Shown here: in pieces, positions 1 to 64,000 of the stretch
Numbering within the stretch: position 1 is the first letter of the stretch
Layout of the letters: each line of letters begins with the position of its first letter
Assembly (NCBI GenBank): GCA_001599295.1
Contig: BCGN01000004.1
Coordinates: 310,346-374,345 of the forward strand
DNA: 64,000 nucleotides
Direction of reading: 5' to 3'
Source: Sporopachydermia quercuum
Taxonomy: Eukaryota > Ascomycota > Sporopachydermiomycetes > Sporopachydermiales > Sporopachydermiaceae
The notes under the pieces: generated by a model
Told to the model about the DNA's origin: nothing
Database searches by the model: none
The model's input: the letters and a program-made list of their open reading frames with translations, nothing else
Translations under genes and position numbers: made by a program

Positions 1-1700
1 GTGCTTTCAAGCGTCTGAAGATAGATGGATACCCAGGATGTGAACAGTGGATTATTTGGGGAGCCTCTGTTAGTTGCGAAAGACATCGTAAAGTCAGGTT
101 ACTCTGACCCCATGAAAGTCAATTAGAGTCCACCGTTAGGTACCATTGATCCACACTTGGTTTTCTTCATCAAATGAAAGAAGTCAAAGAAACCATTGGA
201 ACAAAAGTGAAAGTCAACACCAGGAGAATCTGTTTTACTTGACTGTGGAAAGGCTTTGTGGGTTCAGGAACGGTTTAAGCCGAAATCGTTCATAGCAACT
301 AACGAGGATTCGCCTTAAGTCCAAAGCCTAGCTAGCACTCAGAAATAAAATCGGGGCGGTGCCAGACAGACAAAATGTCGGTGTAAATTTGATATTTATG
401 ACCAATTTAGTAGTATTACTTGAAGTTAAAGGTGCATTTCTTCTTTGTAATAAGTTCCTGGTAATACAGTCTAGTCAGCACATCTATTTGAATCACGGAC
501 ACCATTGTTAAGGTGAAGGTTGTTCTGTGCTGAAGTAAACATCGTTATTCAATCGATTGTTTTGAGCTTTAAACCTGATAAAGCTACTACGTCTGCTTCC
601 ACAATCTTTGCCTTCCCAAAGATTGTAGAAGATTCTGCTGATGATAAAAATGATTTTTTCTTTCACAATTCCCAATTCTTGTGTGAAGGTCCTGTCCAGC
701 CCAGAGCTTTCAGAGTGGCCACTTTGATGCGATCCGGTTACATCTGAGATCCAGGACCGGTAACATCTGGATCCAACCCTCCTGACTTGTTCCGAGTTAA
801 TCGACGCTTTCAAACATCTGAATTCAACGAGACATCTAACTTGCTGACGAATCCAACATAATCAGCATTTGCCAGGAGGAAAGCAAGGCATTAGTTGCTT
901 GGGAAATTTGTTCCAGTGGATTGAGATCCTATTCTAGACAACAAATTTTCCTCAAATCAATTGGAAGAAATATGCCTAGTCTCTCCACAGCAAGTGGTGG
1001 GATTAATCCTACTTAGCTATTTTCAACATATTTTTGATGCAAAATGGGTATAACAGTTCTTCCATTGCTGTACTTCAAATTCTGAGAATTCCCTCCAAGA
1101 CATGATGATTGAAGAGGTAGGGCCTATAACACAATAACTATCCACGAAAAGGAACCTTGGTCCTCTCGAGTCTTTATTAAAGAAGGTCTTCATGTTTTGC
1201 TCTACATATCTAGAAGAAAAGAAAAAGAAAAAGCAGAAAGGGCGCTACATCCCAGAGATCTGAAGCGCAATCACATCTGTTCTCCTTTGCTTCCTGAAGA
1301 GTATCAATTCGTGGTCTAAATTTCACCTCCCAAACTTCATCTTTCATTTTTTGCAGCTCCTCTGCTTGAAATTATTCCGTAATTTCAACACATTCATCTA
1401 CACCAACTCCTTCCTCAGTTTTTACTGTTACAGTATGCTCCAAATTATCTTCTTGATATTTATTTCACAGCACCAAGTCTACAAACATTATTGCTTATCA
1501 TTCATTATTCTTTTAATGCAAAGCAAAGTGTCTAAACGTGATGATATATCTCTTGTGAAATCAGGAGTATAATAGTTTCTCATGGTTTAGTATTCAAACT
1601 TACAATGATCCTTTCCAGCACCAACATATATCCCGAATGGATCAAATTAAATTACTGTTATTTTGCAGGGGAGCTATTAACCACTCATTAATTAATGAGG
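1..1700 (-). pseudogene. Broken coding-like region, family unassigned
   Basis: On the minus strand, roughly 475-1600, several stretches read like protein (acidic and Lys-rich segments, mixed codons) but the reading frame is interrupted several times and no start, intron pattern or recognisable domain is visible. It may be a decayed mobile element or a decayed host gene; I could not name the family. Treated as a fossil. Bases 1-475 hold nothing I can support. Confidence 0.3.
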
Positions 1701-4286
1701 TTCAGCCAATACGGTGAAAGTACTGTACTTGAGAGGATACACAACAGGTATTTGCCAAATCAATTGCTTCCCATAAGATGGAACACAAACTCACCCAAGT
1801 ATATATTATATTCATCAACCAAATATTTTTTTACTTATGTGAGTTTTGATTGATGTCTATAAATAATAATAGCTACAACTCAGAATATAATATAATTGAC
1901 ATTCTTGAATTGCAGATCTTATCTTATGAGGTCGTTGGACATATATTGGTTCACAAATCCTGTTTCTCAAAACAAATGTATACGAAAAGATCGAAGTTCA
2001 TTCTTTTAGAACAAACATATAAACTTGGTCTTCCATGTTCAAAATTAACCACTGCCCTGTAGAAGCTAATTATCTATCTACTCACCATATTTGGATCAGC
2101 AGTCAATTTGGATGCTTGATAAAAAAAAAGATGGTGGGGAAAGCAGGAGAGGGTATATGATTTGAATGGCAAGTTCAGTTTCTTATTCTTTATAATTTCT
2201 ATTTATTTATTTATAGGATATTTTTGTTCTATATTATCCACTTCCAGAAGTTGTACTCGTATTTTGCAAGACTAGCAATCAAATGAGTAAAATTGTCTGC
2301 TGCAGGTGTTAGTTAGTAGTTTGGCTATCATCGAGTTACCCGAGATACTACTAGGTTTGATTCGCAGCTGGATCAGTTAAGTTATTACAGTAATAATTTA
2401 GGTTAGGTTTTCTCATTCATTGGAGTGTGTGAAATATGTACCACTTTGAAATTAGTTTGAGTAGAACAATATTATTTTATTGTGTTCTACTGTGTCATGA
2501 AGTGAAAATGCTGATATTGTGTCAGTAATTGTAACACTGAAGGTGTTAAACTTCCAGAAAACCCCGTTCACCTAGAGAGGGGAGTGAATAGTAAGATACC
2601 TGAGATTGAAGATAATGAATGCTAGATTTATACAACTTACAAGAGTTAATATAAATTGTATCATTTTAATTAAGCAATCTGTGTATTTTTTTCTCTTAGC
2701 CGTGCTCCTAGTATGGTCATTAGTGAAACTTGCAGGAATTTGGGTAAGTTGTGTGACCTGGTGAAAATTCACAAGTCACACGCACAGTCACATATCATGA
2801 GAAGAATTATCGACTGGAGTGGAGTGCAGAGGGTTATATTACTTTCATCTACGTTGTGGTTATAGTAGAATTAGAATTAGAATTAAGTTAGTAATCAAGT
2901 GATCAGTGAACAATAGAGATTACTTATACAAATGGCGACTTCAAAGAATAAATATTGGCACTGCCGGTTGGATTTCAAGATCTTGGAGTACTGAATATAT
3001 ATAGGATCTAATTATAGCATCTTTTGCTACAATTACGCAACGGCCCTTTTCATTATTCGAATCAATGCACCCTGAAACTCATTATTTGACTCATCCACCC
3101 TACTTTTCTCTGAGCGGAAAAATTCGGACCTCTCAATCATACCATATCTACTTCTAACAATAATTATCATCGTTTAGCAATGAAATACTCATTATATTGT
3201 ATTATACTATAAAATATTAAAGAGACGAAAAAGTGTGTCTAGTGTTCACTAAGGAAATAATGCCTGGGCCATCTTCAAAATAGTTGATGTTAACAAAATA
3301 AGAATGTTAATTTGAAACCTGACGCTCAGTTTCCTATAATGATTAGGATGTTAAGCGTACCATGTCGGATAAAAATAAAATTAAACGAGCTTCCAAAATA
3401 TCAAAATCGTGGATATTATTGTATTAAAACATATCGCTGAAATATTTATCGATAGAACTTGCAGATCAATGTATTTATTGTATAAAATTCTCCTGAGATT
3501 TCGAAGTGTCAATAGATCTCGAGAAGACCCCTATATCATCAAGTGTCGGCTCCTTAAATTGATTTGTATTTTCCTGCACAAAATTTTGTCTTTTCATATA
3601 AAAAATATCAATCAAGAAAAAGTGTCCTTCATACTCCAAACCAAAGTTATTGAAGGCATCAAAAGTGTAACTAGTTTAAATTTGGAGTAGAATTCAGAGT
3701 CAGCAGTTCTAAGTTGATTGTTAGTTGTGACCCAGCTGCCAGGATCATCATGGTTGAGTGTACCCCGTTTTTAGATGGGATTTGGAGACAACTTTGGTTT
3801 ACAGCTCTAGCTGTGATAGTATGACGAAGGTATATTTGCAAATCTTTATTTATCGCTACAGCTTCCAATCTCTTGCTCAATAAACTCATGGATAACCTTT
3901 TTGTGCTCTTTTATTTTTTCTTGTCAATTATGTAAGAGTGCTCAATATCAGAGGTGATAAAATTCCCACTACAAACAGTATAACCCCCTTTTTTGTTTCT
4001 TCCTTTTTCTAACTGAATGGCAAGAATAGTCTTGATACAAACTAGTATTCAATTCTTTTTATTACGGGATGATGATCTCTACTTACTTTATAAAAATTAG
4101 AGTTATATAGTCACAAAAAGAAAATGATTGCTGAATATAATCTTCGTCCCGTGGGACTTATCCTTGAACAGTTCAACAAAGAAAGTGTTAGTTAGAGCGT
4201 CTCTTCTTTCTCATTTTGCGGCATTATCTTAAGGTGATCACTGTTGTCTCTTGTGATTAATTTAGTTCACCAGTCAGAGGGATCAA
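1701..4286. other. Gene-poor stretch with unassigned coding-like pieces
   Basis: No complete gene is recognised. Three things stand out. Near 2311-2372 is a short sequence resembling a tRNA internal promoter (a B-box-like GGTTTGATTC and a D-arm-like GGCTATCATC). At 2691-2863 on the plus strand an open segment follows a pyrimidine-rich TAG. At 3475-3889 on the minus strand two open segments lie next to a CTAAC...TTAG acceptor-like signal. A short tandem repeat of TAGAAT lies near 2865-2885. None was joined into a gene model. Confidence 0.3.
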
Positions 4287-5786
4287 TCATGAACTGGCTC
4301 TGGGTGACCTATGAAAGAGCTTTTTAACGGCCAAAGAAAAGTACCTTATTGATTCTGAAATTCCCTTCAAATTTCTTACTACCCCTTCATTTTCGTTTAG
4401 CCTGCGTAATAAATATTCCCTTGTCTCCTCAACTGGTCCCCAGGGAACATATTTTATAACCATTTCACCTTTATTACTCAAGTCCATACCTATTTCATCG
4501 GCCATCCCCATTAATTGGGCAAAAACAACTTGCGAATCCAAACATGATCCCTTTCTTAGAGTTCTTCTATAATTCATCTGGTCAAGAGCGCGTTTAATAG
4601 ATTGCTTGTTGTGGCCTGCAATAACCAAGTGGCCCATTTCTCTGTTGGCTATTGCTTTCAAAGAAAGCTCGATAGCAGTATCATAATTATTGTCTGTATC
4701 TGCCTTGGTCTTGTGTATGACTGTATCTCTGAAGGGTTCACTATCAATATATGCTCCACGAACTAACTTATACCCTACCCAGTATCTATTTTTACTAGTT
4801 ATCGATTCCTGTATATCTTTGTTCAATCGTGATAAAGAATCTGTTAGATACATTTGAATTGTTCCGATCACATTTAACTTTTCGGGGCCTTCAGTATTGA
4901 ATAACCTCATCATCTCTGTTTGGACGGCGTATACTCCATCCTGCAAGTCTCTCTTTTCTGCATCAAAACATATTATTATTCTTTGATGTGGATTGTTTTC
5001 ATTTATGAGCTTAACTTTCGAGCATATACTCCTGCAGACGTCTAGATAGTTTCTCCATTGCTTTTGATAGTCATCACGCTGATAATTCTTCAAAATTTCA
5101 GCAGCATTTGGAACTAATCCTGTAGGTTTCAAAGCAACGTAACTTGGAGGTTTACTTATTGAGGCGTTGTTATTATTGTGTTGCAAGCAGATCCTTTCAA
5201 TGGAATCTATAATGGTCCGAACACAATCAGCTTGTTCTATAGAACTGGTAGTTTTATTTGACCCTTCAGCATCCTCCACAGTGTAAGATATCATCATATT
5301 TCTAAATCCTAAATTAAAAAGAAATCTGCCTTTTGTCAACACTTCACCATACGTTTCGCCTCCACAGTAAATTGGGTATACAATCCCTTTTATGAGCCAG
5401 GCTGGTGACCGTTTCAATAAAATGATTGCTAATTTCAATAATGTCTTGGAGCTAGTAATTAAGCTCATTAAACTAAGGAGGAATAAATGCTCCTTCGTAA
5501 GTTGAGATAGATACTTTGCTCCAAATTCTGTACTTTCAGTATGAGACAAGAATGCATCTTCCTTTTGTTTCGATTGTCCTGGAAATTGTTCTTCACTTCG
5601 TGCATCTAGATGACTTTTGATGATAGAACGAGGACTAAAAGAGCTCCCAAGTGCTGGTAACGCATTATTTGATTGATGCAAAAAAGAGTTCTTATGTGAA
5701 ACCATCACAAATCTAACTGGGGGTTGGCGTACGCGAATTGCATTTCCCGGTAGGTTGAATGGTCGAACTTGTCTGAGCCTATACAT
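4287..5786 (-). CDS. PUT1: Proline dehydrogenase (proline oxidase), mitochondrial
   Basis: FAD-dependent oxidation of L-proline to pyrroline-5-carboxylate, first step of proline catabolism in mitochondria. The longer frame upstream begins at TTG, so I chose the first in-frame ATG at 5786, giving 499 residues (yeast Put1 is about 476). The N-terminus is rich in Arg with few acidic residues (MYRLRQVRPFNLPGNAIRVR), a typical mitochondrial presequence. Family motifs of the proline dehydrogenase barrel are visible: GYKLVRGAYIDSE near residue 336, HLVIAGHNKQS near 385 and, close to the C-terminus, YVPWGPVEETREYLLRRLNE near 445. A low-complexity Asn run sits mid-protein. No intron is needed. It stands alone, with about 4 kb without recognised genes downstream. 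Confidence 0.93.
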   Translation of the reverse strand: MYRLRQVRPFNLPGNAIRVRQPPVRFVMVSHKNSFLHQSNNALPALGSSFSPRSIIKSHLDARSEEQFPGQSKQKEDAFLSHTESTEFGAKYLSQLTKEHLFLLSLMSLITSSKTLLKLAIILLKRSPAWLIKGIVYPIYCGGETYGEVLTKGRFLFNLGFRNMMISYTVEDAEGSNKTTSSIEQADCVRTIIDSIERICLQHNNNNASISKPPSYVALKPTGLVPNAAEILKNYQRDDYQKQWRNYLDVCRSICSKVKLINENNPHQRIIICFDAEKRDLQDGVYAVQTEMMRLFNTEGPEKLNVIGTIQMYLTDSLSRLNKDIQESITSKNRYWVGYKLVRGAYIDSEPFRDTVIHKTKADTDNNYDTAIELSLKAIANREMGHLVIAGHNKQSIKRALDQMNYRRTLRKGSCLDSQVVFAQLMGMADEIGMDLSNKGEMVIKYVPWGPVEETREYLLRRLNENEGVVRNLKGISESIRYFSLAVKKLFHRSPRASS

Positions 5787-7954
5787 TGAAATGAGAAGAA
5801 TGGAGCTGCACCCAGTACTAAAATCAGAGCGTCTTGAGAGAAAGTAAATATTCTCTAGAGACAATACAATAAATTGTCCAACCAGTTTCAATTATTTATA
5901 TTGATTAGTGTGATCCTGATCTATTTGATACGTCGTATGATAATCCCAATGGCAAGATGAGATAGAGGAAATGTTACGTTTATTTATACAAAGTCATTCA
6001 GCTCCAGAACACAGATAAGCTAGAAGGTTAAAGTTAGGCTTTCTTGAATTTGTATACTTTTGCAACTTTATTTACAGAACAGGTTATCTATTGTTTCTAG
6101 GGAATAACTACACAAAAAGGAAAAGTATAAAAGGCAGCAGCAATTATAATTCAATGTATGATTGAAATATAACTCCGGAAGGTAATAAACGACTTACTTG
6201 TCGGTTTATATTATAAGTTTCATGCACTAACGGGGGAGGTTGTGAGAGATAACCCATCGTTTCATTCATCACGTCAATCATGTCAATAAGAGCAACAACA
6301 AACCCTTGTTTTATGTTGGGGAGCGACAAAGATATGATTAAGACATAAATAATAATAGTGTTTGTCTTTCTTCTCAAATAATAAAATTAAATGCTCATAA
6401 TCTAGCCAATTGTTCGAGTTTTGCGTTTTTCTTCATTCTAATGGCAATTCTCACCATGAGGTTTAATCTGACCATGAAATTAAGTTTATTTTAAAGTCTT
6501 TATTGCACCTAATGACAGGCAAAACCGAAACTCTATTTTCTACTCTTCGAGTCAATGAACCACTGAGAGTTCAATTCTTCAAAGAGAGGATTAGGATAAG
6601 TAAACTATATAGTCTACTATCAAGGTCAATAAGAAATCGTCTGAAACAATATTAATCAATAAGTACCATCTAACAAAGCCAGAATAGCTTTGGATCACCA
6701 AAGCTGTTTCGTTTCTGCCGCCTTAAATATATTGAATAGCTATCTAAGCTTGTTTGAAATAGTTTACTTTGATTACGCAACAGACCCGTCAGAAGTTCAA
6801 TAGACAAATCAAATCTGATAGTCATACGATCGTAAAATGGTTATTATAAATAAATAAGCTATATTCTTATCGAACAAATTCCATTGATAAATGTAGGGCT
6901 TTCATCATAGACGTCAAAGACATCTCGCAAGATCATATCATAAGCATGATGAGGATAACATAAATTACTCCTTTTGGGATTAAGGTTATGGCACTAAATT
7001 TATGTTCCTCTAAGTGAAAGAGATTGCGACTCTATCTCTATCACTTCGATGAAGCGAAGATAATGGAAGACAAGATACAGGCTGAAGAATAAATGGTACT
7101 TCGCGATATTTGAAAATAAATAAAAATGCAAAATAAATAATAGGAAAGTCGAAAGAACTACGCAGTATGGGAGCAGTCTTGTTATCTATAATTGTTACTT
7201 GAATTGAAGATTGTTTTGGATAGAGATCGTCAGTGTCCATACTAGAGCATGCAAAAACAGAGATTATTGAATGTGGTAGTTATTTACTTGATCTATAATA
7301 CGGTAAATAACTGAGTTACTTATATGACTAGTAGGTCTTTGATTTTATTGAAATGTTTAGCTATAAAAGTGTCTGCCAATCGTTATAGCTGTTGAATGTA
7401 TGCTCCCGGGATGGAGTGGAGTGTTAGAAGTAAGAAGGTCCAAGTTGGTAGTAGTATGGGACAAATTATGCCAGGTATAAGGATAGGCTCTAGCCTCAAT
7501 AACTTTCATGATTTAGTTTAACATTCCGTCGATAAGATTATTTTGCGAACTTTGATAAATTTTATACACTTCTATTGCTGAAGGAAATCAACATCTAGAT
7601 AATAGTGTCAGAATACTTGAGAGATATACCCAGAAAGCTTCAAATTAACCCAAACCTCTGGTCTCCTTTGGAAATAAGGGTTTGGAGAATTACTAAAAGT
7701 TTGTTTTCCCTGCTATGACTTCCACAATTGCTCTATAGACTTCATGAAAGATTCTACATCTAAAAAGGTCAACAGATATAAGCTTCTATCAAGTGATGAA
7801 TCAAGATCTACTCCTTTTGCAAACTTATAATGAACAGGTAACAATGAACAGATACCCACGAAATTGATCGATCATGTTTTGGATTATAGCATAAATTAGT
7901 TATGTACAGGAGGTGCAAGGTTTATTGCCGTGTTACCAATCAGCCACAAAAGTC
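5787..7954. other. Intergenic region PUT1-MDM35
   Basis: About 2.1 kb without a recognised gene. Two weak minus-strand open frames were seen (about 6144-6377, whose apparent start is TTG, and 7010-7240, with an ATG at 7240) and a 36-codon plus-strand frame from ATG near 7414. None has a recognisable domain. It contains the PUT1 promoter and the MDM35 3' flank. Confidence 0.4.
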
Positions 7955-8492
7955 TTACTTTTTACTATCTGATTTCGTCTCATTGTCACGAGGAACTCCG
8001 CCTTTATCAAATGGAGCATCGTTCTCTGCCTCATCCAACATTTTTACAATACCTTTCTTCACGAGAGCAGCCTGAAGTCAAAAAAAAAAAAAAAAAAAAA
8101 AAAAATGTTAGTTGAAGATTTACCCTATTTCCCTGATTTTCACCGGAAGGATTCACAATTTCTAGTCATCCTTTCAACCTATGTTCCTCATTTAACATAC
8201 TTTGAAGCACTCCTGATAAGCGATCCATTCACTTTCACATTCATTATTGAGCTGTAGAATATTAGTATTCGTTTTCAAGATTGCATACTGATTCATAACA
8301 CGTACCCCCTGCGATTTCAAAAACTCTATAGCAATGTGTTAGAATGATGTATACGATATATGTAAAAAATTATAGACCAGATAACAATCCAATTTACTTA
8401 CTTTCAGTGTACCAGTGGTTGAAGCAATCATCATAGACCTTCTTGGCCTCAGTACACTCAGGTGCCAGACTCGATGACATTGAATTTCCCAT
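7955..8492 (-). CDS. MDM35: Mdm35, twin CX9C intermembrane-space protein (4 exons)
   Basis: Mdm35/TRIAP1 partners Ups1/Ups2 (PRELI family) in the mitochondrial intermembrane space to move phosphatidic acid and phosphatidylserine. Exons on the minus strand: 8402-8492, 8306-8325, 8201-8251, 7955-8071, giving 92 residues, close to yeast (86). Exon 1 begins MGNSMSSSLAPEC, nearly identical in layout to yeast Mdm35. The twin motif is present: C13-X9-C near VYDDCF, then NECESEWIAYQEC (CX9C) in exon 3. The tail reads AALVKKGIVKMLDEAENDAP. Introns start GTAAGT, GTACGT and GTATGT; branch-like sites TTCTAAC, TACTAAT and AACTAAC precede the acceptors. Exon 2 is a 20-base microexon. Intron 3 carries a 24-base T tract (minus strand) before its acceptor. 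All phases fit without adjustment. Divergent from DPM1. Confidence 0.9.
8080..8104 (-). repeat. Poly(A)/poly(T) tract in MDM35 intron 3
   Basis: A run of about 24 A on the plus strand (T on the coding strand) between the branch sequence CAACTAAC and the acceptor GACTTCAG. It acts as an unusually long polypyrimidine tract and is likely length-variable. Confidence 0.85.
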
Positions 8493-8975
8493 ATATAACA
8501 AATAGTTCCTTCTTATCACAGTTGAGAATAAATTAGCTCAAAGCTCAAAATTCTTCAACAAAGGTTACCCCAATTCACACTCTCTTTAGGAAAGTTGAGT
8601 GTTTTAACTCGGTAATGGCGTATGTGGTTTTTCGGTGACAAACTATTCGATTCGAGAGTGTGTCTTTTTGATACTATGATAATCAAATTAGCTGGTGTTT
8701 GGTGTTACTAATATTTTTGTTTTTAATTTATGACGTAATCGATAATTTGTCTCATTTTAACAGGGTTTAGTAAAGGAGAACACGTAAATAAGTTTCAAAA
8801 TGAATCTCATCAATATAAGGCTTGTTCGATCAGAGGATAGTGTTAGGTCAAAGTAGCACAAGTCTTCCCTGCCATACTGATCGTCAAGCAAAAAAATCAA
8901 GTACTTGACTAACCTAGTACTATATAATCTGGGATTCCTCATACTTTGAAGGTAAATATAAATAAACTCATTGCA
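8493..8975. promoter_or_regulatory. Divergent promoter MDM35/DPM1
   Basis: About 480 bases between two divergent start codons (MDM35 ATG at 8492 minus, DPM1 ATG at 8976 plus). No coding sequence is seen; it must carry both promoters. No specific factor site is identified. Confidence 0.6.
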
Positions 8976-9752
8976 ATGATTGAGAATAGTATTATTGTTC
9001 CTGCTTATCACGAAAAGCTCAATATCCGACCATTGACTACGCGCTTATTTGCTGCCCTTGGAAATGGTCAAACCAAGGTTACAGAACTGATCTTTGTTGA
9101 CGATAATTCGAACGATGGGTCTGTAGAAGAAGTTGAAAAGCTTCAAAAAGAAGGATATAATGTTAAGATTATTGTGAGAACAAAGGAAAGAGGTCTCAGC
9201 TCAGCTGTTTTGCACGGGTTCAGAAGTGCTGAAGGAGATTACTTGGTTTGTATGGATGCTGATTTGCAACATCCACCTGAAAGTGTTCCTGATATGTTGA
9301 AGGCTTTACGAACCCACCCATTTGCTCTTGGAACGCGTTATGCTCCAGGTGTGGAAATGGACAAGGATTGGCCTGTATATAGAAGAGTGATATCAACAGG
9401 TGCCCGTTTACTTGCTAAACCATTAACACCAGCTTCTGATCCAATGAGTGGATTTTTTGGACTCCAAAAGAAATATTTGGAAAAAGCCAACGATATTAAC
9501 GCTCAAGGTTTCAAAATTGCATTAGATTTGCTTGTCAAACTTCCACTGCCAAAAACAAATGCAATCGGTGAAGTTCCTTTTTCTTTCGGAGTTAGAACTG
9601 AAGGAGAATCAAAACTATCTGGTAAGGTTATGATTCAATATCTTGAACAACTGAAAGAGTTATATGTCTTTAAGTTTGGTATTCTTCCAATTGTTCTATT
9701 TATCGTTGCATTCTTGGTTATTGTTTCTTTTTTGTTGGCCTCCGTCATATAA
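8976..9752 (+). CDS. DPM1: Dolichol-phosphate mannosyltransferase
   Basis: GT2-family enzyme that transfers mannose from GDP-mannose to dolichyl phosphate on the cytosolic ER face, supplying donor for N-glycan, O-mannose and GPI assembly. The frame is open upstream from a TTG; the first ATG is at 8976, giving 258 residues (yeast 267). Visible: SIIVPAYHEKLNIRPLTTRL at the N-terminus, ELIFVDDNSNDGS, the metal-binding DAD in VCMDADLQHPP near residue 94, DPMSGFFGLQKKYLE, and FGVRTEGESKLSGKV. The last 25 or so residues are a hydrophobic membrane segment, the single-subunit Saccharomyces-type architecture that does not need Dpm2/Dpm3 for anchoring. Convergent with ARR3. Confidence 0.97.
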   Translation: MIENSIIVPAYHEKLNIRPLTTRLFAALGNGQTKVTELIFVDDNSNDGSVEEVEKLQKEGYNVKIIVRTKERGLSSAVLHGFRSAEGDYLVCMDADLQHPPESVPDMLKALRTHPFALGTRYAPGVEMDKDWPVYRRVISTGARLLAKPLTPASDPMSGFFGLQKKYLEKANDINAQGFKIALDLLVKLPLPKTNAIGEVPFSFGVRTEGESKLSGKVMIQYLEQLKELYVFKFGILPIVLFIVAFLVIVSFLLASVI

Positions 9753-10524
9753 GCATGATTCAATCAAATAGGGTCAGTGTTTAAGTTATAATAGGTTATG
9801 CTTTTTGCTTGGCTTTTTTTGTTCGTTTTTTTGAATGTATCTTCAATATTTTAACTCGTTTTTAAGCCATCTGCGTCTTGTATAACTGATCAAATCTCAA
9901 CCTGCAAACCCGAAAGCGTAATTACACTATCTATGTAACCAAGACAGATATTTAGTGAGTACAATGTGACTTTTTTTTTTAAATCCTAAAGCATAAGTAA
10001 CTTGGACATTCGCAATTCTGTGATACATACGGTTACTTCTGACTGTATAAGTAGAAGACTATCAAGTCCTGACTACTTGTTCCATGGCTAAGTTTAGGCG
10101 CTAACATCTTAAAACTATTGATTACATGTGCACCCATACAACAATACATAACACACTTATTCAAGAATATTGTTAGGAATTAAAGTCTATATATAACGAT
10201 CATTACATTCTCAATTATTCTGGATTATGAATGCTGAATACAGCAATGGATACAAAGCTCCCATTACACATTAATTGGCTGGTGTTACTGCAGAGAGCCA
10301 TTTGAACCATTACTGCTTGATAGTGGTCTTGAAATTTTCTTTTATTTCCTTCAAACTGCGTTATCTACTATTAGTCCTGCTGAATCATTCAGTATGGGTT
10401 ATGGAGTGAAACTGTTTTGCACGAGTCTGGCATTTCCCATCTAATAAAAGCTCTGACAAAAGATTGGGTTCCTCGATATATTACTTGCTTTCTAAGTTAA
10501 CCCATATTCATGAGTGCCGGTACC
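9753..10524. other. Intergenic, 3' flanks of DPM1 and ARR3
   Basis: About 770 bases between convergent genes. AT-rich with T runs just past DPM1 (near 9815-9835 and 9970-9980) that could serve 3'-end formation. No open frame of note. Confidence 0.5.
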
Positions 10525-11823
10525 CTACCCGACAGGATCTGTTTCATCGACAATAATCTCCTCCGGCTCTAACGCTTCTGGCTGATCAAGCCACAAAAAC
10601 CTAGCTTCGAAATATCGAGCAAGAAAAGCGAGAATAATTAATACAGGGATTTCAATCAATGGGCCAAAAGTGGCTGCTATGGCCTCTCTGCTACCATTTC
10701 CATAGATAGCTATAGCAACAGCTAAACTCAACTCAAAATTGTTAGATGCTGCAGTGAATGTCTGTGTGACAATCTCACCATACGGGGCTGAGCAATACTT
10801 CTCAAGCCCATTAAATCTTCTTTTCCTGGAAGATTCTTCTTCAAATTTTGCACGGTTTTTTTCACAGCCACATTCTCTATAGTACGAGTCGCTTGATTCA
10901 TCGTCTAACTGGATGAACCTCCTGCCATATAACCATCTCAACCCGAGAAAGGTTGCGAACCAGACCAAAACAAAATACAAAATCAGGGGGACAAAACATC
11001 TGAAAGCTAAGCCTATTTCGTGTACGAATTCGTCACCTTTATCAATAAATAGAGCAATGATCGTGTACAACAATCCAATGAGTCCAAAGGGAGAGATTAT
11101 TGGTATCAGTTTTTTGTTGTATACTCTCTTACCTAGTGTTTGAACCCCAACAAATCGAATCAAGAAACCTAGCACCATAGGAATACCTAAAAAGAATGCG
11201 ATGGTCTGAGCCACGGTAGTATAAGCGTTTGAAGCACTGGTATAGTTATTTGACCCGTCGCTACCTCCCAAAATGTCACAGAACAAAATCTTATATGGAG
11301 CAAATAAAACTAGCTGCAATATGCTGTTGATTATAACTAAAATAGAACATAGCTCTGGATCTCCTAATGCAATTTCATTCCAGATCAACACCATAGCTAT
11401 ACATCTAGCAATCCCAATGAGAATTACTCCTACCCTATACTCGTCCAAGTCAAATAGGGTTAACCAGGCTAGGCCCAGCATGATGACGGGACAAATGACC
11501 CAATTCAAAATCAAAGAGACCACAATTTTTTCTACTCTGTCTTTCCTCAGCAGCAAACTCTTGCTATGTTCCCATTCTACTTTACATAAAGGCGGGATCA
11601 TCATCACAATCATTCCTATAGCTAGTGGTATTGAAACATTAATGACAACCGTCCCTTGGAAAGCTTCATGCGAGGATGGAACATAAACTGAAATGATGAT
11701 CCCAAAAGTAATAGCGCATATGATCCACAAGGGCAGAAGTTTATCCACCCAGGATAATCTGTGAAATACCTGTTTAATAGTACTGCTTTCGTTCATATTG
11801 GCTGTTGAAGTTTCTTCTATCAT
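10525..11823 (-). CDS. ARR3: Arsenite efflux permease, ACR3 family
   Basis: Plasma-membrane transporter of the bile/arsenite/riboflavin superfamily that exports arsenite (and antimonite in some fungi). 432 residues from ATG at 11823; yeast Arr3 is 404. About ten hydrophobic segments are spread along the protein. The family signature ARCIAMVLIWNEIALGD lies near residue 139 and contains the Cys known in yeast Arr3 to be needed for transport. Also visible: WVICPVIMLGLAW and, near the C-terminus, NNFELSLAVAIAIYG with a conserved Glu. A charged Cys/Arg-rich cytosolic loop (around residues 310-345) is longer than usual. No ARR1 or ARR2 neighbour is present, unlike the yeast ARR cluster. Confidence 0.95.
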   Translation of the reverse strand: MIEETSTANMNESSTIKQVFHRLSWVDKLLPLWIICAITFGIIISVYVPSSHEAFQGTVVINVSIPLAIGMIVMMIPPLCKVEWEHSKSLLLRKDRVEKIVVSLILNWVICPVIMLGLAWLTLFDLDEYRVGVILIGIARCIAMVLIWNEIALGDPELCSILVIINSILQLVLFAPYKILFCDILGGSDGSNNYTSASNAYTTVAQTIAFFLGIPMVLGFLIRFVGVQTLGKRVYNKKLIPIISPFGLIGLLYTIIALFIDKGDEFVHEIGLAFRCFVPLILYFVLVWFATFLGLRWLYGRRFIQLDDESSDSYYRECGCEKNRAKFEEESSRKRRFNGLEKYCSAPYGEIVTQTFTAASNNFELSLAVAIAIYGNGSREAIAATFGPLIEIPVLIILAFLARYFEARFLWLDQPEALEPEEIIVDETDPVG

Positions 11824-12394
11824 ATTGCCATTACTGTCTATTGTTCTCTGTAATCGTTCTGAGCTGTCCGAGCAAAACCAAATTATAGAACTAAGATCTC
11901 CTAAATCTCCTTCCTTACATAGTATACCAGATATATCGAATTTGAATCCTACAGCTGTATCATACTATAGCAGAAAAAAAGTTGTTGAAAGAGAATGATA
12001 TTTCATAAACTTTCAGATAGAGTAGATGTTTTACCCTGTTTTATATGCAGGCACGCCAACCTAATTATATTATATTATTCTACTAACTGACACAGACAGC
12101 ACTGATGCCACTTAATCCAGTAAATGCATACTTGAAGATACTTCTTAATGGTTAAGAAAGAGCTCAGAATCCTCAGTATCAGAGCCATTGATTACGTAAT
12201 CATCAATTGTCTACTCTATTATTTTTCTTCTTCTTCAGCCAGACATTAAAAAAAGAAGTTACCGAAGGAAAAAGGCATTGTAGTGTGTTACCACTGTTTT
12301 GATGAATTTATTTATATGTCTCCGATACCCCTTTTTGATTAGCATTCACTTCATTTAAACCTTCCATCGATACACCTAAGCAGTTAGTATTCGG
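11824..12394. other. Intergenic, divergent promoter ARR3 / 12395 gene
   Basis: About 570 bases. A TACTAAC near 12081 followed by GACACAG resembles a splice acceptor, and 19 open codons follow, but no matching upstream exon was found. Otherwise nothing supportable beyond two promoters. Confidence 0.4.
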
Positions 12395-12841
12395 ATGACT
12401 ATTCCATTCCATACTGTTTTGCAAAGTGCGTTTAACCTGTTTCAAAATTCTATTTGGCAAGATTCTGAACTTTTTTGCTCGAAAGGACTACATGCTGTTC
12501 GATTTAAAATGAATATTGAAGGAGAAGCCAAAGACATCGTTCTGAAACGGCTGATGACGCCGCTGAAGTTCGTTTCTGCTAAAACTCCAGAAGCTGAGTA
12601 TCTGAAACCATCATCCTATACTATAGTTAAGCCTGACAATGACAATAACGATACAGGTACAAATCATGAACTAAACATGGTTGCAGAGGTTGACTCAAAG
12701 CCCCTAGAAAAAAAAAAGAAAAAAATTCCGGCTACGAAAAGTAAAAGCGTCAATTTGGCTGATATTATCAGCTCCTATAGTAACGGTACGAAAACTAATA
12801 GGCAGAAAGAGAAAAAAGCTAAAAATACTCCAGGCAAGTAA
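12395..12841 (+). CDS. Unrecognised small basic protein
   Basis: 148 codons from ATG at 12395. I do not recognise the family. The N-terminal third is mixed; an internal Met near residue 39 (MNIEGEAKDIVLKRL) could be the true start. The C-terminal half is Lys-rich (runs of five or more Lys, then KTNRQKEKKAKN), suggesting a nuclear or nucleolar, RNA-associated protein, but this is inference from composition only. It ends 92 bases before the convergent RTT103 stop. Codon use is like its neighbours. Confidence 0.55.
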   Translation: MTIPFHTVLQSAFNLFQNSIWQDSELFCSKGLHAVRFKMNIEGEAKDIVLKRLMTPLKFVSAKTPEAEYLKPSSYTIVKPDNDNNDTGTNHELNMVAEVDSKPLEKKKKKIPATKSKSVNLADIISSYSNGTKTNRQKEKKAKNTPGK

Positions 12842-12933
12842 AAGCGTTTTAAGAATCGTATATTATAATCACGCTATATCTATGAAGACCATTTACACCA
12901 TATATTAATGAGTCTTTGAGTGGATTTCACTTC

Positions 12934-14235
12934 TCAATTCTTGGCTAAATCGCTTAAAAATTTAGCAACCTTAGAGTCTAATTGGGAAGTTGGGTTTAAT
13001 ATTGGTTGACTGATTGGTTGCCGTGCCATAATATCCACTGACTTAAGTATGTCTTGAGCATTCATGTTATTTTGTATTGATTCCTCTTTCTCTGACACAG
13101 GGAACGTAGAAGGGATATACTCTTCTTCTTCTTCTTCTTCTTCTTCTGATTCTTGATTCGTCTCGTTCTTCCCTGAGGAAGTTAATGGTTGAGCGGTATC
13201 ACCTTTGACTGAATTCTTATCAGATAGCTTCACTCTCTTTGATGATTGTTGATTTTCATCATCTGAGTTTTCGTCATCTGATCCTGGAGCATATGTTGGA
13301 AGCTCATCATCATCATCATCATCCAAAGGTTGAAATTGTACATTGTTCTCGGGCTTCAAACTTGATGCTTTTTCAGTTTCTTTTAAATCGCTGGAAACGT
13401 CTTCTCTTTCTTCTTCCTTTATCATCTCTATCAATTCTTGACAAGTTTCATCTGCCTCCATTTGTGCATCATTGATAACTAGCATGAACTTGTTCTTATC
13501 TGACTCTAGTTCTTTGAGATCTCGTTTGACTTGTTCTGTTAACTTCTGTAGTTCATCAAGAACAACTTTATGCTTTCTTATTAGTAGCTTTAGATTCTCA
13601 CGAGGCGGAACTACAAGAAGTTTGATCTTCTCCATTTTCTTCAAGTATTCCTTAGGTCCTGGTATAGCAATCTCATTCTCTTTGTTTATTTTGGCTCTTT
13701 CATCTTTCAGCAACTGGACATTTGATTCCAGTAGCTTGTCTATATTGCTTATGTCGGAAAATATAGAGATAAGTTCTTTCACCTCTGGCAAAACTTCAGG
13801 CACAATAATTGATGTACTATTTGCTTCCTTCCTATTCAATTTCTCCTCAATTGCTTTCTGGATTGCATTCAGTATTTGAGATGGGATGATTTTTCGTTGT
13901 CTCCAAACGTCTATGACTCTCGTTATTCTTGGTCTTCTTTCTTTGGGAGCTCGAACGAATGAATTGGAAAGAGCCTCGGGGACAATCTCAGTAAACGCGA
14001 CTGTTAAATCTGTCTTGTTCCTTGCTTTACATTGCTGTAGTATCTCATTGACCAGATATACCAATGCAACCTGGTTATCTGGGGGAGCATTGCTAACAAA
14101 TTCATTCCAGCATCTAGCTATCCTGGTGGCATATCTGTGATTGAATAAAACCCAGCCTCCAATCCTCACTATGGACTCTTGGGTTTCATCTAAACTTTGT
14201 AGTTTTTCTATAAAACTAGATTCCTTGAATGACAT
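12934..14235 (-). CDS. RTT103: Rtt103-like CTD-interaction-domain termination factor
   Basis: Binds Ser2-phosphorylated RNA polymerase II CTD and helps Rat1/Xrn2-dependent transcription termination. 433 residues (yeast 409). The N-terminal 130 or so residues form a CID: ETQESIVRIGGWVLFNHRYA, RIARCWNEF, LVYLVNEILQQCK and RVIDVWRQRKIIP are typical. A Lys/Glu-rich predicted coiled coil follows (about residues 150-275). The C-terminal third is acidic and disordered, with an Asp run encoded by a CAT/ATC-type triplet repeat (13305-13323) and a Glu run near residue 365 encoded by a TTC repeat (13118-13147). Divergent from CLC1. Confidence 0.85.
   Translation of the reverse strand: MSFKESSFIEKLQSLDETQESIVRIGGWVLFNHRYATRIARCWNEFVSNAPPDNQVALVYLVNEILQQCKARNKTDLTVAFTEIVPEALSNSFVRAPKERRPRITRVIDVWRQRKIIPSQILNAIQKAIEEKLNRKEANSTSIIVPEVLPEVKELISIFSDISNIDKLLESNVQLLKDERAKINKENEIAIPGPKEYLKKMEKIKLLVVPPRENLKLLIRKHKVVLDELQKLTEQVKRDLKELESDKNKFMLVINDAQMEADETCQELIEMIKEEEREDVSSDLKETEKASSLKPENNVQFQPLDDDDDDELPTYAPGSDDENSDDENQQSSKRVKLSDKNSVKGDTAQPLTSSGKNETNQESEEEEEEEEEYIPSTFPVSEKEESIQNNMNAQDILKSVDIMARQPISQPILNPTSQLDSKVAKFLSDLAKN
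13111..13150 (-). repeat. Coding (CTT)n microsatellite in RTT103
   Basis: About ten tandem TTC/CTT triplets on the plus strand, encoding a run of Glu in the acidic tail of RTT103. Likely length-variable but in frame. Confidence 0.85.
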
Positions 14236-14988
14236 GGTTTTAATTGGAACCTTGTTTGAATTTCTAGCTGCTCAATTTATTTTATTGGTGACTTTATCGT
14301 TAGCTGTACCAGTAATGTATCGCGCAAATAATAAGTAAATATGCTGTTCTTACTACCAGATAACAAGTCTAGCACAGAACGTAAGAAGCGACTCTTTTTA
14401 ATATCCTGTCGCTGAAACATGAACGCATCTCAACCTCCCAAAAAAAAAAAAAATCACTACAGACGCAATGATGGTCTCCTATATGCCTATATTTTTAAAA
14501 CCATGCACTCACTGTTCTCATTTTCTAACTAAAGCATTGGGCCTGTCATCAAAACTTGCCTTTCTTGTGAGATTCTCTAAGCTATCAGGTAATTTCTGAT
14601 CTTCAGACTTCCCTTTCTTTCTTCTTAGTTATGTACTCTTAGGGTTTTTGGGTGTCTTTGTTCTTCCACCGAATAGAGAAAGGGGAGTGGTTTGGTCATG
14701 TGATTGAGATAGATACTTGAGTATCGCATCTCTTCAGAAATTGATCGGTGTATGACGGAGATACTGAAGTGCCACGAAGTCTGTGATATGGAACAAGTCT
14801 GTTCGATTCAGGAACAATTGTCTAGTGATAATAAGACTCAGTAATTATATTATCCCGAAATTGTACTCTTGTTGAATTTCGAGATTGATTGAGATTATTA
14901 GATTGGTCCAAGGATAATTTTCAGTACTACAATTGAGAAGCTCCTTGAATCAGTGGTCAATATTGGAGTAGAGTGAAAGATAAACAAT
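14236..14988. other. Divergent promoter region RTT103/CLC1
   Basis: About 750 bases with an A run at about 14439-14452. No gene recognised; carries both promoters. Confidence 0.5.
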
Positions 14989-15852
14989 ATGGCTGATAAG
15001 TTCCCCGCTTTAGAAGAGATAGACGATGATTTTGCTGAAGCACAATCTGCACCGGCAATGGAGGAGACTGGTGAAGCTGATGACTTCTTGAAGAGAGAAA
15101 AAGAACTGTTGGGAGAGGAAGCTGGTGAGTTTGCAACTGAGGAAGATGCCAAAGTACAATCAAAGCCGGAGGATGAGATTTCCAAGTTTGAGAGTAATTT
15201 CCCTGATGTACTAATTGACGTATGTGTTCTTTATATTTTTGTTGTGATTAATCTTGTTGCTTTGCAGGATTTTTGTAGGACTTGTGTTAACGTTTTGATT
15301 GTTCTCTTTAGACCAATGAATCAGTTACATCAGAACCTGCCCCTGAACCTGTTATATTCAAAGAGGAAAGTGATGATTCAGCTATTTCCAAGGGAATTGA
15401 AGGTATTGATTTGAACGAGTCTGAAGCTATTAAGTAAGTTTAGTTTGAAATAGTCTTTCGATAGTGGTCTATCATGTGAGTGGTTATCTAACATTAGTTA
15501 CAGAGAATGGAAGGAAAGAAGGAAGCTAGAAATTCAAAAACGAGATGAGGTATCTGCTGCAAAGAAGGCTGACATTGTGGATAATGGTAAACAGGCACTT
15601 GATGACTTCTATGATAACTATAATAATAAAAAAGAGGCTGCTATCGAACAGACGGGAGAAGAAGAAAGGGCATTTTTGGAAGAACGGGATAACTTTTACG
15701 GTGGAGATGATACTGCTTGGGACCGTGTTCTAAAATTGATTGATAGTAAAGAAACTGCTACTAAGACTGGTGGTAGAGATAAATCGAGATTTAGAGAAGT
15801 TTTGCTGTCATTGAAAGGTAAACCAGAAGCTCCTGGAGCAGGCGGTTATTAG
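14989..15852 (+). CDS. CLC1: Clathrin light chain (3 exons)
   Basis: Regulatory subunit of clathrin triskelia in endocytosis and Golgi-endosome traffic. Exons 14989-15219, 15312-15433, 15504-15852 give 233 residues, the same length as yeast Clc1. Introns are 92 bases (GTATGT...TTTAG, branch-like GTTAAC) and 70 bases (GTAAGT...TACAG, branch TCTAAC). The N-terminus is acidic (MADKFPALEEIDDDFAEA), followed by a Pro/Glu-rich linker. The heavy-chain-binding segment begins at the exon 2/3 junction (IKEWKERRKLEIQKRDEVS) and ends with the conserved YGGDDTAWDRVLKLID and RDKSRFREVLLSLKG. Convergent with ADE1. Confidence 0.95.
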
Positions 15853-16200
15853 ATTGGGTGACCTCTTTATGGTATAGGCTGACGATAAATATCTGCACTA
15901 TGTACATTTTTTTATATATATAAAGTAGTACAATTATATTGTAATATAATTATACTGTAAAAACAAATACTGTGGAATCAACTCATGTATGGTATGATTA
16001 TTACAATACGGCACTTTGCGAATTTTGACCGAACTGGTTTTCTGAAGTTCCAATGGGATCATAAGAATGTAGACGATTGATAATTCAGTACTCATGTATT
16101 ACTATACGTGTCGCATACTATAGTCGTGTTATATGGAAGGATTTGAACAACTGCAGATAGGATATATACATATGCCCGAAGTCTTGCCAGGTGAGTAATT
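15853..16200. terminator. Shared 3' region of CLC1 and ADE1
   Basis: Convergent genes leave about 350 bases. It holds a T/TA-rich stretch (15907-15921) and a perfect 9-base inverted repeat AATTATATT-GT-AATATAATT at 15932-15951, a plausible bidirectional 3'-end processing region. No open frame. Confidence 0.5.
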
Positions 16201-17151
16201 TTACTCTTCCCATTTCTTATCTGTGAGAAGTTCGTATGCCTCTACATACTTGGCTTTGGTTCGTTCAACAATTTCTTCAGGCATAGCCACTCCCTCTTTT
16301 CCATCCAATCCATTGGATGTCAACCAATCTCTCAGAAACTGTTTGTCGTAAGATTCTTGGGATTTACCAATGGTGTAATTTTCTGAAGACCAGAATCTAG
16401 ATGAGTCGGGGGTTAAAACTTCATCTACTAGCACGATATTGTTATCTTCATCAAGACCAAATTCGAATTTTGTGTCGGCAATAATAATACCTTTGGAAAT
16501 GGCATAATCTCTGGCTTTGGAATATAGCTTGATAGCAAGTTCTTCGACTCTCCGAGCCAGCTCCTTATCTCCACCTAAAATTTCAACAGCTTTGTCGGGG
16601 TGAATATTCTCATCATGTTGACCTAGTTCTGCCTTCGTACTAGGTGTGTACAGAGGGGTAGGCAAAGCTTCAGATTCTTGTAATTCTTGATCTATTTTGA
16701 TTCCGTGAATAGTCTTGCATTTCTTGTATTCTTTCCAAGCAGAACCAGTAACATATCCTCTGACGATGACTTCTAGTGGAATAAGTTTATACTTATTTAC
16801 TAAAAGTGATCTTCCTTCCAATTGAGATTTGTATGATGAGTTACTAGAAACTGATTCAGGTAGATTTTCCAGCAAAAGTTCATCATATGTTTTAGAGTCA
16901 TGGTTCTCGAATTCGACAATGTGTGTTTTAGTGAAAGGAGAGAGAAACTCAAACCAAAATTGAGATAATTTAGTAAGAATTTTTCCTTTAGAGGGAATTC
17001 CATTCTCCATAATAACATCATAGGCCGAAATTCTATCAGTGGCTACGAACAACAAAGTCGAGTCATCCACTGCATAGATATCTCTGACTTTGCCTTGAGA
17101 AATCAATGGAAGCTTTCCATCTAAATTAGTGTGTGTTAATCCTTTAGACAT
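16201..17151 (-). CDS. ADE1: SAICAR synthetase
   Basis: Phosphoribosylaminoimidazole-succinocarboxamide synthetase; joins CAIR and aspartate with ATP in de novo purine synthesis (cytosol). 316 residues, close to yeast Ade1 (306), and single-domain as in fungi. Visible: GKVRDIYAVDD near the N-terminus, LFVATDRISAYDVIM, GIPSKGKILTKLSQFWF, the signature PLEVIVRGYVTGSAWKEY, and IADTKFEFGLDEDNNIVLVD followed by EVLTPDSSRFW. Complete; divergent from the TMEM135-like gene. Confidence 0.98.
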   Translation of the reverse strand: MSKGLTHTNLDGKLPLISQGKVRDIYAVDDSTLLFVATDRISAYDVIMENGIPSKGKILTKLSQFWFEFLSPFTKTHIVEFENHDSKTYDELLLENLPESVSSNSSYKSQLEGRSLLVNKYKLIPLEVIVRGYVTGSAWKEYKKCKTIHGIKIDQELQESEALPTPLYTPSTKAELGQHDENIHPDKAVEILGGDKELARRVEELAIKLYSKARDYAISKGIIIADTKFEFGLDEDNNIVLVDEVLTPDSSRFWSSENYTIGKSQESYDKQFLRDWLTSNGLDGKEGVAMPEEIVERTKAKYVEAYELLTDKKWEE

Positions 17152-17769
17152 TTTTTATGGTAGAACTCAATCAGACTCTAGTTTTTCTGTATGAATCTCT
17201 GGTTATACGATTATTTGGGAACATGTAAAGTAGTTATCAAAATTGATATTAATACGTGCTACACATATAATGAAATGAACTCTCACTTATTTTTGCTTAT
17301 TGACGGGAGAAAGCTTTATTCAATATTCGTTAACTTTAAGAGACGGATCCATCAGAATATGATGTTAGTTTACGTAATCATTTTAATGTTGTTTGTCTCA
17401 TCCCAGGCCTTGTAATTAGGGTTACATAAAAAAACTGGCACACAGTACGATTACTCAAATGTCCATCCTCGGAAAAGGGATAACATACGTTAAGTAGATT
17501 TTACCCCACGATATATCCGCCAGTTATATATAACGCTGATTGGTACTGATCTAGAGACCAGTGAATGTTTTACGAAATCGAAACTGGACGATTGCAAATG
17601 GATGGTGAGGTGAATAAACAAAAAGAAAAATAAACAGAATCAGAATATTCATTTGTAGACATATTTACAATAAAGATTCATAATTGAATTGAATACAGAT
17701 CGATTACCATTAACGATTAACAGACAGACAAACACTACCGTAAGTCTAATTCAACCAGCACCATCTACA
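17152..17769. other. Divergent promoter ADE1 / TMEM135-like
   Basis: About 620 bases. A 74-codon open frame starting at 17191 has no recognisable features and is probably chance. AT-rich; both promoters lie here. Confidence 0.45.
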
Positions 17770-19441
17770 ATGACAGAATCCGAAAAAATTGCCACAGTTT
17801 CCATCGATTTTGATGCCCTTTTGCAGTTTATCATCACCGACAAGGAATACCAGAGACTTGCACATCTTGTGAATAGCAAAACAAAGAAGAAGTTACTACC
17901 TAGTGAAACAAATTCACCACCAGATGAGGAGAAATATACCGAAGGCGCAAACAGTTCACTGCTAAAACGAGTATTTGATACTCTCACGAAACTCGTAAGA
18001 AGCGGAACAAGGTCGTACATCATTACATATGCTGTTTTAATAACTTGCAACCTATTAAAGCTGTCAATACTAGCACTCAAAAACAAGACTTCGCTAAGGA
18101 ACGTATTGGGTCTTGCAAACACTGTTGATATACAAAGTGTGGCCAAATTTGTGGCAGCACTATTTTCAATTTATCCAGTAGTAAATAATGTATTAAAAAC
18201 TCTAACCACTAGTACCGGGTCTTCAGTGTTCGAATCTAAATTAGCCAAACGACTGTTACTTGACCCAAATACTATCTCAGAAGTTATTGGAACGGTACTA
18301 ACTACAGGCATTGCTTACAGATTTACGCCCAAATCATTCCCTCAATCGTATGTTGCAGTATTCTACATATGCAATGCAGTGCAGTACTCTTTTGCTACTA
18401 TTCAAAGCAGAGAAAGAGTCAAACTCCCATCATGGTTGGGATCCTGGGTGATTTTTCCCTTTGCCTTCTCTGAATTATTTTATACCTACATCTGCGACAT
18501 TGAAAATTGTCCAAGCGTAAGTTTTATTTCATTTGGACTATAATACAGTTTAAAATTGCGCACTAACATACAGAAAGACATTTGAGAAATATTTTACGAA
18601 ATTGCTAGATGGGTTCTTTGAAAGCAAACCGTCATATGTCAGTAAGAACCTAGAATGGCCAACAACAACAGATTTAATTGACGCAATTAGAAAAATTCCT
18701 CTAGACTTGAACGACAAATATGCTTCATATATTGGCAAGAGAGCTTATTATCAATCCCCTAATATACCTGCTATTGAACCTGTTTTGAGAATATCGAACC
18801 CTGCACATAAGAACTATTTCACAGCTCTTGCTCATCCAACGAAAGAATCCAACGAAATCTCATTCTTGAAGTTTATCGTGCGGAAAAATGTGACGTTGTT
18901 AAAGTACTTTTTACCATTTTACTTAGCTCTAGCCACATGGAAAAGATACAAGAGCAAGAAAGACGTATCTGAAGCCAGCGATAGTAACGCTGCGACAGCT
19001 GTTACAGTCAAAGAAACGATCAGAAATTCGTTCAAAAAGGCCATTAGAACCTCTTTATTTTTATCAGTACTTGGAGGTACGGCTATAAACTCCACAGTAA
19101 ATATCCCAAATGTTGTATCATCTAAAGTTCTTCCTAAAGCACGATATCGAATTATTGGACTTTTGGCAGGAGCTTCGTCCTTGATATTGGGAAACCACAC
19201 TGCATTATATTTATATGCCTTGCGTTATGCCGTCTTGGCGGCCTGGAGTGAGATAGGAAAGTCAAAGAGAAACTTAGGAATTCTCAATCGCAGTAAATAT
19301 AGGGATTCTTATCTTCTGGCCTTCGCATATGGGATACTAGCATATCTAAAGGCTACTGGTAACCAAGGCCAAATCAAGAGCAAAGCAACCATGAGAATTT
19401 TGAATTTGATACAACGAGGTAATGCATTCTCATTTGAGTGA
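17770..19441 (+). CDS. TMEM135-like multi-pass membrane protein (2 exons)
   Basis: Probable fungal relative of TMEM135, a peroxisomal/mitochondrial membrane protein family related in part to Tim17-type proteins. The longer frame upstream starts at TTG, so I chose ATG at 17770. Exon 1 17770-18516; intron 18517-18577 (GTAAGT, branch CACTAAC, acceptor best read as the AG after ACAGA); exon 2 18578-19441; 536 residues. Visible: several hydrophobic segments (SYIITYAVLITCNLLKL; LAGASSLILGNHTALYLYAL), DIENCPS at the exon junction (family proteins have a Cys-Pro here) and HPTKESN with a conserved HP. A start one exon earlier cannot be excluded. Family assignment is from general pattern, not a search. 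Confidence 0.6.
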
Positions 19442-19662
19442 AATTGTCACATTTTTTGATAGATAAGTAAATTGTGGGTATAAGTTGAGCATTTGATGTG
19501 TAATATGTTTCTATTTCTTGATGAATGAATCACTTTTTGGTATAATGTTGAACTTCAGAATGTAGACAATATGCCACACTTAATTACAGGATTGATTTAC
19601 TGTTGATTTCTAGTCACCTAAGATTGAACTAGTAAAGACACAATGTAGTAACAGAACCGTCA

Positions 19663-20322
19663 TTATTCTATGATACCAGCTTCTGTGTTCAAGATACCGG
19701 GGACAATACTCGAATCAGCTGGTGGAAACAAATATAAATAGGGTCCACCTGGTATAGCCTCGTCACTATCAATCAATGTAGATCTATCAAGTATTTTAAC
19801 ACATCTAGTAAGTTCGGAAAGGGAGGGCTTGCATTTTATCACAAAATGATTAGATTCCAATTCATCTGCAATTTCTAGTTGATGGTTATCCATTAATTGG
19901 TCATTTGTCACCACTAATAGCTTATTTCCTTTTCGCAAGGAATCTAAAATAGACCCTGTTCCTGCGTGAGATACTACCAAGTCACAGCTTTCTAATATAT
20001 TTCCTAGTTCAAACGAAAAATTAAATCCCTTTATTATCAACTTATCTCTGTAAGTAAATTCGAACTCTCTCAGTTTCATTGACGTCTCATTCTTATTCAT
20101 AGTTTTCTCCTCGAACTCAACATCATTTGTCAGACTTAGAACAAGCTCTTTAGCTAGATCCCACCCGAGATCTTCAACCCCAAACTGTATCAAATAATTA
20201 GTGATATTCAAATGTATAAGTACGTCTATAAACTCCCGACTTAAGCTGATTTCAACAAGGGAGCGAAATGTAGTTGTAGCTCCTGTAGTTACTAGCAGTG
20301 TCTTTCTGTTTGCGGGTTTCAT
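19663..20322 (-). CDS. ALG13: Alg13, UDP-GlcNAc transferase catalytic subunit
   Basis: Catalytic partner of Alg14; adds the second GlcNAc to the dolichol-linked oligosaccharide on the cytosolic ER face. The frame is open upstream to a GTG but without ATG, so the start is MKPANRKTLLVTTGATTTF at 20322, matching the yeast N-terminus (LFVTCGAT). 219 residues (yeast 202). The GT28 C-terminal motif DLVVSHAGTGSILDSLRKGN lies near residue 114, followed by LLVVTNDQLMDNHQLEIADE. A Lys/Glu-rich insert (about residues 55-85) is specific to this copy. Convergent with the TMEM135-like gene, divergent from KIN3. Confidence 0.93.
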   Translation of the reverse strand: MKPANRKTLLVTTGATTTFRSLVEISLSREFIDVLIHLNITNYLIQFGVEDLGWDLAKELVLSLTNDVEFEEKTMNKNETSMKLREFEFTYRDKLIIKGFNFSFELGNILESCDLVVSHAGTGSILDSLRKGNKLLVVTNDQLMDNHQLEIADELESNHFVIKCKPSLSELTRCVKILDRSTLIDSDEAIPGGPYLYLFPPADSSIVPGILNTEAGIIE

Positions 20323-21232
20323 TTCACTATCGACAACCTTCCTCAGTAACCAAGTTAGGATGTCAGGATCACTTTTTTTTCCTTTCCAGTCTGTAATGAA
20401 TACTAAAAACTGACAATTTTGAGTACCACTTTCAATCAATTCCACTCATACATGAAGAAGAGCTGATAGAAAAGTATATCTAACACTCGTCGCATCATAA
20501 ATGAGTTCAATTGTAAGCTACAAATCATTGTTAATTCCCCATTCATTTTTCAGTTTGCAACACTATGAATTTCCATATAGGGTAAGGTAAATCATATGAC
20601 CAAATTATATAAAACAGGCAGTTTACTTAATCAATAACCACTAAAACAGATTTATGTAAACAGTTATCTGGATTGGGTAATGATGAATTATTTCCTGAAT
20701 GACCGGCAGATAGAAGATAGAATGCTCCGCTCCGTACGAGAGAAGTAAGTAGTAGAAACTGAAATATGTATGGACTAGAGTGGAAGTAGTAGCGATATGA
20801 GTAAATCAAAGCTTGGGTAAGATACTCAAAGATCGAGGACCTTGAAGATCAAAGTAAGATATGGAATTACGATAGTGGATTTAAGAAGGGGAATAGGGAA
20901 TAATAATAATTCATCGAGAAGGAGAACAGAAATAGTGTCAGAGTGATGCTTGTGGATATATGAAGATTGGTCAAGCAAGAATTACTTAAGATAAAACTGA
21001 AGTTTAGATGTTCGCTTATTGGAAGAAGGATTTCATTCAACTAGAAGCAAGACACTGGAAATTAAGTCAGATCTGAAGCTCGATAGCTGAGTTTATCAAA
21101 CTTGCTTAGTTCGATCATTCAAGTGGAACTGCCATAACTCGCACTCTCTTCTTGTTAAAGGGGATAGAACAGAGAGTACTAACATCAAATTTACTCAAAT
21201 ATCAGCAAACCTAATCATTTTCATAACGACTT
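20323..21232. other. Divergent promoter region ALG13/KIN3
   Basis: About 900 bases, no gene recognised. TACTAAC at 21178 and ATATCAG about 20 bases on, just before the KIN3 start, could be a 5' UTR intron end, but no donor was assigned. Confidence 0.4.
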
Positions 21233-23224
21233 ATGGGACGACTAAAGTCAACAACTACAACAGTGATATACAACAAATCAAGCAAGATGAGCTCAATAGA
21301 GAACGACTATGAAGTACTAGAACTGATAGGACGAGGTTCCTTCGGAAACGTCAGAAAAGTACGTAGAATATCAGATGGGAAGATAATGGTTAGAAAAGAA
21401 ATAAACTATCTTTCGATGAACCCCAAACAAAGATCACAACTTAACGCTGAGTTCTCAATACTGAGAGAGCTGAAACATCCTAATATTGTACAATACTATC
21501 ACCACGAATTAATACAAAATGACCACACTGTACACCTATATATGGAGTACTGCGAAGGTGGTGATCTGGCAGGTGTCATAAAGGAATGCAAGAAAACTGG
21601 AACTTACGTTCCTGAAGAATTAGTGTGGCGAGTATTCACTCAAACCCTTTTAGCCCTTCACAAGTGTCACTATGGCGTAGATGCTGCACCTGTAGACAAT
21701 CTATTTCAAATTGGGGAACTCACAAATGAAGAGCCTATCGGATACAACTCTTCAGTGACAGTGATTCATAGAGATATAAAGCCAGACAATGTATTTCTAT
21801 TAAAGAACAATTATGTCAAGCTTGGCGATTTTGGTCTGGCAAAAGTACTAGAAAGTGAGAACGATTTTGCTACCACGTACGTGGGTACACCTTATTACAT
21901 GAGTCCAGAAGTACTAATGGATGAACCATATACACCTCTATCAGATATATGGTCACTGGGATGTGTGATGTATGAGCTATGTGCTTTGCATCCGCCATTT
22001 CTTGCAAAAACACATTTACAACTTTCCAATCGCATCAAACAAGGAACTTACGACCCAATCCCGAATCACTACTCTCAAATGCTAAGAATGACGATTGATG
22101 CATGCATCACTATAGAGCCATCACACAGACCTTCAAGTGCATCATTGCTACAGTCTAATCCTATGAAAATGGTCAGAATGGATATGCGCCTGATGGAAAA
22201 AGAACAATATCTCATTGAATTAGAAGATCGACTGAGAATGGAAGACGCTGGAATCAGAGAAAGAGAGGCTACCGTAAATGCTCATTTAAATGAGCTTGGG
22301 GCAAGAGAAATGGCTCTGAACAAAAAATTCGAGGAGCTCAGCAGTGTGTATGAATCTGAGTACCAGTATCTTGTCGAACAGGAAGTTCAAAATAGACTGA
22401 GGGTTATCCTTCAGCAACAAGAGCTTGAGCAAAGTGAACACCATTTTTCGAATTCAGTACATACCGAGAATACAAGTCTTCAAGTAGTGGACTCTACAGA
22501 GGATTACGAACAAAGGCAGAAAGATTCCATAGCTCTGACACCATATGTGAACAAAAGATTAGGTGGAAGATTTCCTGGACTCAATTCACCTTGTGATATA
22601 AGTATGTCAATGACACCTTCTCCTAAATTATTGCGCGGACCAAGAACAAATCCCGAGCTAAAGACTCCATCTACAGATTTGAGAACACCGCTGAGAGTGA
22701 TTCCTTCAGACATATCTAGTCTGAACAGTATAAAAGGTCGTACATGTTTTGGAATTACAACAGTCCATGATCCATTAGATGGGACTGAAATTTCAATATC
22801 AAACACAGATTTGGGGACATATATAACAGCATCAACACCCATGAAGAATCCCGCTAGCCCCTCAAAATCATTATCAAGAAGAGTGAAGAACTACTCAAAA
22901 TCTCAAGACCAAGTAAGAAGTCAAAGTTCGTTGTCAAGCTATAACGATGTAAAAACACCAGGAATGAACACAGAATCGAAAAGATTACACTCAAATACTG
23001 ATATCATGTCTAGTCCTGGATTTGGATACGGATTGGGGGCAGCAGCTGCTAAGGCTAAAATTCTACAACTTAGTACCAATAGCCCTGTGACACCAATGTT
23101 GAAAGTCCTACAACCTCGTGAAGCTTTAGTTTCCGATTCAACGAACATGAGAGGACCAGTTGAATATAATGAAAACCAAACGCAAAGACCATATTTACCT
23201 GACTGGCAGCCATCATACAACTAA
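21233..23224 (+). CDS. KIN3: NIMA-related protein kinase Kin3
   Basis: Ser/Thr kinase of the NIMA/Nek family, acting in mitotic and DNA-damage control in fungi. 663 residues; MSSIEND (21287) is an alternative start and matches where the kinase domain begins. Kinase domain about residues 25-310: glycine loop GRGSFGNV, IMVRKEI with the ATP-binding Lys, HRDIKPDNVF near 178, GDFGLAKVL near 198, VGTPYYMSPEVLMDEPYTPL near 222, DIWSLGCVMYELCALHPPF. A predicted coiled coil (about 320-410) follows, as in Nek kinases, then a long Ser/Thr/Pro-rich tail with many TP and SP sites (for example TPSPKL, TPLRVIP), longer than yeast Kin3 (435 residues). Codon usage is like neighbouring genes. Confidence 0.93.
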   Translation: MGRLKSTTTTVIYNKSSKMSSIENDYEVLELIGRGSFGNVRKVRRISDGKIMVRKEINYLSMNPKQRSQLNAEFSILRELKHPNIVQYYHHELIQNDHTVHLYMEYCEGGDLAGVIKECKKTGTYVPEELVWRVFTQTLLALHKCHYGVDAAPVDNLFQIGELTNEEPIGYNSSVTVIHRDIKPDNVFLLKNNYVKLGDFGLAKVLESENDFATTYVGTPYYMSPEVLMDEPYTPLSDIWSLGCVMYELCALHPPFLAKTHLQLSNRIKQGTYDPIPNHYSQMLRMTIDACITIEPSHRPSSASLLQSNPMKMVRMDMRLMEKEQYLIELEDRLRMEDAGIREREATVNAHLNELGAREMALNKKFEELSSVYESEYQYLVEQEVQNRLRVILQQQELEQSEHHFSNSVHTENTSLQVVDSTEDYEQRQKDSIALTPYVNKRLGGRFPGLNSPCDISMSMTPSPKLLRGPRTNPELKTPSTDLRTPLRVIPSDISSLNSIKGRTCFGITTVHDPLDGTEISISNTDLGTYITASTPMKNPASPSKSLSRRVKNYSKSQDQVRSQSSLSSYNDVKTPGMNTESKRLHSNTDIMSSPGFGYGLGAAAAKAKILQLSTNSPVTPMLKVLQPREALVSDSTNMRGPVEYNENQTQRPYLPDWQPSYN

Positions 23225-23397
23225 CAAGATTCCGAAGAAAACGAAATGAAAAGAAATCTATAATACACTGCTTGTCACTTTTCAGCCGACAAAAATAATG
23301 AATATGTACCATAAATAATAATTCCCAATATATTTCTTCTTATCAACACACATATATATACAAGAACGATTGATTATTGATATTCAACTCCTAAATA

Positions 23398-23857
23398 TTA
23401 CCAAGAACCCTTTTGAACACCAGGGAGATCTCCTTCGAGAGCTTGCATACGGAATTGATACTAGAAATAATTGTTAGTAGAAGTTCAATCTAATCTGACG
23501 ATATGTAACATAAACAAGTGAAAAGGAAATCAGTTCATCAATACGTACTCTTCCTAGCCTGAACTTTTTCAAAACAGTGTTAGCAGTTCCTGAGGAAACA
23601 CATCTGTTTTTGATATGCGTGAATCTAGTAAATGTTGGCATCTTGGCTAATTGAATTTGAGCTTCAAGACGAGCGGTGATTGGTAGCTTTGGATTTCGCG
23701 AGATAAATCTCAAGGCCACTTGGGTCAACTCAGTTTCTGCAAACTTTTGTCTTCGAAAACTGTCTCTGATGACTTTATTGTTGATGAAAGTCCTTGGAAT
23801 TTGGACTCCCTTACTGTAGGAGATTCCCTTGATGTTTTTTGTGAAAAGGTTCTTCAT
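23398..23857 (-). CDS. MRP2: Mitochondrial ribosomal protein uS14m (2 exons)
   Basis: Small-subunit mitoribosomal protein. Exon 1 23549-23857, exon 2 23398-23460; intron 23461-23548 (GTACGT, TACTAAC, TTCTAG). The spliced product is 123 residues: MKNLFTKNIKGISYSKGV... and, across the junction, FRLGR|YQFRMQALEG...GVQKGSW, matching the yeast Mrp2 end (YQFREN...GVKKGIW). Conserved LRLEAQ-like ARLEAQIQLAKMP and IKNRCVSSGTA are visible. A longer in-frame start at 23953 would add 32 residues but the short start matches family length. Without splicing the C-terminus is lost. Confidence 0.92.
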
Positions 23858-24635
23858 TTTGTGTACACAGCTATGGCCCTTTGTCGAATTTACGCAAGTG
23901 TTCAATACTCCCAACAAGATGGAAAACCAACGATGTACATTCAAAAAATTCAATTATTTCCCAAGGTTCTCCTAGATCTTATCCTTTGAGTAATATCCAA
24001 CAATTTCATGAATCAGTTGTACCGTCAACTTACCCATTATTCATCAAATATTTCCATGGCACTGGTAATATAATAGAGGTACCATACATAAATCCACTAT
24101 TCTTATCACACTGCTTCTAAGACTGTTTCACAATGGCCGATGTAAGGTTGAAGCTGAAATGTACTGAGGTTTACACATACCGTATTTCGGGCATGAATAT
24201 TTCAGAACTAAATGCGAAGGAAGCGAGACGTGAGATGGCATAGCATGGACAGGCATCCGATTATGCCTGCGTCCAGGACCCTTGAACCGAAAGTTATAAT
24301 TGATGTCATCTTTCACTATTTGATTGAAGAAAAATCAGAATATACATCGGTTGAGATTAGATATAATTTGGTGGGAGTATGTGGTTTTAGAGAAACGTAT
24401 GTATGGTATAGAGCACTTAGAATTCTTGTGGAGTAACCATTCACATGCTCTTACTTATTCAACTGAGCTAGAAGGTTTCTCAAAGGAGAACCAAATGAAG
24501 CACGTGAGTTCCTATAAATCGAATTGTTGTCTTGCCGTGAAGAGAAGCATAATTCTTATCTACATAGTTGGCCATTAAGAACTCGAAATAAAGTACAGAA
24601 ACAAATACTGGTAATGAATTTTTTTTATGATTTAA
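23858..24635. other. Divergent region MRP2/RNH1
   Basis: About 780 bases. Several short plus-strand open frames (24212-24436, 24324-24578) have no recognisable features. A trial two-exon model from ATG 24134 ran into a stop at once. Nothing else is supported. Confidence 0.4.
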
Positions 24636-25649
24636 ATGAAAGGATTTTTGGCAATGGGAAGAGCTAGAAGAGGAGGTAATGCGGTCTACGCCGTTGCTAA
24701 TGGCAGACAATTGGGGTTATTCAAATCATGGGAAGAATGTCGAGACCAAGTTCATGGATTTACAGGAGCTAAATACAAGAAGTTCGTGACGCAGTTTGAT
24801 GCTATAAACTTTCTCAGACAACATGGCCTTGATGAAAAAGGAAGGCTGTTGCCCCAAATTTTACACGTGCCAGAGAATTTTCCAGGAGATAGCGGGAACA
24901 GTGATAGTGTGGAAATGAAACTTGATGCCTATGAACTCAAAAATGGTAATTTGTCTATGGGTCAATCTTATGAAAATTCATTTGCTATTGAGAAAAAACT
25001 GGGAGATAATTCTGGTAGCAATACAAAGTATGACGTACCAACGATTACCAATAGAGAAGCAGAGACTACTGATGAATTACTATACAAAAAAGTGTATACT
25101 GATGGTGCATGTAAATCCAATGGAACCACTAAGGCTGTTGCTGGATATGGAGTGTATTTTGGGCCTTCTGATAAGAGAAATATCAGTAAGCCGTTAGAAG
25201 GATCAGAACAAACGAACCAACGGGCAGAACTAACGGCTATCCTACGGGCGTTAGAGGTGATCTTGAAGGAAATAGCAGATAATGACGGTGATTTTGATAT
25301 AGTTTACACTGTAATGACAGATTCACAATACTCTATCAATTGCCTAACGAAATGGTGGAAAAACTGGGTGAAATGTGACTGGACAAAACCTGACGGACAG
25401 CCTGTGAAGAATTCTGATCTTATAAAACCAGCATTGCTATTGATCGATAGGATAAATGATTACTACAAAAAGAAAGACGAATCTCTTTTATTATCAATAG
25501 AGTATGTTGTTGGTCATTCTGGCGATGCAGGAAATGACAATGCAGATCGTCTGGCTAATGAAGGATGTGATAATTCACCTAAACTGTTGAATTATGCTAG
25601 TAAAAGTAGCAGGTATACCTCTGGAAAAGACAATTACAAGCCATATTAA
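24636..25649 (+). CDS. RNH1: Ribonuclease H1
   Basis: Degrades RNA in RNA-DNA hybrids in nucleus and possibly mitochondria. 337 residues (yeast 348). An N-terminal hybrid-binding domain is clear: YAVANGRQLGLFKSWEECRD then GAKYKKFVTQFDAINFL. After a low-complexity linker, the RNase H fold begins: YTDGACKSNG with the first Asp near residue 153, QRAELTAIL Glu near 196, MTDSQYSINCLTKWWKNW Asp near 228, and VGHSGDAGNDNADRLANEG with the final Asp. All four catalytic acids are present. MGRARRGG (24654) is an alternative start; the first seven residues add little. Confidence 0.96.
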   Translation: MKGFLAMGRARRGGNAVYAVANGRQLGLFKSWEECRDQVHGFTGAKYKKFVTQFDAINFLRQHGLDEKGRLLPQILHVPENFPGDSGNSDSVEMKLDAYELKNGNLSMGQSYENSFAIEKKLGDNSGSNTKYDVPTITNREAETTDELLYKKVYTDGACKSNGTTKAVAGYGVYFGPSDKRNISKPLEGSEQTNQRAELTAILRALEVILKEIADNDGDFDIVYTVMTDSQYSINCLTKWWKNWVKCDWTKPDGQPVKNSDLIKPALLLIDRINDYYKKKDESLLLSIEYVVGHSGDAGNDNADRLANEGCDNSPKLLNYASKSSRYTSGKDNYKPY

Positions 25650-26000
25650 TTAATTGGTCAATCTCTGATAGTATTTCATAACGCAGTACGAGCAGAATTA
25701 TATGTTGTTAGCTTTGTCTAGTATAAGCTAGTTCGTCAATAATCTTCGGATCATAAACCTCAGGGCGATTGAAAGAACAGAGATGATACTGGTTATCATA
25801 TATTTAATACCATACCGTAGCTTACATATACGCTGGTAGCATTATCAATATTATATTACAATCTGTAAGACACATAAATAAGCAATTTAATAAACGCTGT
25901 TAGATGAACAAAAAATATATATAATAGTAATTAATCCAGAATATATCTAGAAACAAAAAGAGATAGGCCTATTAATGAATTACAGCCAAAATAAACTCCA
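25650..26000. other. Intergenic, RNH1 3' flank
   Basis: About 350 AT-rich bases; nothing supportable. TTTATTTT follows the tRNA on the minus strand (25985-25995), a Pol III terminator. Confidence 0.5.
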
Positions 26001-26072
26001 AGCTCCACACGGGACTCGAACCCGCAGTCTTCGGCTTAGGAGGCCGATGCCTTACCTTTTGGCCAATGGAGC
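26001..26072 (-). tRNA. tRNA-Arg (anticodon CCU)
   Basis: Read on the minus strand: acceptor GCTCCAT pairing with GTGGAGC, D arm GCC...GGC, anticodon stem TCGGC/GCCGA around loop CTCCTAA (anticodon CCT), T arm GCGGG TTCGAGT CCCGT. Total 72 bases with no intron. It decodes AGG. The discriminator base reads T. A T-rich Pol III terminator follows. Positioned between RNH1 and TAF9. Confidence 0.95.
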
Positions 26073-26380
26073 AAATTTCTCAATTGCTCATACTTTTGAC
26101 TATTTAAGATAATCAAATGGATAAGCCCATTTCCTGTCTCAATACCCATACTTCTTTTTGACGGTACGTTTTATTCCCTTCTGCTTTCATTTCTCACCTA
26201 TCTATCCACTATGATTATTAGGGTATTCTACCATGACTTAATGCTCATTCAGTTATGATCCTGTTTGTGTGAAAGGACTATATCATTTTAGTTTCATCAT
26301 AATCAAAGGTTTTGCGAGCAGTTGATGCACACCTTTGCTTACCGGTTATAACTCATAGTGACAGAACACAACATCCTACA
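26073..26380. other. Intergenic, tRNA-Arg / TAF9
   Basis: About 310 bases carrying promoter sequence for TAF9 and upstream flank of the tRNA. No open frame or repeat of note. Confidence 0.5.
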
Positions 26381-26972
26381 ATGGAGCACGACAGAGAAAC
26401 CTCCATACCAAGAGATGTTCGTCTGATTCATTTGATATTTATGCAGTTAGGCATAGATTCGTTTCAAGAACATGTTCCATTGCAGATTATGGATTTTGCT
26501 CACAGTAAGTGTGATTGATTAGAATATCAGTGCTTCAAGCTGACTTCTTACTACTAGCGACATTGGCTCTTACTTTTTTTTTTGCCTTGTTGCACACATA
26601 TATTTTCTACTCCATCACTCAACTCAGTACGTATACTAACTAACCAATCCTTCAATAGGGTACACTCATAGTATACTAGCTGATGCTATATCTTATAATG
26701 AACATCGAAATAATACGTCACATTCTCATACAAATCCTCCTTTGAATTTGGAGGACGTGAGATTGGCAATTGCTGCAAGGACCAACTATCAATTTACTCC
26801 TGCTCCACCAAAGGAACTATTAATGGAAGTTGCAAGTGAGAGAAATAAGAGACCTTTACCACCTGTGATTCCTGGCTGGGGAACTAGATTACCACCAGAG
26901 AAGTATTGTTTGACTGCTAGAGAATACAATGTAGATGAGGAGTTGGAAGAAATGCAAGGAGACGAAGAATAA
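26381..26972 (+). CDS. TAF9: Taf9, TFIID/SAGA subunit (2 exons)
   Basis: Histone-fold subunit shared by TFIID and SAGA, pairing with Taf6. Exon 1 26381-26504, exon 2 26659-26972; intron 26505-26658 (GTAAGT; TACTAAC at 26634; AATAG). 145 residues (yeast 157). Exon 1 supplies SIPRDVRLIHLIFMQLGI and QIMDFAH; the junction gives HRYTHSILADA, as in the TFIID31 family. Exon 2 contains DVRLAIAARTNYQFTPAPPK, the conserved linker and AARTN motif, and ends in an acidic tail. The upstream in-frame stretch before 26381 has no family match and was excluded. Confidence 0.93.
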
Positions 26973-27574
26973 CGGATCTGAAAATAGTAAAAGAAAGGAA
27001 AGGAAGGAAGTAGATATAATTATGAGAATTGGATAATGTCAGAGTGGTATGTTTGATTGCCCAAGGGAGACTCCCTCCCTTTCTGGAGTTGTCCTGGTAA
27101 GGAACCTGTAACCTGATAAGACCTTGTATATTATGGTGTTTTAGACATTATGAAATAATAGATTTATTCATACTAAATTATCATGTTAGTATGTCTTGAG
27201 AAGTATGTCTAGCACAGTATAAAAAGGCGTTATGTATTATTTCCTTCGAAATGTTATGATCTCGACCCCCATTTGCTCTGTTGAGAGCAAACCATTGCTA
27301 TCCAAATAGTTGCGAGAATGAGAATCCCCTTTCTAAACGATGCCAAGAAGGCAATAGCACCGATAAATGAATCCATCTACTACAAGTTTCTCACCTATTT
27401 GCAGATATAAAAATTAGCTTTCTATTACTGATGTTACCTTAGTGGACCTAATATGTGAATAAATGAGTGGTAGCGAAGTGTCCAGAGTCTGCAAAGAATG
27501 CTCACCGAGTACCCCGGTTATCATAGGAAAACATTGTCGTTTCACGGGGCGTCTCAAGTCTCTCTTGTGCGCAC
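26973..27574. other. Intergenic, TAF9 / quinone oxidoreductase 3' flanks
   Basis: About 600 bases. The first 500 are AT-rich yeast sequence; from about 27490 the base composition turns GC-rich, as in the next gene, so the foreign segment probably begins here. Confidence 0.5.
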
Positions 27575-28381
27575 TCATTCCTGCGTCGACTCCTCAATAT
27601 GCAGAGCGAACCCGCGGGCACCAGGCGATTCCAGACCAGGTTTCAGTTCCATCGTCGGGATCTTGTAGTCGCCGCCGTTCTGTTTCCGGTATGGTATCGG
27701 GGCCACTGTTGTCAGCGTGTGCATACGTTCGCGGAGTTGTTCAGCAACGACCTCGAAGCTTGCTTCGTCCATTCGATCTGCCTTGTAGGCCACAAAAGGG
27801 GGAAGGACTGTGAAGCCGGGATAGAAAAGCATGCCGTGATTGATGGGAAACAGCAGATCTTCAATCCTACCGTTGACACCGCGCTCGGAGTAATGCTCGG
27901 GCCAGCCACCGGCAGTGACAATCAGCATTGCGCGCTTGCCCGTCATTTCGCCCTCGCCGTACCGGTCGCCCCAGCGACTATTGCTGTGTTCACCGATGCC
28001 ATATGCAAACCCACAGGCATAGACACGATCAATCCAGCCTTTGAGTATCGCGGGCATGGAAAACCACCATAACGGGAACTGGAGGATCACCACATCGGCC
28101 CAGCGGAGCTTGTCCTGCTCGACCTTGACATCCTCCGTGAGGCCGTTCTCCGCGAATTCTTTTGACGATGCGGAGCCAACAAGCAGTCGTTCCTCGGAAG
28201 ATACATGCGGAAAGTCGTCCCGGTCGACGGTCGCTTTCCAGTTCATGGTATAGACATCGGACACCTTGACATTATGTCCTTGTGCCTGCAGTTCTGCAAT
28301 GGCGACATCGAGTAAAGCACCATTGAGAGAGTGTCTTTCGGGATGGGCAAAGACTATCAGGACATTCATCGTGGAGGTCAT
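27575..28381 (-). CDS. Bacterial-type NAD(P)H:quinone oxidoreductase (flavodoxin fold)
   Basis: FMN/FAD-dependent quinone or nitroaromatic reductase of the NQO1/KefF/YhhX-type flavodoxin-like family. The frame extends upstream from a GTG; the first ATG is 28381, giving 268 residues, normal for the family (NQO1 is 274). Visible: NVLIVFAHPERHSLNGALLD at the N-terminus (flavin phosphate-binding loop), VILQFPLWWFSMPAILKGW near residue 93, GWIDRVYACGFAYG, and VTAGGWPEHYSERG. The gene is strikingly GC-rich: two sampled 60-base lines (27901, 27961) are 65% and 57% GC, whereas the host FRQ1 line 38101 is about 37%. No intron, complete frame. This and the bacterial-looking protein suggest horizontal transfer; alternative: assembly contaminant. 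Whether it is expressed is unknown. Confidence 0.85.
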   Translation of the reverse strand: MTSTMNVLIVFAHPERHSLNGALLDVAIAELQAQGHNVKVSDVYTMNWKATVDRDDFPHVSSEERLLVGSASSKEFAENGLTEDVKVEQDKLRWADVVILQFPLWWFSMPAILKGWIDRVYACGFAYGIGEHSNSRWGDRYGEGEMTGKRAMLIVTAGGWPEHYSERGVNGRIEDLLFPINHGMLFYPGFTVLPPFVAYKADRMDEASFEVVAEQLRERMHTLTTVAPIPYRKQNGGDYKIPTMELKPGLESPGARGFALHIEESTQE

Positions 28382-30150
28382 CCTGTCCTGGTTTATACGA
28401 AGAAAAAAATCAGGGAAATTCAAAACAAAGTGTTCAACTACGCCGTTTGAGCTATGCACTATGCTGTTGGCAACAGAAGTCTATAATGTATATCGCTTTC
28501 TGATTTGTTTTGAGGATTCTCCTTCTGAGTTTCGCTACAAGTCAAAGCATAACCATTTAGGAGCTGGCTGAAATCCTGACACTATATATAGACCAATATA
28601 CTTCTAGAATATATATCAATATCGCAGGTTTAACATAGCTACTGATATAAGTATAAACATATATGCCTAATTTTCAATCCTCTTACTATTGCAGCAATGC
28701 CGTTTGGAATCTGCTGGATCACGTTACTCCAGAGCTACATATGAAGCAGGAACAGTTATTATTAAGTTTCATGGTGACATGAGATTGTGTACTATTGTTG
28801 AATAACTTCTACTTGGAATGGAGTACTATCAATATCAACAAAAATGACATCCATTAGTAAGCAGAATGAATGCGTCATAGAATGGCTGAAACACTAGCAT
28901 CGCGTATAGGAATACCGGGGCTGTACCAACTAGTTAAGGATTGCTACATATATGGCAAGGTAGACTAACAGAAAGCTCACTATTCCTGAATGACCAATGA
29001 TTATTTGATTTGGTCTGTTTAGACTATAATTACATCGAGCAATGGGTTACTAATCGAAACCTCGTTCACCGTACAGATAACCATCTCAAGCATACCACTA
29101 GGCAAACACTTATAGTTGATTAGGTAATCATCCTTCACTATATTGATATTATTGTATTTTATTGTTGCATTATAATACCATAATGTATGGAGTTGATTAT
29201 ATTGGTTAATATAATGGCGTTACAATTACAATTACTATTACTATTACTATTGTCAGTAAATTCCTCATTAAAGGACAGTACTTCTTTATTCCTTCAAATT
29301 CTACCGATATTTTATAACTTCCTTCTCACTCACTTTTCTACCGAATCTTACAATTTCTGCTCCAATGATGAAATCAAAGAACAAGTAAAGAAAAAAAGCA
29401 ACTTTTGTCTGAACATTCAGAAGCAACTAATGAAAATCAATTAAATTCATGGAAAATAATTATTAAGAATGACAATAATATATACTCAGGTTTCATGAAT
29501 CGTCTCTGTCACATGTATTAATGCTATTCAGTTATTGTCTACTAAGCATGAACTATTGGATCATTGACATTTGAACCGATAGTTATTTTTCATTATTCTC
29601 TTGAAAACCCTTCGGACGACGTTTCGATCAGCTTTCTTTCATTAATAGATTAGTTTGGCTGGATGGAAGTGAAAAGAATAATTCATTAAACAAAAAACTT
29701 GTAATGATGAATGTATGAATAAATAAATACCGGCTGTAACCATTGTTGCCGCATGGAATAATGATGATACTGGTGTTCTCCCTTCCAAACTTTGTGGAGT
29801 ACTAATTTATGTCGTTCTTGATAAATCATATAGCTCAGACAATCATATCATACCTCCCAACAATCATTTGAATAAATCATTCAATTTATTATACAATTCT
29901 CCTGCATAATTTAATAATACAATACATAACATAAGATAATAATTAACATACCAGATAACAAGCAATATTAATATTAGATGCGGAGCTCTAGAGCTGACTT
30001 CTGATATCTTAAACTCGACTTTTATTCCTCCATCCTTTAATTTCCGTCTACTTAATCTTCGATTCACCCATAGCTCATATCACATTACTTTAACTAAGTT
30101 AAGTGGATATTGCATTGCAACTCATGTGTATACATTAGTTGTCAGCCTTA
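28382..30150. other. Gene-free stretch between quinone oxidoreductase and MYO1
   Basis: About 1.8 kb. Immediately upstream of the ATG the sequence reverts to AT-rich. A short tandem (TTACAA / TTACTA) repeat lies at 29220-29252. An 85-codon open frame at 29187-29444 is largely made of this repeat. A minus-strand membrane-like frame (29864-30067) begins at GTG after a stop and has no ATG. No gene is supported. Confidence 0.45.
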
Positions 30151-33100
30151 TTAAATAAACACTGGCTCTGAAGATAATGAAGCTTCATGATACCGTACTT
30201 TCCAGTCTTCAATCTCCTTTTCTAAATTCAACACTTTGTCATACATATCACGTTTCTCTCTTTCTAAACGTTTAACATCAACTTCCAATTGCGTTTCCGA
30301 AGAGTTCAAGCCTTCGATTTGGCCAATCAGTTGTTGGATTTTTTCCTGTTGTTTCTTTGTCAATTGGGCCAATTCAACTGCATCTTTGCTTTTCAAGCGA
30401 GCTAAATCCTCAGCTTGTTTCAACTGTAAGTTCAGTTGTTTCACTACCGAATCCCCTTTCAGCCTCTCGGTTTCTAATTCCTGAATTTGGATTTCCAGCT
30501 CGCTTACTTTACCCATTCGAGTCTCGTTGCCGGTTTCCAGTTTCTGCTCCAGATCTTTCGCATGCAATTCGAATGCCTTGCATTTATTACGAATATCCTC
30601 CAATTCTGCCTCGGCAATACATTTATCTGTCTCCAGCTCAAAATTCAGCTTTTTCGTTTCATCGAGCTGCTGCTTCGTTGTTGAAAGATACTTTGCTGCT
30701 TCTAAAAGCTTGATTTTGATTTCATCATAGTCCAATTTCTTAGTAGCAAGTCTTGTTTCCATCTCAGTTAGTTTCTGCTTACAAGAATCCAATTCTGATG
30801 TTAATACTTTACTCTGGTTTTCATGTTTGTTTGATAGTTCATTCAACTGTCGTTCTAGATTTATTTTTGCTTCGAGGAAATTATCTCGTTCATCAGAAAC
30901 GTTTTTCAGGGTTTCTTTTAGATTAGTAACATTGCCTTGTAGTTTGAGAGCTTCAGTTTGCTTTTCCTCAAGCAGTCGCTGATCTTTCACGCCGCCAATT
31001 TTCAGGCTTGATACTTCTTTCTTGAGTTCTGTTTCCTGTTGTTTAAGCTGTTCAATCAATTTATAATGAGACGCTTGGATTTCTTTCATTTTAACGACTT
31101 CTTCAGTGTATCGTTCGAGTTCCTGTTTACAAGCTTGAAGTTGCTCCTCTTTTTTCAATGCCATTCCACGTTGCTGATCTATCTGCTCTTTTAGCGATTG
31201 CATAGTTGAATTCGTAGACACTTGGAGATCAACAGATCTCGCGTTCTCAGATTGGACCTGTCCTTTAAGGAAATCTCGTTCTTGTTGTAACTGGGACACA
31301 GTATACTGTTGATCGTGCAGCTCCTGTTGTACTGTTCGTAGTTCCTGGCTGAGAGTTAGCAGCTCGGCTTCTTTATCTTTACGCTGGGCTTCCGATTCGT
31401 GATAATCTGACTGAAGGTCTTTCAGTTGATTTTTGAACAGCTTTTCCGTTTTTTGAGTCTTGAGAATAGCTAGTTCTGCTGCTTCTAGGCGAGAGTAGAA
31501 GTCAGCTGCTCGTTCTTTGTATAGCTTGGTTGTTATTTCCAGTTCTTCATTCTTCGATTTCAAGGCTTCCAATTGGACCAATAAATCATTGGTTTTACTA
31601 GGAGAAGACATCTTTCTAGGAGAAGATGGGATAGTAGTGAAAGAGGATGAAATAGTAGAAGATTTTCTGGACAGTATTTCCTGTTGTTGCTTCCGACTTG
31701 TTCTCGTAGGACTGTTATTAGGAGAACTTCCTGGTTTTATTGCAAGCTTTCTTTCTGCTAGTATATGTTCACGAATATTGCTCTTCATTGTATTGTTGTT
31801 ATCAGTATTGGTACCGTCATCACGAACATCCCACGAGAGTGTTCTTGTTGACTTGGATCTCTGATTCTGGTTGCTAACAAATGACGAGGGAATAGAAGAA
31901 GCAATAAACTGTTGGAATTGCTTTTCTAGCTTTTCATATTTTTGTTTATACGTTTGGGCTGTTTGCTCATCACTAGAGACATTAGTAAAAGAAGAATTGC
32001 TGCTATTACTCATGCTTCGATTTAACTGAATAGTCAACTCTTTCAGCTTTTGTTCTAACTGCAGGTTTCTTGTTCTCAGCTCTTCGTTCTCTTTACCAAA
32101 GCTTTCTTTTCTATTGCTATCCACATCTGGCGTTGTATTCTGCATGTTATCATATAGATGCTTGTCGGTAAGTATATGATTTGCCTTATGGGAATTATTC
32201 GCTAAGACAGTGGAGGTTTCATTCTTCTGCTTTTCATTTTCCTTGTCTAATTCAGCTTCTAAATCAATGACCTCTCTCTGCAATATTTCCACTTTTTCTT
32301 CCAGTTGCTTTCTCTTCTTTTCATGTTCTACTGGTATTTTCTGAAGTTGAACGTTTAATGCATCTATATCTTGCTTCAGGTTGGCAATCAACTCATCCCT
32401 GAAACTTAATTCAGCTTGGAGCTGTTTCCGCAATGATCTGATCTCAGCTTCAGCCTGCTTCAGCTTTCCTTGAGCCAACTGCTCGTTCTGCTCCTGTTTC
32501 GCACGATGATTCTCTTTCTGCTGCAGCTCTTCAACTTGATGTTTTAATTTGGACTCTTGTTCTGCTTTGTCTTTGATAACTGCAGCTTTCTGCTCTAGCA
32601 AAACATAGTTTTCATCTTTAAGCCTTTGCAATACATTACTTACTTCCGAATACTGCTGTTGTAGCTCTTTTACTTCGTTGTTCAAGGCAGTACAGTTTTC
32701 AGTTTCAGCCTTCAGTTTCTTCCGCAGCTCTGTTTCAGTATCAAGCTGTCGTTGGAACATGGCTTCTTTATCAGCAAGTAGTCCTTCTTCAGAAATCAGT
32801 TTCTGATTGAGCTTATGAACCTCCATTTCTTTCTTTTTATGTTCTAGTTTAAGTTTTTCCTGGTGGTCCTGTAGATTAGCTAGGCGCTTTTCTAGCTTCT
32901 TCACTTGCATAGAAGTAGCCAATGAGCCATTGGCTCTATTGGAGTGCACCAATGGTTTTAGTTTCACATATAGAGACCACCATTTGTTGTTTTCTAGCTG
33001 CTTATACTTTTCTATGCTTTCGGCTATTGTTTTCACGGCATATACTTTCCTGAGCTTAGTTTTAATGACCTTTCGGGCTAAATAACCTCTGACAAGATAC

Positions 33101-35601
33101 TGGAACTTCTGAACGCTTTCAGTGATCATTTGGTCTCTGACTGCTTCTAAATCTGCTAAAACACCATTTTTGAAAAATAGTTTGGTTAAACCTATCATGT
33201 ATAAAGATTGGTCTAAATCTAGAGACTTCAGGATGATCTCACAGGCTTTACGAGACTCTATGTAGCCTCTTGGAAGGTTGGCCGTCAAACAACCATAACG
33301 TGCTTTGAATACTGAGAAAGGAACTCTGTTAGGGAACCCAGTTCTAGCGATACGAATACCTTCTAGGACACCATTGCATCTCAATTGGTCTAAAATGAGC
33401 AGATTGACAAACTTCTTAGGCCTTTTATCTCTATTAGGGACAATACAACGAACAAAATAAGGTGTAGTTTCGTTCAGCTGGGTCATAAGTGCGCTCAATT
33501 CTTCTTTATGCCTTTGAGCAACCGTTCTTAATGTGGGTCTCCGTTTTGCCGAATAGAGAAAATTATTGTTCGATGTGTGCTTGGTATTATTTCCGGCTTG
33601 GTTGCGAAATTCAACAGGCTCATCATTTCCGAAAAGTCGCCGAACAAACTTATTATTACTTCCGGAAATTATCCCAAGTAGATTTTCACTTAAACTGTCC
33701 TTATTTCTCTCTATCCATCCTTCTGTTGAATATTCTACTTTCCCGGCATAATGAACAACTGTGAATCCTTGTGTGAATTTATTAGCTTGAAATTTATTGT
33801 TTCTTCCTTCCCATAGTTGACTTAGTTTGTTAGCAAAGGAGTCATCATTTCCGTTAGGTACAACACATTCTTCATCTAAACAGGAAAAGATACCAACTGG
33901 AGAATTCTTTTCAATCAAATCGATTGTAGGCTGTAAGTCGTTTCCGAAATCTATATACTTCCATTCAATGTTTTCCTTTGCGTATTCTTCTTGTTCTAGA
34001 ACAAACACGTGATGATTGAAGAACTGTTGAAGCTTTTCGTTAGTGTAATTAATGCACAATTGTTCAAAGCTATTTGTTTGAAAGATTTCAAATCCTGCAA
34101 TGTCCAAAACACCTATAAACGTTACTGATTCTTGGCTTCTTACTAAGTTATCATTAATTATTTCAACAAGAACTCTGAACAGTCTTTCGTAAAGTGCTTT
34201 TGCTAAAGCGTCTACAGCTACTCTTGCTTGAACTGCGGTTCTTTGCTGATTCACCCATTCTTTGCCTGCTTTCACTTTTGGATGTAAAATAGCTTTCTGA
34301 AGTACATCAACGGATTCAATACCCAAAACATGACAAGCCTTCTCCAAGTCTGATGCATCTTCGATTCTAGCTTGGCCCTGTCCCTGCGATTGCGATTGAG
34401 CACTCTGAGTTCCCAATCTATTGCCTATGATTTTAGTATTCCCTAGATGGAGTATACCCGCTAACACTTTGAATATATTGGCTTGATCCTGAGACGAAAA
34501 GTTCATCAGATTGAAAGCTTTGAATAGTTTCTGAAACTCCTTTTTATCGTCTACTCCTTGAATCTTAAAATTGCCGTTCTGCAAGTACTGGAAGCGTGAT
34601 AGTGTCTTGAGACCTTCATCTTCTCCCAGAAGAAGGTCTTGACGTGTAGCTTGATCAATTCCAGCGAGCATTTGATAGAATATATGATAATTACGTTCTC
34701 CATTGTTCTGGACAATAACTCTTGATTTCTCGAGCAAATACCAATCAATAGTAGCACCAGATATTTTTCCCACTGAGGAAAACTCCAAGCGGATAAATTT
34801 ACCAAATCGCGAAGAGTTATTGTTTTTAACGGTTTGAGCATTTCCAAAGGCTTCTATAATAGGGTTCGCTTGTAGGATCTGGGTTTCAAGGCTTGTATCT
34901 TCCGTAGAACTGCTAGTAATACTAGTTAAGTATTGAATAACTTTTTTCGTGTTTTCTGTTTTACCTGCACCAGATTCACCAGTGATTAGAATTGATTGGT
35001 TGTCTTTGTTCTTTACCATAGTTCTATACGTTAGATCAGTTAGAGCAAAAATATGGGGCTCTGTTTCTTCTTTCTTGCTGTTTCTATACATTTGGATAGT
35101 TTCTTCGTTATATATGTTAAGCTTGGTGTAAGGATTGACCGCTACTAAGAATATGCCCGAGTAGGTATATATTAGATCATCCTGGTACCTTGTGAATAGA
35201 TTGTGGAGTACTGATGGTTCATTTAGATATGTCAACTCTGCCATATCTCTTGCATTTTTGAACTTTGGAGGATTCACTTTGTTTAATGTGAGCATATCAA
35301 CGTATTTTTCCTGAAAACAATGTTAGTATTCTATAGATCTATAAGCAGCCCCATTGGAATTCCTAGTACTGAGTTCAAGTAGAACCTTCGTATGTTAAAA
35401 ATGAAATTCCATATGGTTACTTACTTTACTGTTTTCGCATCTTACTAATGCCTTCTGAATTTCTTTATTATCCGAATCGTAGATTTGATTACTGTTTGGA
35501 TCCTTTACTAGGTACCCTTTGGTGAATTGGCCATTGGGCTCAGAAACCCAAACCCATTCATGAGTAGCAAATTCTGCTGCTCCACTGTCATCAGACTGCA
35601 T
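30151..35601 (-). CDS. MYO1: Class II myosin heavy chain (2 exons)
   Basis: Motor of the cytokinetic actomyosin ring. Exon 1 35425-35601, exon 2 30151-35310; intron 35311-35424 (GTAAGT, TACTAAC, TTTCAG). The junction gives ENSK|EKYVDMLTLNKVNPP. About 1778 residues (yeast Myo1 is 1928). SH3-like N-terminus (WVWVSEPNGQFTKG), P-loop GESGAGKT near residue 171, switch I NNNSSRFGKF, switch II DIAGFEIF and LRCNGVLEGIR. The neck has one IQ-like stretch (FQYLVRGYLARK) and then WWSLYVKLKPL, the class II head-tail junction near 829. The remaining 950 residues are mostly coiled coil with a Ser/Thr-rich break near the middle; no DIL globular tail, so not a class V myosin. The acceptor-like TTTACAG just before ATG 35601 may mark a further upstream intron. 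Confidence 0.95.
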
Positions 35602-37628
35602 TTTATTCTGTAAATCAAGCAAGCAAAGGTTGGACAGTTGATGTGTCAATAATATCTATAATGTTGATTGAATACTAATAATAATACAATGATAAAACTG
35701 ACGATTACTGGATCATGGTAACTGGCTTAGTTCTCTTTAGTATGAAAACTTGTTTACAGTCAACCTTCGTTCCCTGTTATCAATTCCGCTAATTCATTAG
35801 TTCAATAGTCCAATAAACTGATAAGGCAAACTTGATACCAGCATTAACTACCAGATAGTAATAGTCCAGTAGTAGTTAATAGGAAGAAACCTTCCTCGTT
35901 GATTTCGTGATAGGAAAGAGCTGTTTACTTTCTTCCGGAAACAGTAATAGTTGTTGATTAGACCAGAAGGATGTTTTCCGATTATTTCATCATTAACAAT
36001 GCATAGTAATCTCTAGAATTGCCCTCGTATTCTAGAGAAGAATGTTGTTGACTGATGTCATAAATCCTCGAGGCACTAAGAAGTATTAGTCCGACTCGAT
36101 GGTCTCTCTATTGGTTTTCGTGGAATGACGAAGAAGTTATTTCACGGGTATAAATTGTTCTATACATTTACTGGGACAGCAAGATTTTGAGACTTTTTCA
36201 ATATATCATTTGATCGTCGGAAATCCAAGTTGGCATACTGTAGAACCAATCTACCCTATCAGAAATGGCATTTACAGTTAAGGTTGATCAACGAAGAAGT
36301 ACCTGCAGACATGGTAAAACTTTATCTTTCAAGTTAGAGAAGCTAGCTAAGAACGATTCTGATTTGTTAATTATATTATAGTACTAGAGTAATATAATGT
36401 ATATCTATAAGCTTGATTCAGGTGAAAATATATGGGAAAAATAATTGTTTTCTTCTCTTGAAGTTGTCAATTATGAAATTGCCCTAACGGTTGAGGGTAA
36501 GGAGAAAGATAAAGTTCCTGCAAGTTCTCTGTAGTTATATGCAAGCGGAATTATTAGTTCTCAGGTATCCACCAAATAATCAGATTCAACAAATTCATAT
36601 TTCAAACCTTTATTCTGGTTAAGTTTTAATATTCCTATCCTCCAAGTTATCCGTTCAAAATAATGGCTTCCCTAAAATCCAAGAAAACACCATCCACAGC
36701 CTTTAAGTCTTTCAGTATCAATCTCCCTCTCATACATAGGTCTACGTTAACCTGCAAAATCTCCAAACCCTATTCCCTAAATTCATCTTTTCTTCCTGCA
36801 AACCCCATTTCTTACTTCTTATTGCCCATTCTGATATACCTTTTTTCTCTTAAAAATTTCATAAAATGTAAATGAGATTAGCAATCAAATAATAATATCT
36901 ATCTACATAAATTTTCTCTCTTTCTCGTAAGTTTTTGATCTTCATTTTTGTACTCGTTTCCATACTGATTCTCTACTACTCATGCCTCTTATTGCCATTA
37001 CTAGCATATGCATGAAATAATCATTCTGAAAAGGCTATGGAGGCATTGCTATTAAGCGCTCTTGATTGATATCGTAGAGTAGAAACGGAGACATAGAACT
37101 AACAAAAAGAAGACTTCTTTACAAGGCTTCATAGGATTTTGAAGAGAGTAGAGTTATCATTATTTATATCAAATAACTGAGAATATAACCTGTCAGGAAG
37201 ACAATAGGTAGAGAGAAGTGTTTCGTGGGTAAAGGACAGAAAATAGAATCTGTATTTGGTAGAATTAATTGGAAGCGAATTAAATAGCTGAAGAAGAGAA
37301 GGAATTATAAGTGGAAGTACATTACTCTGAGCATATAGTTTACGATTGAAAGAGACGGCAGCAAGCTTTATTATAACAGCTTTTTTAAATCTTTAAAAAG
37401 AGTTGTAGGTATACCTATTGAGACTGTGGTTGGTGAGTCTGATGCGAATAAGCAATCAGTGATTACAGAAGGTCCACTACAAGAAAGACTGACATTTGTC
37501 GCACAAACGATAATCAGAAACTACGATTTGTCCCCAACAAGAAAATTATTCGCATATCAGCAACGACTGTTATCATTATCAAGAACAGTACTTACGATAT
37601 AAAATAATAATCAACACAATTCTATACA
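35602..37628. other. Divergent region MYO1/FRQ1, no gene seen
   Basis: About 2 kb. A 70-codon frame at 36663-36875 is Ser/Leu-rich without known features. A short ATG frame near 36266 ends at a GTAAAA donor-like site but gives no convincing product. Promoters for both flanking genes lie here. Confidence 0.4.
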
Positions 37629-38201
37629 ATGGGTAAAGCAGCTTCAAAACTCTCCAAAGATGATATTCAAAATCTCAAACAAATGACCTATTTCGATAGA
37701 AAAGAGCTACAACAATGGTACAAAGGTTTTTTGAAAGACTGTCCATCTGGTGAATTGTCAAAAGAAGATTTCCAACGTATATATAAGCAGTTCTTCCCGT
37801 TTGGAGACCCAACTGCGTTCAGCAACTACGTTTTCAATGTGTTTGACAGTGACCATAACGGATCAATCGACTTCAAAGAATTCATAGTTGCTCTTAGTAT
37901 CACGTCAAGAGGATCATTAGAAGAAAAACTTACATGGGCTTTCCAACTATATGATTTGAACAGTGATGGTAAGATAACATACGATGAGATGTTAGCGATA
38001 GTGACAGCTATATATAAGATGATTGGATCAATGGTTCAGATGCCAGAAAACGAATCAACGCCTAGTAAAAGAGTTGACAAGATCTTTGGTAGTATGGATA
38101 AAGATAAGAATGGTGAATTGACCTTTGAAGAGTTTAGAGAAGGTGCTAAGGTTGATCCTACCATTATATCAGCACTCAACTTATATGATGGTTTAGTTTA
38201 G
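37629..38201 (+). CDS. FRQ1: Frequenin / neuronal calcium sensor 1
   Basis: N-myristoylated Ca2+ sensor that activates the phosphatidylinositol 4-kinase Pik1 at the Golgi. 190 residues, the exact yeast length. Starts MGKAASKLS (N-myristoylation signal). EF-hands 2, 3 and 4 are intact: [12 protein letters not shown] near residue 73, [12 protein letters not shown] near 109 and [12 protein letters not shown] near 157; EF1 is degenerate as in the family (DCPSGELS). No intron. Convergent with COQ7. Confidence 0.98.
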
Positions 38202-38492
38202 TAGAATCTAACAAGGAGAACTTGATGGTATTTATAGGTATTTTATAGTATAACGCGTCGTGTTAATATTTCATACGTATCGTATCTTTTGCATTACTAT
38301 TCTAGCAGCGATTATGCTGCATTGCTTTGACTATACTACTAGTTTTGATATAATTTATTGTATGTACAAGAATAGAATTACAGTTAAATGAATAATGTAA
38401 TAATTTATAGATGGNATTTATTGTCATAAACATATCTGCAATCTATTCCAAATTTCAGTAAATACACAACAGAAGAAAAGATACTATTATTC

Positions 38493-39206
38493 TCAAATTC
38501 GTTCTGCTGTCCAAATAGCCAGACGACAAATAGCCTTCACACCTTCAACGATTGGCCAATAGGGAACAGCTTCTTCAGCATCATTTTCAACGGCGGTATT
38601 TAAATGTTCCAATTCATCGTCACGAAAGCTCCTTACTGTGTTTCTTATTTCTTCTAACTCTGGTGACGTTTCAGGAGATGATTCATCAATTCTCAATCCA
38701 TTGAATTCATTCATCAAAACTCTCAATTGTGTATTATAGTGCCCTCCAATAACGGTTTCAACTGCAACTGTACACGCCATAGCGGCTTCTTTACCTATTA
38801 ATGCAGTTGATACTCCAATAGCGTAGGCTCCTACTTTCCATGCTGGTGTCAGTAAACTTGGCCTCACTCTATGCTTCACTTGAAGCTTGTTAAACGTGCT
38901 TCTATGATGAATCTCTTGATCCCACATATGCTGTAGAGTATCTCTCAGACCTGGCTCTGGTGAGTGTTTCAAAACAGCAAATTGTCCTGCATAGATTAAA
39001 TCTGCTCCAAGTTCACCAGCTTGATCAACTCTGATGACCCTATCAAGATATGCCTTTTGGGCCGCTGACAACGGTTTATAATTCGTGTGATTTGGCTTCG
39101 TCGATGTCGTGCTATTGTTTCTGATTGCTTTAGCTGTTGATTGTGTCGCTGTGCCAGCTAATCGCATAGCTGCTCTGAGCTTTTGCATAGATCCAATTGA
39201 AGCCAT
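38493..39206 (-). CDS. COQ7: Demethoxyubiquinone hydroxylase
   Basis: Di-iron mono-oxygenase (Cat5) that makes demethyl-ubiquinone from demethoxy-ubiquinone in the mitochondrial inner membrane, part of the CoQ synthome. 237 residues (yeast 233). N-terminal Arg/Ser/Thr-rich presequence. Iron ligands: GELGADLIYAGQ near residue 62, QEIHHRSTF near 98 (ExxH), and toward the C-terminus DELEHLNTAVEND with the second ExxH. Complete, intron-free. The 3' flank contains an ambiguous base (38415). Confidence 0.97.
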   Translation of the reverse strand: MASIGSMQKLRAAMRLAGTATQSTAKAIRNNSTTSTKPNHTNYKPLSAAQKAYLDRVIRVDQAGELGADLIYAGQFAVLKHSPEPGLRDTLQHMWDQEIHHRSTFNKLQVKHRVRPSLLTPAWKVGAYAIGVSTALIGKEAAMACTVAVETVIGGHYNTQLRVLMNEFNGLRIDESSPETSPELEEIRNTVRSFRDDELEHLNTAVENDAEEAVPYWPIVEGVKAICRLAIWTAERI

Positions 39207-40219
39207 ACTGCGTTGATTTACGAGAATGCAGTAGTAGCACTCAACAATAGAAATAGGATAGGTTTAGTGTCCTGTGCTGTGTTACAGACCTCAATCAGGA
39301 GATATTTCCAGTAATATAAAGTCTATGGGTTACATAAAAACAATTGACTCAATTCTGTCTATTTGACTTCAATATTCTAATCAAATATAGTCCCCAGTGC
39401 CATTATTATCATCGGCGATGACATACGCTTAAATGAAACAAACCACGCTTTCTTCACAGATAAATGTAGGTTGAATGGTATAAAATGGCCTAATTATGTG
39501 ATTACTGCTTACATCATCATCAAAAAACTATTACTCATGTTCGCTAAACATAATAGCGGAAATAACCCAGATACATAATTCTACCTAAAGTTTCCGTTAT
39601 ATTGCAAGTTCCTCAAGTTCCTCAAGTTCCTCATCACCTCATCAGTTTCTTTTTGAGCCATGACTGCGCACCAATTTCAGTTGGGCTCTTTTTATAGTTT
39701 TAAGTTCATCTTATTGAGTCTTGTTTCCAGATCAGTTAAATCAAAACCACTTCTAGATCTCGTTAATTTGAAGCCATACACAGATTTCACAAGCAGTTTT
39801 GTGGAGAGAAATCACATTCAGATGAAATTAGTATTATTGTAGATTAAAGGTTGAAGGGTATGTAAGTGGCAGTTTGGTTTGACCGTAGATAAAATATTCG
39901 ATAGGAGATGATTTGATAAAGGAATAGACTTATTGCTAGCCGGAAGAAAAAAAGTGAAATACTGAGCAAAAGAAAGGGTTCATATAAAGATATAAAAAAT
40001 CAGCGTTGTTATCAGGGTGAGCAAAGAGTTTCTACTGTGAAAACATTTGAATGCACTTTGCCTTCTTTGCTTTTTGATAGTGCTAAATAGTATGTTTTGA
40101 TAGAGGTTGGCACATGTACCGTAGATCATGCTTGATAAAGAACAATCATATTTAATAAGAGATTTTGAAGATTATGAGATTATAACCCAGTATTGTACAT
40201 GAAGCTAAAATAGACAAAC
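39207..40219. other. Divergent region COQ7/lipase
   Basis: About 1 kb. A 9-base tandem repeat (AAGTTCCTC, three copies) sits at 39606-39632. A 60-codon open frame at 39660 has no recognisable features. Nothing else seen. Confidence 0.45.
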
Positions 40220-41591
40220 ATGGATTCAACTGAGGAGAATCAGAATAAACCTTCTGAGCCTGAAAGCTGGATATTGAAGCAAACTCAACACTTTGGCATC
40301 AGCTTGATTACTTTCTTGATAATGAGTTTGATAGTCATACTATACAACAAACCTTTATTAGGCCAAAATTTAATCCCTCATGATACATTGGTGGCTTCAA
40401 AGTTTGACATTATGAAGGCCAGACCTCATGTTTCTATGAATCAGTATGACCAGCTAAAGGAATTTGCTCATTTGATCAGTATCGCGTAAGTATTATTGAA
40501 ATTGTGAGGATAAAGAAGGATTCAATGATAATATATCAGCAGAAATCTGAAATTTGATGGCTGTATATCTAACATTGAAACTTATCTACAATATAGTTAC
40601 TGTGTCTCATCTTTCAGCAGCATTGGACCAGAATTCCAATGTAATATATGTGGAGAATATTCGGACATTCAGCTTGTTGATCAATGGACTAGTGACATTG
40701 TAACGTCACCAGATCTGTATGTGTCAGGCTATCTCGCTGTTGATCATCATAAGCAAAGAATAATTCTTATTCTCAGAGGTAGCAGATCTGTCCCTGATAC
40801 ATTAGTTGATGTCGATACAACAATGGTTAAATACAATGCAATTGGAGAAGACTCTATAAAGAAAATCAGCCATACAAATACTGAGATCTTCTGTGCAAAT
40901 TGTTATGTTCATAAAGGATTTTTCACAGCTTACTACAACACTTTGAATAAGATCCAAACATCATTAGACGCTTCTATTTTCAAATATCCTTCTTATAGAT
41001 TATACATCGGAGGTCATTCATTAGGAGGAGCAGTTGCTTTATTACTAGGGTTGGATTACACTATAATGTATGGCACGGAGGAAAACAAACCGCTGATAGT
41101 AACAATGGGTCAACCGATAGTTGGTAATACTGAATTTTCCAATTGGGCTAATGACGTACTTGATTCATCAGATGGTCAAACCAATGAGCGTTCTTTCTTT
41201 AGAGTAACTCACAAGGGAGACATTATTCCTGATGTTCCATTCTGGAGAAGGTACTATCCTATGGCAGTAAGTAAATGGAATCAAATGTATATACACAAGA
41301 ATTTTGTGTCGCATCTTTACTGCAGTTAATTTGCAACATTGATCATGTTGAAATATTAACAAGCCTTTTTAGGGAGAAATATTCATTAATGAGTCTGAGC
41401 CTAATCCTCAAATTGAAAATGTATTAATATGCTCAGGTTCATATGATCCGTTATGCAGTGCTCAGTACGGCATAAAAAAAAAAGTCATGAAAGGTATTAA
41501 ATCTGAGAGAGAAGTTGCTAATGAGAAGACCATGAATGGTCATTTGATATATTTTGAGCGAATAGGAACTTGTGGTTTTGGAATATCGTGA
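40220..41591 (+). CDS. Class 3 (fungal-type) triacylglycerol lipase, membrane-anchored (3 exons)
   Basis: Serine lipase of the Rhizomucor-type fold. Exons 40220-40485, 40597-41266, 41373-41591 encode 384 residues. Introns: 40486-40596 (GTAAGT; ATCTAAC; ATATAG) and 41267-41372 (GTAAGT; TATTAAC; TTTTAG). A hydrophobic segment near residues 25-45 suggests an N-terminal signal anchor. Family features: the exon 1/2 junction gives ISIAYCVSSF and a Cys pair (CNICGE), IILILRGSRSVPD, and the nucleophile elbow YIGGHSLGGAV near 227. Candidate catalytic Asp lies in HKGDIIPDVPF near 296 and His in NGHLIYFE near 367. Resembles Saccharomyces Yjr107w-type lipases, but I give no symbol. Convergent with XRS2, 119 bases apart. 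Confidence 0.9.
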
Positions 41592-41710
41592 TGAAAGAAG
41601 ATATTACCGAGCAGCAGTTGGCTAATAATAGTTCCCTTCTATAGCGCTACTGTTATTCGATTCACAGAAAAAAAAAAAATTGCCTCTACCTATGCAACAG
41701 AAACTTGATA

Positions 41711-44554
41711 TCATTTCCTTCTACGGAACCTAAACCGTCCCTCGTCCTCACTCTCTTCAGAGCTTTCAGTTAGCCGGGCATCACGTTTTACAGTCTGCTT
41801 TGAGTTCTGGTTGTTGTTGTTTCCACCATGACATGCGTCTTTATCTTCACGGGTAGCATCATTATCGTCGTCAGTTTCATTCTCGTCAGAAAGCTGTGAG
41901 TCATTCGAAACAAACAGCTTGTTACCACGTTTTTTACTGCTGCTATTCATTTTCCTGCTAATATTTCCAACTCCAGTATCAAGAGCTCCCGAAACTGCTG
42001 GAGTACTAGGAGTCACAGGGGAAGATACATCTCTGCGTGTGAACCTGAACAACGCCGAACGTTCCATCAACCGTTTCTCTTGTAACGCTTCTTCCTTCTG
42101 TCTCTTTTTCAAAGCTTTCAATTGATGCAAATTCATCGATTTACTTCTACCAGCACCAGCCATTGCTCTGCCAGCAGCTCTCTCTCGTGCAGTCAATCCA
42201 ATATTCTGTTTTCTGACTGTGCCCATGAGCAAATCCATATCACTTGCATTCATCTCTCTCTCCCGTGGGACTCCCATCTCCGAATCTACATCCATATTTT
42301 CTGCGGATTGGTTGGGTTGAAATTCAACTAGCGGGACATAGTTCTTAGCCATAGAGCTCACTGGAGATTTTCGGTGGAACTTTTTGAAGTTTTTCCTTCC
42401 TCGCCAATCAGAGTTCCACTTTGCTTCTTGTTTGTCCAACAGTTGTGCTGTTTTATCTGTGACAATTCTTCCTTTACTATCAATCTGGAACATTAGATTC
42501 ATCCTTTCTATTGGTATATTGAGTAGCTTTACCGGTGCAGTATCAAGAGTAGAGTTCCCTTGGGTTTCGTCATCGTCAACGTGTGAATCATTATGTGAAT
42601 TGTGTGGGTTAATATTTGAATTGGAATCAAATGTGTTGTGTTGTTCAGCATACGTGTTTCTGTGGTTAGATACACTATTAGCTCCATTAATCCTGTTAAT
42701 ACTATTATCATTGATATTACCATTCTTATTATTATTATCGGAATCAATAACATCATGTCCAATCTGGTACTCAATACTTTTATATTGCTGTAATTTCTTG
42801 TCTTTAATAAGCTCTTCAATTGTTTTCTGGCTTTCCTGTGCAGAATCCGTAGGCTCCACAGGATCTAACGAGAGAACGATTGGTTGATTCTGCTTGTCAT
42901 TTTTTCCTTTATCTCCACTCTTACCCGGCTGTATATTAAAACTTTCCAATGTGGTTTGTTGTAATTCTTCCTGTTTCACTGATATTGCGTCTGACTGTCT
43001 CGATGGTTCTGGCAATGCTTGTTTACAGGAAACAGGAGAATCAACCATGTTGAACAAAGGACTCTTGATAGCTACAACTTTTCTTCTTTTCTTAGCAGGT
43101 TTTTCACCGGTTCCTGTAGTATCTTTTCCCTCCAGTTTATCCAGATGGTCATTATCATTGATGCCGTTTGTCATTTCATCAGCTTTGGAGTTCAAGCTTG
43201 TCTTACCGTGGAAACCAAAGAAGTCTTTCACGTCCATTGCCCTTATTCTTTTCTTTGAACCTTTTGACTTTGACTGAGAATTTTGTTGTGAAGAAGATTG
43301 TGATTGGGACAGAGAATCCATTTGGCGCTGTGATTTCAAATGCTCGCTAGTTCCGAAATCGCTATCACCATTTTTTTTATTCCCTGGATAAGAAGACAAA
43401 ATCTCTTCAGGATCAGGAAAAGACTTAGGAACATTATTCATAAACACTTTGACATTCATACCCTTCACAACTTCATACAGAGAACTCAGTTTAAACAGTT
43501 CGACTCCCAAAAGCGATTCCACCTGCTGTAAAACTTCTATCGACTGGCTTAATGCCTTTCCTGGTAATAAATTAAGCCCAGCGCCAGAATATCCTTCAGG
43601 TGCCAATAATATAACCTGAGTACCTTTAGACCGTATGAAAGTAATTAGATCAACCACTAATTCATATTTTATTGAGTTGAAATCCCCTTTTGCAAGTGCT
43701 ATTCGACTCTGCAGCTTATCATGCAAATTATATTCATAAAATAAAGCACCAGCATTTTGAATAGCACCTGATAGCAATACCTTTTTAGCCCTATTTCTGT
43801 TGTCTATTCTGTCTATATTAATTACAATAAATGAGTATCCTTTTAGACACTTTCGTCGATTATTATCAGGCTCCAATATTGACTCAAGCAAGAATTGATT
43901 ATAATCAGGGTATCTTTCAGGAAATTTACTACTTAAACTGCTACTTTCACTCTCATAATTACTTTCATAAGTATAGTATTCCAATAATCGTTGGAACAGC
44001 TTCCCACTAACAATAGGAATCATACTAGTCAATGCATATAATATTTCTTCCAATCCCTGTTCATTTCTAATTCCATTTTCCTGTACCACTAGACAATTGG
44101 TCCATTTAGTGAAATGATCCAACACTTTGATCCCAATAACATTTGACAGCTGATTTATAACCGATCTCTCACTTTCTATCCCATCTTTATCATATGCTAC
44201 CACTATTCTCTTGTACTCCAATATATAATGTGCATCCCTATCACCAAAACATAAAGCAAACTTATCACGATTTGCCGCAGTAAAAGTAATTGAGTTCTCC
44301 ATCAAATTTCCATTTTGAATTGTGATATTGCTCTTCGGTTTCGTTTTCTCTATCGTCAAGCTAGGCCTTTCTTTTTCATTATCTATCCACTGTGGTAGTA
44401 ATTCACCTATTGTTAATACAGCATGTTTTCTAGACGTTCCTTTCATTTCAGAGCTTACTAGGATATCACTGCTTTTATCTCTGCCTAGTGTATACTTTCT
44501 ATTGGCCTGCAGCCACTTCGTACGGTTTGTACGTTTATCTTTTAATAGCCACAT
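41711..44554 (-). CDS. XRS2: Xrs2/Nbs1 subunit of the MRN(X) complex
   Basis: Partner of Mre11-Rad50 in double-strand-break sensing; recruits Tel1. 947 residues (yeast Xrs2 854). FHA domain residues 1-90 with GRDKSSDI and SRKHAVLTIG (Arg, Ser and His phosphopeptide contacts). A diverged BRCT-like region spans about 100-340. The central part is disordered, with an Asn-rich tract and SQ sites (SQSQSS). The C-terminus ends in ESSEESEDEGRFRFRRRK: an acidic patch followed by FxF, the Tel1/ATM-binding signature of Nbs1 proteins. Also has a basic KKRRK/KKRKV-like cluster for nuclear import near residue 490. The assignment rests on FHA plus C-terminal motif. Confidence 0.88.
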   Translation of the reverse strand: MWLLKDKRTNRTKWLQANRKYTLGRDKSSDILVSSEMKGTSRKHAVLTIGELLPQWIDNEKERPSLTIEKTKPKSNITIQNGNLMENSITFTAANRDKFALCFGDRDAHYILEYKRIVVAYDKDGIESERSVINQLSNVIGIKVLDHFTKWTNCLVVQENGIRNEQGLEEILYALTSMIPIVSGKLFQRLLEYYTYESNYESESSSLSSKFPERYPDYNQFLLESILEPDNNRRKCLKGYSFIVINIDRIDNRNRAKKVLLSGAIQNAGALFYEYNLHDKLQSRIALAKGDFNSIKYELVVDLITFIRSKGTQVILLAPEGYSGAGLNLLPGKALSQSIEVLQQVESLLGVELFKLSSLYEVVKGMNVKVFMNNVPKSFPDPEEILSSYPGNKKNGDSDFGTSEHLKSQRQMDSLSQSQSSSQQNSQSKSKGSKKRIRAMDVKDFFGFHGKTSLNSKADEMTNGINDNDHLDKLEGKDTTGTGEKPAKKRRKVVAIKSPLFNMVDSPVSCKQALPEPSRQSDAISVKQEELQQTTLESFNIQPGKSGDKGKNDKQNQPIVLSLDPVEPTDSAQESQKTIEELIKDKKLQQYKSIEYQIGHDVIDSDNNNKNGNINDNSINRINGANSVSNHRNTYAEQHNTFDSNSNINPHNSHNDSHVDDDETQGNSTLDTAPVKLLNIPIERMNLMFQIDSKGRIVTDKTAQLLDKQEAKWNSDWRGRKNFKKFHRKSPVSSMAKNYVPLVEFQPNQSAENMDVDSEMGVPREREMNASDMDLLMGTVRKQNIGLTARERAAGRAMAGAGRSKSMNLHQLKALKKRQKEEALQEKRLMERSALFRFTRRDVSSPVTPSTPAVSGALDTGVGNISRKMNSSSKKRGNKLFVSNDSQLSDENETDDDNDATREDKDACHGGNNNNQNSKQTVKRDARLTESSEESEDEGRFRFRRRK

Positions 44555-45214
44555 TGTAATCTGTTGAGAGTGCTTACATTTTGGTGCAGCACGCGAGAGA
44601 TAACCTAAGATTGAAAAGATATGATGAGAAGAGCATCAGAGGAGTACGGATAACTGGTAGAACAGACACAAATGAAGTCTATTGATGAATCCCCAAAGGC
44701 TTACCGATAGATAAAACAGATTCTTATACGATTCGGTTGGAGCTATGCATAGTAGATAATAACGGTGGAAGATAGACTTACATAATGAAGAATAACAGCT
44801 CAAAAATGAGCTCGTTGGCATAATGAAACATTGTCTGGTACTAAGGGGAAAAGTGAGAATGATGTAGTTGAGTATAGTACTAATTTATTTTTACATGCTA
44901 CCATCTTTCCGGACAACTAAGCTGATGACTATCAAGGTTAAATGGTTATAATTAAAGATCAAATCTTCGGAGAAATTTAAACAATAAACAGGAGCTTGAT
45001 AACTAATGGTAAATGGGAGTTTCTTTTTAAAAATTATTATTGTTGTTAATACCGAAGTCATGAAAATCAAGGATAGCTGGATACTGGATGTGCTTTGCAT
45101 CATGCATAGTCATTTGACAACTGTACATTTTTTTCAATCTATAATACATTCATTACATATATTACATATATACTTACAGTGGTAATACCACTGAATATAC
45201 CGCAAAGGGCGAAA
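44555..45214. other. Intergenic, XRS2 / Y14
   Basis: About 660 bases. Two short minus-strand frames (44636-44821, 44891-45103) are hydrophobic without features. No gene supported. Confidence 0.45.
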
Positions 45215-45912
45215 TCACCTTCCTGGGCTTTTGCTTCTATTTCTATCATCAAACCGTGAGCTCATCTCAGCTGCTCTATCATCTTCATGGCGCCTAGCTC
45301 TATTATTGAGTCTTGGTGATTCAACAAAACAAAAGTCACATTCTAATTCTTGACCTAGGAACTCCAAGCCTGAAGCTCCCTCAACTGCTCTTGTAGCTTC
45401 TGCTTGTGTCTTATATTCAATCAAGGCATATCCCTGTAAATAGTTAGTATCTAGTTAGCGATATCCGGAGAATGTATTAGCATTTTATGATATCCCAATA
45501 CTAATCATAGATCATATAATGTATCCACTTACCTTAACATAACCTGTTCTACCATCTAGATTCAATTTTATGTTCACCACTTCTCCAAACTCTTCAAAAA
45601 GCTCTGTCAGGTCCTCTTCTGTGGCTTCTTCATGCACATTGGCTATAATAATAATCCAGCCCTCAATAGCTATTCCATTTGGTTAGTACCTAACAAATGC
45701 CCCATTCATTCTGCGATTGATTTACAGATCATTGAGACCCCAACGGAGCAACTTACATCTCGTCGCTGGGACTTTATCCTGTGTTAATGGCACTAAAGTG
45801 TCCCACTGCGCGTTGGGCTTGGTAGCTATTGGACAGCAGTTAATATGGATGTACAATTAGGTAGTGCAATGGATTGTCCTTTCTTTAACATACATTCTGA
45901 GTCGATTTCCAT
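45215..45912 (-). CDS. RNA-binding protein Y14 / RBM8A homologue (4 exons)
   Basis: Exon-junction-complex core protein (partner of Mago) with one RRM. Exons on minus: 45894-45912, 45757-45825, 45533-45669, 45215-45433; 147 residues; all phases fit. Introns of 68, 87 and 99 bases start GTATGT, GTAAGT, GTAAGT; branches TATTAAC, TACTAAC, TACTAAC; acceptors AATAG, AATAG, ACAG. The product begins MEIDSES and contains [20 protein letters not shown], matching human RSVEGWILFV...HEEATEED, then [20 protein letters not shown] (RNP1 with the family-specific LNLDRRTGYLKGY form), [14 protein letters not shown] and CDFCFV. The basic tail ends RSKSPGR. Exon 1 is only 19 bases. Splicing of all four exons is by inspection. 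Divergent from the RRG8-like gene. Confidence 0.9.
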
Positions 45913-46703
45913 CGCAAAAGCTGTCTTAACGCAGTAAAGTATGCTGAGTTAGCTGCTCAGTGAAATTTATGTATGAAATGCCGATATCACACCTATTCAC
46001 ACACAAATACCTTTCAACGAGAAACCAAACCAAACCAAACCTGTCGCGAAGTCTTAAATGATGATTACAAAAGCTCCATATGAAGATTCGAGTCTTGAGG
46101 GGTATATGCGAGACTGAAAAATTCAGGATGAGAAGTTTGGAAATTTAACTGGTTACGCAATATCCAGTTATAGTGGAAGAACCGCGACATTTATTTGACA
46201 AATATAGGCTTATATCACCTTAAAGTGGTTTGAATAAACATAAAGAGTTTACCTTAGAGTCGATCCATTGATTTTTGATTTTGATTTCCTCCACTTTCAT
46301 TCTATGCCATCACTTCTCTTATATATTATCTCTTATATCCCCATATCCCCAGCTTATCCCATCATCTCCTTTCCAACTTCACGTCTCACTTCAAGACTTC
46401 TAATCTTCTGTGTGGGGAGGCATAATGTTAAGCGTACTTCAAAACATTCATTATTTATTTATTTTATTATGTGCAATTTCAATTCTCTTTTTTCCTCCCT
46501 TCCTTCCTTTCATCATATCTCATCATTTCTGCTTTAGTTCTTATATTATTGCTTCTCGTTTCCTATTCTACTGCGATTTGGAGCTACGGCAACATTCCTC
46601 CGAATCTTGCGTTCAAACAACATCTTTCCCTTCTTCCTTACACATCTATGTATGACCATCAACCTCACTTTTCCTCTATATTCATCTATCCGCTATATAC
46701 ACT
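45913..46703. other. Divergent region Y14/RRG8-like
   Basis: About 790 bases. A 5-base tandem repeat (AAACC, four copies) lies at 46022-46041. The remainder is pyrimidine-rich on the plus strand (46260-46700), giving hydrophobic open frames that are not convincing genes. Confidence 0.45.
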
Positions 46704-47864
46704 ATGAAGTACCCTTCTAATAAGTCGGCTGGTTCGATTCTACGGAAGGCGATAGAAGTTAATGAAAATCATACAGACAGGAACATTCTGACTTTATCTC
46801 AGGCAGAAAAACTGCTAGGGAATAAGCAGGAGATGGACGAAAGACCCAAAAGGAAGTACACTCCTTCAGTGCCTCCACCAGCTACAGATTTTCTACCTTC
46901 CATTGTAAAGAACTATTGGAGATGGAAACCTGGATTGCTAATAAACAGGGAAAACATTCTACGAACGTACGACAGCCAATCAGAAGAAGTAGAACAATTC
47001 AGAGCTAGTATTTCGCAGGAGCTACTTAATAATCCATATGCTCGAATGTTTGCTGCCCCTGTTAGAGAGTCCAAACCAATAAAATTCATGGTGCCACGAG
47101 GACTGTTGATCAAAGGAGGAATAATCAGAAAAGAGGAAAATAAAAAGAATGATTCTGAAGCAAAGGCATCGGAGGAAGTCATTTCAAAGGAAAAAGTAAA
47201 GCCAACAGAAGATGCAAAAGCAATAACAGAATCTTCAGACATAAGATTCAAACTCAGCGGTACAAGTGAGATCACAGATTCTATTTGGTATCTTTTGCTC
47301 CCTAGGCCTTTCCATATTAAAGGTGGTGCAGCCTATTTGCTTTTCTCTAAACACTTGATATCGATATTGGACGCATTACCTGATAAATGGATCGGCTGTT
47401 TTCCGAAAAATGTTCTGAGTGACTCGTTTATATCTGTGAAGAATATTCAAGTTAAAAAGGACAATGTGAAGTTTGTTAATGATACAATGTTAGACTTTTT
47501 GACAGAAGAAAGAGAAAAAGTTCAGTGGGCAAAAGATGATTATAAGGTGGAATTCATTAATACTATAGATGGTCAATCAAATGCTACATCAACAACAGAA
47601 ATGACAAAAAACATGAGAAATAGAATATACATTACTATCACAGCGTCCGATTCACCATTTATATCTTATAAATGGAAGCAAACCCTGCAATCAAATATCT
47701 ACCAAATTTCAACGGCATTTCTTGAATCCAATCCTAGACTGAGGAGTTTATTATCAGAATTTGGTTTTAAAGCTGAGAATCAAATAATCTGTTTTCATAG
47801 CAGTGAATCAAACGTAGATTTTCTTACTCATTTACTGAGGTATTGCATATTTCATTGTTCTTGA
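46704..47864 (+). CDS. RRG8: Putative Rrg8-like mitochondrial protein
   Basis: 386 residues from ATG at 46704. Yeast Rrg8 (about 277 residues) is needed for mitochondrial genome maintenance and respiratory growth. The similarity I see is local: LLNNPYARMFAAPVRESKPI followed by RGLLI, comparable to NNLYGRLLASPMRAEKI and RELLI in Rrg8, plus the short C-terminal leucine-rich end. The central part (150-190) is Lys/Glu-rich and the C-terminal half (IYITITASDSPFISYKWK) is unlike anything I recall. Assignment is from memory, not a search, so treat it as a hypothesis. Convergent with ESP1. Confidence 0.55.
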   Translation: MKYPSNKSAGSILRKAIEVNENHTDRNILTLSQAEKLLGNKQEMDERPKRKYTPSVPPPATDFLPSIVKNYWRWKPGLLINRENILRTYDSQSEEVEQFRASISQELLNNPYARMFAAPVRESKPIKFMVPRGLLIKGGIIRKEENKKNDSEAKASEEVISKEKVKPTEDAKAITESSDIRFKLSGTSEITDSIWYLLLPRPFHIKGGAAYLLFSKHLISILDALPDKWIGCFPKNVLSDSFISVKNIQVKKDNVKFVNDTMLDFLTEEREKVQWAKDDYKVEFINTIDGQSNATSTTEMTKNMRNRIYITITASDSPFISYKWKQTLQSNIYQISTAFLESNPRLRSLLSEFGFKAENQIICFHSSESNVDFLTHLLRYCIFHCS

Positions 47865-48535
47865 TATAAGAAAGGAAATGAGTTGAGATAGCGAGCGGCC
47901 AAATAGCAACTCATTCAAAGAAACACAAGTATTTGACATGGAACTTCATTTGGTTCTATGGTTCTACGGCTGATATCACTTTTCATGATAAATAAGCTGT
48001 TTACTCCAAGTTAACAAACAATCGAATCAAACAGCGACAAACGCCAACAAATAATAATAGCACATTAATTTCAACTCTCAGAACAAACCAAGGTATGAAA
48101 TTATTGAAATATAAAGCAAAATCCGCTGCACACAGCAAGAAAACGGTTTCTACTCATAACTAACTGTGCGGTGTAAGTGTTGAATTTTTATGGTCATTAT
48201 TCTCATGATTAATATTATGCTTGACCATAAACATACACGGCACGTGAGCTCTTATTCTGATTTCAAGATCAAATATGAAACCAAGCAACCATATATTCGG
48301 TCTTATACTCTGAAAATCGGTAAAGGTAAAATAGGATCACCATCATAAGGACCTCACAGCTGTTTTCTCAGAGTTATATTTTCATATAATATTGCTACCA
48401 TATGTATTAGTTTACTATATGGAGAACTAGGACTCTGGAAAGGAACTCTACAAATCTCAATCATGCATATTTTGTATATTATAGTTTATTCATCAATTAA
48501 TTACCCTAGTGAATATAGCACCTTAAATTAATTCA
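47865..48535. other. Intergenic, RRG8-like / ESP1 3' flanks
   Basis: About 670 bases, AT-rich, no open frame of note. Confidence 0.5.
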
Positions 48536-51500
48536 TCAAACTGTTGATTTCATCTTGACATTCAATCCCAATGGTAATCCATACACTATTGGAGCAGCTC
48601 CATTCAAATAATCCAACCGACAAACATCACGAGATGTTTTAACAGCTTCACATATATTCATTCTATTATTTCCTTCTTCTTCTTCAATGCTCAATCCCCA
48701 TTTATCAAACATCGACATAGTAAACTTATCTATATCTTTATCAGTAACATTCCACATATTCACAACTAACAAAGGACATCCAGCTGTCATATAAGCCATT
48801 GGCAATCCCCAGGGTTCGAATCTTCCCATGAGCTTTAGTTCTCCTGAACTACAGCCTATCAGTACTGTAGATGCACATTTAGACAGCGTTTTTATGGTAC
48901 TGGATCTAATAAACTGATTGCCTCCTCCATGGCCTATGTATACCACCAGTGATTTGTTATTCAATGCTTCTTCAAAGGCCTTTTCGCTTGGCTTGGTACT
49001 AATGAATCCTTGCCAGGTTTCCAGCTTGTCGAAAACCGGTTTGAATGTCTTTTCAGAGTTTGGAAGATCTCCTTCAGGATTGAGAATAAATGCACCTGAA
49101 GAAGTATCTATTCTATTAAGAGTAAGGGTATTAGCGGTTGTAGATCCATGATAGTTATTGGATTCCCAATGTGTTAATAATAGCGTTTTTAGTATACTTA
49201 GAGAAGGAACTCTAGATACTGAGAAGTTTCTTAAGCTTGGTAAAGATTCCCATGGGAACATTTGACAGTGCTTGCTTGTTATCAGTACTGTATGATCAAT
49301 AGACATAGAACCAGTAACACTACAAGTCCTATAGTAAACATTAATAGCCTCTTCGACTTCCACATACATTTGATCAACATCTATTTCATCATATGCGTTT
49401 TCCTCACCATGGAATTGCAGGATGTCAATGACAAAATATATCAAATCTTCTAAATGCTCATTTTTACTATCCGGTCGTTGTGCCCCTAATCCAATAAACA
49501 GTTTGAGAACATTAGTATCTATTTCTAATGAACTAATTGAAGTATCGGCATTTCTATTTCTAGGCTTGCGATCTCTCTTTCTAGACGGTAAATGTCTATT
49601 GAGAATTATTAGAAAAGACTTTCTGAACTGCTGGAATAACAGGGCATCAACTCTTTGCTGAGAAAATATTCCTTTGAACCCTCCAAGCCAGCAATCATCA
49701 GCTTTTGCCAACAGGGTTTTCATTCTTTGGTTTAATTCAAAGCGTGACGCCCACCACTGCTTGGTACTTTCTCGAGAGGATTTGCCGGAGTTTTCTCTGG
49801 CAAATTTCAAGGTTTTGTCGCTTTCAGCAATGATATTCTGCAGTTCTTTTAACCCATCGTTGAAAAGGAATGCTGCTTCATCAGCGTCTCTGCTGTTGTG
49901 TCTATTAAGAGGCAGTCTCACTGTTACAGCTAGTTCTTTGTTTTCGTGTCTGGTGAGAATAAGGGCGCTAGAATCAGGACAGATATCTATGGAGACTACT
50001 ATCCACGTTTCAGGAAGCTCTTTAATAGTTTGAACCTGAGTAGAATAGGTTTCACTAACAGTATCGATAACACTTGAATGTGATTCAGGGTTGATTGGAT
50101 TATTCAATATATCATCAAACGAAGGATCCAAAGGCCATACAACATTTTTAGCAGCAGAATTGATTCTACTAGCAGTTTCCATTGCTTTTTCACTATGTAA
50201 TTCTTTATCGAAACGTAATGAAATGTTTCTTGGAATCTCCATAAAATTGACCAGTTCTTGCTGTAGATTTCTGCTTTTACCAGCATTAAGAGACACTGCT
50301 GATAATGTACAGGAAAGATATCTAAAAAGATTGCAAATTTCTTCTATTTCATGGAGGAAACAATGGAATGAGCTGTTGCAAGTTGATTGTAGATGTGCTT
50401 TTGTTTTCAGTAACTTGGTGATTATATTTTTTGTTTTCGATGGTTCTGTCAGGGGAGAGTTCGCTATAGGACTAGAATTACTACTGTTTTTCACAGTGAT
50501 ACATTTAGTACTCCGATTGTTGATACTAGTGATAGTACCAGTTGCAGTAATAATAGGCTTATTATTGCTTTCAGCAGCTAGATTAGCAACAGCAATTCTA
50601 GTGCTACTACTAACGGCAGACTTAATGTTCTCATCCTTAATAGCTCTATTTATACTGCTAATTGTCATTCTACCAGTAATTGTCATGATATTCCCATCAC
50701 TAGAATCACTATAGCTATAGTCTCGGTTATTGAGTTTCTGGTTTTCACTTTCATTATCGTTTCCGGTTTTGTCATTCAGGAGGTTATTACTGCTATTGTT
50801 TCCACTCTCTCCAATTGACGGGATGGAAATAACAGAGTCTTCTAAAACGGAGAAAACGGGATCGTTTTCAAGCTGATGATTAGCAAGAAACACCTCACTT
50901 CTGGCTTTACAATAGCTCCATATTACTCCAGTTCTGTTGTTCGTTTGTATAGTGCTAGTAGTGGTAGTGCTTGCACAATTACTCATATTGATAGACTGTT
51001 GAATGAAGTTGTAGATTTTAGATACTTCTGATAACATCAAAGTATTCGTTGGAAGATGAAGAAGACACTCAATAAGCAGAGTTGCAATAACAGGAGAATT
51101 ATTTGATAAGTTGAACAGAATAGCATTAGTACCAGCATCATTACAGGTGTTGATCCTATCATTACACCTATCACTAGCCATATACTCATAATTCTCATTG
51201 TTTCCATACAACGACAGCTCTTTTAATCCTTTATTGATACTTCCAGTTTCTAATTCAATGCATAATTCATGTAGCTGATTGATTTTCTTTGCTACCAAGC
51301 TGGTATCGCCACTTTCAATAGCTATTAGTATATTGGCCCTTAGAATAACAGCAGAGTAAAAAGCAATCACCATTGGAATTTCAGTAGAAACAAGGATTTT
51401 CGGCTGTTTGTTCGAAATGTCTGCTACTTCTATCAATAATGTAGAACCAATTGTTAGATCCCCGCTTTGGATGTAAAACAAAGCTACTGCTGAAAGGTAT

Positions 51501-54500
51501 CGACAGGTATCACGTAATGAAAGCGCAGTTTTATTACCATCATCATAATTATTCGTGCACATCTCCCTCAGTTGTTTAGCATAATATTCGCCTTCTTTGC
51601 CCAAACCGACAGAAGCAAACAACAAACGACATTGATTGATTGATTCAGCTAGAACAACAAATAAACTATTCATGATATTGACATGCCAAGTATATGACAA
51701 CCGCTTTAACGACGAAAGCTTTGACAGAATGCTTTTAGATAGTTTGATCGCGTTTTTAAGTAGGATGTTTGCTTCTATGGGCTTTCCTTGTTGCAGTAGA
51801 ACCTGTGATTTGTTGTATGTTGCCATTGTATAGAAAACAAGCATAGAATGGTAATTGAGAGAAGTAGTAGCAGTGTTAGTATTAGAATTGGGATTAGTAC
51901 CAATGGTAGCAACAATATCATTATCAAAGCACCTTATTTTCAACCTATTCAGTAACACAACTACTTCATCAGCAAATTTACTCCCTGATGCAAATCTCAG
52001 ATCACGCGTATGCTCATTCAGTACTAGTAGAAATAAGCTACTATTGTATACTTTCCAGTCACGATTCTCTTCCAATTGCCTCAGCAAACCTGATAAAGTG
52101 TCCAGCTCTGCTTCAAGATTAGCTACTTCCCCTAGTTGGTAGTATAGCGTGAACAGTTGAAATGAGAGTGTTAATTGGATGTTAAGCTTTAGCTCTGGCG
52201 AAATTGAATTTCTTGCAAACTGGTGTTGAAGAGTTTCCTTGGTATTTCTGGAGCTTGGTTTTCTTGTTGATTGCCTTTGTCTTGCCGGCCGATCTTTTTG
52301 TAGCATTCTGCTATTACTTTGGCCATAGTTCTTGCCGGTAGTATCCAGCTGTATCAACCAGTCAGATGTCTCTTTTACCAGTAAACAGTTCAGCAAGAAC
52401 AGCTTATGGTAATTGAGACTGCTGAATACGTTTGAAATATTTGAGAAAACAGATAAAATATTGATGGTAGTAGTTAGCTGATGTGCTCTATGGTCTTTGA
52501 GCTCTTTGTATGCTCTTAGATACTTAATGAGGTATCGAACCGATAGTAGAATATGTTGTAAGGTGTTATCGTTATTTCTCGTAGATAAAACCCAGTAAGC
52601 TTGAGATAAGGCAAAGAATGAACAATTAGTTTTTGCAATTGGTTCAAGAGTTTGTATGAGATCCGTGAGATGTTTGAACAGGTCTAATTGTTCAATAGTA
52701 GTGCTATCACTATTGCTATTACTATTCTCACCAATTGGCTTATCAAACTGCCATTGCCACCTCTCGATAATATCTGTAAATGCAACAACCAGTAAACAGT
52801 ACATATTTTCATTCTCATTGACCGCTCTATCACTAGCGGTGCTGCAACTTACTTGAAGACCATTTCTCTCAGTTCTCTCAACAACATACATGATAATATC
52901 AGCAAGCATTAGTTTGATAATCTGATGATTAGTGATTCCCTTGTTTGATCCCAGTAATATTTTGGTAATAATAATAATTATATATAGCCTGATGGTAAAG
53001 CTACTAATGTTGTCGTCACTAGAGCTCCCAGAACTAAAAATTTCCGTACTATCATTCTGGGTACTGTTTCCATCATCAAAGAGGCGTCTGAACTCATTTC
53101 TCAACAACTCAGTCCATTTGGACTCTTTACTCATTCTATCAACACAATTTGATAATAATAACATAATATTATACAACTTTCCGTCTTTGTCAAAAACTGT
53201 GGTGATTGGCTTCTCATCTTCATAATTTGTCTCCCTGTTGGCAAACAAATACTCCACATAACTGAAAACACACCTAATTGCTTTGCAATAATCTTCCATT
53301 TCATATAAAGCAAAAATAAGTTTCTCCCACTTCAATTCTACTGTCGATTTGTCTTTGGAATTGAATAAATGAACAGCACATGGGAATTTTTGATGAATAG
53401 ATAATCCAATTTCCCATAGTAGTCTTGTAATAGTACCGTTAATCTTTCTGTAGGATAGCCCGATCGAATAGGAAATGTTAGCTAAATTGTTAGCTCTTTT
53501 CAGTATTGATTGAACTGCTTCTGACATATATGTCACTGGTACGTCTGAAACGTATTTCCTATGCATTTGTCCTAAAGATTTGGCCATATAATCAACAATG
53601 CAACACAACGTATGAATATGCTGTTGGGATGACAGTTGGAAAGAAGCCAATACTGTTGCAATAGCATCAAATAATGATAGAAGTTCTTTTAAATGCAAAA
53701 TGCAAGGTGAATTGTTAACTCCGTCTTGAGATGCTGAAAATGATGATGATGACACATTTGGACCACACGCTAATAGAACGTTCAACAAGAACGACAAAAG
53801 TTCACCATCTTTGTTAAGACAGTCAATATTATTAGTAGTAGCATTAGCTTTACTGGTTCCCTTCAATTCTTTATAAATGATTGAGGCAATTCTCATTAAA
53901 ACTGTTTTCTCGTTAATTAATTCGCCATTGGTGACATTGATATAATGGCTGGCTTCATTGAATATAGCCATTAGTTCATTTATAGTAGTAGCCGTGTTAA
54001 TAGCGATAATAAGTTCTCTATTTCTGCTAGTACTCGAATGCTTTCCACTATTGTCAATGGTATTCGAATGACTACTTGTTTCGTCGGCGCAGTTGCAGTT
54101 GCTATTGGTAATGGTATTGATATCACCATTGTTACTTTTGTTCTCATCATGATTGTCATTCTCATTATATATTCTATCGTCACCGTTTCCATCTTTCTGT
54201 TGATTATCCATCGTAGTAATGATGATATTCTCCCATTCAAATCCTTTTTCATCGACATATAATCTATTGCTTATCTCCTGTAAATACCGCACTGTTTCAT
54301 AAACTACTGTTGAGCTTTTCATGTTGTTCAAAGCTTTATTGTGCATGAACAACAGTCTAATGCTTTTAATGCAAAGTAATAAAATGCCCCTTGAGCTGCC
54401 ATCAACCATTTCTTCACAATTATGGTCATTAGCTTGCAGCTCTGTCACACATTCCTGTACATAACGTCGAATGGCAGTTAAACTGTTAATAAAGAAACCA

Positions 54501-55639
54501 TTATCACCCACTTTCATCGTACATTGACATAGTTTCAGCAATAGAGCATCAAATGGTGATGCTTTCTTCTGCTCTATTAATGCAAGAGTCCTAATAAACA
54601 AATCCGTTCTGGTTTCTTGCTCTGAAATTGGTAGATAGTTTAGGAGGTTTAAAGGTGAACAATCGCTATTTAATTGAGTAGTGAATGCTTTGAAAATATC
54701 AGCAGTATTGAGAGGAGGCGTTTTGATTTGTTTGTTGTTAGTTGACTGATCTGTTAATTGCAGAAGAAATAGTTGAGCTGTAATTAGAAGGTTTACTAGA
54801 GAATAAGATGGAGCAGTTTGAGTTCTATTATAGGTGGTAGGGCTACTGATTGATTGACCTTTTGATGGTGAGCAGTTTTCATCACCATTCCACTTGTTGT
54901 CTTCTTTTTTGTGCGTCATCAATAGCATATCTTGAGAATTTTCGGAAGCGTCAATATGTTTGCCGCTATCACACCATTCATAAAGTAGGATTTCTGTATA
55001 ATCAACAACAGTAATATCAACAGCACCTTCAGCACCTTTAGCACTCTTAGGATTACCGTTTAGAATTTCTACCTCAGTTTCTCGTTTTCCGTTTATACTG
55101 CCTCCTAATAGAAGCAATAGTCTTCTAAGTCTTGTATGGAGAATCCATAGCTGCTGGAGAGCAAACTTCGTGAGCTTCAGCTCTATTGACAGTAAAACCA
55201 GCTTAGAATACTTCCGCAGAATATCGACCTCAACTATTCCTGCCTCTACTCGTAGTGCAGTGAGAATCCTTAATGCTAGTAAACATAACGAAAGTGTTGA
55301 TTGTAGAGTAGTTAGTTTTTCGTTATCACCAGCTAATTTAACCGACTGTAAAGTTTTCAGAGTCTGAAATGCTGATTCGATGGTTAAATCACACAGCTCA
55401 ACAACACGTTGACATTTCGAGTGGGTATTGTGTTTCCTCAAAGGTGACTGGTTCTGACTTCCAACGGGTGAATTTCGAGCCTGAGATAAGGGATCAAACG
55501 GTTTTCTTTTCCTTGCTGAGACCAATGTTGACTGAATACTTCTAAATATTCGTAGTTCATCACGGAGATTTGTTTCCCATTGCTTGAAATTGGTTTGATC
55601 CCATGCTATGAAATCGTTTGGAATAACCGCAGATTTCAT
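48536..55639 (-). CDS. ESP1: Separase (caspase-like cohesin protease)
   Basis: Cleaves the cohesin kleisin Scc1 at anaphase onset, held in check by securin. The frame extends upstream to a TTG; the first ATG is 55639, giving 2367 residues, larger than yeast Esp1 (1630). Most of the length is an alpha-helical repeat region with Asn/Ser-rich low-complexity inserts (around 510-560 and 1620-1740). The C-terminal protease domain holds the catalytic dyad: His in VVYIGHGGG near residue 2236 and Cys in VLIGCSSGELKLMGR near 2262, followed by FEPWGLPMAYMTAGCP and VVNMWNVTDKDIDKF. Both catalytic residues are present. No intron is needed. An ATG further upstream in an earlier exon cannot be excluded. Confidence 0.96.
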   Translation of the reverse strand: MKSAVIPNDFIAWDQTNFKQWETNLRDELRIFRSIQSTLVSARKRKPFDPLSQARNSPVGSQNQSPLRKHNTHSKCQRVVELCDLTIESAFQTLKTLQSVKLAGDNEKLTTLQSTLSLCLLALRILTALRVEAGIVEVDILRKYSKLVLLSIELKLTKFALQQLWILHTRLRRLLLLLGGSINGKRETEVEILNGNPKSAKGAEGAVDITVVDYTEILLYEWCDSGKHIDASENSQDMLLMTHKKEDNKWNGDENCSPSKGQSISSPTTYNRTQTAPSYSLVNLLITAQLFLLQLTDQSTNNKQIKTPPLNTADIFKAFTTQLNSDCSPLNLLNYLPISEQETRTDLFIRTLALIEQKKASPFDALLLKLCQCTMKVGDNGFFINSLTAIRRYVQECVTELQANDHNCEEMVDGSSRGILLLCIKSIRLLFMHNKALNNMKSSTVVYETVRYLQEISNRLYVDEKGFEWENIIITTMDNQQKDGNGDDRIYNENDNHDENKSNNGDINTITNSNCNCADETSSHSNTIDNSGKHSSTSRNRELIIAINTATTINELMAIFNEASHYINVTNGELINEKTVLMRIASIIYKELKGTSKANATTNNIDCLNKDGELLSFLLNVLLACGPNVSSSSFSASQDGVNNSPCILHLKELLSLFDAIATVLASFQLSSQQHIHTLCCIVDYMAKSLGQMHRKYVSDVPVTYMSEAVQSILKRANNLANISYSIGLSYRKINGTITRLLWEIGLSIHQKFPCAVHLFNSKDKSTVELKWEKLIFALYEMEDYCKAIRCVFSYVEYLFANRETNYEDEKPITTVFDKDGKLYNIMLLLSNCVDRMSKESKWTELLRNEFRRLFDDGNSTQNDSTEIFSSGSSSDDNISSFTIRLYIIIIITKILLGSNKGITNHQIIKLMLADIIMYVVERTERNGLQVSCSTASDRAVNENENMYCLLVVAFTDIIERWQWQFDKPIGENSNSNSDSTTIEQLDLFKHLTDLIQTLEPIAKTNCSFFALSQAYWVLSTRNNDNTLQHILLSVRYLIKYLRAYKELKDHRAHQLTTTINILSVFSNISNVFSSLNYHKLFLLNCLLVKETSDWLIQLDTTGKNYGQSNSRMLQKDRPARQRQSTRKPSSRNTKETLQHQFARNSISPELKLNIQLTLSFQLFTLYYQLGEVANLEAELDTLSGLLRQLEENRDWKVYNSSLFLLVLNEHTRDLRFASGSKFADEVVVLLNRLKIRCFDNDIVATIGTNPNSNTNTATTSLNYHSMLVFYTMATYNKSQVLLQQGKPIEANILLKNAIKLSKSILSKLSSLKRLSYTWHVNIMNSLFVVLAESINQCRLLFASVGLGKEGEYYAKQLREMCTNNYDDGNKTALSLRDTCRYLSAVALFYIQSGDLTIGSTLLIEVADISNKQPKILVSTEIPMVIAFYSAVILRANILIAIESGDTSLVAKKINQLHELCIELETGSINKGLKELSLYGNNENYEYMASDRCNDRINTCNDAGTNAILFNLSNNSPVIATLLIECLLHLPTNTLMLSEVSKIYNFIQQSINMSNCASTTTTSTIQTNNRTGVIWSYCKARSEVFLANHQLENDPVFSVLEDSVISIPSIGESGNNSSNNLLNDKTGNDNESENQKLNNRDYSYSDSSDGNIMTITGRMTISSINRAIKDENIKSAVSSSTRIAVANLAAESNNKPIITATGTITSINNRSTKCITVKNSSNSSPIANSPLTEPSKTKNIITKLLKTKAHLQSTCNSSFHCFLHEIEEICNLFRYLSCTLSAVSLNAGKSRNLQQELVNFMEIPRNISLRFDKELHSEKAMETASRINSAAKNVVWPLDPSFDDILNNPINPESHSSVIDTVSETYSTQVQTIKELPETWIVVSIDICPDSSALILTRHENKELAVTVRLPLNRHNSRDADEAAFLFNDGLKELQNIIAESDKTLKFARENSGKSSRESTKQWWASRFELNQRMKTLLAKADDCWLGGFKGIFSQQRVDALLFQQFRKSFLIILNRHLPSRKRDRKPRNRNADTSISSLEIDTNVLKLFIGLGAQRPDSKNEHLEDLIYFVIDILQFHGEENAYDEIDVDQMYVEVEEAINVYYRTCSVTGSMSIDHTVLITSKHCQMFPWESLPSLRNFSVSRVPSLSILKTLLLTHWESNNYHGSTTANTLTLNRIDTSSGAFILNPEGDLPNSEKTFKPVFDKLETWQGFISTKPSEKAFEEALNNKSLVVYIGHGGGNQFIRSSTIKTLSKCASTVLIGCSSGELKLMGRFEPWGLPMAYMTAGCPLLVVNMWNVTDKDIDKFTMSMFDKWGLSIEEEEGNNRMNICEAVKTSRDVCRLDYLNGAAPIVYGLPLGLNVKMKSTV

Positions 55640-57141
55640 TGTAAGTTCACTTTTCTTAAACTCATTGTAGTTAGATGCAAAAAATGTAAGGTGTGTAAAT
55701 CCAATAGATAACAATGAATGATGCAATTATGTTGATCGTATTGTTCTGTGAATGGTACGGTATTGGATCGTTTCGTGCAGAGTATATGAATTATAGATCC
55801 ATAGATGATTGAATGATATGATGCTGAAAGTTGACTATGCTAATTGTATGCAAATGATAATAATGCTAATTCAGACTATACATATGTATATCCTTTGTTT
55901 GTTTAAGCGTGTTACTTAGGTTGTAGTCTGATAAGATAAATAGATATTTATCACTACGAAAGGAATACGAAAGAAGGAAAGGAAAGATGTATGGTGATAC
56001 AGTTGCGTTATGATGATGTATTTACTTCTGGGCTCAAATAGGAACCTATAATGGGTTTGAAGGTCGTATTTGATTTGATGTATTATGAGGGGTTATGGGA
56101 CAACTTATTGTGGGTAGGGGGAGAGACCAGACGGGATAGTGAAGATGACAATGATTGATAGTGAAGTGATGATGATAGTGATGATGATAGTGATAGTAAG
56201 AAATAAATAGTTTAGAGGGTAAATAGCAATGCAACTGAGTGAAACTGAAAATAATTATGGGACAATTTTAAATATTGGAGGCTAAAAGCTGGAATAATGT
56301 GGAGGTTGAGTTGGCAGAGGAGGGAAAAGCAGATGGAGTATCTGGAGACTAGATATTATTTTGGAAGTGGTTTAAATATGGGCATACAATAATGTGAAAG
56401 GCATAGTATCGTATGAATGGATAGTAAAGTATACAACTTCAAAGGCACTAACTTTTACTATAAAGATGTTATGAGATCCATTTTACCATTTGTTTTGAAT
56501 TAAGTTTGATAGTACCCTTTAAAGAAATAATTGTACAATCTGATTAGGAAAGTGAGGCTGCAGATCTAAATTTCGGAGACGATGAAAGGAAATCAATACT
56601 AACTTTCGTAACACCCTGTAATGGGACTAAATTTTAATTACTACAGAAAATTCTACGGAAATATGATTGAAAACAATTCAGGACGAGACCGTTTATTTCA
56701 ATCTTATAATCAGTAAATCTGGTGATTTAGTACTTTGATAGTATAATTGTAAGCCGACACCAGGGCTGACGTTCTGTAGCAGTCTGACTTTTTATTGGAC
56801 AGTATGTATATCTTCACTTGCTTATCCACTATCAGCATATCTCATTTGCATCAGAATATAGGTATTGGAATACACATACATAGGAGCAAATGAAGCGCGA
56901 TAAGTAATGACACTTCAGACGTATATATTCTCAGTTTTAGTCGATGATTTAACTCACAATGTACCAACTCTTTGCATACTCAAGTGAATATTCCACCGCA
57001 AATCAAGAAGTGGCGTACAACATAAGTGACACAACCTGAGCATATTATTCATAATAAGAAACCACCACATAACATAAATAGTAATAGTCAAGAGTTCTGC
57101 CCTCCGATAATCAATTCCAATGATCAAATATTCTCGTTGTT
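55640..57141. other. Gene-free stretch upstream of ESP1
   Basis: About 1.5 kb. An imperfect tandem repeat of TGATGATGATAG lies at 56167-56196. It otherwise contains the ESP1 promoter. No gene recognised. Confidence 0.45.
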
Positions 57142-57418
57142 ATGTTTCAGCTTATCAGAATTAGAACTGCTGCTTTTCGTGAAACATTGAGATTCCATCA
57201 AGAACATCCACCAGTAAGTACTTGAATGGTATAGAGAATGTATATTTCAAACATCTCTACTCGATATTTGGTGCTGACTATTTTTACTTCAGCTAAGTCT
57301 CACAAAGGGAGCAAACTCACATTTTTGCAAAGAGCTGCGAAGAATTACCTGTAGTGCTTACTATCATCAGCCGAACGATCGCTACTTGATATTTGAAAAG
57401 AAAACAACGATGACCTAA
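57142..57418 (+). CDS. Possible small two-exon gene, product unrecognised
   Basis: Exon 1 57142-57213 (24 codons), intron 57214-57292 (79 bases, GTAAGT...ACTTCAG, no clear TACTAAC; GCTGACT is the nearest), exon 2 57293-57418 (42 codons with stop), phase 0. The 65-residue product starts MFQLIRIRTAAFRETLRFHQ and continues HPPLSLTKGANSHFCKE. The basic, amphipathic start could be a mitochondrial targeting sequence. I do not recognise the family. Convergent with CIN2. The weak branch site keeps confidence low. Confidence 0.4.
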
Positions 57419-57572
57419 AACCAAGTATATAGAGAACAACCTTATATGAAGTCACAATCAATATCAGTTGTTTCATAGTTGTTCATTAAAATAAGAAAGT
57501 ATCAGCGTCATTAATATATACAACAACAACTACGGTAATAACTATTCTTTGAACAGTTCAATAGATCGCATA

Positions 57573-58736
57573 CTACCTAACATTCAATTCAGATAACAGT
57601 ATAGCTTTCAGCTCATCAACAGCAAAATTGCCTCTCAGCTTTTTCAACTTCACAATTAATTCAGTAACTACACCTTGATCATCATCAACTAATGACCAAT
57701 TGGTGCTTGCTGTAGGTGAATCAAAATCATCAATAGATGTCCATTGATAGACATCTGACGGTAGATCCTCGTCAACAGGATACTGAGCAAACCTCAATTG
57801 TTCACAAGCTTCAATTATACCAGTCTTTGACGAGCAAGACAAGATGACAAAGCTATTAGAACACGAGTGCATCCTTAGCTGTTGACACATCAAAACTAAT
57901 ATACAATTGGTGCACTTCTCAATAAAAACTGGTCCAGGGATATGTGTTCTGACAAACACAACTGAATTTTTCAAACCAGATAGCTTCAGAGACGCTAGTT
58001 GATGATCTGTAAGATCAATAAAAGACCTGTCAACCTTTTGTATATAAGCTGTTCTTGCTGATACTTTCGTGGATGATGACGAACTGAGCTTCCAGTAGCC
58101 TGAAGAAAGATCAGTTAATGTGGATCTAATGAGATTTGATTCAGTGACTGACTCATTGGAATTGTTGTTAATAGTTGTAGCAATAGCATCAGCAGAAGAT
58201 TCAACAATGCTATTATGAACAGCTTTGCTACTAAACTCATTCAATGCTGCAGTTGTATCATTCTTGTTTCCTGCTTTCACTTTCACTCTCAGTTTACGAG
58301 AGAATGAGAAGCTACTCGTAGGTTTGACTGTCTCTAATTTTGATCTCAATGCGTCAATTAGCTAAAATATCACGTTAGAATTCAAACCAGAAAGCATTGT
58401 TAATAGCTGACCCTATGTTTAGTTGGTGATGAAATATTCAAGTTGGCACTTTCCATACATTCTGATATGACTGTAGGTCATGGTTACTTATGTCTTGATT
58501 GAAATCTCTGCATTTTTGTTCTAATGCATTGATTTCTTTTGACATTGTAGGAAAATCCTTTTTTGTTGCATTATTTATTTTCTGTTCAATTTCTGTTCGC
58601 TATTAGTTAGTATTTGTAGATAGATCATATAAGAATATCTATCTTAGACACCGGGTCTAAGGGCGTCTAGAAGAAGTATTCACTTACCCCGAGTTTCAGA
58701 TAAGAACCAGTTATAAAATTCACGAGCGTCTACCAT
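57573..58736 (-). CDS. CIN2: Tubulin-folding cofactor C (3 exons)
   Basis: GTPase-activating protein for tubulin and for the Arl2/Cin4 G protein in beta-tubulin folding. Exons on minus: 58688-58736, 58459-58592, 57573-58361; 323 residues (yeast Cin2 is 268). Introns: 58593-58687 (GTAAGT; TACTAAC; AACAG) and 58362-58458 (GTATGG; TCTAAC; TTTAG). Exons 1-2 give MVDAREFYNWFLSETREIEQ and a helical segment typical of the TBCC N-terminus. The C-terminal beta-helix TBCC domain (about 150-260) contains GPVFIEKCTNCILVLMCQQL and RMHSC, the family core. The usual catalytic Arg of the QLR-type motif is present in CQQLRMH. The non-canonical donor GTATGG is the least certain junction. Confidence 0.85.
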
Positions 58737-59242
58737 TTTGATTACTGTATGAGAGCATACTGTTGCAGCAACTCTGAGATATCTTTGCTAGTGGTAATGT
58801 AAATTAAATAATAAGATCCTATGAGACGTCGAAGCAGGAGGTTACTTAACAGGAATTGATGAGGTGCACCGCAACGGGATGAATAATCGAGTTGCCTGTA
58901 GGGTTTCGCATGATGAGCACTTTTTTTCTATTGCAAGTACTTTTTGCGGAAGCAAGTACTGAATTCTTGGAGGTGACTTTTCATAATAGGAAAGATATTT
59001 CTGTTTAAAATCACGTGATCTAATGCGGGATTTGCATCAAGCTCTCTCTGCCGCAAATTCAAATCTACTTTTTGACATTCAATAAAGTAACCTATCATCT
59101 ATCATCAACACCTTTTGTATACTTAATTACACAGTAAAAAAATAAAACGAACAAAAGATTACATAACAAAGATTGGTTTAAAAACCAATCATTTACACAT
59201 TCATCAATGCTTATCAATTTGATTCCACATGATCTTCTCTCC
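58737..59242. other. Intergenic, CIN2 / acyl-CoA oxidase
   Basis: About 500 bases, promoter of CIN2 and 3' flank of the oxidase. A short GCAAGTACTTTTT-like motif recurs near 58931-58960. No gene. Confidence 0.45.
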
Positions 59243-61309
59243 TTATTTAGCGGGATCACTCAATCCAGCACCAGCTACAACATCAGTTGGTCTGGTCAAG
59301 AATGGCTTGATAGAATCCTCAAAATATGGAGCATTGTAGTTCTGAGGAGGATTGAGAGCATTAACTTGATCAAAGTATGCATTGTATATATCACCATCGT
59401 ATCTACCCAAAGGAGAATTGATGTAATAATCAGACAAGTTGAATGCATCAGTGTATCCAATAACATTCTTTCTTACTGTAGCACATAGGTCAGTTACTAG
59501 GAACCTAACAGTATCGATTTCAGCAGAAGTAAAATAACCAGATTGTAAGAATAATCCAGCATCATTTTCAATTGAATGTAAACCAAATAGTAAGAACAAG
59601 TCTCCGAGAGCTGATTTAATAGATGAATCATAACGAGAAGTTTCAGATTGAATAGATTCGTAGAACGCATTAACCATGAAGTATCTAGTGTGGATTCTAG
59701 CACACAAGTATCTTTGTTGAGATAGCTTTTCAAATGCTTGCTCAGCAGTCAAGCCTTGTTTCTGAGTTAAGTCTAAGAATTGACCAACGGTCTTCTTGAT
59801 AATAGATCTAGAAAGGTATTTCCAGCTCTTGAGAATTATACTAACAGACTTGACATCTTTAGCTCCCTTTTCAGAACCATCATCTTTTTCAGCGAGATAT
59901 TGTAAAGCTTTTCCGACTGGTTTGCCATTGAGGACCTTCAATCCATTTTGAATCAAAGCTCTACCAGTAGATAAAGTCAAAACATTGTTATCACCTTCCC
60001 AAGTGCATTGAACAACCCAATCATTGTAACCTTGACCAAAACCAGAGTATCCAGAGTATCCATGGCCACCACAAGCTTGTCGACATTCGTCAATGATTGA
60101 AGAAGTGGCCCAAGTATTGAAAGCTTTCAAGCCGGCAGAAGTTGCAAACAAGTCCTTTAAGTCAGTAATGGTTTGATTTAGTTCTTTGGAGTTCTTTTGG
60201 TCAACAGTTCTAACCTTAGCAACTGTTTGTTCGTATTCTTGGGACAATTGGTGAGAGGCAGCTCTCATAGCATAAACATGAGCCAAAGAAGGAAGCAAAC
60301 GACGTTGATGTAAGGGATAATCAATAATCTTGTTTTCCTCTTCTTCAGCAGACGATGAGAATTGTCTTCTAACAGTGGCATATCTTAGCGCAATAGTCAA
60401 GAACTTGCTACCCCACAAATATGAATCGTAGACCATTCCGACACGGCCACCAATCAAGGCACCATAACCCAATTGATTGAGAGGAGGCTCAATAACATCG
60501 CCTTCTCTTGTGACTTTAGCAAATCTCATAAGCATATATGAACGAGGGATTCTCACATTAGTAAATTGGATCCAGCCATTATCAATTCCATCACGACCCA
60601 TCTTTTTACCGATATCACCAAGAGCAATGCCGGCTTTTAATGTGTGATCGTGGCTATTTCTTAAAGGAACAATAAAATTCTTCACACCATAATCTTTTCC
60701 TTTGACAATGAGTCTTGCAACAACACAGCAATGGTTAGCTGAATGAGCAGCACCACCGATCCACCATTTGGTGGCACCAATATGAGGAGTATTGATAACA
60801 AATTCATCAGACTTTTCGTCAAAAACAGCTGTAGTTTCTAAACCTGCAACATTAGAACCATGAGCTAATTCAGTCATACCAAAGCATCCGTAGAATCCCT
60901 TCAAAGTGTTAGCACCTCTACTATTCCAATACTCCAATTGATCATCGGTACCACTTCCAACAATAGAAGAATAGAATAAACCAAAGTGAACACCTAATCT
61001 GGTATATACATTGGGATCAATAAGGCCGACAAATCCATAGATTGACTTGAAATCAATTGTTCCTTTATTTTCCATAGAAGAAATCCATTTGGCAATTCTT
61101 TGAATGGTTTGCTTTCTCAATTCTTCCTTTGTTAGGTCATAGAATCTTTCATTACGGAAAATAGGGTCTCTTTCAAACTCAAGCATAAGATCTTCAATAA
61201 ACTCAGTTTTCTCTTTTCCACCGGATAGATAGTATGTTAAATCTCTGACATTGAAAGAAGTTTGAGCTCTTTCTAGAGCCATTGACTCTTTCACTTTTAA
61301 TGCTGACAT
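59243..61309 (-). CDS. POX1: Peroxisomal acyl-CoA oxidase
   Basis: First step of peroxisomal fatty-acid beta-oxidation: FAD-dependent oxidation of acyl-CoA to trans-2-enoyl-CoA with H2O2 release. 688 residues from ATG at 61309 (yeast Pox1 is 748). N-terminal helices, then the central beta-barrel with FGMTELAHGSNVAGLETTA near 146 and WIGGAAHSANHCCVVARL. The acyl-CoA dehydrogenase-like C-terminal part has CGGHGYSGYSGFGQGYNDW with the catalytic Glu in VQCTWEGDNNVL near 435. The tail SDPAK is not a standard PTS1; yeast acyl-CoA oxidases also lack one and are imported by Pex5 through other contacts. Symbol follows yeast POX1; a paralogue elsewhere is possible. Confidence 0.96.
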   Translation of the reverse strand: MSALKVKESMALERAQTSFNVRDLTYYLSGGKEKTEFIEDLMLEFERDPIFRNERFYDLTKEELRKQTIQRIAKWISSMENKGTIDFKSIYGFVGLIDPNVYTRLGVHFGLFYSSIVGSGTDDQLEYWNSRGANTLKGFYGCFGMTELAHGSNVAGLETTAVFDEKSDEFVINTPHIGATKWWIGGAAHSANHCCVVARLIVKGKDYGVKNFIVPLRNSHDHTLKAGIALGDIGKKMGRDGIDNGWIQFTNVRIPRSYMLMRFAKVTREGDVIEPPLNQLGYGALIGGRVGMVYDSYLWGSKFLTIALRYATVRRQFSSSAEEEENKIIDYPLHQRRLLPSLAHVYAMRAASHQLSQEYEQTVAKVRTVDQKNSKELNQTITDLKDLFATSAGLKAFNTWATSSIIDECRQACGGHGYSGYSGFGQGYNDWVVQCTWEGDNNVLTLSTGRALIQNGLKVLNGKPVGKALQYLAEKDDGSEKGAKDVKSVSIILKSWKYLSRSIIKKTVGQFLDLTQKQGLTAEQAFEKLSQQRYLCARIHTRYFMVNAFYESIQSETSRYDSSIKSALGDLFLLFGLHSIENDAGLFLQSGYFTSAEIDTVRFLVTDLCATVRKNVIGYTDAFNLSDYYINSPLGRYDGDIYNAYFDQVNALNPPQNYNAPYFEDSIKPFLTRPTDVVAGAGLSDPAK

Positions 61310-63381
61310 TTTATTTTAGTTGGTGGACTTTGATTTGTATATTTAGTATCTATCTATATCGTGTTTCTATGCTACAACTGAATGCAAACCAGAATTTAGC
61401 TGAGAAGCCTTTGTGAGTGAAATTCCAGAAATGATGACAAATCTGACGACAAGTGAGTTCCTTAACAAATCAATGATATACTTAGGATTCTCTATACTGG
61501 AAGCTGAAGTTTCGCATTGACCAGACTTCCTAGTTGATTGTGAATAAGCTTGAGTATTAGAGAGATATATAAGATAAACAACTGCTTATAAGCACCTCCC
61601 AACTTTGTGTTGCTAACTAAAAATTATAAATAGGAATTATAACTAACTACTTATAAATTAGATCTTAGTTTTTTCTTCCTTTTTTCTTAGTTCTCTTTTC
61701 TTGTAATGTTCCAATAGTCAGTATTTATATAGGTTTTTTGTATGCCGAGGAGGAAGAGAAGGTCACTTCCTTATTGAGGAAAATATGGGGAAGAGCTGAC
61801 ATGGAATGACATCTGAATTGTCAAGGTCTAAACCTTGACAGTTCAGATGCTAGTTTAGCTTAAGGTTTGGCGAAAAATGTAGGGGCATATAGTGAGAAGA
61901 AATGGTTTGGATGCTTTGAGTANNACAATAAAAGATAATAGATAATACCAAGGAAAAAATTTACAAATAATGGTTTACTTTGAATTATTTATTGAGAGGT
62001 TCAGAAAGGGGATAATTTCATAGAACTCTTAGAATTATGAGGACTCTTTTAGCGTTTATACTATTAATGATGTATAATGAAAAGCTAACTGCGGGTTGTA
62101 AGACACTAGATGAGTATGCAAGACAAATGCATGTCTGGAAGATATGTCTCTCTGTTTTCCAGTAACATACAATGAATGCCTGAAAAGCTTATTTAATATA
62201 TGGAGTATTATGATCTATATTGCAATGTGCGTAACGTATGGCAAGATATAAAACAAGAACGATTCTAAAGGCGAATCAGCAGCCAGATAATATTTCAAAT
62301 ATAATAAAAGCTATTTTACAGATTTAAGATACATACCTTTATCCTTTGTTCAGAATTTTCATCGTACGAAGTTTGAACGAGAGAGTAATTAATTTCTACC
62401 TCCCGAGGATGATTGAAGAAACTGTAACAAACTGTTGAATTATTTTCATGACAAGAACACACCTAGAGGATTTACTGTTAGTTTTTTGTTCGAAATTTCG
62501 ATGAAACCTCCATTTAAAATAATGTACCATATGAAATAATTATCAATTAAAATCGTCTGATTGTTTTCGTTTTAGATATTTACGTTCAAGAATCAAAATT
62601 GATAGCTTATCGTAATAGATGTGGCCGTGGAGTTTAGTTTTTGTGACATTTCCATCCGTTTTCCCCACATGCAATTATGAGCAGATAATATTCATGACTA
62701 ACTACCGAGGCAGGAGAAGTATTGTCCGACAACACTTCAGAGGCTTGAGATGTTGAAGTGAGATGTCAAGTTATAAATAGATTGGAAGATTATGTCATCA
62801 TTTAAAATGAATAGGAAGTTAGGAGATAGTGACGATATGAGCGAATACAAAGAGTTTGCGCAAATACGAGTATCAAAAATATATTTAATCAACATTGCGA
62901 TAGATGAATTCAGTAGGACAGTTATGGGAAACTCATTCCAATGATACATAAAAAAAATTGAGAGTTAGAAAATATTGAGTCCTACCAGGTACACAAAAGA
63001 GTATGGTCTTATACTTTGAATAGGTAGATACAAGAGATAATCACTTGATCTGAATATGAATTTTTAAATCATTTTATTGATATAAATAACTTGTTTACAA
63101 TTCCTCTGGAGTAAATGGATTGTTTGTAACCGTTGAGGTGTAACAGGGTACCGCAGCCAATGGTACTATCAAACTCGTACCAATAAGCACCAACTATAAC
63201 TCTTTTCCCGTTTACCGCTTTTGATCATCAACAAACTCCTCACAAGCTGATATCTCTCGTGTTACCATAATGCTTAATTTCTTAATTATTTAGCCATCAT
63301 CTATTCTACTTATCGTCTTCACACTTTCCCAGGACAAATTATCCAGTATTCAGAGCTATCACAGTTTTAACCATATTTAAT
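61310..63381. other. 2 kb region upstream of POX1
   Basis: No complete gene recognised. It contains the POX1 promoter, two N at 61923-61924, a strong hairpin at 61810-61849, and on the minus strand two open, in-phase exon-like segments (62337-62462 and 62018-62179) described under the findings. Confidence 0.45.
61810..61849. repeat. Near-perfect 18-base inverted repeat (hairpin)
   Basis: CATCTGAATTGTCAAGGT, a CTAA loop, then ACCTTGACAGTTCAGATG. The arms differ at one position (T opposite G). It lies about 500 bases upstream of POX1. Confidence 0.9.
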
Positions 63382-63754
63382 CTAACCAGTCCACTTCACA
63401 GGATTCTTCTTATATCTTCCCCAGGGTGGGACATATAGTACAAGTGAAAACACGAAAACTGCTAAAAAAGCCAAAACGACATTGTCTATATCATCAGTCA
63501 ATAGACCATATCCAAATGATATCACTCCTCCAGTAACAAGCACCAGTGTTGATTCTGCTTCAGCCTTTTGTTGTCCCTTGAAATCCTTGAAGTTTTGTGT
63601 TAGTTAACATATAATAACCCAAACCGTCCTCAGAGAATGTCCTCAGATTACTATCTCCCTAACGGTTCCTAAAAGCCACGCATCGAGCTATCTTACAGAA
63701 ATTATTCATAGCACTTACTATAGGACCTTCAAGTATATTCTTAACAAAATCCAT
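63382..63754 (-). CDS. SPC1: Signal peptidase complex subunit Spc1/SPC12 (2 exons)
   Basis: Small ER membrane subunit of signal peptidase. Exon 1 63719-63754, exon 2 63382-63585; intron 63586-63718 (GTAAGT; TTAACTAAC; TTCAAG). 79 residues (yeast Spc1 94). The junction gives MDFVKNILEGPI|DFKGQQKAEAE, matching the family P-I-D-F-x-x-Q-x pattern (yeast FPIDFPSQRKTE). Two membrane segments follow (LVLVTGGVISFGYGLL and VVLAFLAVFVFSLVLYV), then the short charged tail (PPWGRYKKNPVKW). The frame is too short and split to appear as a single open frame. Confidence 0.9.
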
Positions 63755-64000
63755 ATTGCAACGTTCAAATTGACTGCTTCAAATGAAAAAGTCCTAGCCT
63801 ATGAATCAAGCTATACCATTATCCCAGCAGTATAAACTGATCTCCAGAGTGATTGAAGTTGTTCCTTCTATTGAACCAACATTCCAGTATATAAGCCATC
63901 AATACACACTGATGCCAACTAACAATTGTATGCATGCCTTTTGTTTGTCCCATTTCAGATATTTCCACAAGANTTAGAAATGAAGTCTGTGCATAAATCT
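63755..64000. other. Window end, upstream of SPC1
   Basis: About 245 bases with an ambiguous base at 63973. No gene seen. Confidence 0.4.

Follow-up and report, generated by a model that had tools for sequence, protein, structure and literature searches.

Does the GC-rich, bacterial-type quinone reductase gene found in the AT-rich DNA of a yeast record a natural transfer between domains, or a contaminant joined into the contig during assembly? The original prediction had favoured a recent horizontal transfer with little amelioration. We address this question here from the composition of the locus, the kinship of the gene and its encoded protein, and the context in which the gene lies.

A single GC-rich island between two host genes

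Maximum-likelihood segmentation of the window (the whole 64-kb stretch of DNA analysed) identified a sole outlier, a GC-rich island of 927 bp at 27465..28391 (no strand assigned, GC 0.548), which would be the transferred segment. Its log-likelihood ratio is 64.0, compared with at most 9.8 when 64 kb were simulated 100 times under a first-order Markov model, and with 8.2 for the runner-up segment. This second GC-rich segment spans tRNA-Arg (CCT), at 26001-26072 (-). The island is 55% GC versus 36% for the window, and the DNA flanking it on both sides is 33-35% GC. The sharp switch of composition initially noticed is thus recovered as a single island, and the lines sampled at the time gave the same values (0.567 and 0.65 in the gene, 0.367 at position 38101); the boundaries proposed at about 27490 and 28385 were roughly right, the true left edge lying ~25 bp further out and the right edge ~6 bp. 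The island lies in one contig, its edges contain no gap and the letter N is absent within 10 kb of it. The repeats found between 26900 and 30200 are all short and imperfect (14-24 nt, 73-93%) and do not bracket the island, and a mobile element or flanking repeats at the island edges were rejected on this ground.

The island carries an NQO1-type NAD(P)H:quinone oxidoreductase gene at 27575..28381 (-). As predicted, the frame is complete and intron-free, with 268 codons (268 aa) and zero internal stops; translation may start at 28381 or at a second ATG, at 28369, which is also where the homology with bacterial DNA begins in most of the rows listed. The GC content of the gene is 0.550, whereas 614 windows of the same length taken outside it average 0.363 (sd 0.023, max 0.435). 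Similarly, its GC3 of 0.63 contrasts with 0.28-0.40 in 14 host ORFs and agrees with the 11 nearest bacterial rows, which span 0.58-0.79. Downstream of the gene, a non-coding 3' flank of ~110 bp (27465..27574, (-), GC 0.52) may be a remnant of donor DNA; among the best 25 rows, no blastn match extended more than 3 bases beyond the stop codon.

The left host neighbour is TAF9 (TFIID-31kDa), with its last exon at 26664..26972 (+), and the right one a MYO1-like type II myosin heavy chain gene, which we take to be MYO1, with its main exon at 30151..35295 (-). Both are eukaryotic genes in which introns are recognizable by eye, in the myosin with the signals GTAAGT..ACTAAC..CAG. The window, a stretch of ascomycete-yeast-like genome, also encodes an ADE1-type SAICAR synthetase, COQ7 and RNase H1. 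An SBF-family transporter of host-like GC, presumably an ARR3-type arsenite exporter, is found at 10525-11823 (-). Comparison of the myosin and the ADE1-type protein with solved relatives showed 5 of 10 CTG codons facing leucine, 3 isoleucine and 2 phenylalanine, and none facing serine or alanine; the acyl-CoA oxidase ORF contains zero CTG codons. These 10 codons do not support a CTG reassignment in the host; as far as they show, CTG is read as leucine, so that the 10 CTG codons of the quinone reductase gene keep their meaning.

Two candidate exons were noticed around the island, a possible short first exon at 27037-27052 (+), which reads ATGTCAGAGTG followed by GTATGT, and, on the other side, a possible last exon after TTGCAG at 28695-28802 (+). 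If both belonged to a single host gene, its intron would contain the bacterial gene. We rejected such a split gene: the candidate exon at 28695-28802 has no Pfam match and weak PDB matches only, the best being a designed repeat protein (E 0.013).

A predicted flavoenzyme of the NQO1/NQO2 type

The assignment of the protein to the quinone-reductase family was supported by a Pfam Flavodoxin_2 (PF02525) score of 180.1 bits, for a gathering score of 27, and by its predicted fold, which is that of NQO1/NQO2. The AlphaFold2 model (pLDDT 85.8, pTM 0.87; confidence is low at residues 127-129 and 139-143 and at the three C-terminal residues) has 4gi5 as its best solved relative, with a query-normalised TM of 0.89-0.90; human NQO2 and mammalian NQO1 come next (0.75-0.83 for the mammalian NQO1/NQO2 structures, rows 3-37). 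In 28 aligned rows, H13, P103-W106, W116, G158, G159 and Y164 are invariant and N170 nearly so; we take these to be the cofactor and active-site positions of NQO1/NQO2. For three other oxidoreductases, the NCBIfam equivalog scores remained below their cut-offs: KefF (99.8 bits, cut-off 210), PRK09739 (91 bits, cut-off 162) and KefG (74.6 bits, cut-off 240).

Based on its fold and conserved residues, the product would be a cytosolic flavoenzyme that takes a hydride from NAD(P)H for the two-electron reduction of quinones, so that semiquinone radicals would be avoided. The yeast would probably benefit by tolerating quinones of plant or microbial origin, and related electrophiles, in the sugary plant and insect habitats that yeasts and acetic acid bacteria have in common.

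The closest relatives found belong to acetic acid bacteria

The nearest relatives in the sampled genomes belong to the Acetobacteraceae (Gluconobacter, Acetobacter), with 81-82% amino-acid and 79% nucleotide identity, in line with the bacterial origin of the original prediction and pointing to acetic acid bacteria as the likely donor group. DNA homology with the best locus runs at 79% from 28369 to 27591, just before the stop codon. Among the matches listed, bacteria outside the Acetobacteraceae reach 70-71% identity at best. When 84,980 species genomes of bacteria and archaea were scanned, the top seven of the matches listed were all Acetobacteraceae (73-79%), Gluconobacter, Acetobacter and Gluconacetobacter among them. 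A class sample of 385 genomes gave 4 matches at E <= 1e-100, the best being the Gluconobacter japonicus genome that the other searches had already given, and 294 relatives of genome G084 yielded nothing closer; no donor above 82% identity emerged from the sampled genus, family, class and relatives genomes. A plasmid search had pointed to rhizobia and Azospirillum, whose plasmid-borne relatives are ~70% identical, and this candidate donor was displaced by acetic acid bacteria after the genome searches. A phage-carried insert was also rejected, the phage relatives showing 27-38% identity among the 10 of 17 records listed. Two viral contigs of IMG/VR (L086, L087) encode distant relatives (40% identity over residues 5-195).

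Even in acetic acid bacteria the gene is patchy. At E <= 1e-60, a match was present in 35 of 397 Acetobacteraceae genomes, in 7/26 genomes of the genus of Gluconobacter japonicus and in 7/49 of that of Acetobacter papayae; one further genus had a match in 2/19 genomes at E <= 1e-100. The copies of the Gluconobacter and Acetobacter genera are also intermixed in the tree, and together these patterns look as if the gene had moved between the two. Two copies are interrupted (L132/L133 in G417 and L013/L092 in a Zymomonas MAG), one as two overlapping frames and the other by an in-frame TGA.

Phylogenies were built from the bacterial relatives and the yeast protein. After removal of the interrupted, short-reading rows (L013, L092, L132, L133) and of 7 duplicates, 121 rows were retained for a quick tree; 45 of these and L134 made up the 46 rows of a more careful one. 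The quick tree places the yeast protein in a group of 34 acetic-acid-bacterial rows (itself included; SH-aLRT 100), some other Acetobacteraceae proteins falling elsewhere. In the careful trees, the yeast sequence lies among Gluconobacter and Acetobacter proteins in a 12-row group (protein, support 87/85), in a 13-row group (codon positions 1+2, 94/96) or in a 7-row group (all codon positions, 97/92). The careful protein tree has no starred group of up to half of the rows that contains the yeast protein, and the protein and DNA trees disagree on its exact sister. A topology in which the 24 core rows exclude the yeast sequence obtained AU p values of 0.056 (protein), 0.146 (codon positions 1+2) and 0.0045 (all positions), values that are generous because the core group was named after the first tree was seen. 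A narrower 11-row sister group without the yeast sequence was not rejected (AU p 0.44). No other member of the near group has an end branch as long as that of the yeast copy (0.33 in the 121-protein tree and 0.29 in the careful protein tree). Among the sequences compared, kinship with acetic acid bacteria is firm, and a position of the yeast gene inside the acetic-acid-bacterial clade is likely, not proven, being significant only with all codon positions.

Absence of the LysR neighbour and a host-like upstream region

When the core acetic-acid-bacterial loci were checked one by one, a divergent LysR gene was found upstream of the enzyme gene in 24/24, with ~93-106 nt separating the start of its match from that of the enzyme; the adjacency is annotated as well in L001, L003 and L004. 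In a broader set of 133 bacterial loci (≥700 nt upstream, ≥200 bits; some contigs counted twice, L084 being too short), 101 have a divergent LysR gene and the 32 that do not all lie outside the 24-row core. No LysR gene is present in the 64-kb yeast window. Ahead of the start codon of the yeast-borne gene, AT-rich DNA takes over within ~10 bp, and the region at 28392..28700 (-) has a host-like GC of 0.34. By eye, two features that precede the start codon in this presumed promoter, TATATATAG and a T-run, resemble those of yeast promoters. The host-like AT-rich sequence presumably drives expression of the gene.

Time since the probable transfer

Little amelioration has occurred, as initially proposed: the GC3 of 0.63 remains within the 0.58-0.79 of the nearest bacterial rows and the 3' flank is still 52% GC. 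In a decay sketch with an assumed host equilibrium of 0.33, a shift of GC3 towards the host value would be visible already after modest change. Among the unique substitutions of the yeast copy, compared with 11 bacteria, no host-type AT drift was detected: the GC>AT:AT>GC ratio is 29:6, versus 108:29 pooled in the bacteria (p 0.81), and the synonymous:nonsynonymous ratio 18:25, versus 88:73 (p 0.17). The yeast copy is in this respect indistinguishable from its bacterial relatives, and we abandoned host AT drift as a clock. Of the claim that the transfer was recent, what stands is the support from composition; this support gives no date, and the nearest sampled bacterium differs at 18-19% of residues. 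Such a difference implies either that the donor species is unsampled or that part of the change arose in the yeast, and most of it probably arose in an unsampled donor lineage. The donor-like composition, which extends to the ~110 bp of the 3' flank, suggests a short residence, and we infer that the stay in yeast has been short.

Origin of the gene

The data lead us to consider that a real transfer from a bacterium to a yeast, direct or via another fungus, very probably took place, and that a direct, relatively recent transfer of this redox-stress enzyme from an acetic acid bacterium is its probable form. Approximately 0.9 kb of acetic-acid-bacterial DNA, with one gene and ~110 bp of its 3' flank, would have entered a CTG-leucine ascomycete yeast and come to lie between the TAF9 and type II myosin genes, whose 3' ends converge. 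The bacterial LysR switch is absent, and host-like AT-rich sequence precedes the start codon and would drive expression. Whether the transfer was caught unusually early, as could be read from donor composition in both the coding sequence and the 3' flank next to host-type sequence upstream, we regard as a tentative and rather doubtful proposal.

A passage through a second fungus, yeast or filamentous, which would have received the gene from an acetic acid bacterium, with this yeast obtaining it from that fungus or from a yeast ancestor, would fit the long end branch of the yeast copy and has a precedent in the yeast-to-yeast passage of FFZ1 from the W/S (Wickerhamiella/Starmerella) clade to Zygosaccharomyces (PMC11140947). 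We nevertheless consider such a relay unlikely: the non-coding flank, with its 52% GC, can have spent little time in AT-rich hosts. Somewhat less likely still is an assembly chimera, in which the yeast contig took in DNA of an acetic acid bacterium growing in the same culture. A fully donor-like composition with no host-type drift would also fit a contaminant, but two false joins would be needed 0.93 kb apart in one host intergenic gap, one of them near the start codon, and at edges with no N or gap nearby. The adjoining LysR gene, carried by all the core loci, would have to be lost and, the best match being 82% among the genomes searched, the contaminant would be an unsampled species. Vertical inheritance of a yeast gene with unusual GC is scarcely credible; we found nothing in its favour and rejected it on identity and composition. 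The closest relatives among the sequences compared come from one bacterial family, at a DNA identity of up to 79%, and GC3 is 0.28-0.40 in the 14 host ORFs measured against 0.63 in the gene.

If the direct transfer is real, a redox-detoxification gene joins the acetic-acid-bacterial genes known in yeasts, and, being closer to its donors than the W/S-clade cases, it would show its insertion edges and the way expression was gained at first hand, where long decay otherwise leaves inference. If it was indeed caught early, the locus would count among the youngest natural transfers between domains that reached a yeast, and the gain of a eukaryotic promoter by a bacterial gene could be followed there.

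Comparison with known systems

At the level of the enzyme, the closest known systems are the LysR-linked NAD(P)H-dependent oxidoreductases of acetic acid bacteria (Gluconobacter japonicus L006, Acetobacter papayae L007 and G412/L128), which are of the same fold family and length class and 78-82% identical over nearly the whole protein. The yeast protein may differ from them by a 4-residue N-terminal extension (MTST), and the yeast locus by an AT-rich upstream DNA in place of the LysR neighbour of the bacterial loci. The putative quinone reductase of Klebsiella pneumoniae (4gi5) matches the yeast-borne protein over nearly its full length with 58-59% identity; it comes from another bacterial lineage than the acetic acid bacteria and its annotation is putative. 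Human NQO2 and NQO1 share with the yeast-borne protein the fold, the FPLxWF..PAILKGW stretch and the GG and Tyr positions, and its Asn is as in the 'VNG' of NQO2. Identity is 39-41% to NQO2 and 28-35% to NQO1; the NQO2 match ends at residue 231, leaving the C-terminal 37 residues of the yeast-borne protein as an extra segment, which has no sequence match to NQO1 either.

At the level of the event, the kind of transfer and the donor family are already known in yeasts, and the close donor match is the noteworthy part. In the titles and abstract openings of a literature mostly without subscription papers, we did not find this gene described as a yeast acquisition. Among close to 600 xenologs reported in three W/S-clade yeasts, the investigated cases are all less than 70% identical to their donors (PMC13376923), whereas the gene described here reaches 81-82%, a closer donor match. 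Wickerhamiella/Starmerella yeasts also carry Acetobacteraceae-derived ADH1 and SUC2 (PMC5897096): these two genes exemplify the same kind of event and the same donor family as the quinone reductase transfer, with a different gene (PMC5897096).
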